A DNA stretch of 49,163 nt from a virus, in the IMG/VR virus record IMGVR_UViG_3300030098_004287, positions 1 through 49,163 of that record. The stretch is one strand, 5' to 3'. A model generated the notes under the pieces. The model searched no databases and was not told the origin of the DNA. It was given only the letters and a program-made list of their open reading frames with translations. Shown here one piece after another: positions 1-49,163 of this stretch. A program made the position numbers and the translations under genes. The stretch's first letter is position 1; each line of letters opens with the position of its first letter.

Positions 1-94
1 CATCAACATATCTATTGTCTTCTTTAACACAAAAAGGACATGGCTCACCATTACCGACTGCTAACATGCCTTCAACATCTATTTGTCTAGCCAT
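1..94 (-). CDS. Small CxxC protein, 3' end outside the window
   Basis: Partial gene on the minus strand. The ATG (94-92) is preceded by a strong AGGAGG at 101-106, seven bases upstream. The 31 visible codons read as a short polypeptide with a CPFC knuckle near residues 19-22, so it may be half of a zinc ribbon. The start overlaps the stop of the upstream gene (87-311) by 8 bases, which suggests translational coupling. The C-terminal part is missing, so the family cannot be named. Confidence 0.6.
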   Translation of the reverse strand, partial: MARQIDVEGMLAVGNGEPCPFCVKEDNRYVD

Positions 95-311
95 TACTGT
101 CCTCCTTTATAAAGTCTAATAATTCAGCAAGAACAATTAGAACTTCTGAACTAGATGACCAATCAGCATATCCTATTGCTTCATCAGGACTTAATGTTGG
201 GTTATTTTCGCTATAACTTGCTTTCATTACCACTAAATCATATTTTGAAAACACATCGCATTTTCTTTTATACTTTTTAGATATTTCTTGTATTTTATCT
301 TTAATGCTCAT
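87..311 (-). CDS. Hypothetical 74-residue protein
   Basis: Short protein with a lysine-rich N-terminal helix (residues 1-20), a central beta-like stretch, and an acidic, probably helical C-terminus. I do not recognise a family. A good Shine-Dalgarno (AAGGAGC) lies about seven bases before the ATG. The 3' end overlaps the start of the CxxC gene at 1-94, so the two are likely co-translated. The gene follows a 339-base structured intergenic stretch (312-650), which would form its mRNA leader. It probably belongs to the early or accessory leftward operon. Function unknown. Confidence 0.65.
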   Translation of the reverse strand: MSIKDKIQEISKKYKRKCDVFSKYDLVVMKASYSENNPTLSPDEAIGYADWSSSSEVLIVLAELLDFIKEDSNG

Positions 312-333
312 TTGTTCGCTCCTTGTTTAATTA

Positions 334-426
334 TAAGAGAGAGAATACCTTGGGTATTGTTTTAAGATATAAATACCTTCTGCAGTAGGCTATCTCTAAA
401 CGGGTAGGATTTATATCTCTCTCTTA
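334..426 (-). repeat. 11-bp perfect inverted repeat, stem-loop in mRNA leader
   Basis: TAAGAGAGAGA at 334-344 is exactly complementary to TCTCTCTCTTA at 416-426. The enclosed 71 bases contain a further perfect hairpin (344-349 with 353-358). On the minus strand the structure ends about 20 bases before the start codon of 87-311, so it could control translation of that gene or mRNA stability. The purine/pyrimidine repeat character of the arms means chance pairing is somewhat easier than for random sequence. Confidence 0.45.
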
Positions 427-504
427 ATTTGTTGGGCTACTAGTCGCTCCTTGACGTTCACCCATGCACCATTAGTCTTCGTAAGAATTATGTTGTATTA
501 GTAA

Positions 505-606
505 AATAGCAAATCTCTACACGCACCTCTATCCCGTGCATACGTGACACATCTCAGTAATCACCCGTCTTCTTACTTGTAGCCAAATGTAGAGTTTCTT
601 GCTATT
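505..606 (-). ncRNA. Candidate structured RNA element (about 100 nt)
   Basis: The left arm AATAGCAAATCTCTAC (505-520) pairs with the right arm at 589-606: CTCTAC with GTAGAG (6 bp) and AATAGCAA with TTGCTATT (8 bp), separated by a small internal loop. A further GCAC/GTGC hairpin (523-526 with 536-539) lies inside. The region is richer in GC than its surroundings and carries no convincing frame. It resembles no RNA family I can name. It could be a phage small RNA, a leader element, or a processing site between the minus-strand genes. Confidence 0.35.
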
Positions 607-650
607 ATCAGCCATAGTATGATTAGGCTGAACATCATCATACGATGTAG

Positions 651-836
651 TTAGTTTTTATCGTTACCATAAATAATATCTAAGATAGGACTGATACTCA
701 TACCTAACAGAACTATCCATATAACTATTAGAGGTTCGTAGTGTAAACCACGATACCAATGATTGACTACTAGTATAGTCATTAATATTTGTACTACTAT
801 AGGAGCGTATTTACCCCATTTATCAAAGAAATCCAT
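651..836 (-). CDS. Small two-helix membrane protein (61 aa)
   Basis: Two hydrophobic helices are visible, about residues 12-28 and 35-56, joined by a short polar turn containing HWYRGLHYEP. The C-terminus is short and charged. This is the topology of small holin-like or accessory membrane proteins, but the lysozyme and its likely partners are in the late operon, so a holin role is not supported by position. An AGGAG Shine-Dalgarno precedes the ATG. Downstream on its strand lies the structured region 312-650. Upstream (837-986) is a non-coding spacer with a 7-bp inverted repeat (AGGTGTG 891-897, CACACCT 962-968). Confidence 0.6.
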   Translation of the reverse strand: MDFFDKWGKYAPIVVQILMTILVVNHWYRGLHYEPLIVIWIVLLGMSISPILDIIYGNDKN

Positions 837-986
837 AATATTGTACTCCTGTGTTGTTTGTGTAATGTTTATACCTAATAAAACGTTTTAAGGTGTGAAT
901 AATAAAAAATATACGAACGAAGTGAGACAATGAAGATAGCGATAGAGATGCATCACTAGGACACACCTCTATTGCTAATTGGAAGG

Positions 987-1370
987 CTATTGTGCAGTAA
1001 CTGAGGAAATATCAGATTCATCAACACTATCATCTACCTCAATGATGTCATTCATCTGAGCTTTGGTGATAACTTCTTGAGATTCTCTATCCCAGTAAGC
1101 TGTAGCCAAATCATCAGATTCATAATCAAGAGCTGTATCAGCGTCTACATCATCAAGAAAGATAGTAACTAAAGTCTTCTTGATAGATACTTTGGTAGTA
1201 TCTTGATTTGGTTGAAGTAATGATAATCTACCAGAGCTTGCACCATCAAATACTTGAACTCTCTTTGCTGGTTGAGCTGAAGAGTAGCCAAAGGTATCAT
1301 TCTTGAAACCTCTGAAATATACTTCAATGAATCTCTTGTTTCCATAGCCTAAGATATTGTCTGCAAACAT
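987..1370 (-). CDS. Hypothetical acidic protein (127 aa)
   Basis: The protein has a beta-rich N-terminal half and a strongly acidic C-terminus rich in Asp, Glu and Ser. No cysteines, membrane segments or known motif can be seen. The start is preceded by a purine-rich GGGAGAAAGAGAG stretch that can serve as ribosome binding site, and by a small CCCAATAGGG hairpin at about 1388-1397. It is the first gene of the leftward set at the left side and faces the divergent region 1371-1897. The acidic tail and early position would fit a small regulatory or host-takeover protein, but this is inference only. Confidence 0.6.
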   Translation of the reverse strand: MFADNILGYGNKRFIEVYFRGFKNDTFGYSSAQPAKRVQVFDGASSGRLSLLQPNQDTTKVSIKKTLVTIFLDDVDADTALDYESDDLATAYWDRESQEVITKAQMNDIIEVDDSVDESDISSVTAQ

Positions 1371-1483
1371 AATTGTCTCTCTTTCTCCCTATTGGGAATT
1401 GTTTGGAATTGGAAATAACGGAAATCGCTATTTCAAAAAACTACTTGGGGGGGTGTACCTAGCAAATATAGCTGAATAACAAA

Positions 1484-1705
1484 ATGTATCAATTTTTAAA
1501 ACTTGCCCTTGTATTTGTAATAGTAGGTATAGTATATTATTTGGTTCATGAGACAATATATAACATATTATCACCCTTTAGGCACCCCTGCAATGGTTCT
1601 ACCTCGAGGGTCAGAAGTTGGGTTTACTCTCCATATAGGATAAAGAGGTTTGTCCCCAATAGTCTCGTAAATTGTTTTAATATAAATCTTAGTATGGGTC
1701 GATGA
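1484..1705 (+). CDS. Doubtful small membrane ORF (73 aa)
   Basis: The first 25 or so residues are a plausible membrane helix (LKLALVFVIVGIVYYLV), but the rest is rich in Arg, Ser and Pro and does not look like the proteins of this phage. No Shine-Dalgarno precedes the ATG. Either this is a chance frame in the divergent control region, or only its N-terminal part was once coding. Listed with low confidence. Confidence 0.2.
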   Translation: MYQFLKLALVFVIVGIVYYLVHETIYNILSPFRHPCNGSTSRVRSWVYSPYRIKRFVPNSLVNCFNINLSMGR

Positions 1706-1855
1706 AACCTACTCTATGAAGGCAAGATGAGAATGAGAATGTCCGTAGGAGACTAAATAAGCTTGGTTTACTGAAAGTAGGAATCTAGTGTACTGGCTAA
1801 AGAGGAAGTTTAAAATTAAATATCTTTTCTGCTCAGGGACACCTACGCCTGGCTC

Positions 1856-1875
1856 ACACTATTAGGAAATAGTGT
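1856..1875 (+). promoter_or_regulatory. 8-bp hairpin upstream of the first late gene
   Basis: ACACTATT (1856-1863) pairs perfectly with AATAGTGT (1868-1875) around an AGGA loop. It lies 23 bases before the ATG at 1898, a gene without a visible Shine-Dalgarno. It may be a leader structure, or a weak terminator for anything transcribed through the divergent region. There is no T-tract immediately after it. Confidence 0.4.
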
Positions 1876-1897
1876 TCGCATTGTTTATATTTAGTAT

Positions 1898-2110
1898 ATG
1901 TCTAAAGATAAAAATAATAAAGTTACTTATACATTAGAGATAACATACAATCCAGATACTGATGAAGTAGAGTATATAGCTGAAGGTTTTGACGATGAAG
2001 TAGACTTTACTCCTATTACTCCAAATTATATAGATAAAGACTATACCAAGTTTATTACTTCTGAAGATATGGAAATGATAAGGAATGTATACGACATAGA
2101 AGAAAACTAA
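1898..2110 (+). CDS. Small acidic protein, first gene of late operon (70 aa)
   Basis: A very acidic small protein with alternating beta-like segments (VTYTLEITYNP, EVEYIAEGF) and a short acidic helix at the C-terminus. No family is recognised. The stop overlaps the start of the small terminase gene in a TAATG junction (2108-2112), so it is the leading gene of the packaging operon. There is no clear ribosome binding site, and an 8-bp hairpin sits just upstream. The acidic character would fit a DNA mimic or a partner of a DNA-binding protein, but this is only inference. Confidence 0.6.
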   Translation: MSKDKNNKVTYTLEITYNPDTDEVEYIAEGFDDEVDFTPITPNYIDKDYTKFITSEDMEMIRNVYDIEEN

Positions 2111-2838
2111 TGAGAGTATATTTAATAAGAAAAATAGAGCATGTTGTCTACGATAAAGATGATGTATTGCCTTCTCATATAATACCTAAAGATAATTGGC
2201 GTACATCTAAAATAGGTGATTGGGTAAAGACTGATGATGATTGCATTATTCAGATTCTTAGAAAAGGTAAAATGCTTCAAAGAGATAGAGAACTTAATTA
2301 TGTAGGTACTTGTACTGGAACATTTATTTGTAAGAACTCTATAAATATGGATACAAAGAAAAGAACTAATATATATTCATTTGGAGGAAGCACTACTCCG
2401 TCAGAGGTAGTAGAACAACGAAAAGAATTAACAACTAATGAGCATTTATTTGTTACGTATTTACAACAAAAGATGAAACCTGTAGATGCTTATTTAAAAG
2501 CTTTTCCTACGAATAACCCTAGTTATGCAAAGGTAAAAGCATATAATTTATTTAAAACACAAAGGGTAAGGACTGCTATGAAAGAAGAACTTAAGCCTGT
2601 AATGGAAGAGTTAGGTATAGACGATAGGTTAGTATTAAGTGGTATTAAAGCTGAGGCATTATCTGCTGATAAGGCTGATACAAGACTTAAAGCATTATTT
2701 AAACTAGCTGATATACTTGACTTAGAAGAAAAAAGCACAACTAAAACACATCAAGTAACAGGTGCTGTATTCCAAGGATTTACAAATGATATGCTAGAAG
2801 TTGCTGAACGAAAAGAATTGACAGATGGAAAGAAATAA
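2110..2838 (+). CDS. terS: Terminase small subunit with unusual N-terminal domain
   Basis: Residues from about 107 to 205 match the Terminase_2 type of small subunit: a helix-turn-helix-like opening (LTTNEHLFVTYLQ), then DAYLKAF, a KVKAYNLF helix, and a long helical stretch ending in ALFKLADILDL. Such proteins recognise the packaging site on phage DNA and regulate the large subunit. About 105 residues precede this core and look like a beta-rich domain (IGDWVKTDDDCIIQILRKGK), which typical small terminases lack. The gene lies just before the large subunit, separated by a 49-residue membrane ORF, as expected for a packaging operon. The start is translationally coupled to the gene before it (TAATG). 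Confidence 0.8.
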   Translation: MRVYLIRKIEHVVYDKDDVLPSHIIPKDNWRTSKIGDWVKTDDDCIIQILRKGKMLQRDRELNYVGTCTGTFICKNSINMDTKKRTNIYSFGGSTTPSEVVEQRKELTTNEHLFVTYLQQKMKPVDAYLKAFPTNNPSYAKVKAYNLFKTQRVRTAMKEELKPVMEELGIDDRLVLSGIKAEALSADKADTRLKALFKLADILDLEEKSTTKTHQVTGAVFQGFTNDMLEVAERKELTDGKK

Positions 2839-2974
2839 AGTTGAATCTGTAAGACTAGAAACTCCTTTTGGAGCTATTGAAAGTGATAGCGGCAATCATA
2901 GTGTAGATGTCATTACTATAGGTGCATTAATTATTGTTCTTTATATATGCAAGAAAATATACTTTGGTAGATGA
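2825..2974 (+). CDS. Single-helix membrane microprotein between terminase genes (49 aa)
   Basis: A 49-codon frame begins with ATG at 2825 inside the end of the small terminase gene (14-base overlap) and ends with TGA at 2974. The N-terminal half is polar and carries RLETPFGAIESDSG. Residues 29-42 form a hydrophobic helix, followed by a basic tail (KKIYFGR). The overlap, the clean membrane-anchor design and the lack of any other use of the 155-base gap support a real gene. An AAAAGAATTG stretch upstream could be a weak ribosome binding site. Function unknown. Confidence 0.5.
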   Translation: MERNKVESVRLETPFGAIESDSGNHSVDVITIGALIIVLYICKKIYFGR

Positions 2975-2993
2975 TAGAAGAGGTAATTAGTAT

Positions 2994-4547
2994 ATGGCTA
3001 ATATTAATTTTAATGACGTATCGAAGCAAGAAGAAGCATTAGAATTAGCTAAAAAAGATATGATATCTTTTGGGAAGTTATTTCTTCCAGACGATTTTTT
3101 AAGGAGTGAAACACCTCCTTTTCATTATGAAGTAGCTGATACCATAAGCAATATAGATAAAAAACAGGTGGCTATCATACTCCCACGTGGTCATGGTAAG
3201 ACCGTACTCACCAAATGCGATATACTCCGCAGCTTCTTGTTCTCATCCGAGCCTCTGTTTTATGGCTGGGTATCAGCTACTGCTAAATTAGCGTCAGGTA
3301 ATATGGATTATATTAAATATCATTTAGAATTTAATGAACGTATTACCTATTTTTTTGGTAATCAAAAAGGAAGTAAATGGACGGAGGTAGACATTGAATT
3401 ACAAAATGGATGTAAACTTATTTCGAAATCGAATATCTCAGGGATTAGAGGGGGTGCAAAACTACATAAAAGATATGACCTTATCATCCTCGATGACTTC
3501 GAAGATGAAAACAATACTATCACAGCAGAAGCCAGAGCAAAAAACTCCAATCTTATCACTGCTGTGGTATTCCCTGCACTTGAGCCTCATACTGGTAGGT
3601 TACGTATTAATGGAACTCCTGTTCACTTTGATTCTTTTATTAATAATCTTATCGTTAATTATGATAAATCTAAAAAAGAGAGCAGTAAGTTTTCTTGGGA
3701 CATTATTTGCAAAAAAGCTATAGATGAAAATGGTGTAATGCTTTGGGACTCCTGGTTTGGAACTAAAGAGATGGAGCGTAAAAAGAAGTTTTATGCTGAT
3801 TCAGGTCAGCCATCAAAGTTTTATCAAGAGTATATGATGGAAGTACAAAGCGAAGAAGATGCAATGTTTACTCGTAAGCATATAAAGTATTGGGAAGGTT
3901 CTTATAGTTATGATGCTGAAGCAAATATTTCTTATTTAAGTATAGACGGAAAAGATATTGAACCTGTAAATATATTTGTAGGCGTAGACCCAGCAACAGA
4001 TAGTGCAAGACGAGAAGCAGATTATAGCGTATTATTAACTATTGCTGTTGATATGAATAATAATATATATGTGATTGATTACATAAAGAAAAGGGGCATC
4101 CCTGTTTTAGGTATTCCAGGAGAAGATAAGCTAGGTATTGTAGATTATATGTATCAAATAGAAAAGCAATATCATCCTACATTATTTACAGTAGAAGATA
4201 CTGCAATGAGTAAACCTATATTCCAAGCATTAAGAGCAGAAGCTAGAAGAAGAAATAATTTTAATGTCAGATGGAAAGAAGAAAAACCAGGAAACAGAAT
4301 GTCCAAAAGAGATAGGATACAAGAAGTACTGGCACAACGTTTTTCAATTGGACAAATACATATTAAAAAAGACCATCATGATTTGTTTCATGAAATTATT
4401 ACATTTGGCCCACGTATGAGTCATGATGATACTATAGATGCACTTGCATATGCATGTAAATTTTCAAGACCTATTATAAATATAGTAGAAGAAAAACAAA
4501 AATTTTATAGAAAGAAACCAACTGCTAAAAGCTGGATAGTTGCATAA
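2994..4547 (+). CDS. terL: Terminase large subunit (ATPase and nuclease)
   Basis: Large terminase that drives DNA into the procapsid and cuts it. The ATPase domain has a Walker A PRGHGKT (64-70) and Walker B LIILDD (163-168) followed by acidic residues. The RNase H-like nuclease domain has its first Asp in VGVDPATD (Asp332), a middle acidic motif VEDT (about residue 402), and a last motif SHDDTIDAL with Asp478, Asp479 and Asp482. The length of 517 is normal for the family. A GAGG Shine-Dalgarno precedes the ATG. The stop overlaps the next ATG (TAATG). Two stretches (about 3170-3290 and 3475-3600) have clearly more C and G at third positions than the rest of the gene. Confidence 0.95.
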   Translation: MANINFNDVSKQEEALELAKKDMISFGKLFLPDDFLRSETPPFHYEVADTISNIDKKQVAIILPRGHGKTVLTKCDILRSFLFSSEPLFYGWVSATAKLASGNMDYIKYHLEFNERITYFFGNQKGSKWTEVDIELQNGCKLISKSNISGIRGGAKLHKRYDLIILDDFEDENNTITAEARAKNSNLITAVVFPALEPHTGRLRINGTPVHFDSFINNLIVNYDKSKKESSKFSWDIICKKAIDENGVMLWDSWFGTKEMERKKKFYADSGQPSKFYQEYMMEVQSEEDAMFTRKHIKYWEGSYSYDAEANISYLSIDGKDIEPVNIFVGVDPATDSARREADYSVLLTIAVDMNNNIYVIDYIKKRGIPVLGIPGEDKLGIVDYMYQIEKQYHPTLFTVEDTAMSKPIFQALRAEARRRNNFNVRWKEEKPGNRMSKRDRIQEVLAQRFSIGQIHIKKDHHDLFHEIITFGPRMSHDDTIDALAYACKFSRPIINIVEEKQKFYRKKPTAKSWIVA

Positions 4548-4873
4548 TGGACTTATTTGCATTAATAGAAACGTTTGGAGTTCCAGTTGCTATGAGTATT
4601 GCATTTGGTTTTTTTATTTGGAAACAAAATAACTGGATACAAAACGAATTACAAAAAGAACTACGAGAATCTTTTGAACGATTAGAAGATATGATAGATA
4701 AAGATTTTAGAAATATAGTTATTGGTCTTATTAATGCACAAAAAGAAACGCAAATTAAAATTAGTGAAATAAATAGAAGTTATAAAGCTATTGTAGAAAT
4801 AATATGCATGTTAGAAGATAATGGTTTAAAAAAGAAATGGCTTCAGAAAAAAACAGTAGAAGAAGACTGGTAA
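4547..4873 (+). CDS. Membrane-anchored coiled-coil protein (108 aa)
   Basis: Residues 4-24 form one membrane helix (LIETFGVPVAMSIAFGFFIW), followed by a long charged helix (about 30-100) with heptad character. The arrangement recalls small YvrJ-like and phage holin-like proteins, but the similarity is weak and I would not name a family. It sits between the large terminase and portal genes and is translationally coupled to the terminase by a TAATG overlap. It could be a virion or membrane accessory protein, or a lysis accessory; the sequence does not decide. Confidence 0.7.
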   Translation: MDLFALIETFGVPVAMSIAFGFFIWKQNNWIQNELQKELRESFERLEDMIDKDFRNIVIGLINAQKETQIKISEINRSYKAIVEIICMLEDNGLKKKWLQKKTVEEDW

Positions 4874-4914
4874 ACTTTATTATATTAAGATGCTAAATAC
4901 CATAAGGAATTTTA

Positions 4915-7185
4915 ATGGCAAAAATAGATAAGGCAGTTCAAAAAGTACAGAATTATTTTAATTCTGCTAAAACTACACAACGAACTCAATGGGAACATAT
5001 AAATCAAAAAGGATTTGATTTTGCTAATGATAATCAAATTTCAGAAGGAGAAAAACGTTCCTTAGAAGAGCAAGGTATGCCTACTTTTACTATTAATAGA
5101 ATAATACCTGTAGTAGAAATGCTTAATTTTTATGCTACAGCTAAAACTCCTAGATGGCAAGCAGTAGGTGCTCAAGGAGACGATGTAGATGTCGCTTCTA
5201 TGTTTTCTGATATAGCTGATTATATATGGTACAATTCTCATGGAGAAGTTTTGTATAGTAATGCAATAAATGATTGCATAACAAAGTCATTAGGTTTTAT
5301 GATGGTTACTGTAGACCCTGATGCCGACCAAGGAATGGGTGAAGTAGTTATTACACAACCAGACCCTTTTGATATATTTGTTGATGAAAAATCTAGAGAT
5401 ATATTATTTAGAGATGCTTCTTATATAATGATAAGAAAAGTATTACCTAAAGGTCATTTAGTCAATAAATTCCCTTTTGCAAAAAGAAAAATAATGAATG
5501 CTGAATCAAACGATACTTCGTTTATAGCGTATTCAGAAAAAGCCACCGATATAGAACAAAAAGATTTTAATTATAAAGATATGGCTTTAAATGATTCAAT
5601 ACACGAAAAAGAAGAAGATAAATTAATTGAGTATTTTGAATTATATGAAAAAGAAAAAGTAGAATATATGAATGTCTTTTTAAGAGTTTTGCCTGACGAA
5701 AGAACTCAAAGACAAATAGTTGAACAAGCAAAAATTGAAGTAAAAAGAATGGAAGAAGAAATGACTGTTGTTTTTAAAGAAAAGTCATTGCAAATGCAGC
5801 AAGCTGTTGAAGCTGGAGAAATGCTTCCTGAAAGAATGCAATTAGAAATGAAAAAAGAACAAGAGATGATAGCTAATCAGTTAAAATCTTTTGAAATAGA
5901 AGTAACAAATAAATTGCAAGAAGAAAATCAACAAGTTGAAAATCAAGTATTTTCTAAAAAAGAATTTGATTTAATTCTAGAATCTGAAACAGATATTAAA
6001 GATAGAATAGTAGATGCTATTGGATTTAGAGAGAATAGAGTTAAAATGACTAGAGTAGTGGGAGATAAAAAGTTAGATGAAAGCTTTTTACCGTTAAAAG
6101 AATATCCTATAGTTCCATTTCATTATAAATGGACAGGAACTCCACTACCAATATCAGCAGTATCTCCACTTATAGGAAAACAAAGAGAATTAAATAAAGC
6201 TCACCAACTTATGGTACATAATGCATCTTTAGGAAGTAGTCTTAGATATATGTATGAAGATGGTTCTATTGATGTTGACCATTGGGAAAGATATTCATCA
6301 TCTCCTGGAGCTTTGCTTCCTGTTAGAAGTGGGTTTGAGCAACCAACTCCTGTTATGCCTTTTCAGTTAAATAATGCATTTTTTGGATTAGTTAATCAAG
6401 GCAAAGGTGATATGGAATACTTAGCAGGAATATATTCTGCTCAACAAGGAGATACATCAGCATCTCAAGATATGCCTTATCGTGGTATGCTTGCTATGGA
6501 TGAATATGGAACTAGAAGAATTAAATACTGGTTAAAAAACAGCATTGAACCTGCATTAAGACAACTTGGAGAAGTAGTTAAACAATTATCTCAAAATGTT
6601 TACACTGCTAATAAAGTATTTAATATTATACAACCTAATGAAATTTCAGGAGAAAAAAGAGTAGAAATTAATATTCCTATATATAATGATTATGGTAAAA
6701 TAATAGATAAATATTATGATTATAAATCTGCTAAGTTTGATGTTAGAATAATTTCAGGCTCAACATTACCTGTTAATAGATGGGCATATTTAGAAGAATT
6801 AAAACAATTACTTCAAATGGGAGTAGTTGATGATATAGCTGTATTAGAACAGGCTGATATTAAAAACAAAGAAAATATTATTAAAAGAAAATCTTTATAT
6901 TCACAATTACAATCTCAAATATCTAGTCTTGAAGAACAAATAAAAGATTTAAAAGGAAACAACGAAACTTTAGAGCGACAAGTTATTCAATCTAAAATAC
7001 AATCTAAAGTTATTGGAAGTTCTGCAGAGATAGAAAAACAAGTTGCAAATACAAAAGCTAATATATATAAAGAAGAGCTTGAAGCTAAAGCAGCACATAA
7101 ATTAAACAGAGGTTTAATGAAAAAAGATTTAGAAAGAAGGCAAGAAAAAATAAAAGAAGCTAATCGAAGAGATATAATTGATTAG
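4915..7185 (+). CDS. Portal protein, P22-like
   Basis: The dodecameric ring at the packaging vertex through which DNA enters and leaves. The N-terminal 230 residues match the P22-type portal family: FTINRIIPVVEMLNFY after an EEQGMPTF turn, then CITKSLGFMMVTVDPD and DPFDIFVDEKSRD. Residues about 245-340 are a long charged coiled coil, and the central crown/wing part resumes around residue 390 with PLKEYPIVPFHYKWTG. The last 110 residues are another coiled coil, which may be the barrel that projects into the capsid in P22-like portals. A Shine-Dalgarno AAGGAA lies seven bases before the ATG. Terminase precedes and scaffold follows, the standard order. Confidence 0.9.
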   Translation: MAKIDKAVQKVQNYFNSAKTTQRTQWEHINQKGFDFANDNQISEGEKRSLEEQGMPTFTINRIIPVVEMLNFYATAKTPRWQAVGAQGDDVDVASMFSDIADYIWYNSHGEVLYSNAINDCITKSLGFMMVTVDPDADQGMGEVVITQPDPFDIFVDEKSRDILFRDASYIMIRKVLPKGHLVNKFPFAKRKIMNAESNDTSFIAYSEKATDIEQKDFNYKDMALNDSIHEKEEDKLIEYFELYEKEKVEYMNVFLRVLPDERTQRQIVEQAKIEVKRMEEEMTVVFKEKSLQMQQAVEAGEMLPERMQLEMKKEQEMIANQLKSFEIEVTNKLQEENQQVENQVFSKKEFDLILESETDIKDRIVDAIGFRENRVKMTRVVGDKKLDESFLPLKEYPIVPFHYKWTGTPLPISAVSPLIGKQRELNKAHQLMVHNASLGSSLRYMYEDGSIDVDHWERYSSSPGALLPVRSGFEQPTPVMPFQLNNAFFGLVNQGKGDMEYLAGIYSAQQGDTSASQDMPYRGMLAMDEYGTRRIKYWLKNSIEPALRQLGEVVKQLSQNVYTANKVFNIIQPNEISGEKRVEINIPIYNDYGKIIDKYYDYKSAKFDVRIISGSTLPVNRWAYLEELKQLLQMGVVDDIAVLEQADIKNKENIIKRKSLYSQLQSQISSLEEQIKDLKGNNETLERQVIQSKIQSKVIGSSAEIEKQVANTKANIYKEELEAKAAHKLNRGLMKKDLERRQEKIKEANRRDIID

Positions 7186-7235
7186 GAAAAAATATATTGC
7201 CTTGTTAGATTTAGATGTAAAAAAAGGGGAAGATA

Positions 7236-8117
7236 ATGGCAAATGACCAAAGTAGTAACCCAAATAATGAACAATCTATGGCAGAGGACGCAGTATTTGG
7301 CTCTACTGAATCTTTCTTTGACGCTCTTGACAATGATGTCAATGGTATGATAAAAGAAGATTCTCCTGTAGAAAATAAAGAGGCAACTCCAGAGATGGAC
7401 CCTCAAGTATCAACAGCTGAATCGGGTTCTGAGCAACCTTCTGAAAATGATAATTGGAAGAAACGTTATTCAGATTCCACACGTGAAGCACAAAGAATAA
7501 AGGCTGAGTTAGATGAACTCAAACCCTATAGTCCTGTGCTAGAAGCGATGAAAAAAGATAGTGGCTTAGTGGAACATGTAAGGGATTACTTTAAAAGGGA
7601 CGAAAAAAGTATTAGAGATAATTTGAATCTTGATGAGGACTTTAGATTTGATACTGACGACCTTATAGAGAATCCTGACTCACAATCCCGTAAAGTCTTC
7701 AATGCTATGGTAGATGGTGTTGTTAAAGAAAGAACTTCAGAAATGATTAACAGGCAAAATGCTGTTAGACAACAAGAAGCTCAAAAAGATGCTATTAAAA
7801 AGCAAGCTGAAGAGTTTCGTGTTAGAAACAATCTTACTGTTGACCAAATGAGAACTTTCTTAAATGATGCTGAACAAAGATTCAAAGGCGGAGTATTATC
7901 ATTTGATGATATGTATGCTTTGCTAAACAGGGATAATGTGAATCAAAATGTAGCCAAAGCAACCAAGGAAGATATGTTGACGCAAATGAAAAACGTCAGA
8001 GAAATTCCGACTAGCCAAGGAAATGCTAATAATGCTGGTACAAAATCTAATATAGATGATGATGTATTTGATGTATTAAATAGCGTTGATGGTAATCTCG
8101 ATAACATGTTTGGCTAG
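7236..8117 (+). CDS. Capsid scaffolding protein
   Basis: Acidic, Gln- and Glu-rich 293-residue protein of low complexity at the N-terminus (about 1-75), followed by mostly helical, coiled-coil segments (RYSDSTREAQRIKAELDEL; later RQQEAQKDAIKKQAEEF). This composition, together with its place directly between portal and major capsid genes, is typical of phage scaffolds, which direct procapsid assembly and are then removed. No protease motif is visible. The start is preceded by GGGGAAGA. A small conserved acidic tail ends the protein. Confidence 0.8.
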   Translation: MANDQSSNPNNEQSMAEDAVFGSTESFFDALDNDVNGMIKEDSPVENKEATPEMDPQVSTAESGSEQPSENDNWKKRYSDSTREAQRIKAELDELKPYSPVLEAMKKDSGLVEHVRDYFKRDEKSIRDNLNLDEDFRFDTDDLIENPDSQSRKVFNAMVDGVVKERTSEMINRQNAVRQQEAQKDAIKKQAEEFRVRNNLTVDQMRTFLNDAEQRFKGGVLSFDDMYALLNRDNVNQNVAKATKEDMLTQMKNVREIPTSQGNANNAGTKSNIDDDVFDVLNSVDGNLDNMFG

Positions 8118-8133
8118 ATAAAACAAGGAATAA

Positions 8134-8180
8134 AGACTATCTAGCTTAACTTAAACGCATAAAATGCGAAAGGATAGTCT
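8134..8180 (+). promoter_or_regulatory. Stem-loop overlapping the capsid gene ribosome binding site
   Basis: AGACTATC (8134-8141) is perfectly complementary to GATAGTCT (8173-8180), and an inner hairpin CGCAT/ATGCG (8156-8160 with 8164-8168, AAA loop) lies inside. The right arm takes in the end of the AAAGGA Shine-Dalgarno (8169-8174) of the capsid gene, and the ATG at 8182 follows the stem directly. The structure could modulate translation of the most abundant virion protein, or stabilise a processed mRNA end. Confidence 0.5.
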
Positions 8181-8181
8181 C

Positions 8182-9651
8182 ATGTCAGATTTATTCAATT
8201 TATCGAATTTGGGTGTTTCAGATGTTGCTGGTAACGGACCTGGTGCTGGTACTGGTTTATCAACTGGAGATATGCGTAGACGGTTTAACTTTGGTGACAG
8301 AGTTTCAGAACTATCTATTGCTCAAGACCCATTTTTTCGATTTGTAAGTAAAGTGGCTAAAAAGCCAACAGATGACCCTCAATTCAAATTTACTGAAAAG
8401 AGGCACTCATATCATAAAAGATATGCATATATGGTTTCAATGGGGAGTGGTTTTGCAACTGCTTTAACAGGAAATTTAAATGCACAAAATGCAACTGGTG
8501 AAATCTTTTATGGTAAATTCGGTACTGATTACTCTAATCAAGGTAACTTAGTAAATAGGTTTGGTCAAACTCCTGAATATGAAGAAGGCAATGCAGGTAC
8601 AAAACCATCATTCTTTATGGAAGGTCAGTTAATTAAAGTTCCTGTAGCTTCTGCTGATAATGCAACAGCAAATGCTTCATCTGTAGTTGACTACCAAATT
8701 GTTAAAGTTACTAATGTTGCTGATAATGGTAATTATGTTAATATTACTGGTACAGTAATTAAAGGTGTTGCTGATGGTAGATTCTATATGGGTGTGCCTT
8801 TATCAGTAGCTCAAGGTGCTGGTACAACAACTCAAAGCGAAGAAGCTTTAGCTCCTTTCAAATGTTATGTTGTAGGTTCTGCTCATGCTGAAGGCTCTGG
8901 TTATCCAGAAACTTGGCAAGACCAGCCTTACTCAACAAACTATGGAAGAACTCAAATATTCAAAACTTCTCTAGCTATGACTAACACAGCAATGGCTACT
9001 CAACTAAAGCATGAATCTAGTGAGTGGGCAAGAATGTGGAAAGAAAAGCTAATAGAGCATAAGTTTGATATTGAAACTTCTTTATTGTTTGGAACTCAAA
9101 ATGATACATATTACACAACTCAAGGTGCAGTTGACTATATTAATAGTTATGGTAATTCATTTTCATTAGACACTAACACTAAGACTTCAGATGATTTCTT
9201 AGATGATATGTCAGCGTATATGGACCCAAGATACAACTCACAAAGTGCTAATGTGTATTTTGCTAGTACAGCTGTATATAACTGGCTACATAAAATGGGT
9301 GGATACTTTAAGAATAATCTTGAAATTTCATCTAACTTTAAGTCAGATATTGCTATGACTGGTAAAAAGAAAGTATTTGGTGTAGATATCACTTCTTTCT
9401 CAACTCCATATGGTGACCTTAACGTGGCTAGAAATATCCACCTTGATGGAACTAATGTGAAGATGCTTGGAATTGATATGAAGCACTGTGCGTATCGTCC
9501 ACTAGTGGGCAACGGTATCAACAGAGACACTTCAGTTTACGTAGGTGTGCAAACACTCGAAAACTCTGGTGTTGACCGTAGAGTTGATTTAATCTTAACA
9601 GAAGCGGGAATGGAATGGTCAATGCCTGAAGCTCACGCTATCTGGTTATAA
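8182..9651 (+). CDS. Major capsid protein
   Basis: The main shell protein, identified by position (after scaffold, before decoration genes), length (489 residues) and sequence. The segment DPFFRFVSKVAKKPTDDPQF and the following EKR are similar to the SU10-like/HK97-fold capsid family, a tentative assignment. I prefer ATG 8182 over ATG 8164 (six codons earlier), because AAAGGA at 8169-8174 is correctly placed for 8182 and nothing precedes 8164. The last third (9410-9650) uses more C- and G-ending codons than its neighbours, as often seen in highly expressed genes. An AAGGAGGTT for the next gene lies right after the stop. Confidence 0.85.
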   Translation: MSDLFNLSNLGVSDVAGNGPGAGTGLSTGDMRRRFNFGDRVSELSIAQDPFFRFVSKVAKKPTDDPQFKFTEKRHSYHKRYAYMVSMGSGFATALTGNLNAQNATGEIFYGKFGTDYSNQGNLVNRFGQTPEYEEGNAGTKPSFFMEGQLIKVPVASADNATANASSVVDYQIVKVTNVADNGNYVNITGTVIKGVADGRFYMGVPLSVAQGAGTTTQSEEALAPFKCYVVGSAHAEGSGYPETWQDQPYSTNYGRTQIFKTSLAMTNTAMATQLKHESSEWARMWKEKLIEHKFDIETSLLFGTQNDTYYTTQGAVDYINSYGNSFSLDTNTKTSDDFLDDMSAYMDPRYNSQSANVYFASTAVYNWLHKMGGYFKNNLEISSNFKSDIAMTGKKKVFGVDITSFSTPYGDLNVARNIHLDGTNVKMLGIDMKHCAYRPLVGNGINRDTSVYVGVQTLENSGVDRRVDLILTEAGMEWSMPEAHAIWL

Positions 9652-9662
9652 GGAGGTTAATT

Positions 9663-10112
9663 ATGGCAAATCCAATGTACGGACAAAATAAAGCTGACGG
9701 TATTGTTGATGGCGTTTCTAGATTAGTAAAAGTCGCTATTAATAGTGGTAATGCAATTGTTGACACAGGACATGCTGCTGGTGCTCATGGTCTTGCTTGG
9801 GCTAATCCAGAAGCTGAGGACATCATTATTGAAGGTGTTCTTTTGGATGTTACAACCGCAGCTACGGGTAGTGCAACAATTGATTTAGGTATTGCTGCAA
9901 ATGCTACGACAACTGGTGACAATTTGCTTGATGGAGTAGATGTAGGCTCTGCAGCTATAATGGCTACTTCTGGAGTTAATGGTGGTACAAATGGAAAAAT
10001 GTATCAACCAATGACTTCTTCACAGTGGATTACTGGGGATTTTAATGCAAGTGCTGCTGGTTTAGTTGGCAACCTTTACATTAAATACTTTATTCCTAGT
10101 AAAGCAAGTTAG
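9663..10112 (+). CDS. Capsid decoration or head-fibre-type protein (149 aa)
   Basis: Small Ala-, Gly- and Thr-rich beta protein directly behind the capsid gene, with one of the strongest ribosome binding sites in the window (AAGGAGG, seven bases from the ATG). Sequence features are short hydrophobic beta strands (IIIEGVLLDVTTAA, LVGNLYIKYFIP), with no catalytic motif. Composition, size, position and expected expression all fit a capsid decoration (cement) or head-fibre protein. This is inferred from context, since no named family is recognised. Confidence 0.65.
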   Translation: MANPMYGQNKADGIVDGVSRLVKVAINSGNAIVDTGHAAGAHGLAWANPEAEDIIIEGVLLDVTTAATGSATIDLGIAANATTTGDNLLDGVDVGSAAIMATSGVNGGTNGKMYQPMTSSQWITGDFNASAAGLVGNLYIKYFIPSKAS

Positions 10113-10122
10113 GAGGTAGATA

Positions 10123-10539
10123 ATGGCTAACGCAAAAATGGGAGCTTCCCATGGATGGAGTGGTAATTACGTTGAATCAGCTAAAGCTAGTTTTAGTCTA
10201 GTTCCTGGTGATTCAGGTAAAACAATTATCCTTGGTGACCCTGATGATTCGAATGCAGCTGTAACAGCAACATTGCCTGCTTTAAGTGATATTAATGCAG
10301 GATTTAAGTTAACTCTTATATCTGCAAATGCAGGTGAACATATCCTTAATGGTGGTAATAGTAAAATTTATGGCATTGCTGTAAATGAAACTACTGAAAC
10401 AGCTGCTAGCCAGATTACACGATTTTCTGCTGCAAGTAGTGTTACATTAAGTGGTGGTATGATTGGAGATAAGTTTGATGTTATTTCCGATGGAACCAAT
10501 TGGTATGTTTATCTTCTTGCTGATGCTGCTGCATCGTAA
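10123..10539 (+). CDS. Capsid-associated structural protein (138 aa)
   Basis: Small beta-rich protein, again rich in Gly, Ala, Ser and Thr, with a strong TAGGAGGT ribosome binding site. The pattern (ITLPALSDINAGFKLTLISAN, then GDKFDVISDGTNWYVYLL) is of the type found in short beta-sandwich or beta-helix domains of phage decoration and fibre proteins. In many phage fibres a similar WYVY ending closes a receptor or capping domain. With the gene before it, it forms a pair of small highly translated structural genes bounded by the hairpin at 10561-10588. Confidence 0.6.
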   Translation: MANAKMGASHGWSGNYVESAKASFSLVPGDSGKTIILGDPDDSNAAVTATLPALSDINAGFKLTLISANAGEHILNGGNSKIYGIAVNETTETAASQITRFSAASSVTLSGGMIGDKFDVISDGTNWYVYLLADAAAS

Positions 10540-10560
10540 CAAGTAAACAATAAACTAATC

Positions 10561-10588
10561 GAGTTTGCCTGTTTCGGCAGGCAGACTC
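10561..10588 (+). terminator. Strong 11-bp hairpin after capsid/decoration genes
   Basis: GAGTTTGCCTG (10561-10571) pairs with CAGGCAGACTC (10578-10588), ten Watson-Crick pairs and one G-T, closed by a TTTCGG loop containing a TTCG tetraloop. It is the strongest stem I noticed in the window. The following bases (TGTTAGATAACA) are not a T-tract, so it may be a partial terminator or an mRNA 3'-end stabiliser that separates highly expressed capsid genes from the adaptors, rather than a full intrinsic terminator. Confidence 0.6.
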
Positions 10589-10610
10589 TGTTAGATAACA
10601 TAAGGAATTA

Positions 10611-11660
10611 ATGCAAAGTTTTGAACAAAGAGTAGAATCATTAACACAGTTAGCTATAACTAGTAGCAGTTCTCCTAGTTTAAATGACTTAACTCAATTT
10701 TTAAGAGATGGTGTTAAAGATATAGTAAGAAAAAGCATACCTCGTGGAGGCAAGGTATTACAAATGTTTGCTAAAAAAGAAAGCATTAATGATAGTAGTG
10801 GTTTAGCTACTGATGGTGGTTTTGTTTTATCAGTATTAAGAGGAGATGGAGCTGTATATAATCCTGCTACAGAAGTTTCTCCTAGTTTAAAAGGAAGAGT
10901 TTCTGATACTGAAAGTTTATCATTTGCTTCTAAATACAATCCAGTATATTATATAGAAGAAAATAAAATATTTATTAAACCAGACCCAACAAGTGCTACA
11001 ACTGATGATGGAGAGGTAACTCATATAACATATGATAATAGTTTAAATTATGCTTCAATTAATATAACTAATTTTCCTGATAGTGCTGAATATTTAGTTG
11101 CATTGTACGCAGCTGCTATGTGTTGTTTAGCTAAAGCTAATGCAATGCATAATACATTGCCTACTGTACCTACATTTACAGCAACTCCAGGATTTGTTTA
11201 TAGAAATACAACATTACCAACTGTTCCTACTTTTTTAGCTCCTGGATTAAGTTATAATGATGTTGATATTGAATCATCTTTAAGAAATGATGATACAGAT
11301 TTAGCTAGTTCTTTTGGAGATTTATTATCTAAAAAAATAGAAAAGTTTGATAAAGAAATGGAAATTGCTACACAAAGATTTAGTAGCGATATGGAAATAT
11401 TTAATAAAAAGATAGATACAGAATTAACTAAATCTGAAAAAGATTCAGAAAATATTGTTAATCAGTTTGGTGCAGATGTTAGAAAATATGAAATGGAAAT
11501 ACAACAATTTCAGACTGATTTAACTAAACATAATACAGAGTATACATGGTATACAGAAAAATTTAAAACTATACAAAATCAATACAATTCAGGGTTATTA
11601 GCTTTGTTTGGAAATAGACCACAAGAACAACCTGAAGCACAACAGCAAGGAGCTTCATAA
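10611..11660 (+). CDS. Head-tail adaptor-like structural protein with coiled-coil tail
   Basis: The first 190 residues resemble phage adaptor proteins that sit below the portal: an N-terminal helix with LTQFLRDGVKDIVRKSI, a beta region with YYIEENKIFIKPDP, then FPDSAEYLVALYAAAMCCLAKA. A Pro/Thr-rich linker (about 185-215) leads into a long coiled coil (about 230-325) and a Gln-rich end. The start is preceded by TAAGGAA. The stop overlaps the next gene (TAATG). The adaptor role is inferred from position and the pattern just given. Confidence 0.65.
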   Translation: MQSFEQRVESLTQLAITSSSSPSLNDLTQFLRDGVKDIVRKSIPRGGKVLQMFAKKESINDSSGLATDGGFVLSVLRGDGAVYNPATEVSPSLKGRVSDTESLSFASKYNPVYYIEENKIFIKPDPTSATTDDGEVTHITYDNSLNYASINITNFPDSAEYLVALYAAAMCCLAKANAMHNTLPTVPTFTATPGFVYRNTTLPTVPTFLAPGLSYNDVDIESSLRNDDTDLASSFGDLLSKKIEKFDKEMEIATQRFSSDMEIFNKKIDTELTKSEKDSENIVNQFGADVRKYEMEIQQFQTDLTKHNTEYTWYTEKFKTIQNQYNSGLLALFGNRPQEQPEAQQQGAS

Positions 11661-12175
11661 TGGCAGATAGTGTTAAATTTTCAGTTACTTGCACTCCAAT
11701 AGAAGAAATTGGAACGGAAGAAACTTTATCTCCAGTTCCTGAAATAATATCAAGTGAAGTAGGTAAGTCTTTAAGTGGCAATGGAATTGCTCCTGTAACT
11801 GATTATAGTGGAGCAGCAGCTGTTCAAGGATATGCAAGTGGTACAGTTAATTATGTAAATTGTGTAGATGATAGTGCAACAGCAATATCTACTGAATCTA
11901 CTGCATCATTTGTTTATATAAAAAATACAGGATATTATTTTAGCAGTGTAACAGAATTAGGTGCAGCTGCTACAGAACATGTTGTAGTAACAACTGATAA
12001 TTCAGCAGTTACAGTAATATCTTCATTAGGTCCTGGTGAAGCAATAGTTTTAAAAGCATTACAAGCTACTAAGACATTAGATTGCACAAAAATTAAAGTA
12101 CAAACATTTGAACGTAATGGTTCGGCAGCTGGTGCTACAGACCATTTAGCTGTAGAAATATTGGTAGTAGATTAA
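11660..12175 (+). CDS. Structural beta protein, member of a tandem pair (171 aa)
   Basis: Thr/Val/Ala-rich beta protein with no catalytic motif. The second half contains SFVYIKNTGYYF and LGPGEAIVLKALQ, closely matching the pattern in the next gene (VLWIAIKNM and LGPGEIIILKPQ), so the two are probably paralogues. Such small beta-sandwich proteins in the neck region of podovirus operons are usually virion decorations. The gene is coupled to its upstream neighbour (TAATG) and separated from its paralogue by a short gap with AAAAGGAG. Confidence 0.6.
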   Translation: MADSVKFSVTCTPIEEIGTEETLSPVPEIISSEVGKSLSGNGIAPVTDYSGAAAVQGYASGTVNYVNCVDDSATAISTESTASFVYIKNTGYYFSSVTELGAAATEHVVVTTDNSAVTVISSLGPGEAIVLKALQATKTLDCTKIKVQTFERNGSAAGATDHLAVEILVVD

Positions 12176-12194
12176 TGAAAAGGAGTAATATATA

Positions 12195-12674
12195 ATGGCA
12201 GATAAAGCATATGGAAGTGTTTCTGCATCAATTTTTTTAGACGAAATAAAAAGTTCTATGAGTGGAGCTTTAAATTATGAACCAAAAGATACAAATGATA
12301 AATGGGTATTTGCAGAGGTTACTGTTGATGAATCAGCAAGTACAGATTTATTAGATACAGGAGATTCTTATCTTGGTTCTTCAACTCAAGTTGCTACTGC
12401 AGATAAAGTTTTATGGATAGCTATAAAAAATATGTCAACAACATCAACTGAAGGAGTAGCTATTGATTTAATAACTGGAACAGCAGCTTATGATTTAAAA
12501 GGAGTAAATATTCTAGGTCCTGGAGAAATAATTATACTTAAACCTCAAAATACTACAGTTGCTGATTTGCATGCAAGAAGTTGTACTATTGATGGAACTT
12601 ATGGATATGCTACTACTCAAGGAACCGCTACTATAACTTGCCAAGTAGCAGCAATATTGGATGATGTAGCATAA
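12195..12674 (+). CDS. Structural beta protein, paralogue of the preceding gene (159 aa)
   Basis: Same layout as the protein at 11660-12175: N-terminal polar part, then VLWIAIKNM, then LGPGEIIILKPQ, then a cysteine-containing strand and a hydrophobic ending (CQVAAILDDVA). The N-terminal SVSASIFLDEIKSSMSGALN differs from the paralogue. A Shine-Dalgarno AAAAGGAG is present. The stop overlaps the following ATG (TAATG). Probably a minor capsid or neck protein; function not shown by the sequence. Confidence 0.6.
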   Translation: MADKAYGSVSASIFLDEIKSSMSGALNYEPKDTNDKWVFAEVTVDESASTDLLDTGDSYLGSSTQVATADKVLWIAIKNMSTTSTEGVAIDLITGTAAYDLKGVNILGPGEIIILKPQNTTVADLHARSCTIDGTYGYATTQGTATITCQVAAILDDVA

Positions 12675-12955
12675 TGAAAGTTAAAGAATTAATGGAAAGA
12701 GTAGGAATCAATGAAACAGGTAGAGCTGTTGCATACGTTAAAGATGGTTTAGAAGAACTTAATGTAATTTTTGAAACTCATTGTAAAACTCAAAGAATAG
12801 ATATTACTGAAGGTCAAAGATTTTATGATTTTCCTAACGATATGGTAAAAGTTATAGACATAAGAATGAAAAATCATTTTAACGATAAGGATGAATATCG
12901 AAGCATTCCTAGAATGCTACATAAACCTATTATTAAAGATGAGGATGGATTTTAA
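12674..12955 (+). CDS. Small head-tail connector-like protein (93 aa)
   Basis: The sequence INETGRAVAYVKDGLEELNV, then QRIDITEGQRFYDFPNDMVKV, has the helix-plus-beta design of phage adaptor (connector) proteins, in which an N-terminal helix packs on the portal and a beta hairpin follows. It is short for a complete adaptor. The C-terminal part of such proteins (long helix with many charged residues) instead appears at the end of the next gene, so the two products may form one connector together. TAATG overlaps exist at both ends. Confidence 0.55.
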   Translation: MKVKELMERVGINETGRAVAYVKDGLEELNVIFETHCKTQRIDITEGQRFYDFPNDMVKVIDIRMKNHFNDKDEYRSIPRMLHKPIIKDEDGF

Positions 12956-14049
12956 TGGCTAAAGAATATGCTTATTATTTAGAAGGCGGAAAACTTGCTA
13001 TTGTTGAAAGAGATACTAATTTTGATAATAATGTAGATTCTAAAGAATTTGGTCCAGGTGTTTCTAGACAACAATGGAAATCTCCTAAAACATCTGTAAC
13101 TGATGGACTTGAAATAAAGTATGCTTATGCTCCATTTTTTGAAAATAGTCTTACTGGCGGTAATACTTATCATATAAAATATTTTGGATGGGGACGAGAT
13201 AAAGAAGGGTATTTATTATTATTTACGCATACATATGGAACAAATGCACCTCTTGATTTATCTACTAGATACGATTTAAATGAATATGTAGAAATAAAAA
13301 ATTCTCAAAGATGGAATGGATTTCATAAAGTTATAGGTAAAAAAGACGCTCCTACTACTTGGGAAAATGATGGAGCTTATGGTGTTTTAAAATTAGAAAC
13401 TAAATGCAATGCGGAAGATATGTTCCCTTCATCGCAATTTTATACAAATGGATGGAATATTGCTGTAGCTGACTCAGGAAATAGAGGATATATAGAAGGA
13501 GATACTGCTACTTTTAAAGCTAAAGTGCAAATGTGGAAAGAACAGGTACAATCATCTAGTTTAAATCCAATTGTAGCAAATAGAACTGCTCCATTTTATA
13601 TATTTTTAGCAGAATTTGGTGAAAGTGTAAATAGTGGATTATATGAAGTAACTTATCCTGAAACAGATGGTAAGATACAATTTGAAAAACAACTTAGATT
13701 TGATGCTAATGGAACACCTGCTTGGTATACAGAAACAGTTGTCGCAGAAACAGATAGAACTGGTGGTATATATCAAGTTTTTTTAGATGAAATGGATGTT
13801 TTTGGAACTGACGATGATTGGAACGAGCAACCTGTTCAACCAATAGATGAAGATTATATATTAGATTTACCTTCATACTTACAGAAAGCTTTAGTATATT
13901 ACGTGAAGGCTAAAGTAGCTGAAGATGCAGGTAACTTTGAAGTAAAAGAATACATGCAAAGAGAATTTAGAAAGATTGTTGAAAAACATGAAAGTAATTT
14001 AATTAAAGGTCCTAGGATGATTAGTCCAGGACGACATGCAATAAGATAA
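12955..14049 (+). CDS. Neck/adaptor structural protein (364 aa)
   Basis: Most of the protein is a beta-rich structural domain (about 1-290) without catalytic motifs. The last 65 residues, from LPSYLQKALVYYVKAKVAED through EYMQREFRKIVEKHESN to an RMISPGRHAIR end, have the helical pattern seen at the C-terminus of adaptor proteins in podoviruses with P22-like portals. The preceding gene carries the N-terminal-type part, so these two could be a split adaptor into whose middle a beta domain was inserted. Translationally coupled by TAATG. Confidence 0.55.
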   Translation: MAKEYAYYLEGGKLAIVERDTNFDNNVDSKEFGPGVSRQQWKSPKTSVTDGLEIKYAYAPFFENSLTGGNTYHIKYFGWGRDKEGYLLLFTHTYGTNAPLDLSTRYDLNEYVEIKNSQRWNGFHKVIGKKDAPTTWENDGAYGVLKLETKCNAEDMFPSSQFYTNGWNIAVADSGNRGYIEGDTATFKAKVQMWKEQVQSSSLNPIVANRTAPFYIFLAEFGESVNSGLYEVTYPETDGKIQFEKQLRFDANGTPAWYTETVVAETDRTGGIYQVFLDEMDVFGTDDDWNEQPVQPIDEDYILDLPSYLQKALVYYVKAKVAEDAGNFEVKEYMQREFRKIVEKHESNLIKGPRMISPGRHAIR

Positions 14050-14106
14050 AATAGTACATTCATGGTCAAGCTAAGACCTTAAAGTACAACTCGAAAGGAG
14101 AATAAA

Positions 14107-14391
14107 ATGGCAAATCAAAGAGGACTGCATACATATACAGTTCAAGAAGCACAAAATGCCCAAATGGGACAAGCAGGTTCAGTTTTTATAGATGACCAAG
14201 CTGTTCATACGGGCCCATTCGCTGCTATAACAGCAATAGAAGATTCCGAAGTAAATGTAAGTGATTGCACTGATATTGATAAAACAATGACAGATGCAAT
14301 TGATTTTACAATTCCAGCTGGATTAACTATTTATGGTAACTTTGCAGCTTTTTCACTTAATAGTGGGAAAGTTATAGCATATAAAGGATAA
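14107..14391 (+). CDS. Small structural protein (94 aa)
   Basis: The protein ends in a compact beta pattern (DAIDFTIPAGLTIYGNFAAFSL) typical of a small stalk or decoration module. There is a good AAAGGAG Shine-Dalgarno seven bases before the ATG. The 57-base gap upstream contains a small GGTC/GACC hairpin. It directly precedes two LamG-domain genes, so it may belong to the same appendage. No family is recognised. Confidence 0.6.
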   Translation: MANQRGLHTYTVQEAQNAQMGQAGSVFIDDQAVHTGPFAAITAIEDSEVNVSDCTDIDKTMTDAIDFTIPAGLTIYGNFAAFSLNSGKVIAYKG

Positions 14392-15081
14392 ATGCCTAAG
14401 CTAGGATTGACAACAAGTTTAGGGTCTTCTGGGTTAACTACCCCAGGTATCGTTACAGATAATCTGGTTATGAAACATATGTATCCTGCAGGAGCAGTAC
14501 AACCATTGAGTGATGGTTCTGCATTTTTTGATGGAACTGATGACAGAATATCTTTAGGAAGTCAGACAAATGTAGCAGGCGGAGCATTAACAATGTCTGC
14601 TTGGGTGTATTTAATGCAAAACCAACTAGCACCAGTATTATCTTTTGGAGATGCATTGTTAAGATTTCAAGATGCTGATGATTTAAGGGCTTGGGGAGAT
14701 GTTAGTGGAACTACTGTTGATACAGGTAATCCTGGATTTACATCTGCATTAAATAGATGGACACATGTAGTTTTTACACATGATGCAGGTACAGGTAAAA
14801 TATATGTAGATGGAGTTGAAGAGGCATCTGATTCACAAACTGTTTTGAGTGCAGATTCAAGAAATTCCTATATAGGAAATTATAGTGGTGGATATTTTGA
14901 AGGTTATATATCTAATGTAGGATATTGGACTAGAGCTTTGTCACAATCAGAAATAAAATCAATTATGTGGAAACAGTATGCAGATTTATCAACTACTGAA
15001 AAAACTAGCTTAGTATCATGGTGGAATTTAGATGTAGATGCTAATGATTCTACTGGAACAAACAATGGGACACTAACATAA
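14392..15081 (+). CDS. LamG (concanavalin A-like) appendage protein (229 aa)
   Basis: A single LamG/concanavalin A-like jelly-roll domain covers about residues 40-205: SAFFDGTDDRISLGS, then LTMSAWVYL, then RWTHVVFTHDAGTGKIYVDG, then YFEGYISNVGYWTRALSQSEI. These are the canonical strands of the Laminin_G_3 group. Such domains bind carbohydrates or proteins, and in phages they occur in tail appendages and capsid fibres. The gene begins directly at the preceding stop without a gap and overlaps the next, much larger LamG gene by TAATG, so the two are likely parts of one adhesin. Confidence 0.8.
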   Translation: MPKLGLTTSLGSSGLTTPGIVTDNLVMKHMYPAGAVQPLSDGSAFFDGTDDRISLGSQTNVAGGALTMSAWVYLMQNQLAPVLSFGDALLRFQDADDLRAWGDVSGTTVDTGNPGFTSALNRWTHVVFTHDAGTGKIYVDGVEEASDSQTVLSADSRNSYIGNYSGGYFEGYISNVGYWTRALSQSEIKSIMWKQYADLSTTEKTSLVSWWNLDVDANDSTGTNNGTLT

Positions 15082-18000
15082 TGCCAGCTACTATACAAAA
15101 AATATTAAAACCAACTAAATACAGAGCAGTAGATACTTCTATGTCAGAACAATTAGGTCCTGAATATTATGATGATGTAAGTTTATCTTTGTCGGGAGAC
15201 CAAGCAGAAAGCTTAAGTGGCACTTATTGGCATACAGGTGCAAATGTAACAATAGATGCCGATGGAAGTAGTAGTAAACCATGTGTAATATTTGGTCCAG
15301 ATGCCCCCAGTTCAGGTGATAACATAGGTGCATTCTTAACAGGATACAATGAAGGCACTATCAGAGGCCAGGGAGTTTCTCCGTTTGGAGATATACAACA
15401 GGGAGATAAGTTTCAAGTTACTTATACTTTTGATGGTGATATACCATCTGGTGGTACTATAAGAACACAAATTTTTAGTGTTTCTTCTGCGGGTAATGGA
15501 AATCATGATAAAGATTTACATGTTAACTATGTGGGTAATGGTACTGCAAGGTCAGGAAGTACTGATGGAATAACATATACAGAGGACATAACTGTAAGCA
15601 CTATCAAGGATGGTCCAGCAGGAGCTGGGGCTAGTTACAATAATGCTTTCGTAATTACAGGGGGAGGTGATGATGCAGCAGGATGGGATTCGGGAAGTGT
15701 AAAAATTAAAAATATTTCTATTAGAAAGTATTATAACCAGCTAAATAGTAATCATGGACAGATATATTCAGGTAGAGCATTAGAGTTTGATGGTGTTAGT
15801 GATAATTTAGTATTAACAGGAGATGATACTGAAGTTGCAGGAATTACTTCGTTTCAAAATGGGCAAGCATTTACTACTAGTCTTTGGATGAACATGGATA
15901 CCCCAAAAGATTCAGCTAATATGATACTTGGAACTAGCAATGGTGCAAACCCTCATACGCTTGGGATTTATCAAAAAGAAGATAGTGGTAGAGACCATTA
16001 TACATTTTTTAGTAGATTTCAAACACCTAAGCATTATATAGGATATACTGAAGATGGAAATGGATACTTGCCTGGAGGTTCTGCTGAAGATGGTATGGGT
16101 AGAGATTGTACGCCTTTAATAGGAGCTTGGGTTAGGTTAGTATTAGTTAATTTAGGAGATTCTGATAGAAGAACTAATTTATATATAAATGGAGAATTAT
16201 GGGGATATATACATAATGGTACAAATTCTTTATTTAATCAATCAGGGGTCGGTACTACAGATTTACTTAGTGAGACTAATGATAAGTGGCATTTATCATA
16301 TTTAGGAGCCCCATATACAAATAGGGGGTTGGCATTTCAAGGAAAAATGTCTGATTTTCAAATATGGGATGCAGCATGGAGTGCATCTGACGTAATGTAT
16401 GACTATCTTAATCCTGAATCTTTAGCATTAAATAATGATGGCACTTCACTTACAGAGTCTAATTTAAAGATATGGTATCCTATGCAAGATGGACATAGAG
16501 GACAACAATCTTATATACTTGATGGAGCTAATACAGGATTAGGTGATGAACTTGTTTCTAATGGCGGATTTGAAACTGGCGATACTACTGGATTTGTTGA
16601 TTCAGGGACTCCTATAACTCGAGAAGTAACTTCAGATAAAGCTTATTCTGGAAATTATTCATTGCATGTAAAAGCAGCTGATACATTAGTTGGACTTTAT
16701 TATCCTATTCCTGGTGCAGATATGGTTGATGGAGCTACATATAAAATGTCATGTAGAGTTTGGGTTGTAGCTGGTAAAGCTAGGCTAGAGCCTGGGAATG
16801 TTGTTTCACAAGATTCTACAGCTTACCAATCAACTACTACAGGTGACTGGGAATTATTAGAGGGATATTTTACTTGTGATAATGGAGGTGTGACTGGAAA
16901 TGTTTATATTAGAACTGGAACCAGCAATGATGAAATGTATGTAGATTCTATATCAGTCAAAAAAGTAAACGACAAACATCATGCAACTACTGTGTTTTAT
17001 GGTGATGATTTAGTTAATTTAGCAGATAATAATGCAGCAGCATGGACAGCAGATGCAAATAGTACTGAAGAAGCGGCAGCAGATTGTGTTAGATTAAAAC
17101 CTAGTGCTGGAAGTGGAGGCTCTAGACTTTATTTAAGAAGTGAAACAAATAGTCAAGATATGTTAGATTCGGATTTAACAGTAGGTCGTACATATAGATT
17201 AACTTGTCAAACAGCTACAGATGTAGTAGGCAATGTTATGACAGCTTCTGTTTACAATGATGGAAATACCGATTCTAGTACAAGTGTAGATGCTACTAAT
17301 TTAGTTAGCAATGGTACTTTTAATTCTAATCTTACTGGTTGGACTCAAAATGAAGGCAGTGGAAATATCAATAGAAGTTCTACTGCAACATATGTTCATA
17401 ATGGTTCACATGGAGTTTATTTGCAAACTATAAGTGGAAATAGATGTGATATATACACTTCTTTAGGAAGCTTAACTTCAGGTGATAAATATTTAGTAAC
17501 ATATTGGACTAAAGGAGATGGTTCTTCTGGACAAGTAAGACATAAAGTTTATAATGCAGCTGGGGAAGCCCCTATAGCTGAAGCTAATTCTGGACAAACA
17601 GCAGGAACTTGGACTCAAATTACATTGCAATTTACGGCAGGAACAACTGGTAGTCATACATTGCAATTGTTATCAGGCACATCTGATGGGTGGGGTGCTA
17701 TTGATGATGTAGTAGTAACTAAGTTTAAAGACCATACAATAGATTTCGTTGCTACTCATGCAACAGATAATTATTTTAGAGTTAGAAATTCTACAAGTAG
17801 CAATCTAATTACAGGTACTGATAATCATAGCTTTACTACAAGTAATGGAAATTGGGGGCCTTATGGTTCTGATGTTAGTATTGCTACATGGAGTAGCACA
17901 GCTGGAGATGGTGGAGATAATGGTGGATTGACAATAAGTCCTGATAATAGTTCTACAGGTGCTCAAGGTGCTACATTAGCTGGTAGTTATATTTCTGATG

Positions 18001-19850
18001 GAGCAGTAGGTCAAAGATATTTATTATCATGTAGAATAAAGGGACATACTGGAGAATTAGATAATTTTAGATTAAATGCAAGTGGCACAACAAGTAGTGC
18101 ATTTTCAGTTACAACTTCATTTGCTACTTATAGTTTAGAATTTACTGCAACTGCAGCTGATATTATTCCTAATATTTGGAATACAAATAATGGCACTAAT
18201 GATTGGTTTATAGATAGTGTTAATATATATCCATTAGAAGATACATTTGTAGATGAAATAACTTTAAAAGAAGTAGGCACAGCTTCAGGTTGGACAGATG
18301 CAGACCAACAACTAGATATACCTCAAACAGCATTGCAATCTTATAATCAGTTAGCTTGGTGGAAAGGTTACCAAGAAACAGCTGATGAATATGTGACAAT
18401 TAAAGATGATATAACTACCTATAGAGGCGAGACGGTGTCTTTTTGGTTCATAACTAGTAATAATACTGATGAGCAAGTTTTCCTTTCTGGACTTTTAGAT
18501 TGTGGTTCTTATGGAAGCGTGACAATAAATGACTCTGGAGACGCTGGTAAAATTACTGTGGCAAATGCTGCAGGGGCAAGTGGAAAAGTATTAACTGATA
18601 CAGCCACATGGGCTGACGGACAATGGCATCATTGTGTGATAGTAGTTGTAGGAGATGGTTCTAGTACTAGTGCTATTGCTTCTGCAGATGATGGGTTTGC
18701 AATATATATTGATGGAGAAAAGCAAGCGATATCTGAAGGTGGCGGCCACAGGTCTACAGACAAAGCATTGATAGGGAGTAGACATAGAAATAGTACTTAT
18801 GAATATCAATTAGATGGCTGTATTACAGAAATCTCTGTATGGGACAATAAGTTTACTCAATCAGAGGTAAATGAATTATATAATAACGGTAAAGCATTAA
18901 ATGCTGAAGACCATTCGCAATATACTAATTGCATAGGTTACTGGAGAAATAATGGATTAGCTACATGGACTAATATAAAGAATCCTGGAACTAATGATGG
19001 AGCATTGACAGGTTTAGATGAAACCCTATTACTCCCAGCAGGAGCAGATGCTTCTAGAGATACTCAAGGTTTCTTAATGAATAGGCAGAGGACTACTAAT
19101 AGTTTAAATTTGTATGATGATGATACTGCAAATGAGGATTTAGATTCACCATATGTAAAAAGAAGTGGAAATGCTATTGATGATTGGAGTGCATTTAGTA
19201 TAAGTGCATGGGTAAAAACAAGTAAATTTACTGAACATGGTACTATTGTTAATATATCAGATTCGTCTAATACTTTTGCAATGATGAGTGTATCAAGTGC
19301 TGGTGCATTAGGAGCATCATTCGAAAATGGAGCAGGAGTTACATTGCGTTCTGCATCTGCAGGTAGCCAAATACCATCTGATACTTGGACTCACATAACA
19401 TGTTGTTATAATTATGGAGTAGATAATGGTAGTGGCAATAATTCTAATTTAACTGATACTACAGCTAATTTTACTGTAGATGATTATCATGTTGGTGGTA
19501 CTTATGCTAGAATTAAAAATATAACTCAAGGAACTTATGGAAATATTCAAGGGAATACATCTACAGGCATGACTACTTCTATGGCTAGTGGTGATTGGGA
19601 TGCTAATGATAAATATATGATAGTCAAATATTATGTTAATGGGCAATTAATAACTACATCTACTGATAATTTTACAGGGTTTTTTGATGCAACTGTAGAT
19701 GAAGAAGCAATTAAAATAGGTAGGGGAGATAAGTCAAGTGTTTTTAGAACATTCGATGGAGAAGTTGACGATGTATTAATATACAGCAAAGTATTAACTC
19801 ATTCAGAAGTAGATAGAATTTATAAAGCAGGTAAAAGGAGTCACAAATAA
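15081..19850 (+). CDS. Giant multidomain LamG / carbohydrate-binding appendage (1589 aa)
   Basis: Three LamG-like domains can be seen: about 231-447 (ALEFDGVSDNLVLTG; WVRLVLVNLGDSDRRTNLYI), about 1100-1290 (VSFWFITSNNTDEQVFLSG; GQWHHCVIVVVGDG) and about 1365-1585 (FSISAWVKTSKFTEHGTIV). Between them are at least three beta-sandwich units like CBM4/9 or galactose-binding domains, starting about 490 (LVSNGGFETGDTTGF), 740 (NLVSNGTFNSNLTGW) and 910. The repeat structure suggests growth by internal duplication. The protein is probably a tail or capsid appendage that binds host surface glycans. No lyase or hydrolase signature was seen. Confidence 0.8.
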   Translation: MPATIQKILKPTKYRAVDTSMSEQLGPEYYDDVSLSLSGDQAESLSGTYWHTGANVTIDADGSSSKPCVIFGPDAPSSGDNIGAFLTGYNEGTIRGQGVSPFGDIQQGDKFQVTYTFDGDIPSGGTIRTQIFSVSSAGNGNHDKDLHVNYVGNGTARSGSTDGITYTEDITVSTIKDGPAGAGASYNNAFVITGGGDDAAGWDSGSVKIKNISIRKYYNQLNSNHGQIYSGRALEFDGVSDNLVLTGDDTEVAGITSFQNGQAFTTSLWMNMDTPKDSANMILGTSNGANPHTLGIYQKEDSGRDHYTFFSRFQTPKHYIGYTEDGNGYLPGGSAEDGMGRDCTPLIGAWVRLVLVNLGDSDRRTNLYINGELWGYIHNGTNSLFNQSGVGTTDLLSETNDKWHLSYLGAPYTNRGLAFQGKMSDFQIWDAAWSASDVMYDYLNPESLALNNDGTSLTESNLKIWYPMQDGHRGQQSYILDGANTGLGDELVSNGGFETGDTTGFVDSGTPITREVTSDKAYSGNYSLHVKAADTLVGLYYPIPGADMVDGATYKMSCRVWVVAGKARLEPGNVVSQDSTAYQSTTTGDWELLEGYFTCDNGGVTGNVYIRTGTSNDEMYVDSISVKKVNDKHHATTVFYGDDLVNLADNNAAAWTADANSTEEAAADCVRLKPSAGSGGSRLYLRSETNSQDMLDSDLTVGRTYRLTCQTATDVVGNVMTASVYNDGNTDSSTSVDATNLVSNGTFNSNLTGWTQNEGSGNINRSSTATYVHNGSHGVYLQTISGNRCDIYTSLGSLTSGDKYLVTYWTKGDGSSGQVRHKVYNAAGEAPIAEANSGQTAGTWTQITLQFTAGTTGSHTLQLLSGTSDGWGAIDDVVVTKFKDHTIDFVATHATDNYFRVRNSTSSNLITGTDNHSFTTSNGNWGPYGSDVSIATWSSTAGDGGDNGGLTISPDNSSTGAQGATLAGSYISDGAVGQRYLLSCRIKGHTGELDNFRLNASGTTSSAFSVTTSFATYSLEFTATAADIIPNIWNTNNGTNDWFIDSVNIYPLEDTFVDEITLKEVGTASGWTDADQQLDIPQTALQSYNQLAWWKGYQETADEYVTIKDDITTYRGETVSFWFITSNNTDEQVFLSGLLDCGSYGSVTINDSGDAGKITVANAAGASGKVLTDTATWADGQWHHCVIVVVGDGSSTSAIASADDGFAIYIDGEKQAISEGGGHRSTDKALIGSRHRNSTYEYQLDGCITEISVWDNKFTQSEVNELYNNGKALNAEDHSQYTNCIGYWRNNGLATWTNIKNPGTNDGALTGLDETLLLPAGADASRDTQGFLMNRQRTTNSLNLYDDDTANEDLDSPYVKRSGNAIDDWSAFSISAWVKTSKFTEHGTIVNISDSSNTFAMMSVSSAGALGASFENGAGVTLRSASAGSQIPSDTWTHITCCYNYGVDNGSGNNSNLTDTTANFTVDDYHVGGTYARIKNITQGTYGNIQGNTSTGMTTSMASGDWDANDKYMIVKYYVNGQLITTSTDNFTGFFDATVDEEAIKIGRGDKSSVFRTFDGEVDDVLIYSKVLTHSEVDRIYKAGKRSHK

Positions 19851-20203
19851 TGGCACATTATGAAATGTATTTTTGTTTACCTAGCAGTGCATACGATAGT
19901 GCTGTTGGGACTAAAATTAAAGAACTATATCCAATAGTAGAATCAGTAGATGAAGATACTGGAGAAGTAACATATAAATCAGCTCCTACATGGCATGAGA
20001 TAATCTTTGCAGGTAAAGTAGGTGCTCCACGATATTCACATGATAGAGCATATTGCATTATTAAAGGTGAGTGGTCTATGAAAGATGGTGTATTATCAGA
20101 ATTAGTAGCACTAGGTTCAGGCGTTGCATATCCAAACTTTAGTGTGTTAACCAAGTCTGAAGCTCAGACATTAGCAAGTAGTTCAACCTTTACAGGAGAA
20201 TAA
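19850..20203 (+). CDS. Hypothetical protein after the LamG adhesin (117 aa)
   Basis: A compact alpha/beta protein with a DEDTGEVTYKSAPTWHEIIFAGKV-type hairpin and a C-terminal segment of beta and polar residues. No motif is recognised. It overlaps the LamG adhesin gene by TAATG and is followed one base later by the lysozyme gene. Genes directly behind large adhesins often encode chaperones or capping proteins for them, and this is a possible but unproven role. Confidence 0.6.
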   Translation: MAHYEMYFCLPSSAYDSAVGTKIKELYPIVESVDEDTGEVTYKSAPTWHEIIFAGKVGAPRYSHDRAYCIIKGEWSMKDGVLSELVALGSGVAYPNFSVLTKSEAQTLASSSTFTGE

Positions 20204-20204
20204 G

Positions 20205-20627
20205 ATGGTAGATAAGTTATCTGATGAATTAAGAGAAGCAGTAAAGTTATCTGAAGGATATAGAGCTAGAGTATATAAAGATACTTTAGGGATAGATACT
20301 ATTGGCTATGGCTTTGCAATTAAAGATTTAGAATTAGATGAAGATATATGCGATATGATACTAGATAAAAAATTAAACAAGTTAATTAAAGATGTAGATA
20401 ATAAATTTTCATTTATGGATGATATTGCTGTAGAAGCACAAGATGTAGTTTATGAAATGTGTTATCAGCTTGGCATAAATGGATTTTCAAAATTTAAAAA
20501 GACTATTGCTTATTTAAGAGATGAGAATTATAAAATGGCAGCAATAGAAATGCTTGATTCTAGGTGGGCAAAACAAACGCCTAATAGAGCAAAGCGTTTA
20601 AGTAATATTATTAAGGATTTAGCGTGA
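20205..20627 (+). CDS. T4-type lysozyme (endolysin, GH24)
   Basis: Peptidoglycan-cleaving muramidase. The catalytic triad of T4 lysozyme (Glu11, Asp20, Thr26) is present with identical spacing: Glu17 in LSEGYRARVYKD, Asp26, and Thr32 in the TIGYG loop. The C-terminal half has the helical pattern of the family, ending ...RWAKQTPNRAKRLSNII. The length of 140 is slightly short but within range. No signal peptide is visible, so release would need a holin; a 49-residue membrane protein begins in the overlapping GTGA at the stop. The enzyme indicates a bacterial host with peptidoglycan. Confidence 0.9.
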   Translation: MVDKLSDELREAVKLSEGYRARVYKDTLGIDTIGYGFAIKDLELDEDICDMILDKKLNKLIKDVDNKFSFMDDIAVEAQDVVYEMCYQLGINGFSKFKKTIAYLRDENYKMAAIEMLDSRWAKQTPNRAKRLSNIIKDLA

Positions 20628-20773
20628 TTGACAGCCTTAAAACACTATCTGTAAGCACAAGTGGCATGGTAATTACATGGATGGAATGGTTACCTGTGTT
20701 AGTTAGGGTGGGAGTCGGAATAGCAACTATAATATACATAGGAGTTAAAACCTATAAAGAATACAAAAAATAA
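20624..20773 (+). CDS. Holin-like single-helix membrane protein (49 aa)
   Basis: The frame begins with GTG at 20624, overlapping the lysozyme stop by four bases (GTGA), and ends at TAA 20771-20773. Residues 22-41 form a membrane helix (LPVLVRVGVGIATIIYIGV), preceded by a polar N-terminus and followed by a basic tail (KTYKEYKK). Direct coupling to lysozyme and the small size suggest a holin or holin regulator. It could instead be a spanin-like or accessory membrane peptide. No other use of this 155-base gap is apparent. Confidence 0.6.
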   Translation: MIDSLKTLSVSTSGMVITWMEWLPVLVRVGVGIATIIYIGVKTYKEYKK

Positions 20774-20783
20774 AAACGCAGAA

Positions 20784-21542
20784 GTGCTTAAACGGGCAAT
20801 AGTAACTCCCGATAAGCATTTTCCTTTACATGACCCTGAAGCAATAAGTTGTGTAAATCAAGCGATAGAAATAGTAAAACCTGATATTTATATAGATTTA
20901 GGTGATACAGGAGAATGGTCTTACTTTAGCACACATTACTGGAAAGGTAAGTTTGCTAAACCAATGGAAGATTTAATTCCACTTTTAGACCAAGATGTAG
21001 CTGAAGTTAATGCTGGTATGGATTGGATTGATGCTTCTTTGGACAAAATAGGCTGTAAAGAGCGACATTTTATTCAAGGTAACCATGAGGTATGGTTAGA
21101 CAAATTCGTTACTAGATACCCGTATTTAGGCCATTATGAGACATCTAAGGCATTAAAGCTAAAAGAAAGAGGATACAAATATCATCCTTACAATAAGAAA
21201 AAGAATTTAAAGATAGGTAAAATAAACTTTACACATGGAAAATATGTACCCAAATATCATGCTTATAAACATCTTGACCATTATGGTGAGAATATTATGT
21301 ATGGACACACGCATGACCTGCAAAGGTTTACAAAGACTTTTAATGGAGGTACTATAAGTTCATGGAGTTTAGGTTGCTTAAAAGATATAGAAGCTGATGA
21401 AGATTGGCTAGGTGGTAAATTGACTAATTGGAATCATGCATTTGCAATAATAGATTTTTTTAAAGGTGGTAATTTTAAAGTAGAAGTAGTAGAGATTATT
21501 AAAGGAGTTACTACAGTATGGGGGAATTTAATTAAAGGATGA
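20784..21542 (+). CDS. Calcineurin-like metallophosphoesterase
   Basis: The metal-binding signatures of the family are complete: D-x-H at Asp10/His12, GD at 40-41, GNHE at 99-102, a THGKY histidine near 151 and GHTH at 174-177. Such enzymes hydrolyse phosphodiesters or phosphomonoesters; in phages, members act on nucleic acid ends or nucleotides, but the substrate here is unknown. The start is GTG at 20784 without a good Shine-Dalgarno. The frame is open back to 20742, so an upstream non-ATG start behind the GGAG at 20741 is possible. It is placed within the lysis region. Confidence 0.85.
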   Translation: MLKRAIVTPDKHFPLHDPEAISCVNQAIEIVKPDIYIDLGDTGEWSYFSTHYWKGKFAKPMEDLIPLLDQDVAEVNAGMDWIDASLDKIGCKERHFIQGNHEVWLDKFVTRYPYLGHYETSKALKLKERGYKYHPYNKKKNLKIGKINFTHGKYVPKYHAYKHLDHYGENIMYGHTHDLQRFTKTFNGGTISSWSLGCLKDIEADEDWLGGKLTNWNHAFAIIDFFKGGNFKVEVVEIIKGVTTVWGNLIKG

Positions 21543-21703
21543 TACAAGTAGTATTAGGTAATTTATTAGGTAAATTTATTGCAAAGAAAGGTGGAATACA
21601 TGTTCTGCTTTTTGTAGGAGATTTAATAGTAAAAACAACAAAGTCTAAAAAAGATGATGAACTTTGGAATAAAATAAAACCTATTATTAAAAAATATAAA
21701 TAA
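21539..21703 (+). CDS. Small basic amphipathic protein (54 aa)
   Basis: ATG at 21539 overlaps the stop of the phosphoesterase (ATGA), with AAAGG just upstream, and the frame closes at TAA 21701-21703. The protein has a glycine-containing hydrophobic N-terminal half (IQVVLGNLLGKFIA; IHVLLFVGDLIV) and a basic, charged C-terminus (KSKKDDELWNKIKPIIKKYK). It might be membrane-associated. Function unknown. The overlap and codon pattern favour a real gene. Confidence 0.55.
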   Translation: MIQVVLGNLLGKFIAKKGGIHVLLFVGDLIVKTTKSKKDDELWNKIKPIIKKYK

Positions 21704-21714
21704 GGAGGTATGCT

Positions 21715-21849
21715 ATGCCATATGGTAAAGGAACATACGGAAGTAAAAAAGGTAGACCATCAAAAAAAGCTAAGGCAGCTGCAAGAAAAAAGATGTCTCC
21801 AGCTAAAAAAAGAATGATGAAGTCTAAAGTTAAAAGAAAAAAGAAATAA
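21715..21849 (+). CDS. Protamine-like, Lys/Arg-rich protein (44 aa)
   Basis: An extremely basic 44-residue protein: after MPYGKGTYGSKKGRPSKKA, nearly half of the residues are Lys or Arg and there are no acidic residues at all. The GRP within a basic patch resembles an AT-hook core. A strong AAGGAGGT (21702-21709) lies five bases before the ATG, so translation should be high. Position in the virion operon and composition suggest a packaged, DNA-condensing core peptide, comparable in idea to adenovirus Mu, or a small DNA-binding regulator. This is inference from composition. Confidence 0.65.
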   Translation: MPYGKGTYGSKKGRPSKKAKAAARKKMSPAKKRMMKSKVKRKKK

Positions 21850-21876
21850 TTAAACTAAATACTAGGAGGTATTTAT

Positions 21877-22155
21877 ATGTTAGATTTTTTAGTTAGTAAT
21901 TCAACTTTGATAGGTGGTGTTGGTGGAGGAGGTATAGTATTATACATCCTTAAAAAGATACCTAATGAAAGTATATGTAATGTAATAGAAACAACATTTC
22001 AAAGCTTAGGTAGATGCATGACACTAGGACTTGGTAAATGGAAATTTTCTAAAGGTGTTTGGAATAGTCAAATAGAACCATGGTTTATTGATTTAATAGA
22101 CAATATTTTTGGTAGTATTGTTAGAGGTTTTATTAAAGGATTACGAAGCGACTGA
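21877..22155 (+). CDS. Glycine-rich membrane protein (92 aa)
   Basis: Residues 11-28 form a glycine-rich membrane helix (LIGGVGGGGIVLYILKKI), followed by a soluble part with two cysteines, and a C-terminal amphipathic helix rich in Ile, Phe and Arg. A strong AGGAGG ribosome binding site is present. Close to lysozyme and the holin-like gene, it may be a second lysis protein (holin, antiholin or pore former). Alternatively it is an internal virion protein with a fusion-type helix. No family is recognised. Confidence 0.65.
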   Translation: MLDFLVSNSTLIGGVGGGGIVLYILKKIPNESICNVIETTFQSLGRCMTLGLGKWKFSKGVWNSQIEPWFIDLIDNIFGSIVRGFIKGLRSD

Positions 22156-22191
22156 GTTTAAACTAAGTTTACTTTTAGTTAAAGGTTAAAA

Positions 22192-25128
22192 ATGGCATCA
22201 AAAAAAATACATTTTATAGATGATTTTTCAAAGGGGATGAACGACAATTCGTCCCCTAGAAAGATAGATACAGGTCAAATTTCTTATGCACAAGAAGTTC
22301 AGTTTTCAGAGCATGGTAAGATTGTTCCTATGGGTAGAAGTAAAAACTATTACAGCGATGATAGTAATTTTTCTTCTGTAAATAGAGAAGTTACTCCAGG
22401 CTATGGATTAGGACATTTTAATTCTGGATATTCTATGGCAGGAAGTGGCACATCATCTATATCAACTGCTATTACTACTCAAGCTACTCCAGGAGAATAT
22501 GCTTATACTATATTAGATATAAATGAAATAGCATGGAATCATACTCTTACAGGACTTTCTCATCAAGGTCAACAAGCATTTTTTCAAGATGTAAGTGAAG
22601 CCATGGCTAATAATAATGGCGTTAAACCATTTACATTTACTATGGCTTTAAGTGGTGGTGAAAGTTTAGGAAGCATATCTTATGATAGAGGTAGTCTAGT
22701 AAGTGCAGAAGATACAAGTTCAAATTCAAGTTGGGATTGGAAACATGCTATATATCAAAATGATTATTTAGGATTATTTGGTGAAATTAATCCTCCTAAT
22801 ACTGGTTCAGACACTAGTCCAACAGGAGGGGCTGCATCTTTAGCAACTCTTTTAGCTGCTGAAATTAATACTACTAGTAGTAATGTTCAAGCTTATGGTA
22901 ATTATCCAAGTAGAGGAATGGTGAGTGTTTGGGCTGAAGATGTAGGAACAACACTTAATGGTCAATTTGTGAATTTAACAATAACAAATAACGCTGGGAC
23001 GACTCCTTTTACTACTAATAATAATAATGCTAGTGCTGCATTTGAAGGACATTTAGAACATACTTGGAACAATGTATCTAATACTCCTGTAGAATTTCCA
23101 GTATCTGGGTCATTAGCTGGAGGAGCTGCAGCAACTACTCATGTAGTAACGTTAACTATAGATAGTGTAGATGCTTCTACTGCAACAGATTTTATGGTTA
23201 AAATAGGATGTATTGAAGGTTCAACTCATACTGAACGTACAGTTAAAACTACAATATCTGCAGGTACAAGTACTGCGGATGCTGCTGAAGCTATAAAAGA
23301 TGCTATATTAGCTGATAGTGATATAAAAATAGCAGATAATATTGCAGGAGCAGGTGCTACAAATAGTGACTTTGCAGTACGAGTTGGAAATACTGTAGTA
23401 TTAACTTCTGATGTTGCAGGCAATTTTGGATTTTTTACTTGTGGAGCTTGGGTAAATGTAGTTGTACCTAATAATGCAGATGATGAATATGTTGCATTAA
23501 TGGCTAATGATGGGTTTTTAAATGTATTATCTAAAAATGTAGGCACTTGGATAGGTTCTGCTAATTTTTTAGGAACTTCTGGAAACGATTCAGCTATATG
23601 GAGCAATGCTAACCCAAAAACACAATACTATGCTATGAATGGTGCATTAAGAATGTACGATATAGATTTAAGTCATACTGCTAATAATAATAAAGTTTTA
23701 TTGCCTGTAAATCAAACAGGATTATTTAATGGTACAGGAGGTGCTACTTTAAGTATACAAAAATGGGTACTGGTTGACCAAGATGTTGACTGGGCATATA
23801 CATTTGAAAGTAATAGTAAAGGTCTTCGTACAGCAGCAGATAGTTCAGTAGCTGCTTCACCTGCTAATAAAAAAATGGAAATTAAAATTGAAACTGACGG
23901 AAATGCAAATCAAGAGCCCGCTGAAGGTATGTGGGGTGGAGCAGGAGCAGAAAAATTTGCTTTCTTTGCAAGTGCAGTATATTATGATGGTAGTGAAACA
24001 TTGCCAGACCATCAATTTACATTTAATTCTGGTTCAGATAAATATCTATCTTTTGATTATCAAAGATTAAAAATAACAGTACATGCAAATCCAGGTGCTA
24101 TAGATACAGAAGCTAATTATATTGCTGGTCTTAGAGTAAAAGCATTTAATATATACTGGTCTACTGAAAAAGATGGATATGGTGAAAAGAATTTATTATG
24201 CACTATTGATTTTAAAGATGGTTTAATAAGAGAAGATGGTGGCTCAACATTAGGTTGGATACAAAGTAGTGGAGCAGGAGTTAAAGTATCAGATGGTACT
24301 AATGCTTATGCTATTATTGATAATCCTGTAGAGATTAATACATTCCAAACTAGAAACTTTTATGATTATAAAGGTCAAACTCTTAAAGCTAAGTATAAAA
24401 CCGCAACTGTAGCAGGTAGAAGAGCCTTTATAGGACATGTTCTTGTAGATGGAGTAGAGTATAACGATAGAATTATTTATTCGCCATTAAACCAATTTGA
24501 CGTATTTCCACATCCTGATAATATTTTACAAACTACTAGTAGTGATGGTAGTAATATAACTGCATTAGCTAATACAGGTGATAGGCTTTTTGAATTTAAA
24601 CAAAACAGATTATATATACATAATATATCTTCTGGCGACCCTAGTACATTTTATTTAGAGGCAACATTGCCTTTTTATGGAGTAGAAGGAGAAAATCAAG
24701 TTGTAAATACACCAGGAGGTTTGTTTTGGTGTAATAATATATCTGCATATTATTATGATGGAGACCCTGCTAATATTAAAGATTTAAGATATTATGAATC
24801 TGATGATAAAGAAATTAAAAGAATATCTGATAGTACATGGAGTACTTATTACTCTGCTGATAGTGCTGTAGGATATGATGGTAATAGTAATACAATTATA
24901 TTAAAAGAAGGCACAACAGGAGATGATGGTTGTGGTAAAATAATGCAATACGATATAGCTAATGATGCATGGGCTGTAGGTTCAAAATATAAATACAGCA
25001 ATACAGCTGATGCTAGTAATTTTATTAATTTAAATAATGGTTCTTTAATTAATGCAGTATCAGCTCAAAGTGGAAATGGGAATATTCCTACAATTATAGA
25101 ACCTCAAGCAGGAGATTCAGCAGTCTAA
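22192..25128 (+). CDS. Tail nozzle / stabilisation protein (beta-propeller, 978 aa)
   Basis: The N-terminal IDDFSKGMNDNSSPRKIDTG, with VQFSEHGKIVPM shortly after, matches the opening of podovirus nozzle proteins (the T7 gp12 and P22 gp10 role). The C-terminal part (about 740-960) has repeated blades such as NDRIIYSPLNQFDVFP, DRLFEFKQNRLYIHNI and GGLFWCNNISAYYYDG, consistent with a beta-propeller that closes the tail. A long Ser/Thr/Ala-rich insertion (about 60-480) is unusual and may be an extra decoration domain. AAAGG lies before the ATG, and a TAATG overlap links it to the next gene. Confidence 0.75.
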   Translation: MASKKIHFIDDFSKGMNDNSSPRKIDTGQISYAQEVQFSEHGKIVPMGRSKNYYSDDSNFSSVNREVTPGYGLGHFNSGYSMAGSGTSSISTAITTQATPGEYAYTILDINEIAWNHTLTGLSHQGQQAFFQDVSEAMANNNGVKPFTFTMALSGGESLGSISYDRGSLVSAEDTSSNSSWDWKHAIYQNDYLGLFGEINPPNTGSDTSPTGGAASLATLLAAEINTTSSNVQAYGNYPSRGMVSVWAEDVGTTLNGQFVNLTITNNAGTTPFTTNNNNASAAFEGHLEHTWNNVSNTPVEFPVSGSLAGGAAATTHVVTLTIDSVDASTATDFMVKIGCIEGSTHTERTVKTTISAGTSTADAAEAIKDAILADSDIKIADNIAGAGATNSDFAVRVGNTVVLTSDVAGNFGFFTCGAWVNVVVPNNADDEYVALMANDGFLNVLSKNVGTWIGSANFLGTSGNDSAIWSNANPKTQYYAMNGALRMYDIDLSHTANNNKVLLPVNQTGLFNGTGGATLSIQKWVLVDQDVDWAYTFESNSKGLRTAADSSVAASPANKKMEIKIETDGNANQEPAEGMWGGAGAEKFAFFASAVYYDGSETLPDHQFTFNSGSDKYLSFDYQRLKITVHANPGAIDTEANYIAGLRVKAFNIYWSTEKDGYGEKNLLCTIDFKDGLIREDGGSTLGWIQSSGAGVKVSDGTNAYAIIDNPVEINTFQTRNFYDYKGQTLKAKYKTATVAGRRAFIGHVLVDGVEYNDRIIYSPLNQFDVFPHPDNILQTTSSDGSNITALANTGDRLFEFKQNRLYIHNISSGDPSTFYLEATLPFYGVEGENQVVNTPGGLFWCNNISAYYYDGDPANIKDLRYYESDDKEIKRISDSTWSTYYSADSAVGYDGNSNTIILKEGTTGDDGCGKIMQYDIANDAWAVGSKYKYSNTADASNFINLNNGSLINAVSAQSGNGNIPTIIEPQAGDSAV

Positions 25129-25544
25129 TGCCTACACCTATAAAAGAAACAATATTTAAAACTTGGGATAATACTCCATATCCTACACAACAATCTCATT
25201 TTACAACTAAAATGTATTCATTTGGTGGACCTGGAGGTAAAAAAAATATACATAAAATATATTTAACAGCTACAGCTGGTATAGCTAAACTACATGTATA
25301 TTACAGAACTGAATTAAGTCCTACTGAAGAATGGCGACAATTTGGAACTGTAAATATATCGAGTACTGATGGAGATACTTATGAGCTTCTTCCAGACATT
25401 CCTTCTAATTTAAAAGGAGTTAATAGTATACAATTTTTATTTAGTCTTTGGTCAACTGCAAGTAGTGGTTTAAATGTTTTAACAATAGATGATATTAATA
25501 TTGTATATAGAGCATTTAGACAATTAAGTATAGAAGAAGATTAA
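25128..25544 (+). CDS. Nozzle-associated beta-sandwich protein (138 aa)
   Basis: An all-beta protein with an IHKIYLTATAGIAKLHVYYR hairpin and a repeated strand pattern ending in LTIDDINIVYRAFR. This resembles the jelly-roll domains that some nozzle and tail proteins carry at their C-terminus, so it may be a detached partner of the preceding nozzle protein. The gene is coupled by TAATG to it and lies one base before the tail-fibre gene. No catalytic motif. Confidence 0.6.
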   Translation: MPTPIKETIFKTWDNTPYPTQQSHFTTKMYSFGGPGGKKNIHKIYLTATAGIAKLHVYYRTELSPTEEWRQFGTVNISSTDGDTYELLPDIPSNLKGVNSIQFLFSLWSTASSGLNVLTIDDINIVYRAFRQLSIEED

Positions 25545-25545
25545 A

Positions 25546-27846
25546 ATGTCTACTAGAAATACAGCTAAAAATCTACAAAATACTAAACAAGCTATTATAA
25601 AAAGATTTAAACATCCACCTGGTCCTGGTATAGGAAAAGATGGTGATTTAGGAATAGCAATGGTCCCTAGAAAGGGACTTCATTTTTTCCATAAGTATGG
25701 AGGACAATGGTATGGTATTAGAATGGATAGAGTTATTAATACCGAACAAGATGATAGAAGAGTTGTAATACCAGGCGGTGAAACTAAAGAAAATGGTGAA
25801 CTTGCTTACAATGGTGGTAAAGTTCAAATACAAACAAGCGATGCAACTCGTAAAGAATTATATAGAGCAGGTGGTACTAATGTAGCTATAGCAGATGGTG
25901 GAACAAATGCTGATACAGCAGATGGAGCATTAGATAATTTAGGTGGTACAACTGTTGGTAAAAATTTATTTAAAGCTACAAATGAAGCAAATGCACGTTC
26001 TGCTATTAGTGTAGATGCTGCAGGTACAGATAATTCTACCCCTGTCACAATAGCATCAGGAAAAGATTACATATCATTATCAGGACAAGAACTAACTCTT
26101 GGCAACATAGATTTAACAAGTGATGTTACAGGAACATTACCTGTAGGCAATACAGAGGCTAAATGCACAGATGCTAATGCTGACCAAACAAGTGCCAATA
26201 ATGCTGCATCTGCTACTGTATTAGAGACTGCTAGAGATATAGGCGGAGTAAGTTTTAATGGTTCTGCATCTATAAATCTTCCAGGAGTCAATACAGCAGG
26301 TAATCAAAATACTTCAGGCAATGCTGATACTGCTACGTTAGCAGCAAAAGCTACTGGAATTAATACTACTTCTAATGGATTTGTTAAAACTGGTAGTGGT
26401 GATGGAACTATTTCTGTTAGTGCAAATGTAGACATGGCAAATGATGTGACTGGAACTTTACCCGTAGGTAATGGAGGAACAGGATTAACTGATATAAGTA
26501 CATTATTAAATTCTAATACAACTAAAAACGATGTAGGACTATCTGCTGTATTAAATAGAGCACAAATACAAACTTTTGAGCAAGCTGGAGTGCCTACTTC
26601 TACAGCTGCTGGAGATTTGTGGATTGATACTGATGATGACAATAAATTATATATAGCTGCAGCAGCAGGCAGTGATGAAATAAAAGCAGGTGAATGGGTA
26701 TTATATAAAACTTATGCAGCTAAAACTGAAGCATTAGCTAGTGCTGTTAATATAGGTGGAGTATCTTTTGATGGAAGTAGTAATATAGATTTACCTGGAG
26801 TTAATACAGCGGGCAATCAAAATACTAGTGGTATTGCAGCAAAGGCTACTAATATTAATACAAGCGATAATGGGTTTGTAAAGACGGGTAGTAGCAATGG
26901 AACTGTGTCTATTAGTTCTCAAGTAGATTTAACAAGTGATGTTACAGGAACATTACCTACAAGCAATACAGCAGCTAAAGTTACAGAGGTTGATGGAAAT
27001 ACTGGGGCTGTTACTGCAGCCGAAATTAAAGCCACTGCTTTGACAGATGCTACTGCAGGTACATTAACTGCATCTAAAGCTATTGTTGTAGATAGCAACA
27101 GTAGAATAGATACATTAAAAGCAGAAGGTGTTACGGTAGGAACTGGTAGTGGTCATGCTGTAATTACATCAGAAGGCGATTATAATATTAGTTTAAAAAC
27201 TGGAAACAGCGATACTGGAACCATTAGTATTATAGATGGAGCTGATGAAGCTATTAATCTTGCTCCTAATGGAACTGGAGTTATAAGAGTTGGTGGTGGA
27301 AGTAACGCAGGACATATTACAACTAAGAATGCACAAGATTTAAAATTAAGTACTAATGACGATACTAATAGCGGTACAATTACAATTACAGATGGAGCTA
27401 CTGGAGATATTACAATTGCTCCTCAAAGAAATACAGTTACTGCTTCACCTATTGGTTTTACACATGTAACTACAGATGGGGGGAGTACGGGAAATGTTAC
27501 TGATGTTCCAATAAATTTTGCAACAAGTGGGAATAAATATAGATTAACTTTTACTGGGGGAACGCAAACATTTACTAATGTTCAATTAGTTTTTCCTTCG
27601 GGGATATCAGGTAATTTTACGTTAATAGTAAAAACACATAGTAGTGTTTCTACAAATGCTATTACTAATTATCTTGCTTATGTTGGAGATACATCAACTG
27701 CCGCTACTGTTAATGCTGTAATTTGGCCAGGAGGTTCAAAGCCTACTATTACTAATACAGCAGACAGAACTGACATAATTAGTTTTTATTGGGATTCTGA
27801 TGCTCAAGCAGCATATGGAGTTATAACGCAAGATTTTTCAGTATAA
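25546..27846 (+). CDS. Tail fibre protein with internal repeats (766 aa)
   Basis: Recognisable as a trimeric tail fibre from the recurring module DVTGTLPVGN (three variants near residues 195-450, one followed by GGTG) and from the pair GVNTAGNQNTSGNADT and GVNTAGNQNTSGIAAK within GVSFxGSxxINLPG units, both repeated about 160 residues apart. Such repeats fold as shaft beta structures. The first 100 residues, including a GPGIGKDGDLGI segment, probably attach to the virion. The last 130 residues (VPINFATSGNKYRLTF, WPGGSKPTITNTADRTDIIS) form the kind of distal domain common in marine-phage fibres. Confidence 0.8.
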   Translation: MSTRNTAKNLQNTKQAIIKRFKHPPGPGIGKDGDLGIAMVPRKGLHFFHKYGGQWYGIRMDRVINTEQDDRRVVIPGGETKENGELAYNGGKVQIQTSDATRKELYRAGGTNVAIADGGTNADTADGALDNLGGTTVGKNLFKATNEANARSAISVDAAGTDNSTPVTIASGKDYISLSGQELTLGNIDLTSDVTGTLPVGNTEAKCTDANADQTSANNAASATVLETARDIGGVSFNGSASINLPGVNTAGNQNTSGNADTATLAAKATGINTTSNGFVKTGSGDGTISVSANVDMANDVTGTLPVGNGGTGLTDISTLLNSNTTKNDVGLSAVLNRAQIQTFEQAGVPTSTAAGDLWIDTDDDNKLYIAAAAGSDEIKAGEWVLYKTYAAKTEALASAVNIGGVSFDGSSNIDLPGVNTAGNQNTSGIAAKATNINTSDNGFVKTGSSNGTVSISSQVDLTSDVTGTLPTSNTAAKVTEVDGNTGAVTAAEIKATALTDATAGTLTASKAIVVDSNSRIDTLKAEGVTVGTGSGHAVITSEGDYNISLKTGNSDTGTISIIDGADEAINLAPNGTGVIRVGGGSNAGHITTKNAQDLKLSTNDDTNSGTITITDGATGDITIAPQRNTVTASPIGFTHVTTDGGSTGNVTDVPINFATSGNKYRLTFTGGTQTFTNVQLVFPSGISGNFTLIVKTHSSVSTNAITNYLAYVGDTSTAATVNAVIWPGGSKPTITNTADRTDIISFYWDSDAQAAYGVITQDFSV

Positions 27847-28397
27847 TGGCATTTAAAGATAACACATTAGAATTTAGCGATACTCAAATCTTTGATGTAG
27901 AGTCAGGGATGGAAGTAATGATGTTTTGGGAAGCTCCTATAATGCAAAAAGCTGCAGAATATACATCACATAACAATGGAGATGTGCTTGAAATAGGATT
28001 TGGTATGGGTATATGTGCTAATTATATACAAGAACAAGGTGTAAATAGCCATACAATAATTGAAATACATCCACAGATTTTAGAGAAGTTAAATGACTGG
28101 GCTAGTGGCAAGTCTAATGTAACAATAATTGAGGGAGATTGGGCTAATTTGAGCCTTACAGACACATATGATGGTATCTTTCTAGATACATTTGGAGATG
28201 ATAATTTGGATAGCTTTAAAACATTTGCATTAGAACGTATTAAATCAGGTGGTAAAATAACATATTGGAATAATGAGCCTACTGAAAATAATAAATATGC
28301 ATTTGATTCTATATCATATGAGCAGATAAATGTAACTCCTGATGAAAATCTATACTTTGATAGTAATGTTTATTATATGCCAAAGGTAGTAGTGTAA
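27846..28397 (+). CDS. GAMT-like SAM-dependent methyltransferase (183 aa)
   Basis: Class I methyltransferase with motif I VLEIGFGMG (47-55), the acidic end of strand 2 in IIEIHP (Glu73), and a YDGIFLDTF motif (108-116). The pattern VMMFWEAPIM (24-33) followed by LEIGFGMG matches the guanidinoacetate N-methyltransferase/RMT2 group very well. In GAMT the WE glutamate and the YDT aspartate hold the guanidino group, and here Glu29 and Asp114 sit in those places. The gene lies between two fibre-type genes with TAATG overlaps on both sides, so it is part of the late operon. Substrate unknown: a metabolite, or an arginine of a virion or host protein. Confidence 0.8.
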   Translation: MAFKDNTLEFSDTQIFDVESGMEVMMFWEAPIMQKAAEYTSHNNGDVLEIGFGMGICANYIQEQGVNSHTIIEIHPQILEKLNDWASGKSNVTIIEGDWANLSLTDTYDGIFLDTFGDDNLDSFKTFALERIKSGGKITYWNNEPTENNKYAFDSISYEQINVTPDENLYFDSNVYYMPKVVV

Positions 28398-29053
28398 TGC
28401 CTACTGAAATAATATATTCTACTACTGGAGGAGATGGCTATGTAGGTAAAACTTCATCTACATATGCTGGTGCAAGAGATGCAACTACAGGAAGCTTTGG
28501 AAGTAATAGTTTGACTGCAAATTCATATGGAATTAGGTCTTCAGTAAGTACTGCAAGAGGAACTACATCATATGTAATATCAAGGTCGTTTTTTTATTTT
28601 AATACATCTACTATTACAACAGCTCCTGATTCTGGTATATTAAAAGTACGTGGAAGAACATTTGGAAACTCTGATGTTGCATGTGTTAAAGCAACTCATG
28701 GAGTAAGTTTAACCACTGCTGATTTTGATGCTATAACAGGATGGCAAACAGGAGTAAATAATCAATCGAATGTGACTCATTATGCAAATGTATTAACATC
28801 ATGGAATATTAATAATTTTAATAATTTTACATTAAATAGCGATGCATTAGTAGATATTAGGTCAAACAATACATTTCAAGTCTGTTTGTTAGATTTTCCA
28901 GCCGATTTAAGAAATGCTGCACCAACATCAAGTTCTAATTATAGTGGTCTTTGGTATGCAGATTATGGTAATACTGCTTACTGGCCACATTTAGATTTAA
29001 CAATGCCAGATGATGTGTCGACAGATGCTATATTTTTTGGAGCAAATTTTTAG
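28397..29053 (+). CDS. Fibre-type or receptor-binding beta protein (218 aa)
   Basis: Beta-sandwich protein with an SRSFFYFNTSTITTAPDSGI-like opening and many aromatic residues, similar in style to the DNRLRE/CBM-like domains of adhesins and distal fibre domains. No catalytic signature. It overlaps the methyltransferase gene by TAATG. Likely an appendage or receptor-binding component, based on composition and context. A 53-base AT-rich gap follows, with a TGTTATATT sequence that may be an extended -10 promoter for the ejection-protein genes. Confidence 0.6.
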   Translation: MPTEIIYSTTGGDGYVGKTSSTYAGARDATTGSFGSNSLTANSYGIRSSVSTARGTTSYVISRSFFYFNTSTITTAPDSGILKVRGRTFGNSDVACVKATHGVSLTTADFDAITGWQTGVNNQSNVTHYANVLTSWNINNFNNFTLNSDALVDIRSNNTFQVCLLDFPADLRNAAPTSSSNYSGLWYADYGNTAYWPHLDLTMPDDVSTDAIFFGANF

Positions 29054-29106
29054 TATGAATATTTTAAGAATCTTGTTATATTACATTGATAAAAAGGATA
29101 AAAATT

Positions 29107-29985
29107 ATGTCAACTGCATTAATAGAAAGAAATGAAAGACTTGAGAGAGAACGTTGGGAAAGAGAACGTTTAAGGAAATCTGAGAATCAAGTTAAGCCTG
29201 GTTCTGTTGCAGGTAATACAGCTTCTATAGCAATGACAGCAAGTAAGATATACAATGAAACCCAAGAAGGTATATTAAAACAATCAGGATTATTTGACGT
29301 AAAAGTAAATTATCAATTACCTGATGAAACATTTACAAAGATTCCTGTATTTGTTAGAAATGATATAGAAACTAAAGGTCCTGTTAAGGATATTTTTAAC
29401 ACTATGCTTACTAAGTCTGAAAATAGGTCTAAAGTTAATCCTGATTTTATAAAAGCATGGGAAGAAGGTAAAATATATGATAATGCAGGTAAAGTTATTG
29501 AGCCTATAAAATATGATACTTCAGGAAATGTTATTAGTGGTAAAGGTATTACTAAAAGTAATATGGATATATTTGAAGGAATAGATACTAAACTTGAAAC
29601 TTTAGGAGTAGATACTGAGGGAAAAGATATTTTTTCTCTTTTAAAGGAGCAATCAGAAAAGCCTCCAATTGGTTCAGAAGCAGCTAAAAAACTAAAGGCA
29701 GCTGAAAAACTTGCAAATCCTTCAAAGACATCAAAAGCAATTAAGGATATTACAGCTCCATATACATCAGGATTTGAAAAAGGTAGTAGCCTTATGGAAA
29801 AAGCTGGTAGTGCAGCTAGTATAGCAGCTGCAGCATATGGAGGCTATAGAGTAGTAAAAGAAGAAGACCCTATCGAGAAAGTTCATGGGTTTGTAAATAT
29901 GGTAACCCCTTATTTAATGGCAACAGGAAATCCAATTGCTATAGGAGCAGTTGCGTTGCATTCTATTTGGGATTGGTTAGATTAA
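29107..29985 (+). CDS. Putative internal virion (ejection) protein A (292 aa)
   Basis: I take ATG 29107 as start because AAAAAGGA lies about eight bases upstream; a TTG at 29086 in the same frame is less likely. The N-terminus is a highly charged helix (ERNERLERERWERERLRKSE), the middle is mixed, and the last 60 residues contain amphipathic, Ala/Gly-rich helices (AGSAASIAAAAYGG; VTPYLMATGNPIAIGAVAL). A membrane-active helix at one end and coiled coil at the other is typical of podovirus ejection proteins. It starts the block just before the giant proteins. No named family. Confidence 0.55.
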   Translation: MSTALIERNERLERERWERERLRKSENQVKPGSVAGNTASIAMTASKIYNETQEGILKQSGLFDVKVNYQLPDETFTKIPVFVRNDIETKGPVKDIFNTMLTKSENRSKVNPDFIKAWEEGKIYDNAGKVIEPIKYDTSGNVISGKGITKSNMDIFEGIDTKLETLGVDTEGKDIFSLLKEQSEKPPIGSEAAKKLKAAEKLANPSKTSKAIKDITAPYTSGFEKGSSLMEKAGSAASIAAAAYGGYRVVKEEDPIEKVHGFVNMVTPYLMATGNPIAIGAVALHSIWDWLD

Positions 29986-29998
29986 AGGAGAATTTTAA

Positions 29999-31264
29999 AT
30001 GGCAAGAGCGCATCATACAGTAGGAAAACCCTTTACTGAATTAAGAGAATCTGATAGTTGGACTACATCTGGGGCTAAAACAGATTCAAGAGCTTATCGT
30101 AAAGCTGAATATTTAACTGTACCAGGAGCTAGTCAATTAGGTGAATATGCAGGAACAAGTATAGGTGCTGGTCCTGGTGAATTAGGTTCAGGTAAAGCAT
30201 GGACTGCACCTTCTCAAGAAAAATTTGGTACTTCAAAGACACAAAGTACACACGTTACTGCAAGTAAATGGGATGAAGCGTTTAATCCAGCTTATGAAAA
30301 GATTTATTATACTGATATGTTTGATGCAGCTAAAGATTTTTATTTTAGAGAAAGAACTCCTCAGCAAATAATGGAAGAAACAGACCCTAGCTATGAAGGT
30401 AAATTACCTGGAGAAGCAGCAATATTGCCACATCAATCAATTTATGATTATGCTTATGGAGTTGACTCTCCATATCGAAATTTACAAGATATAAAGGAAA
30501 GTCAAGGAGAATTATTAGGAGAATATGCAGAAGGTATTGAAACTGAAGAGGAAGCTATTGATAAAGCTAAAGAATTATATAAAGAAAAAGAATCTGCCTT
30601 TGAAGATGAAAAAACTGCACAAGTTGCTTCAGGAATAAGTACAGAGCAATCAGCACAAGCTAGTATTGCAAAGCAAGGATATGAAATAGGTCCAGCTGAA
30701 AAGCAATTAGGATTAGCTGAAGAGGCAGGTGATGTTGAAATGGGCAAATTATATCAAAGAAAAAGAATGGCTCAAGAAGATAGACAAAGTGATATTACTA
30801 AAGCTGTAGAAAATATTGAAACTATGTATGAAGACGCAGAAACTGCTTATGGGGAAATAGAAGATGCTGATTATGAGTATGGAGGTATGTTTCAACAAGG
30901 CAGTCAATTTTGGCAGCAAGCAAAGGATGTTGTAGATGCAAGTAAGTTTAGAGTAGCAGAAGTTCAAAGTGCCACAGACGCAATGTATGCTAATGCTGTA
31001 GAAAGAGCTAAAAATTGGAGTGGTGCTCATCCTTATAGAGGAAGTGGTCCCTTACATTGGAAAGAATCTTCAGGTATGAGAAGCGAAAGAGACGAATTTT
31101 CAAGTTTTCTAGATACTGTTCAAACTAACATAAATGATTTAGCTAGTTTTTTCCCTAGTGCAGAAAATATAGGAGGAGCATCTGTTGCTCCATATCTCGA
31201 AGGTGGAGATTTTAGTTGGCTTGGTGAAGGATTTGACCCTGAAGCTTATTCTTATGACGATTAA
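29999..31264 (+). CDS. Putative internal virion protein B (421 aa)
   Basis: The protein begins with a Gly/Ser/Thr-rich stretch (1-100) and continues with long charged helices (about 180-330), for instance EKESAFEDEKTAQVASG and RKRMAQEDRQSDITKAVE. The end is aromatic and acidic. No enzymatic motif is seen. A good AAAGGAG is placed before the ATG. Size, helix content and position between the fibre genes and the giant virion genes point to an internal core or ejection component. Function inferred from context only. Confidence 0.55.
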   Translation: MARAHHTVGKPFTELRESDSWTTSGAKTDSRAYRKAEYLTVPGASQLGEYAGTSIGAGPGELGSGKAWTAPSQEKFGTSKTQSTHVTASKWDEAFNPAYEKIYYTDMFDAAKDFYFRERTPQQIMEETDPSYEGKLPGEAAILPHQSIYDYAYGVDSPYRNLQDIKESQGELLGEYAEGIETEEEAIDKAKELYKEKESAFEDEKTAQVASGISTEQSAQASIAKQGYEIGPAEKQLGLAEEAGDVEMGKLYQRKRMAQEDRQSDITKAVENIETMYEDAETAYGEIEDADYEYGGMFQQGSQFWQQAKDVVDASKFRVAEVQSATDAMYANAVERAKNWSGAHPYRGSGPLHWKESSGMRSERDEFSSFLDTVQTNINDLASFFPSAENIGGASVAPYLEGGDFSWLGEGFDPEAYSYDD

Positions 31265-31277
31265 TAGGAGCGAATAA

Positions 31278-32705
31278 ATGGCAAGTTTTTTAGACGAAAT
31301 AACTAAATTTTTAGATATTGGATTGAAAGGTGCGCATAATTTAGTTCAAGCTAAGAATGCTCATCTTGAAGCAACCGCTAGGTCTCAGCAAGCTGCTGAT
31401 AGCTTACTTGCGACAGCAGAGTTAAATGCATTAAATAAAGATATTACTACTAAGAAAAATTTCCTAAAAAGTCAGAGGTTAGAACAAGATAGAATTTTTA
31501 AAGAATTAAAAAAGAAATATGAAGCTTTAGGAACTACTGTAAAAGAACATGCATCATTATCTGATAAAGATATTACAGATAATGGACTAGATTGGATTAA
31601 TACTGAAATAGAAGATAATAAAAATAGATTGTTTCAGTCTTCAAGAGATATGTCTAATGATGATTTTTCTATTCTTAATATGGAAAGAGATATAAAAGCT
31701 AATGAAGTTATATTAGCTAATCTAGATACTATATATAATAAAGCAGTAAATGATGTGCCTAAAATAGAAGCCTTTGGTAAAGATAAGGGCATTAAAGGTA
31801 TAACAGATATGAAAGACGTTAGTTTCTGGATGAGTTCACCTAATAAAGATAATCCTGAGATTACCAATGAAGAGGCTATGTCAGAACTCAGCTTATTAGC
31901 TTTTGAACAACAAAGAGATGAGATGTTAGCTCAAGAAAAACGAGATAGAACTATGGATATACCTAGCCAATTCTATATAGATACTAATAAAGAAGGTGGT
32001 ATTTTAGATAAAATGGTTAAATTAAGTCCTGCTCAAATTAGTCAAGCAGATGAAAGTATTGTACCTTTAAGTGTTTATAATACCATTGAAAGTGAAAAAC
32101 AAAAAGGTGAAAAAGCTGCAATACAAGAAGCAGAAACTAATAAAAAACTTGCAATAAAAGATGCTAGTTCTGCAAGAAGACAAGTTGATTCTTTCTTACT
32201 TAACCCTGAAACTAAAAAATATGGAGATTTTGAGTTAACAGATAATGATTTTTATGGAGACCCTAGACGAAGAAGTGATTTAAAAGAAGGCATAAGTCCT
32301 GAAGCTATAAAATCTGAACTAGTTACTAATATGAATAATATATACAAATTAGCTACAAATTATTTAGATGATTCTAGTAAATTAATGAAATTTAATGATT
32401 TTGTAACTTTAAGCACTGATGATAAATATAAATTAGTTCAAAAACTTCTTTCTACTAGAGATGCTGATGCTGCTCAATCATTATTAAAAACTAATGGTGA
32501 ATTTAAATCTGATAAATGGGACTTTAGTTCTTGGCCAGGATATGGAGGAATAGATAATGATGAATCTGGATTTACAAGAGCTGCATTAAATTCGCTTAGA
32601 GATGAATTTAAAGCTTTAGGTAAATACTTAGAAAGCAATGATTTTATTGAAGGAATACTAAATGAAGAAGACCCTAATGCAGGTAAGGGCAATCCTAATA
32701 TCTAG
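31278..32705 (+). CDS. Putative internal virion protein C, coiled coil (475 aa)
   Basis: Almost entirely helical. Residues about 30-160 form a long coiled coil (HLEATARSQQAADSLLATAE; NFLKSQRLEQDRIFKELKKK). The second half has mixed helices and an acidic C-terminus (NEEDPNAGKGNPNI). AGGAGC precedes the ATG. The structure recalls the T7 gp15/gp14-like or P22 gp20-like core proteins in design, without recognisable sequence homology. It directly precedes the 3002-residue protein, with a gap of 15 bases. Confidence 0.55.
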   Translation: MASFLDEITKFLDIGLKGAHNLVQAKNAHLEATARSQQAADSLLATAELNALNKDITTKKNFLKSQRLEQDRIFKELKKKYEALGTTVKEHASLSDKDITDNGLDWINTEIEDNKNRLFQSSRDMSNDDFSILNMERDIKANEVILANLDTIYNKAVNDVPKIEAFGKDKGIKGITDMKDVSFWMSSPNKDNPEITNEEAMSELSLLAFEQQRDEMLAQEKRDRTMDIPSQFYIDTNKEGGILDKMVKLSPAQISQADESIVPLSVYNTIESEKQKGEKAAIQEAETNKKLAIKDASSARRQVDSFLLNPETKKYGDFELTDNDFYGDPRRRSDLKEGISPEAIKSELVTNMNNIYKLATNYLDDSSKLMKFNDFVTLSTDDKYKLVQKLLSTRDADAAQSLLKTNGEFKSDKWDFSSWPGYGGIDNDESGFTRAALNSLRDEFKALGKYLESNDFIEGILNEEDPNAGKGNPNI

Positions 32706-32720
32706 TCCCATGGAAACTAA

Positions 32721-35700
32721 ATGGCAAAATTCACAACTAAAACACAATTTTTAGACGACTTCTTAGAAAAAAACCCTGATTGGGTACTTCCGTACGATAC
32801 CGTACAATTAAATTATGACTACCTAAAAAATTCTTTTCCTATAGATTCTAAAGGAAATGCAATTGACTGGGACAATATGGTTGACGAACCTAGTGCATGG
32901 GAAATAGGTAGTAAAGAATTTCAAAAAACTCTTAGTGGATTTGCTCGTGATGCTAGTGCATATAGCTTAGATATGCTTTCTGAGCCATTTGAATTTACAG
33001 AAAAGTATTTAGGAATAGGTGAAACTCAAGCTGAGTTTTATGATGAAGCTGCAGAAAATATAGCTAAGAATACTAAAGCATGGCGTGATAATATGCTTAA
33101 TGATGAAAAGTATGGAGCTGTAGCTAATTATTTGGCCGAAAATCCTTATGCTAATAATGCATGGACTGCTAAACAAAATGCTGCTATAATAGGAAATGGT
33201 CTTGCATCTGTATTAACTACTACTTTAGCAGCCAAAGGAGCTGCTGTAGCTGGTTCGTTTTTTGCACTTCCAACAGGAATAGCTGCAATCTTAGGTACAG
33301 GTGTAGCTATGTATGGAATGGAAGCTGGTAGTGAATACGGAGCTATGTTTGAGCATTATGCTAAAGATAGAGAAGTTAATAAAGAAACTTTTGACAAACA
33401 TTTAGCTTTATTCAAACAAACCGATGAATATAAAAAAGCACCTTTTGCTATACAAAAACAAATGGAAGCTAAATTCCTTCTTGATAATTATAAAATAGAT
33501 AGAGAAAAAGGCACATATACTAGATTAGGAATGACAGGAGATGAAGTCCGAGATATGGCTTTATTGTCTGGAAGTTTTTATGGATTAATATCATCTGGAT
33601 GGGAAATGACTTTAGGTCAAGTAAGTAATAGAATCATGGGTATTATTCCAAAAGGTAGTTCTGCTCAAACTAAAAATCCTTATTCTAATTCTATTAAAGC
33701 GTATTTTGCTGATAAGTTTGCTACTAAAATATCTTTCTTGCCTAAAGTGTTGCCAAAACAACGTGCAGCTGGAGCTAAATATATAAATAGATTACTTGCA
33801 GATAAAGTTGATGATGCTGGTAATGTTGCAAGTAAAGGATTATTTGATTACACTCCTTTAAAGCCTACAAATTTTGGTAAAGTTGTTGTTGCTTCAGCTA
33901 TGGAAGGTGTAACTGAAATGACTCAATTAATTTCTCAAAACGCTATAGCTAGTGGTTTTGATGAAAAATTTGGAGTTGATAAGCGTGTTGAAAAGATAAT
34001 TGATAATGATGAATTATTTCAAGCGTTTCATTCAGGTGCATTAATAGGTGGTGCTGTTCCTACGATTGGAGGAACTAAAAATCTTATTGGCTATTTAGGT
34101 CAAGATACTAAGCTAGGGAAATCAATTAGTCAAACTAAAGCTAGTATTAAAAATCAATTTAATATAAGAAAAGCTCTTGGTGATAGAGAGCAGCTATTTT
34201 ACTATAAAAAGATAGAAGATGGTGAGGGTTACGCTCTTGGTATGCGTACTAGGATAGAAACTGATATAATGGGTAATCCTATACCTAAAGACGAGCAAGT
34301 AATTGATGACATTGTAGATGAAAGAGAATTTGGAAGATGGCAAGAAGAAATAGGAATAAAAACTAGATTTGAAACTAAAGAAGAAGCTCAACATACTGTT
34401 GAAATGATTAATAATCAGATTCGTAAAGAATCTGTTCAGAAAATGCTTATTGACAATCAAGCTCTTATTGATGGTCAAGTATCAATGGTTAAGCTAGAAG
34501 ATGGTGGATTCAGAGTTACAGTTTTAGATAAAGATGGCAAAGAAATACAGCAACAAAAATTTGATAATAAAAGAGATGCTAGAAAAGCAACTAATACTCA
34601 AAAAGACAATATTAGGCAAATAAATGAGTTAAGGGATGAGCAGCCTGACTTTGTTAAAGGATTGGCTGAAAAGACTCAAGAAGGGCTTGAAAAGAGTGAT
34701 GTTCAGCTTGTATTAGATGACTTTGTTAATCAAGACCCTGTAGACTCTAATTCTCCTGAAGGACAAAGATTAAATGCATTATTGCCTTCTAACCCTAAAG
34801 AAAGATTAGAAAAGCAAATAGAAATACTTACAGATTTAAATGAAGAGGCTATTAATGATTATATAGATAGCTTAGACCCTGAAGAAGGCATTACTGTAGA
34901 AGAAATTAAAAGTGATATTATACGAGAAGCTAATGAGCTTGATATAGATGTAGACCCTGATAATTTATTTACAGGCGAGCAACAATTAAATAATCTTGGT
35001 GATACTGCTGTTGATGATGCACAACCTATTATAGAACCTACTCCAGATATTTTATTAGATGATATTACAGATGTAGAAGACACTAGTACTGTAGATATAT
35101 ATGAAGATGAAGTTGATACTACTGATGAAGTTAAATTTAAAGTAAAAGGATTAAATCAACCTGCTATATCAGTAAATAATATAAAAGATAGAACCGATAA
35201 GGTTACAGATAAATACCATAGTTTAGATGAAAATGACCCATTAAGAATTAAATTAGATAAATTAGGTAATGAATTTGATAAAAAATTTGACCCAAATGAT
35301 GATTTAGACATTGATAGTATGGATGAATGGACTCCAGAGCAGTTGTCTGCTTATTCAAAACTTTTAACAAATATTGAGAAAGAAATAGAGTCTGCAGAGA
35401 AAACTAAAAAAGCTCCTGCTCCTAAAAAAGCCCTTGATATAACAAAGCCTGTTGATACAAGAGAGTTTAATCCTAGTAGTATAAAAGGTGGAAATGTAGA
35501 AGCGTATACTACAGAGCAACTAGAAAATACGCTAGAAAATGCAGATGATATATATGGGAAGAATAGTGTTAATGCTACATTAGTAAAGAAAAGAATTGAA
35601 AAAGAATTAGACAAGCGTTATATAGATGAACTTCCAGATGATAAAGAAGCTCCTAAAAAGGAAACTAAACCTAAAAAAGAGCCTAAACCTAAAGAAAAAC

Positions 35701-38700
35701 CTGAACCTAAAAAAGAAGTTGAGTCTAAGGAAAGAATAGATGAAATTCCTGATGTTAATAGAGATTTGCAATTTGGTGATATACCCGAAGGACAAGAAAT
35801 CTATGATATGCGGGAAGAAAAATTAAATTTATCGGGTGACCAGAAAAGAGCTTTAAATTATACTGCTGATTTTATTAATGGCGATACACAAGTATTAAAG
35901 ATAGCAGGTTATGCAGGTACTGGTAAAACTACTATTATAGAAAATATAGCTAAGTATGCTAAAGATAAAAATCCAGATAAAAAGATTTACTTATCTGCTT
36001 TTACCAACAAAGCTGTACTTAATTTAGAAAATAAAACTAATACCAAAGAAGTAGCAGAAACAAAAACTTTGCATAGTTTACTTTATGGTGCTCCTGATGA
36101 AGTAACTGGAGATTATACATTAAGAGAACCTCTTAAAAAAGGTGATATTGTTATAATCGATGAAGCCTCTATGGTTGGTCAAAAAATGATGAAAGATATT
36201 CAAAAAAATATCTTAAATAAAGGGGCTAAAGTTATATTTATTGGAGACACTTTTCAATTACCACCCGTTAAAGATAAAAGTATATTTGAAACATTTGATT
36301 TTCAATTAGAAAATGTTCAAAGACAAGGATTAGATAGTCCAATATTATCAATAGCTACAGCTATTAGGTTGTCTGGTGAAAATGTAGTATTAAAAGAAAA
36401 TAATGATAACTTTAAATTATCGTCAAATATTGATATAGAATTTATAAATGAAATAGCTAATCCAAATATTGAAAATGACATAGTATATGTTACTGATATT
36501 AATAAAAAGCGTAAAGAAATTAATTCTAGAGCTAGAACTAAACGATATAAAGATGCTAGTTTACCTTTACAAAAAAATGATAAAATAATTTATATAGCTA
36601 ATAGTTATTATAATAGAAATGGTCAAAGTGTTACTGTTAATTCTAATAATAATACTAAAATGACATTTGTTAAATATGTAAAAGCTACATGGCTTAAATC
36701 AGAATGGGATAGTAATGCAGGGCAAATGGTTTCTAGGGAAGTTTCTATTGAATTAGAGCATTATAAGGACGTAGAAGGAAAAGATTTAATGTTATCTCCT
36801 GGATTTTCTGAAGCAGCATTAGCACATCAAGCAATATATTCAGAATATTTTGCACAATTTGTAGCAGGAATAGACCCTAAAGAAGTTGGCGTAAAAACAA
36901 TAGTTGATTCTAAAGGAAGACAATTATTTTCTTTAAGTAGAAATGCAGATATTGCTACATATGGTTACGCTATAACAGCTCATAAATCTCAAGGTAGTGA
37001 ATGGTCTAAAGTTTATGTAAATCAAATAATGGAAAATCCCAGGGGGTGGAAATCTGAAAATTGGTTATACACTGCTATTACTAGAGCAAAAGAATCTTTA
37101 GTGTTAGAAGATAAACAAAGTTATAAAAAATTATCTAACGATGAAATATCAAATATTGCTAATGAAGCAACTGATGAATCTGATGTTCGATATAGTATAG
37201 AAGAACAGCAGAAATTTATAGGCAAAGAAGCATTGTATGAATATATGGACTTTGTTAAATCAAAGTTTGTAGGAGAAGATGGAAGTCAGTTATTTGAATA
37301 TGAAGTTATAAATGACCCTAAGAAAAATTGGGGTGGAGTATATATAGCTGATAAAAAATTAATGAGATTTAATCTTGCTAAGATTAGTGCTGATACTCCA
37401 TTTCATGAGTTTTTACATCCATTTATAGCAGAGTTAAGAGTTAAAAATCCTAATTTGTTTGAATCTCTTTATAGTGAATTATTTAGAGAACTACCTAATA
37501 TGGCTAAAAGTATTGAAAAGTCTATTAGAAAAAACTATAAAGGTAAAAAAGCTTACGATGATGAAATTATTATAAGAGATGAAATATTAGTAACTGCATT
37601 AGGTAGAATTTCTGAAAGATTATATCAGCTTAAAAAACAAAATACCAAGCCTCAAAGTAAACTTAGAAAATGGATTGATAAAGTTTATAAAGCTATACGT
37701 GAATTTGTATTTGGACCTTCTTATGAAAATGTAGATAGCTTAACTCCTTTATCTAGCTTGCATGATGTTGCTAAGATAATGGTTTCAGGTAATAAAATAA
37801 AATTAGATGGAAGGAATCTTGTTGAAAATATACAAGCAGCAGGACATGATATTAAATTATATCAAATAACTTCTCCTAATAGTGTATTTAATATGCAAAC
37901 TAGAAGAATATTAAGAACTGCATGGAAAGGTGCTAGTAGATATTGGGCTAGAACACGTAATGGAGAACAATTAAATCCATTTGATTTTAGAGATATGATT
38001 AGAGATATTACTAAAAGCGATGAAGTACTTGATATTGTTGACGATTGGTTTAATTCTAAGTTTAAAAAGTATCCTGATTTTGTTAATAAGAATAAACAAA
38101 GAAACTTAAAAGGTAAAGTTAATACTAAATATATAACTGAAATGAAAGCTTGGGAACCTGAAGGTCAAGATAATTTTGTTGAAGGAATAAGAGAAGGTTT
38201 AGCAGATTTATCTCCAGATGATATTGATTTTAGCTCTGTAGCTACAAATGAAATACAATTTTATAGAAGGTTAAATTTAATAGCAAGTCAAAAAGAAATT
38301 GATTCTATTACTGCTAAAGTTTATCAAGCTACAGATTTTGATACCTTTTTAATGGAAATGAATAAAGATTTTCCTAATATGTTTTCAACACGTGAAGCTC
38401 AATCTGAAGTATTAAGTTTTTATCTTTTAAAGAAAAACATTATACGCATTAATAGAAATGAAGTTGCAGATAATGATAGACTTAATTATAATATTTTGAC
38501 TAAAAAAGAAATTGGAGTACCAGAAGGAACTATAATAAATAAAAGTATCCATATTAATACAGAAACTACTAATGATGGAAGCCCATTACCTCAGCAAGAT
38601 AGAAATACACTACTTGAAAGAAATGTAGGATACAATATTTTTAACTATCTTAACTTTAAAGATTCTGAAACTGAAACTACTAATTATAATCAATTTGATG

Positions 38701-41700
38701 CTGATGCTGGGCCATCTATACAAACAAAAAGAGATTATGTTTTTAGTGTACCAAAAAAGAAATTACTTTATGATAATGATATTGCATTTATAGGTACAAG
38801 AGGAGATAGTCCTAAACTATTAATAGCTCCTATTAAACCAAAGTATAAAGATATAGCTAGTGAAATACTTGCTAATGGTAAAAAGAATGTTACTAAGATT
38901 GGATATTGGAAAGACCAAATTGATAAAGGACTTATAAAAGAAGATGATGTTTTAAATTATACGTCTGATTTTACTAAAGAAGGCATTGCTCATGAGATAG
39001 CAGTGCATGAAGCTATGGTACAAGTATTCCCACAATATCTTAAAAAAGGTAAAGGTGGAGCTCCTAAATATAATCTTGAAACTATTTTAAAAAGAATTAA
39101 AATACCTACTACTCCTTCTACAGTTTCAGAAATGATGCCTGACTATGAAATTAGTTTGTTTGATAAAAAAAGAGTTACGTTTGTTCATGGAGAAAACGAA
39201 ATTTCAGCTATGCAAGGTATTGATGGAGTTGATTTTAAATATATAGGAGACGGTGGGTCATTTACTAGTAGCAAAATGATGAAAACTTTTAATAAAGCTT
39301 TTGGTGTTAAAAATTCTATTTCTACAGCAAAGACTATTATATATGGATTAGATAGGCAGGGAGACAGCCCTTCTATAAATGATGGTGTTGTAATGATAAA
39401 ACATAATCAATTTCTTCCTGAAAAAGGATTAAAGATTTATTATGATAGAGGTCTTCCTACAGAAAGGCTGTATGCTGAAATAGATAGAGATGGCAATATT
39501 TATGTTTATGATAAAGATGGAAATAAAGAATACAGAGATATGCTGCTTACTGATGATGAAGCTAAAATCTTAGAAGGTAGTTATTTAGATGATATGAATG
39601 CTAATGGTAAAATAAAATTAAAGGGTAATACTTTAGGATTTATAAAATCGCATGATAAAGTTCCTAAAAATTCTACTCATTTAACTCAATGGTATAATCA
39701 TATTGATAGTCCTAGTATTATTAATGCATTTGAAAATAATATTATGAAAGTTGTTAATAACAATCTTAGAAATAAAATGTCTAGTTTGTTTATAGAATCT
39801 CCTACTAATAGCGTAGTAGAAAATATGGAAAAATTATATACAAGGTATGATAGTGATGATAAAGATGTTTATTTTGAAACAAATGTAGAGCATGCGAAAA
39901 ACGGAGCAGGATTGCACATAAGTCAATCTTCTTCATTAAAACAAATAGTTAGAAATACATTAATAAAGCCTAATATTCATTTATCAAAAATGGATGGGAC
40001 TAAAGCAGATATTGTTCCTAATTTTAGAGGAGATTTAGCTGAAGGTGAAGTTGCTATATCTTTTGACAATGCACGTGTTATTAGAGAGAAAGTTAAAAAT
40101 AAAATGGGTGCAAGTAATTTTATTAAAAGAGGTCGTGCTGGACAACTACAAGCTATTAATGAATACTTAAAAGAAAATGAAGAATATGTTATGATATCTA
40201 GGTCTCCTGTACCACACGCTGGTGGTGTTATGATGGCTAGAGTTAAAAGATTGCATTTTCTTGAAAATCAAATAATGATTCATCACAATGATATATTTAT
40301 AAAATTAGAAGCTGATAGTGATGGAGATACAGTTCAAATAGAATTTTTAAATGAACCTATGACTAAAGCATATAAAGAATGGTTTGACAATCAAACATTT
40401 TCTGGAATATCTTTAGAAGATTATAAACGTAAAATTACTAACAATCCTAATATACTTGGAATAGATGGAAAGCCAGGTAAAAATTTAAATTTCTTTTCAA
40501 ATGAAAAAGGCAGAAGAATAGCTGTTAAAGAAATAGTCACAGGCTCAAAAGCTGTAGGTGAACTTGCTAATTTGCAGACAGTATATGGCATATTAAATTA
40601 TACTGTTAATTCTATAAACGTAGACGGTCAAGAAATATTTATGAGAAAGTTTAATGACCCTGTTAAAATAGGAAGAATAACTGATGAGAATATGTCTACT
40701 GCCCTTAGAATATTACTTCAAGCAGCTGTAGATAATAATAAATATATGATGATAGATGCTATTGGATATACTTCTAATGATATATATACAAGAAAAGAAC
40801 TTGTTATGTCAAAAATGTTTGTAGATAAAAATGGTAATGATATATCGCCAGATACTGCAAAAAGATTAATAGCTTTAATAGATTCTCCTAAAATAATGAA
40901 AAATGTATTTGGATTATCTAGATTAGGAGATTTTGATGGCAAGTTTACATTAGATGAAATCTATAGTAAAAGTGAAGATTACAATAAATTTGCTAATAAC
41001 AAAGATTTAGAGGTTCAAAAAATAGCAGAAGAATTAGATATTGGAGATGTTAGTATAGAATTTAATAAAGATATTAATGGTGATTATATTTTACATCCTA
41101 AAGAAATGTTAGCAGTAGTAGTAGATAAAACTAAAATTGAACATGAAATAGCTAGAAATACTAAATCACAAGAGCTTGGACCTTGGGATGTTAATTTAGC
41201 ATTGCATAAAAATACACATGTAGATGCTATGAATATTTTAAATCAAAAACCTCTTGTAAATCTTTTAAGAAATGCTGCTAAAAGAGATAATAATATAACT
41301 GAAGCTCATCAAAAACAATCTAGAAAAGATGCTTATGATTATGCAAAAGAGTTAATATCTAAAATAAAAAATTATACTGATAATAGAAATGATTTTACTC
41401 AAATGGATAAAAATGATATATTCCATCAGATTAAAACTGAAATGCATGAAAAGTTTTCACAATTATCAGAAGTTGCTAAAGTATATTCTACTATGATGTA
41501 TTTAGGTGATGGTACTTTAGATGCAGCTTCTTTAGCTACAACTATAATGCCTCCTGCTAGTGAAAATAAATATAAGTTTAATAACTTAGATTGGCGTACA
41601 TTAAACAAATATTTTGCAGAATATAATAAGATTATAAACAATCCTGCAGCTAGAAATTTCTCTGATAGAGTTCGTAGCGTAGATAAAAGAGATATTGATA

Positions 41701-41729
41701 ATTTAATAAAAGAGGTATGTAGTGTCTAA
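32721..41729 (+). CDS. Giant polyvalent virion protein: SF1B helicase, zincin-like motif and RNA-polymerase-like barrels (3002 aa)
   Basis: Seen in order: a hydrophobic, Ala/Gly-rich patch (152-203) that could insert in membranes; a helical and beta region with acidic linkers; a Lys/Pro/Glu-rich hinge (about 976-1005); a full SF1B RecD/Dda-like helicase with GYAGTGKTT (1063-1071), DEAS (1147-1150), GDTFQLPPV (1175-1183), ITAHKSQGSEW (1418-1428) and YTAITRAKE (1450-1458); a zincin-like HEFLH (1562-1566); and two RNA-polymerase-like elements. The first, NDGVVMIKHNQFLPEKGL (from 2220), recalls the beta-subunit barrel. The second, SRSPVPH (2493-2499) then ADSDGD (2531-2536), recalls NRAPTLH...NADFDGD of the beta-prime barrel. 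Likely packaged and injected; the enzyme roles are inferred. Confidence 0.8.
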   Translation: MAKFTTKTQFLDDFLEKNPDWVLPYDTVQLNYDYLKNSFPIDSKGNAIDWDNMVDEPSAWEIGSKEFQKTLSGFARDASAYSLDMLSEPFEFTEKYLGIGETQAEFYDEAAENIAKNTKAWRDNMLNDEKYGAVANYLAENPYANNAWTAKQNAAIIGNGLASVLTTTLAAKGAAVAGSFFALPTGIAAILGTGVAMYGMEAGSEYGAMFEHYAKDREVNKETFDKHLALFKQTDEYKKAPFAIQKQMEAKFLLDNYKIDREKGTYTRLGMTGDEVRDMALLSGSFYGLISSGWEMTLGQVSNRIMGIIPKGSSAQTKNPYSNSIKAYFADKFATKISFLPKVLPKQRAAGAKYINRLLADKVDDAGNVASKGLFDYTPLKPTNFGKVVVASAMEGVTEMTQLISQNAIASGFDEKFGVDKRVEKIIDNDELFQAFHSGALIGGAVPTIGGTKNLIGYLGQDTKLGKSISQTKASIKNQFNIRKALGDREQLFYYKKIEDGEGYALGMRTRIETDIMGNPIPKDEQVIDDIVDEREFGRWQEEIGIKTRFETKEEAQHTVEMINNQIRKESVQKMLIDNQALIDGQVSMVKLEDGGFRVTVLDKDGKEIQQQKFDNKRDARKATNTQKDNIRQINELRDEQPDFVKGLAEKTQEGLEKSDVQLVLDDFVNQDPVDSNSPEGQRLNALLPSNPKERLEKQIEILTDLNEEAINDYIDSLDPEEGITVEEIKSDIIREANELDIDVDPDNLFTGEQQLNNLGDTAVDDAQPIIEPTPDILLDDITDVEDTSTVDIYEDEVDTTDEVKFKVKGLNQPAISVNNIKDRTDKVTDKYHSLDENDPLRIKLDKLGNEFDKKFDPNDDLDIDSMDEWTPEQLSAYSKLLTNIEKEIESAEKTKKAPAPKKALDITKPVDTREFNPSSIKGGNVEAYTTEQLENTLENADDIYGKNSVNATLVKKRIEKELDKRYIDELPDDKEAPKKETKPKKEPKPKEKPEPKKEVESKERIDEIPDVNRDLQFGDIPEGQEIYDMREEKLNLSGDQKRALNYTADFINGDTQVLKIAGYAGTGKTTIIENIAKYAKDKNPDKKIYLSAFTNKAVLNLENKTNTKEVAETKTLHSLLYGAPDEVTGDYTLREPLKKGDIVIIDEASMVGQKMMKDIQKNILNKGAKVIFIGDTFQLPPVKDKSIFETFDFQLENVQRQGLDSPILSIATAIRLSGENVVLKENNDNFKLSSNIDIEFINEIANPNIENDIVYVTDINKKRKEINSRARTKRYKDASLPLQKNDKIIYIANSYYNRNGQSVTVNSNNNTKMTFVKYVKATWLKSEWDSNAGQMVSREVSIELEHYKDVEGKDLMLSPGFSEAALAHQAIYSEYFAQFVAGIDPKEVGVKTIVDSKGRQLFSLSRNADIATYGYAITAHKSQGSEWSKVYVNQIMENPRGWKSENWLYTAITRAKESLVLEDKQSYKKLSNDEISNIANEATDESDVRYSIEEQQKFIGKEALYEYMDFVKSKFVGEDGSQLFEYEVINDPKKNWGGVYIADKKLMRFNLAKISADTPFHEFLHPFIAELRVKNPNLFESLYSELFRELPNMAKSIEKSIRKNYKGKKAYDDEIIIRDEILVTALGRISERLYQLKKQNTKPQSKLRKWIDKVYKAIREFVFGPSYENVDSLTPLSSLHDVAKIMVSGNKIKLDGRNLVENIQAAGHDIKLYQITSPNSVFNMQTRRILRTAWKGASRYWARTRNGEQLNPFDFRDMIRDITKSDEVLDIVDDWFNSKFKKYPDFVNKNKQRNLKGKVNTKYITEMKAWEPEGQDNFVEGIREGLADLSPDDIDFSSVATNEIQFYRRLNLIASQKEIDSITAKVYQATDFDTFLMEMNKDFPNMFSTREAQSEVLSFYLLKKNIIRINRNEVADNDRLNYNILTKKEIGVPEGTIINKSIHINTETTNDGSPLPQQDRNTLLERNVGYNIFNYLNFKDSETETTNYNQFDADAGPSIQTKRDYVFSVPKKKLLYDNDIAFIGTRGDSPKLLIAPIKPKYKDIASEILANGKKNVTKIGYWKDQIDKGLIKEDDVLNYTSDFTKEGIAHEIAVHEAMVQVFPQYLKKGKGGAPKYNLETILKRIKIPTTPSTVSEMMPDYEISLFDKKRVTFVHGENEISAMQGIDGVDFKYIGDGGSFTSSKMMKTFNKAFGVKNSISTAKTIIYGLDRQGDSPSINDGVVMIKHNQFLPEKGLKIYYDRGLPTERLYAEIDRDGNIYVYDKDGNKEYRDMLLTDDEAKILEGSYLDDMNANGKIKLKGNTLGFIKSHDKVPKNSTHLTQWYNHIDSPSIINAFENNIMKVVNNNLRNKMSSLFIESPTNSVVENMEKLYTRYDSDDKDVYFETNVEHAKNGAGLHISQSSSLKQIVRNTLIKPNIHLSKMDGTKADIVPNFRGDLAEGEVAISFDNARVIREKVKNKMGASNFIKRGRAGQLQAINEYLKENEEYVMISRSPVPHAGGVMMARVKRLHFLENQIMIHHNDIFIKLEADSDGDTVQIEFLNEPMTKAYKEWFDNQTFSGISLEDYKRKITNNPNILGIDGKPGKNLNFFSNEKGRRIAVKEIVTGSKAVGELANLQTVYGILNYTVNSINVDGQEIFMRKFNDPVKIGRITDENMSTALRILLQAAVDNNKYMMIDAIGYTSNDIYTRKELVMSKMFVDKNGNDISPDTAKRLIALIDSPKIMKNVFGLSRLGDFDGKFTLDEIYSKSEDYNKFANNKDLEVQKIAEELDIGDVSIEFNKDINGDYILHPKEMLAVVVDKTKIEHEIARNTKSQELGPWDVNLALHKNTHVDAMNILNQKPLVNLLRNAAKRDNNITEAHQKQSRKDAYDYAKELISKIKNYTDNRNDFTQMDKNDIFHQIKTEMHEKFSQLSEVAKVYSTMMYLGDGTLDAASLATTIMPPASENKYKFNNLDWRTLNKYFAEYNKIINNPAARNFSDRVRSVDKRDIDNLIKEVCSV

Positions 41730-44700
41730 ATGTTCTAAAACTAGAAATGCAATATCACAATTAGAAGATACTAATCAATTATTAGATACTTTAGTTGAAG
41801 CTAAACTTGAGCAAGAAAATCCAGGTTATACTAAATTTGTAGAAGAAAGTTCCCAGAAACTTGAAAAAAGATATAGTCTAGATAAAATAGAGAACAATTT
41901 AATAGATGAAGATTCTTTTGACTCTGAAATAAAATTTAAAACTGAAAAAGATAGAGTAATGCATAAAATACTTACTCTTCTTGCAAATGATAAAATGCTT
42001 TTAGACCAATATTCTCCTATCTTAGCTGAAATTGTTGATTTAAAATACAAACCTAAAAAAGGTGATGTTAGTTTTAAAGATATAGAAGCTCTCCCTAAAG
42101 GTAAAAGAACAGGAGCATTACTTCAAAGGCTTGATGTAGGTGTTTTAAAAGATATATTTGCTGGTTTAATTCAAAGACAAAGAATTATGCAAGGGCAGAA
42201 TCCTGATGCATTTGCTATGGGCAGAATAGGTGATTTTTATATTTCATATAAAACTCCTGAAAATCTTGGGATGATGGAAAAATCAGGAGCTATATTAGGT
42301 TTTGCAAGATATATGAATGAATTACCAAGAAATATATCTCGTAAAATAGAAAGAGGCTGGTCTGACAATCCTCAAACAAAAGAAAGAGGGATTGAAAGCA
42401 TCATAGAAGAAGTAGAAGGATTAAGAACATTAGATTTATATGATAGTAAATCTGGACAATTTAGAATAAATTTTGCAGAAGAAAGTAAATCTGACTTAAA
42501 GCGTAAATTCTTTTATTATATGGCTAGAGGAATTATACGAAAAAATAAAGATGGTCAGTATGAAATAGCTACTAGTTATGCTCCTAGAATGAAAAAAGAT
42601 AATTCTGGTCCTGAAAGATATATAGATAAGGATGGAGTAGAAGGTGATATAATGCATCAACTTGGTGATTATGTTCCTGTATATCCTTATACTAATGAGG
42701 ATGGAAAACAACAACCTGGTTATCAAAATAATTATCTTGCCATTGATTTTACAGAAGAATCATTTGATAGGATAGATAATTTATTAGAAGAATATAGAGC
42801 TAAAAATGATAAAATATGGGCTATTAAAAATAAAAATGATGAAGTAGTTGGCGGCATACCATTTGAATTTGAACAATCTGTTAAAGAATTATTAATAGAA
42901 TTTGATAAAGCGTTCCCAGAACTAGCAGAACTAGAAATTGACTTTGTTGAAAAAGGAGAAGAAAAAACTTTAAACCTAGGTAATATTATTCTATTTGGTA
43001 AAAATCCTAAGATTAAAAGTCAAGCAATAGAAATAGCTAGAAATGAATTATCAAAAAGTCAAGTAAATAAATTAAATAAAATGTTAGATACATTTGAAAG
43101 ATTTATATCTGATAGTAGAATATTAAGTAAGTCAGAAAATGTAGATTCTGATAAAGTAGAAACTTATTTTCCTGTTTTGTATCATGAAGAATATGTAGAA
43201 AGAGGATTTAGGAATATAGCTAGTAATCTAGAAACTGAAATAAGATTATTAGAACAAGAAATTGATTTAAATCCTACACCTGAGCTAGAAGAACTATTAC
43301 ATAAAAAACAATCTAGGTTAGAAAATGTAAAAAATACACAAATAGCTAATACAGCTGCTGCTGATGATATGACTAGTGGAGATAAAGTTATATTCCAAAG
43401 TAGTTCTAAGCATTTTAAATCGTACACAGGTGCGTTAGATATAAGAAATATGCGTACAGATAAAGGTGTATATTATGATTATTTAAGATATAATTATTCT
43501 CAAATAGAAAGAAATAAAGCTGCTGCTCAATTAATTAAGCATATGAATATGACAGATAATAATGCTGTTTGGGATTATTTAATTGACCATTACAATGTTC
43601 CTTATAATGGAAAAAATACAAAAACTAAATTAGGGTTTTTTGACTTAGACCCACATGGTCGTATATCTAAAATTATGTCAGTAGATAAACTTGACAGAGC
43701 TACTCGAATGGGTAGTGCATTTTTAACTTCAGCTTTATTAGGAAAATATACGACAGGGCTTACTAATACTACAGCTGCATTTCAAAATATATATAAACAT
43801 AGTCTCGATGATTTAAAAGACGCAGCACCTATAGCGGCTTATTTGTCTGATGTATTTTTTTGGGACAAAGGTACAGATGAGTATACGAAAGATGAATTAA
43901 ATGCATTAAAAAATATTTTATCTCGTTCAGGTATTGTAGATATGAGTAATTTTTTTGGTGAAGCGATGGTAGATAAAATATCAGAAAATATGCTAGAACA
44001 AGAAGTTCATCAAAGAATATTAAATTTAATGACTAAATACATTGTTTTAAGCAATAATAACCCTGCAAAGGCTACTGAGCTTCAAATAGAATTAAACAAT
44101 GAAATTAGGGCTATTTTAGATAAATCTAATAAATTTACTGAATCATTTAAACCTAAAATAAGTTTAGACCCTACTGCAAGTGCCGAACAATTAAATCAAA
44201 TTAAAAAAAGCTCAGAATTAAACAAGCAAAGAAAAGCTGATAGCATATCTCAAGCTTTTGTCCAATACGCTATTAATAAAAGTTTGCCTATATTTAATCA
44301 TTTACAATCTTCAGATGAGGTGTCTAAATTAGGTGGATTAAAGTTATTTGGGAAAAAAACAGCTCTTGTAACTTATGGTTCATTATCAAAAATATTACAA
44401 AAATTTTCTATGGGCTCAACAGAAAGATTTGTACGTACAATACCATTTATTATAGGATTAAAAAAAGCAATTAGAGATGGAAAACTTCCTCAAAAAAGAG
44501 GATTTCATCAATACACTCCTAAAGAAGTTGAAACAGCTATTAATATTGGAAAATTATATAGTGATAAAGCTAATTATTCTTTATCTACTACAGGGTTGGG
44601 AGCTGCATTTAGAGGTCCGTTTGCAAGGATAACAGGTAAGCTAGTTGGATGGAGTAATCAAAAGTTTCAAGATGATGCTAAATTAATTAATCAATTATAT

Positions 44701-45387
44701 AATTCATATGCTAGTGTTGATATTTTAGACCAAGGAAATAAAGATAAAAAAGCTATTTTAAAAGTAATGAAAGATATGTATATATTGCCTACTGCAGCAG
44801 TTGTAGGAGGATTAGCAGGAGCTACAGTGTCATTAGGTACTGTAGGTATATTTTTAGGATTAGTTGCAGGTGGAAAGTATTTATATAATACAAGAGTTAA
44901 AAATGAAACTGATTACGCTAAAAGAGAAGCTCAAAAATTTCTTTTAATGCAAGGGTTAACAACATTAGCTACTGATTTATTATTTTTTGGAGCTACTAGA
45001 GCATTTAGTGCATTTAAAGGATTAATGTATGGTAGTCCTGGTGGAGTTGCAGTTCAAAGAGTTGCAGGTGGTTTTTCGTCTGATTTATTATCATTAGCAT
45101 ATGCACCTTTACTTTTAGGAATGCAATTTATAATGGCTGGAGATGATGAAGAGATGGTAGCTAATAAATTAAGATATTATCTTAGAAGACTACCATTAGG
45201 ATTTGCTATAAACTGGGGAATAGATTCTATTATTCAATTAGCAGAAGCTTTAATTGGTAGCAAAGAGTGGAAAGAAGTTTCAGGGAATATAGCTAAACCA
45301 ATAACATCAGGATTACAACCTACAGGAGTGGAAAAACCTGCAATAAAGGCTGGAGAAAAAATATACGATATGGTATTTGATGATTAA
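41722..45387 (+). CDS. Second giant virion protein with C-terminal membrane segments (1221 aa)
   Basis: It starts at GTG 41722, overlapping the 3002-residue gene by eight bases, with AGAGG upstream. Mostly helical and charged. The segment from about 945 (ANYSLSTTGLGAAFRGPFARITGK) resembles the LPD38-type domain of large polyvalent phage proteins, a weak match. The last 200 residues contain several hydrophobic helices (PTAAVVGGLAGATVSLGTVG; GMQFIMAGDDEE after LAYAPLLL). Being last in the virion operon, it may be an ejection protein that forms the trans-envelope channel for the first giant protein and DNA. No catalytic motif identified. Confidence 0.65.
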   Translation: MSKCSKTRNAISQLEDTNQLLDTLVEAKLEQENPGYTKFVEESSQKLEKRYSLDKIENNLIDEDSFDSEIKFKTEKDRVMHKILTLLANDKMLLDQYSPILAEIVDLKYKPKKGDVSFKDIEALPKGKRTGALLQRLDVGVLKDIFAGLIQRQRIMQGQNPDAFAMGRIGDFYISYKTPENLGMMEKSGAILGFARYMNELPRNISRKIERGWSDNPQTKERGIESIIEEVEGLRTLDLYDSKSGQFRINFAEESKSDLKRKFFYYMARGIIRKNKDGQYEIATSYAPRMKKDNSGPERYIDKDGVEGDIMHQLGDYVPVYPYTNEDGKQQPGYQNNYLAIDFTEESFDRIDNLLEEYRAKNDKIWAIKNKNDEVVGGIPFEFEQSVKELLIEFDKAFPELAELEIDFVEKGEEKTLNLGNIILFGKNPKIKSQAIEIARNELSKSQVNKLNKMLDTFERFISDSRILSKSENVDSDKVETYFPVLYHEEYVERGFRNIASNLETEIRLLEQEIDLNPTPELEELLHKKQSRLENVKNTQIANTAAADDMTSGDKVIFQSSSKHFKSYTGALDIRNMRTDKGVYYDYLRYNYSQIERNKAAAQLIKHMNMTDNNAVWDYLIDHYNVPYNGKNTKTKLGFFDLDPHGRISKIMSVDKLDRATRMGSAFLTSALLGKYTTGLTNTTAAFQNIYKHSLDDLKDAAPIAAYLSDVFFWDKGTDEYTKDELNALKNILSRSGIVDMSNFFGEAMVDKISENMLEQEVHQRILNLMTKYIVLSNNNPAKATELQIELNNEIRAILDKSNKFTESFKPKISLDPTASAEQLNQIKKSSELNKQRKADSISQAFVQYAINKSLPIFNHLQSSDEVSKLGGLKLFGKKTALVTYGSLSKILQKFSMGSTERFVRTIPFIIGLKKAIRDGKLPQKRGFHQYTPKEVETAINIGKLYSDKANYSLSTTGLGAAFRGPFARITGKLVGWSNQKFQDDAKLINQLYNSYASVDILDQGNKDKKAILKVMKDMYILPTAAVVGGLAGATVSLGTVGIFLGLVAGGKYLYNTRVKNETDYAKREAQKFLLMQGLTTLATDLLFFGATRAFSAFKGLMYGSPGGVAVQRVAGGFSSDLLSLAYAPLLLGMQFIMAGDDEEMVANKLRYYLRRLPLGFAINWGIDSIIQLAEALIGSKEWKEVSGNIAKPITSGLQPTGVEKPAIKAGEKIYDMVFDD

Positions 45388-45449
45388 AATCCGTAAAGCA
45401 CTACATAAAAAGCATATAAAACTAATATAGCTATTAATATATCTAGCAT
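45384..45449 (-). CDS. Possible 21-residue membrane peptide
   Basis: A tiny frame reads MLDILIAILVLYAFYVVLYGF and starts inside the end of the upstream minus-strand gene (overlap ATGCTAG), with AGGAAACAGA about 11 bases upstream. It is a perfect single membrane helix. Its stop overlaps the stop of the convergent 1221-residue gene, so the two operons meet with no room for a classical terminator. Such peptides occur in phages, but the length makes a chance frame possible. Confidence 0.3.
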   Translation of the reverse strand: MLDILIAILVLYAFYVVLYGF

Positions 45450-45622
45450 TCTATTCTGTTTCCTAATTTCATTGATTTTTTAACTAAATTTCCAATTCTA
45501 ATTCTATCTACTGCTTTTAATTCTTCGTATTCGCTTTCCATTAAATATATTTCAAGCATCTTATTATAAAAAGAAGCCTCAACTATATTTTTGTACATTT
45601 GTATTTCAGTTTCAGGGTCCAT
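45443..45622 (-). CDS. Small helical protein (59 aa)
   Basis: The frame begins at ATG 45622-45620 (TAATG with the nuclease gene) behind TTGAGGAG, and ends at TAG 45443-45445. The protein is helical, with an acidic N-terminal half (ETEIQMYKNIVEASFYNKML; ESEYEELKA) and a basic C-terminus (RIRIGNLVKKSMKLGNRI). No family is recognised. Good ribosome binding site, overlap and codon use support it. Confidence 0.6.
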   Translation of the reverse strand: MDPETEIQMYKNIVEASFYNKMLEIYLMESEYEELKAVDRIRIGNLVKKSMKLGNRIEC

Positions 45623-45960
45623 TATTTCTCCTCAATTAAAGTTAAAAATAAATCAAAGTCTATACAAGCATATGTTTTAGTTCTATTTCTTTTAAATATA
45701 AGTACAGGGTCAAAACCATTAGAGTTGTCTTCTGCTTGTTTTAAAGAACTCCAAATATTCATTCTTTCCTGATTTTTACACTCAAAGCTATAAGGTATTT
45801 TCTTTCTTGCAGCAGGGGAGAGCTTGATGTCTTCACCAGACTCTCCCATTATAGCTGACTTTATGTCGTCATTCTCCAAACTGGAGTATAAAAAAAGTAG
45901 TTTTTCAACGACATAATTTTGAAGTCTTCTACCTTTACCTTTTTTAGAGGAGGTCTTCAT
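45622..45960 (-). CDS. Holliday-junction-resolvase-like PD-(D/E)XK nuclease
   Basis: A 112-residue nuclease. The basic start (KKGKGRRLQNYVVEKL) is followed by GESGEDIKLSPAARKKIPY and SFECKNQERMNIW, so that Asp44, Glu60 and Lys62 form the D...ExK metal site. In the family, the pattern DI.LS..A followed by ECKN and NIW is typical of small phage resolvases, which cut branched DNA before packaging. I choose ATG 45960, because AAAGGG lies nine bases upstream, over a TTG six codons earlier. It overlaps its upstream neighbour by 17 bases and the following gene by TAATG. Confidence 0.8.
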   Translation of the reverse strand: MKTSSKKGKGRRLQNYVVEKLLFLYSSLENDDIKSAIMGESGEDIKLSPAARKKIPYSFECKNQERMNIWSSLKQAEDNSNGFDPVLIFKRNRTKTYACIDFDLFLTLIEEK

Positions 45961-46141
45961 ATTTAAAAACCCTTTCAAGTCTTACAGGAGTGACTCTTTT
46001 AAATTCTCTAGACTCACATTCATAAACTACATTTTGAACAACTTCTTTTAATCTTTTCTCTATTAAAAGCAAAGCTTCTCGTGTAAGCTGGATTTCTGAG
46101 TTTCTAAAGATTTCTCTTATATATTTTTTAGATATACCCAT
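45944..46141 (-). CDS. Histone-fold-like small DNA-binding candidate (65 aa)
   Basis: The predicted layout is short helix (5-13), loop with EIQLT, long helix (20-46), loop with KRVT, short helix (52-59), which is the helix-strand-helix-strand-helix plan of single histone-fold proteins such as archaeal histones. The segments KKYIREIFRNSE and LTREALLLIEKRLKEVVQNV, and RVTPVRLERVF at the end, can be laid on the archaeal pattern (VGRIIKNAG, VSDDARIALAKVLEE, KTIKAEDIELA) without gaps in the long helix. Identity is low, so this is a fold proposal only. A weak AGGA precedes the ATG. The next gene on the strand is the resolvase. Confidence 0.65.
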   Translation of the reverse strand: MGISKKYIREIFRNSEIQLTREALLLIEKRLKEVVQNVVYECESREFKRVTPVRLERVFKYEDLL

Positions 46142-46332
46142 TACAATCCTAACCTAGTTTTTATTCTAGATAATAAACTTTTATCAATACTCATCAATTC
46201 TACAGCCATTTCTCTAATATCTATTTCTAGAGTTTCAATTCTTTTACCTAAATCATCTACTTTCTTTAGCAATGTATCTCTATTATCTCCACTCTTGCTT
46301 GTTGATTTTTTGGTTTCTTTTTTTGCTGCCAT
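46141..46332 (-). CDS. Small coiled-coil protein (63 aa)
   Basis: After a Lys/Ser/Thr-rich N-terminal tail (AAKKETKKSTSKSGDN), the rest is one heptad-patterned helix (LLKKVDDLGKRIETLEIDIR). Of two consecutive ATGs I take the second (46332), six bases behind AAAGGAG; the first (46335) is possible. The stop forms TAATG with the histone-fold-like gene. Likely an oligomeric accessory protein; function unknown. Confidence 0.6.
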   Translation of the reverse strand: MAAKKETKKSTSKSGDNRDTLLKKVDDLGKRIETLEIDIREMAVELMSIDKSLLSRIKTRLGL

Positions 46333-46438
46333 CATAACTCCTTTTGTTCATTCGTTTAATAGCCTTTTCCCTGTCGGCTAATATTTTATCTATTTTTTCT
46401 AAATGTAGTATTTTTCCACAATGTTCACATACTATCAT
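46283..46438 (-). CDS. CxxC mini-protein (51 aa)
   Basis: ATG at 46438-46436 is well placed behind TGGAGAAAT. The protein begins MIVCEHCGKILHL, a single zinc knuckle, followed by a charged helix (EKIDKILADREKAIKRMNK) and a basic tail. It runs 50 bases into the next gene in another frame, which is unusual, and so the 3' part is less certain than the start. Its own start overlaps the stop of the 30-residue peptide upstream (ATGA). Possibly a DNA- or RNA-binding peptide. Confidence 0.45.
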   Translation of the reverse strand: MIVCEHCGKILHLEKIDKILADREKAIKRMNKRSYDGSKKRNQKINKQEWR

Positions 46439-46527
46439 TTTATTTCTCCATATTTTTTAATAATATACTTTCTTAATCTTTTCAATATATCAGATTCTTT
46501 ATTCTGCTTCTTCTTTTTTCGGGGCAT
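46435..46527 (-). CDS. Basic 30-residue peptide
   Basis: It begins at ATG 46527-46525 behind AAAAAGGTAA and ends at the TGA that overlaps the CxxC gene start. The sequence is strongly basic (PRKKKKQNKESD, then ILKRLRKYIIKKYGEIK). It overlaps the previous gene by 29 bases. Very short, so moderate to low confidence, though both boundaries show coupling and a ribosome binding site. Confidence 0.35.
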   Translation of the reverse strand: MPRKKKKQNKESDILKRLRKYIIKKYGEIK

Positions 46528-46693
46528 ATTTTACCTTTTTGAGCCACTCCATAAACTCATCTTTGTTGTTTTTAAATTCTATATAGTCAGCCATAGTTTG
46601 ACCAATAGTATTTATAGCATGGTCATATTTGTTTTCAACTGCACTCATATAATTTAATAGTTGATTGTATGTCATTTTCTTTTGTTTAGGCAT
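46499..46693 (-). CDS. Small helical protein (64 aa)
   Basis: GGAG sits eight bases before ATG 46693. The protein is all-helical: NQLLNYMSAVENKYDHAIN, then TMADYIEFKNNKDEFMEWLKK, then a Lys/Glu-rich end. No motif is recognised. It overlaps the genes on either side by a few bases, in keeping with the tightly packed leftward operon. Confidence 0.6.
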   Translation of the reverse strand: MPKQKKMTYNQLLNYMSAVENKYDHAINTIGQTMADYIEFKNNKDEFMEWLKKVKYAPKKEEAE

Positions 46694-46919
46694 TTCTTTT
46701 TCTCCAGTATTTATTACGTATCTTACGTTTTAATTTACTATCAGTTTTTCTATATTTTCTTAATACCCATTGATTATCTATCTTAAATGTATAAAAATCT
46801 TTTTCTTCCCATTGCAATCTATGATACTTAGCTACAGGAAAAGGTCTAGGATTATTTATATTCCATTGTTCATCTATTGCTGTCAATAAAAACAATACTA
46901 TATAACTCTTTATTACCAT
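46686..46919 (-). CDS. Hypothetical basic protein with hydrophobic N-terminus (77 aa)
   Basis: The N-terminus is short and hydrophobic (YIVLFLLTAI), the centre is Trp- and aromatic-rich (WNINNPRPFPVAKYHRLQWEE; FYTFKIDNQWVL), and the C-terminus is highly basic (KLKRKIRNKYWRKRN). There is no Shine-Dalgarno, but the ATG overlaps the stop of the upstream 54-residue gene (ATGGTAA), so re-initiation is plausible. Function unknown. Confidence 0.5.
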   Translation of the reverse strand: MVIKSYIVLFLLTAIDEQWNINNPRPFPVAKYHRLQWEEKDFYTFKIDNQWVLRKYRKTDSKLKRKIRNKYWRKRNA

Positions 46920-47077
46920 AGTTTAAACTTTTTTCTTTGATTTTTACGCCATTCTTCATGTTCTTTAGCTGTTCTAGGTTTACGTCCAAGCTTTTTACGT
47001 TTAGCTTTTATCGCTTTTTTTAAATTTTCAGGGTTATCATTAAAGCCACCCTTTTTATGATACATTTTAGATTTCAT
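46913..47077 (-). CDS. Basic, possibly nucleic-acid-binding protein (54 aa)
   Basis: A Lys/Arg-rich protein starting at ATG 47077, in an ATGA overlap with the cysteine-rich gene, and ending at TAA 46913-46915. It contains FNDNPENLKKAIKAKRKKLG followed by RKPRTAKEHEEWRKNQRKKF. High basicity and two predicted helices suggest a DNA- or RNA-binding role. No family named. Confidence 0.5.
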   Translation of the reverse strand: MKSKMYHKKGGFNDNPENLKKAIKAKRKKLGRKPRTAKEHEEWRKNQRKKFKLW

Positions 47078-47259
47078 TTAAACATCCTTATAGCTTCTAT
47101 CGTTAATGGATGGTCGCAAAATTGCCTACATCCTTTATTTATAATTTTATTTGGTATAATCTTTGGTTCTTCATCTTTAAAATATTTAAACCAAGTACAT
47201 TTATTGTTTTCAAAAAACTTACACTTATTACAGGAAACGTGGGGAGAAATACTCCCCAT
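47074..47259 (-). CDS. Cysteine-rich zinc-binding candidate (61 aa)
   Basis: The cysteine set CNKC, a Cys eight residues later (NNKC), and GCRQFC followed by His suggest one structural zinc site. Between them lies FKYFKDEEPKIIPNKIINKG. I prefer ATG 47259 over the TTG six codons upstream, because AAAAGG is seven bases before it. A GGGGAG/CTCCCC hairpin (47241-47257) overlaps the first codons and may affect translation. It is the first gene of the small-gene cluster after a 108-base gap. Confidence 0.6.
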   Translation of the reverse strand: MGSISPHVSCNKCKFFENNKCTWFKYFKDEEPKIIPNKIINKGCRQFCDHPLTIEAIRMFK

Positions 47260-47312
47260 CAATTTCCTTTTCGACAAGACAACACCATCCCTGGCATTAC
47301 CTAAATCTCTTC

Positions 47313-47358
47313 ATATCTTATAAGATATCTTAATTTCATAGATAATAATGTAAGATAT
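47313..47358. promoter_or_regulatory. Four copies of the octamer ATATCTTA/TAAGATAT
   Basis: ATATCTTA occurs at 47313-47320 and 47325-47332, and its complement TAAGATAT at 47321-47328 and 47351-47358. The first three build overlapping perfect palindromes (16 bp at 47313-47328, 12 bp at 47321-47332). They lie in the 108-base gap between the DUF932 gene and the small-gene cluster, where a promoter of the leftward cluster could be. They may be an operator for a dimeric repressor, or a terminator-type stem after the DUF932 gene. Confidence 0.4.
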
Positions 47359-47367
47359 TATTTATAG

Positions 47368-48183
47368 CTACGCAACACATTTTAACAGATTATCTGTAAC
47401 ATATGCGTTATGATTAAACGATGCAACTGTAGGTTTCTTTTCATGCCATAATACATCAGTACATGCATTATATAAATCCCACATAGTATTCTTAGTTAAT
47501 GCAGAATTATCATCGTCATTTACATAGTTATTAAGATATTGGTCTGTTATCTTACCCCACGTAGTTGTGGGTAGTGCAGGTATATTCTGCCTAGCAATCT
47601 TTAGAGTATCTAAATCCATTTCTAAATTTGTCATAGCCCTAAATTTCCTAGCAATCTTTTCCACACTATCACCACAACCATTTATTATATCAATAACTTG
47701 CATCATTTCGTCTTCATAACCTTCGCTTGTATGGTCATGTCTGAATCTATATGAATTGAAGTGGTCATTAGTCATCATACCATTTGTACATACTAATCGC
47801 ATTAAGAATAACTTCATTTTTAATGCAGTGCTGCCATCATAACTATTCCAAAAACCAAGACCTAACGCTACGTCATCGCCTTCAGCTATTTCAACAGTAT
47901 GTGTTTTAGATACTAATCCATAGAAATATCTTCTACCGTCAAAGAACTCTTTAGCCATAGTAAATTCTGCATTGCAACTATCAGCTATAGTATCAGCCAT
48001 TTCTTTAACATCACTATTAGGTATCAATAGATACTTCTGTCCTACTATACCACACTCTTTCCACTCCTCTCTTCCTGTACCATCTTTATTATTCTTTATT
48101 TCTTTTCTTTGTACAGCAAAAGCTGATGAAGTAATGCCCTCGTAATCTAGAGGGACTTTCCTTATTTCGTTATATGGATACAT
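47368..48183 (-). CDS. DUF932 / phage-plasmid-like protein (271 aa)
   Basis: Belongs to the DUF932 group found in many phages and plasmids: the centre SYDGSTALKMKLFLMRLVCT followed by NGM, and the pattern RFRHDHTSEGYEDEM a little later, are typical. The biochemical role of the family is not established; members often sit in early or recombination gene clusters. Length is near the family norm. Its ATG overlaps the stop of the helicase gene (48183), forming a TAATG junction and a coupled pair. Confidence 0.8.
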   Translation of the reverse strand: MYPYNEIRKVPLDYEGITSSAFAVQRKEIKNNKDGTGREEWKECGIVGQKYLLIPNSDVKEMADTIADSCNAEFTMAKEFFDGRRYFYGLVSKTHTVEIAEGDDVALGLGFWNSYDGSTALKMKLFLMRLVCTNGMMTNDHFNSYRFRHDHTSEGYEDEMMQVIDIINGCGDSVEKIARKFRAMTNLEMDLDTLKIARQNIPALPTTTWGKITDQYLNNYVNDDDNSALTKNTMWDLYNACTDVLWHEKKPTVASFNHNAYVTDNLLKCVA

Positions 48184-49163
48184 TACAATCTCCTTTCCAT
48201 TCTTAGTTTATTTAGCTTTAACACTAAGTTTAATTGTTCTTCTTCTCTGTTAGCTGTAGTTACTAAATGCAAAGAACTTATTTTACCATCAAGACCTTTA
48301 CGAGGTGTGATAGACAATACTTTACTTGCATTATATGCTATACGGAATGAACCACGTGATGAAGCAATGTTCATACCTTCAGTCATAGCTGTTTTAGTAA
48401 TTTCTGATACAGCAAACACAACTAGGTTGTTTCTAATAGCTACTTCAGTTAATGCACCTGCTATTTCTTCCATCTTAAGATTTAAATCTTTATGCTTTGA
48501 TTGCATTAAACCTATATGGTCTACAACCACAATTTCTGGTTTAACAGGAAGCATATTAATTTTCTTCTCAAGCTCAAGAGCTAAACAAGGAGCATAGTCT
48601 ACATAAAGCCATTTAAAAGAATCACTTATACCATTCATACTTTGCTGGTAATATTCTTTTATTTCATCTTGAGTCCAGCCTTTTTCTATTTGAATAAAAC
48701 GCTGCCATATTTGTCTAGCAGACATTTCCATTTCTAAGAAATAAGTTGGTCTTTTAAGATGATTCACCCAATTCTGTAAAAGCATAGTTTTCATAGATTT
48801 AGGTGGTGCTTGTATAACAACTAACTCGCCAGGGTATATAGGAAACTCTACACCATATTGTTTACCTATATCTATCGGCTTTAAATCACTACGATAAAAA
48901 TTAATTAAATTAGTTTCCATCTGTTCAGCTGTCATTAAGCTAGTAGACTTCTTTGATTTATAGATTTTGCATGTAGATTTACAATAACTATCCATTACTG
49001 TATCCATACATCCGTATCTATAGCCATTACCTCCATGACCTTTATAGCAATCAGTAACAATTCTATCCATTTCTGAAACTTTAAATGGATGTGAATCACT
49101 ACTTACACGCTTACGCCAATCTTCCATTATTAATCTAACAGTATGTTCAGGATAACGCCATCG
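48183..49163 (-). CDS. DnaB-type replicative helicase (RecA fold), 5' part outside window
   Basis: From Met at 49127 the chain shows a four-Cys set (27, 40, 49, 53) like a zinc module, a Walker A-type APPKSMKT (107-114, the glycine before Lys replaced by Met), the DnaB H1a-like EMEMSARQIWQRF, Walker B IVVVDHIGLM and a later SSRGSFRIAYNASKVL segment. This is a phage replicative helicase. The frame is open for 12 more codons to the window edge (49163) with no stop, and the sequence upstream still looks like protein (RWRYPEHTVRLI), so the true start, perhaps with a primase domain, is probably outside. Confidence 0.8.
   Translation of the reverse strand, partial: RWRYPEHTVRLIMEDWRKRVSSDSHPFKVSEMDRIVTDCYKGHGGNGYRYGCMDTVMDSYCKSTCKIYKSKKSTSLMTAEQMETNLINFYRSDLKPIDIGKQYGVEFPIYPGELVVIQAPPKSMKTMLLQNWVNHLKRPTYFLEMEMSARQIWQRFIQIEKGWTQDEIKEYYQQSMNGISDSFKWLYVDYAPCLALELEKKINMLPVKPEIVVVDHIGLMQSKHKDLNLKMEEIAGALTEVAIRNNLVVFAVSEITKTAMTEGMNIASSRGSFRIAYNASKVLSITPRKGLDGKISSLHLVTTANREEEQLNLVLKLNKLRMERRL

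Follow-up and report, generated by a model that had tools for sequence, protein, structure and literature searches.

A GAMT-type methyltransferase gene of phages is linked to the gene of a CBM-like putative adhesin whose hairpin arginine the enzyme may methylate

A methyltransferase gene tied to its downstream neighbour

In the window analysed here (the whole stretch of DNA, 49,163 bases, which is the full length of virus record IMGVR_UViG_3300030098_004287), we found that a tail-fibre gene is followed by the gene for a small GAMT-like SAM-dependent methyltransferase and then by that for a predicted CBM-like beta-sandwich protein (Table 1), and that the last two are almost always adjacent in related viruses. 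We propose, with a confidence that stops somewhat short of even, that the enzyme methylates protein arginine as RMT2 does, that its target is Arg54 of this neighbour, a CBM-like tail adhesin, and that it is dedicated to that protein.

The methyltransferase gene is a real open reading frame that overlaps both the stop codon of the upstream fibre gene and the start codon of the downstream gene at TAATG, and the four motifs originally read in it (WEAPIM, LEIGFGMG, IIEIHP and YDGIFLDTF) are all present in the translation. The same record carries genes for a P22-like portal, an SU10-type capsid protein, a phage lysozyme and a DnaB-like helicase, and its terminase is less than 27% identical to those of the listed isolates. 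A 3,002-aa open reading frame with helicase-like motifs (window 32721-41729) apparently encodes a large virion or ejection protein of several domains.

Table 1. Positions in the window of the methyltransferase gene, its neighbours and the residues discussed
Feature	Position	Strand	Basis
Upstream tail-fibre gene, 766 aa	25546-27846	+	PHROG tail fibre matches; body differs among relatives
Conserved fibre C-terminal tip domain, type A	27463-27846 (start approximate)	+	A tip of either type (A or B) precedes the enzyme gene in 80/82 loci
GAMT-like SAM-dependent methyltransferase gene, 183 aa, ATG start	27846-28397	+	Sequence, profile and fold matches
Glu29 codon (GAA), guanidino-binding Glu of GAMT	27930-27932	+	Read in the sequence; invariant in viral homologues
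SAM-binding motif I, LEIGFGMG	27987-28010	+	Sequence motif
Asp114 codon (GAT), guanidino-binding catalytic Asp of GAMT	28185-28187	+	Read in the sequence; invariant in viral homologues
Partner gene, 218 aa, predicted CBM-like beta-sandwich, candidate substrate	28397-29053	+	Position 3' of the enzyme; AlphaFold2 model; Foldseek matches 8wab and 7vbo
Partner Arg54-Gly55 codons, hairpin turn, candidate methylation site	28556-28561	+	Arg54 counts with and without the enzyme; turn in AlphaFold2 model

The enzyme belongs to the GAMT-type family

Human GAMT (E = 2.5e-17) and rat GAMT (E = 9.8e-16) were the best sequence matches in the PDB, far ahead of all others and with an alignment spanning Glu29 and Asp114, and a profile search against the same database also placed GAMT best (1.3e-20). 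When the AlphaFold2 model of the enzyme (pLDDT 96.6) was compared with known structures using Foldseek, GAMT was again the top match (E = 1e-14), followed by spermidine synthases (4e-8). Other collections were less specific: Pfam returned generic methyltransferase families only, NCBIfam nothing past its cut-offs, PHROGs weak matches at most and INPHARED a single match, in one huge phage. Judged by sequence and predicted fold, the enzyme is a member of the GAMT-type family, as had been predicted, and does not fall with unrelated methyltransferases.

In GAMT, an acidic pair binds the guanidino group, and the nitrogen that is methylated is the one carrying the chain. The original prediction placed this pair at Glu29 and Asp114, and both residues are conserved among phage homologues. 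Two scans of IMG/VR returned 417 and 462 relatives (the family is found on more than 400 contigs), and in the best 80 of each, two sets that overlap, the pair was present without exception, in 73/73 distinct viral rows from the first set and in 79/79 loci from the second. Across the aligned viral copies the SAM motif, Glu29, Glu73 and Asp114 are all invariant, and the lone exception to the pair among the viral homologues read was one degenerate copy. A divergent homologue at locus L325 (2598-3236), which lacks the acidic residues of the SAM motif as well as Asp114 and is followed by a divergent partner-like protein, is possibly a pseudo-enzyme, judging by its sequence.

Bacterial matches formed two groups. 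In about 26, among them a chlamydial group, these positions hold Glu/Asp; in about 50 they hold Gln (or Leu) and His. As both positions read Gln/His in the bacterial sister group, the two acidic residues change together. In the tree, the viral proteins, GAMT and the Glu/Asp bacteria lie on one side; the viral proteins form a supported clade with one MAG contig, which itself carries the partner gene, and GAMT falls in the Glu/Asp clade as the viral proteins do, though its long branch lies outside their clade. The Gln/His bacterial loci (L104, L116, L120, L145, L166 and others) encode a GAMT-like family of about 190-270 aa found in Flavobacteriaceae, Planctomycetes and other groups, and four further loci (L105, L106, L113 and L124) represent a family, mostly chlamydial and about 310 aa long, in which the Glu/Asp pair of GAMT is present.

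Near-obligate linkage to the partner gene

Wherever 250 bases or more of downstream sequence are available, the partner lies directly 3' of the enzyme gene, usually at TAATG, which holds for 271 of 272 copies, although these loci overlap between searches and many were found via the partner, so that not all are independent. The one exception is L325, where what follows looks like a divergent partner. In the first set the partner was downstream in 79 of 82 loci (the exceptions being the huge phage and two cut contigs) and a fibre tip of type A or B was upstream in 80 (the exceptions being the huge phage, LR745206, and one locus without upstream sequence); in the second set the partner was present in 79/79 loci and the tip was recognised in 69/79. 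The upstream fibre tip is a usual, not an obligatory, neighbour of the enzyme. In the huge phage, the enzyme gene (L014:9971-10555) ends a fibre cassette, and the partner is nowhere in the 634-kb record.

The cassette position is kept in different phages, which is the neighbourhood conservation that had been put forward as a check. Within the stretch compared, locus L004 and the window have only the enzyme (94%), the partner (78%) and part of the fibre in common, and it is this triad that otherwise different phages share. Fibre bodies differ between relatives, and the type A tip of the window and the type B tip of relatives, neither of which has a Pfam match, occur on fibres with unrelated bodies. 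Distances within type A correlated more strongly between enzyme and partner (rho = 0.47) than between enzyme and fibre tip (rho = 0.24). The enzyme gene is not a stray metabolic gene: its linkage is near-obligate and is to one downstream gene. This result does not support the earlier picture of an auxiliary metabolic enzyme whose location is unexpected, and the fibre genes that were thought to flank it are found on the upstream side only, the downstream gene encoding the adhesin-like partner, a compact predicted beta-sandwich.

The partner also occurs without the enzyme, in which case fibre and partner are directly joined. No enzyme gene was found elsewhere in these enzyme-less records, which may be incomplete, so that these phages could still carry one elsewhere. 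At five loci without the enzyme (L212, L215, L217, L220 and L221), the partner domain forms the C terminus of proteins of about 700 aa behind the same fibre tip.

The partner's predicted fold resembles carbohydrate-binding modules

The window's partner protein had no match in Pfam, PHROG or INPHARED, and 14 of 67 partner relatives matched CBM96 (Pfam) weakly. Its AlphaFold2 model (pLDDT 94.7) is a compact beta-sandwich for which the best Foldseek matches were a chondroitin-sulfate-binding CBM (8wab, 5e-6) and an alginate-binding CBM (7vbo, 3e-5). As these modules bind acidic polysaccharides, we infer that the partner may be an adhesin for such a polysaccharide. The likeness to the CBM96-like and chondroitin-sulfate-binding modules lies in the predicted fold, whereas identity is 8-12%, the TM-score is about 0.5-0.57 and the partner is a stand-alone phage gene encoding a putative binder. 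In the model, Arg54-Gly55 forms a short turn between strands 41-53 and 56-69.

Arg54-Gly55 is better conserved in partners that follow the enzyme

After clustering at 90% identity, Arg54 was kept in 121/122 partners with the enzyme and in 15/24 without it, and Gly55 in 115/122 and 11/24, respectively. Thirteen partner columns are conserved at 80% or more in the presence of the enzyme, and only these two drop in its absence; Arg63 and a conserved Asp near position 170 do not. Presence of RG in the hairpin was associated with presence of the enzyme (Fisher p = 1.6e-9, a statistic that ignores kinship). A comparison of phylogenetically independent pairs leaned towards the same association but was underpowered and not significant (10 pairs, with 4.3 for it and 1.0 against; median p = 0.375), and such a comparison in an earlier sample did not reach significance either. 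Because all columns share one tree, the column control is the stronger argument, though no proof of the substrate.

Individual loci vary. Within one supported clade, an enzyme-less partner (L193) reads Lys-Gly-Gly-Gly where a close relative with the enzyme (L033) reads Arg-Gly-Gly-Gly, the loop being otherwise similar, and at L278 an enzyme fragment lies beside a partner without the arginine. The arginine is retained in a clade whose loops read GRT or ART, and on a looser loop count an arginine is found at the turn in 17 of 24 enzyme-less partners, so that it either has an enzyme-independent role too or the enzyme was lost recently. A first, smaller enzyme-less sample had suggested a stronger loss of Arg54 (RG in 4/24), which weakened in the wider sample. 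No column of the type A or type B fibre tips drops comparably without the enzyme, and the tip is disfavoured as a substrate for this reason. Of the two original suggestions, guanidino compounds or an arginine on fibres or host surface proteins, a protein arginine is the better half, with the candidate residue in the partner and not in the fibre.

Proposed mechanism and alternatives

In the scheme that we consider the most plausible, the methyltransferase would be made in the same operon as the adhesin-like partner and be dedicated to that gene's product. In the model, Arg54 lies at the turn of the longest beta-hairpin of the adhesin; its guanidinium would be bound by Glu29 and Asp114 and would receive the methyl group of SAM. 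RMT2, the protein arginine delta-N-methyltransferase of fungi and plants, carries out the same chemistry as GAMT on protein arginine, and by analogy with both enzymes the product would be delta-N-monomethylarginine. On the virion, methylation might tune the adhesin's receptor binding or its stability. More broadly, there may be a widespread marine phage system, which we hold with the same reserve at not quite an even chance, in which a GAMT/RMT2-type enzyme methylates the hairpin arginine of a dedicated receptor-binding adhesin and the enzyme-adhesin pair moves between unrelated phages.

Near-obligate linkage would suit any modification of the partner, and the enzyme might instead act elsewhere in or around the adhesin cassette, on another partner residue, on the fibre, or on a host surface protein or glycan that the adhesin meets. 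Partner Arg63 is also invariant, and the fibre tip lies 5' of the enzyme in 80/82 first-set loci; but Arg63 and the conserved tip columns stay conserved without the enzyme, and the tip was not recognised in 10/79 second-set loci, so we think this unlikely while giving it real weight. We judge it improbable that the gene serves metabolism, encoding an auxiliary GAMT with guanidinoacetate or free arginine as its substrate during infection. Its family, fold and guanidino-binding pair are those of GAMT, and viral GAMT (K00542) is enriched 85.4-fold over microbial homologues in the ocean (PMC11360552). However, the gene sits between fibre and adhesin in an operon and is tied to one partner in many contigs, the part of the enzyme that follows the catalytic core is shorter than in GAMT, and the window contains no amidinotransferase match. 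A creatine kinase search also gave no match, but neither did its control give a signal.

Genes for fibre assembly are typically placed much as this one is, between fibre and adhesin, and the fold might have been co-opted to help assemble or chaperone the adhesin, whether catalytic or not. The divergent L325 protein without catalytic motifs would fit such a role. The invariance of the SAM motif, Glu29, Glu73 and Asp114 in aligned viral copies, with the pair likewise invariant in the second set, and the existence of partners without the enzyme speak against it, making it a very doubtful explanation.

Comparison with known systems

The phage enzyme resembles GAMT (PDB 3orh, 1xcj and 1khh) in its fold, SAM motif, acidic pair, Trp28 and Asn142, at about 26% identity. 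It differs in length (183 aa compared with about 236 aa), with less sequence after the catalytic core, and in its setting, a fibre-adhesin operon in which no creatine pathway was seen and where the substrate is probably a protein. RMT2 likewise uses a GAMT-like catalytic domain on protein arginine, and the proposed chemistry is the same, but it is eukaryotic and has an N-terminal extension; the likeness is drawn by description and not by sequence.

A 2024 survey of AMGs in the global ocean filed viral GAMT (K00542) under creatine synthesis and ranked it as the most virus-enriched ocean AMG (PMC11360552). Those genes have the same annotation and also come from marine viruses and, judging by annotation and habitat, probably overlap the enzyme family described here. 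The survey assigned them to creatine biosynthesis, whereas the genomic context here points to adhesin modification; if these genes were among those counted, the enzyme-partner context argues against creatine synthesis and suggests that viral GAMT genes of this kind serve the phage's own adhesin.

In the papers searched, nothing was found on methyltransferases acting on tail fibres or phage adhesins. In phages of Cellulophaga baltica, arginine methylation has been reported for a putative tail fibre of free virions; the 2026 study presented methylated phage proteins as new but named no phage enzyme, and the host's methyltransferase was presumed to be responsible (PMC13288928). No methyltransferase gene is known from those phages, whereas the family described here is phage-encoded and offers a candidate phage methyltransferase with a named substrate and residue. 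If the proposal is true, the enzyme would be a protein arginine methyltransferase that a phage encodes and directs at a protein of its virion, and enzyme-tuned receptor binding would be added to what is known of phage adhesion.
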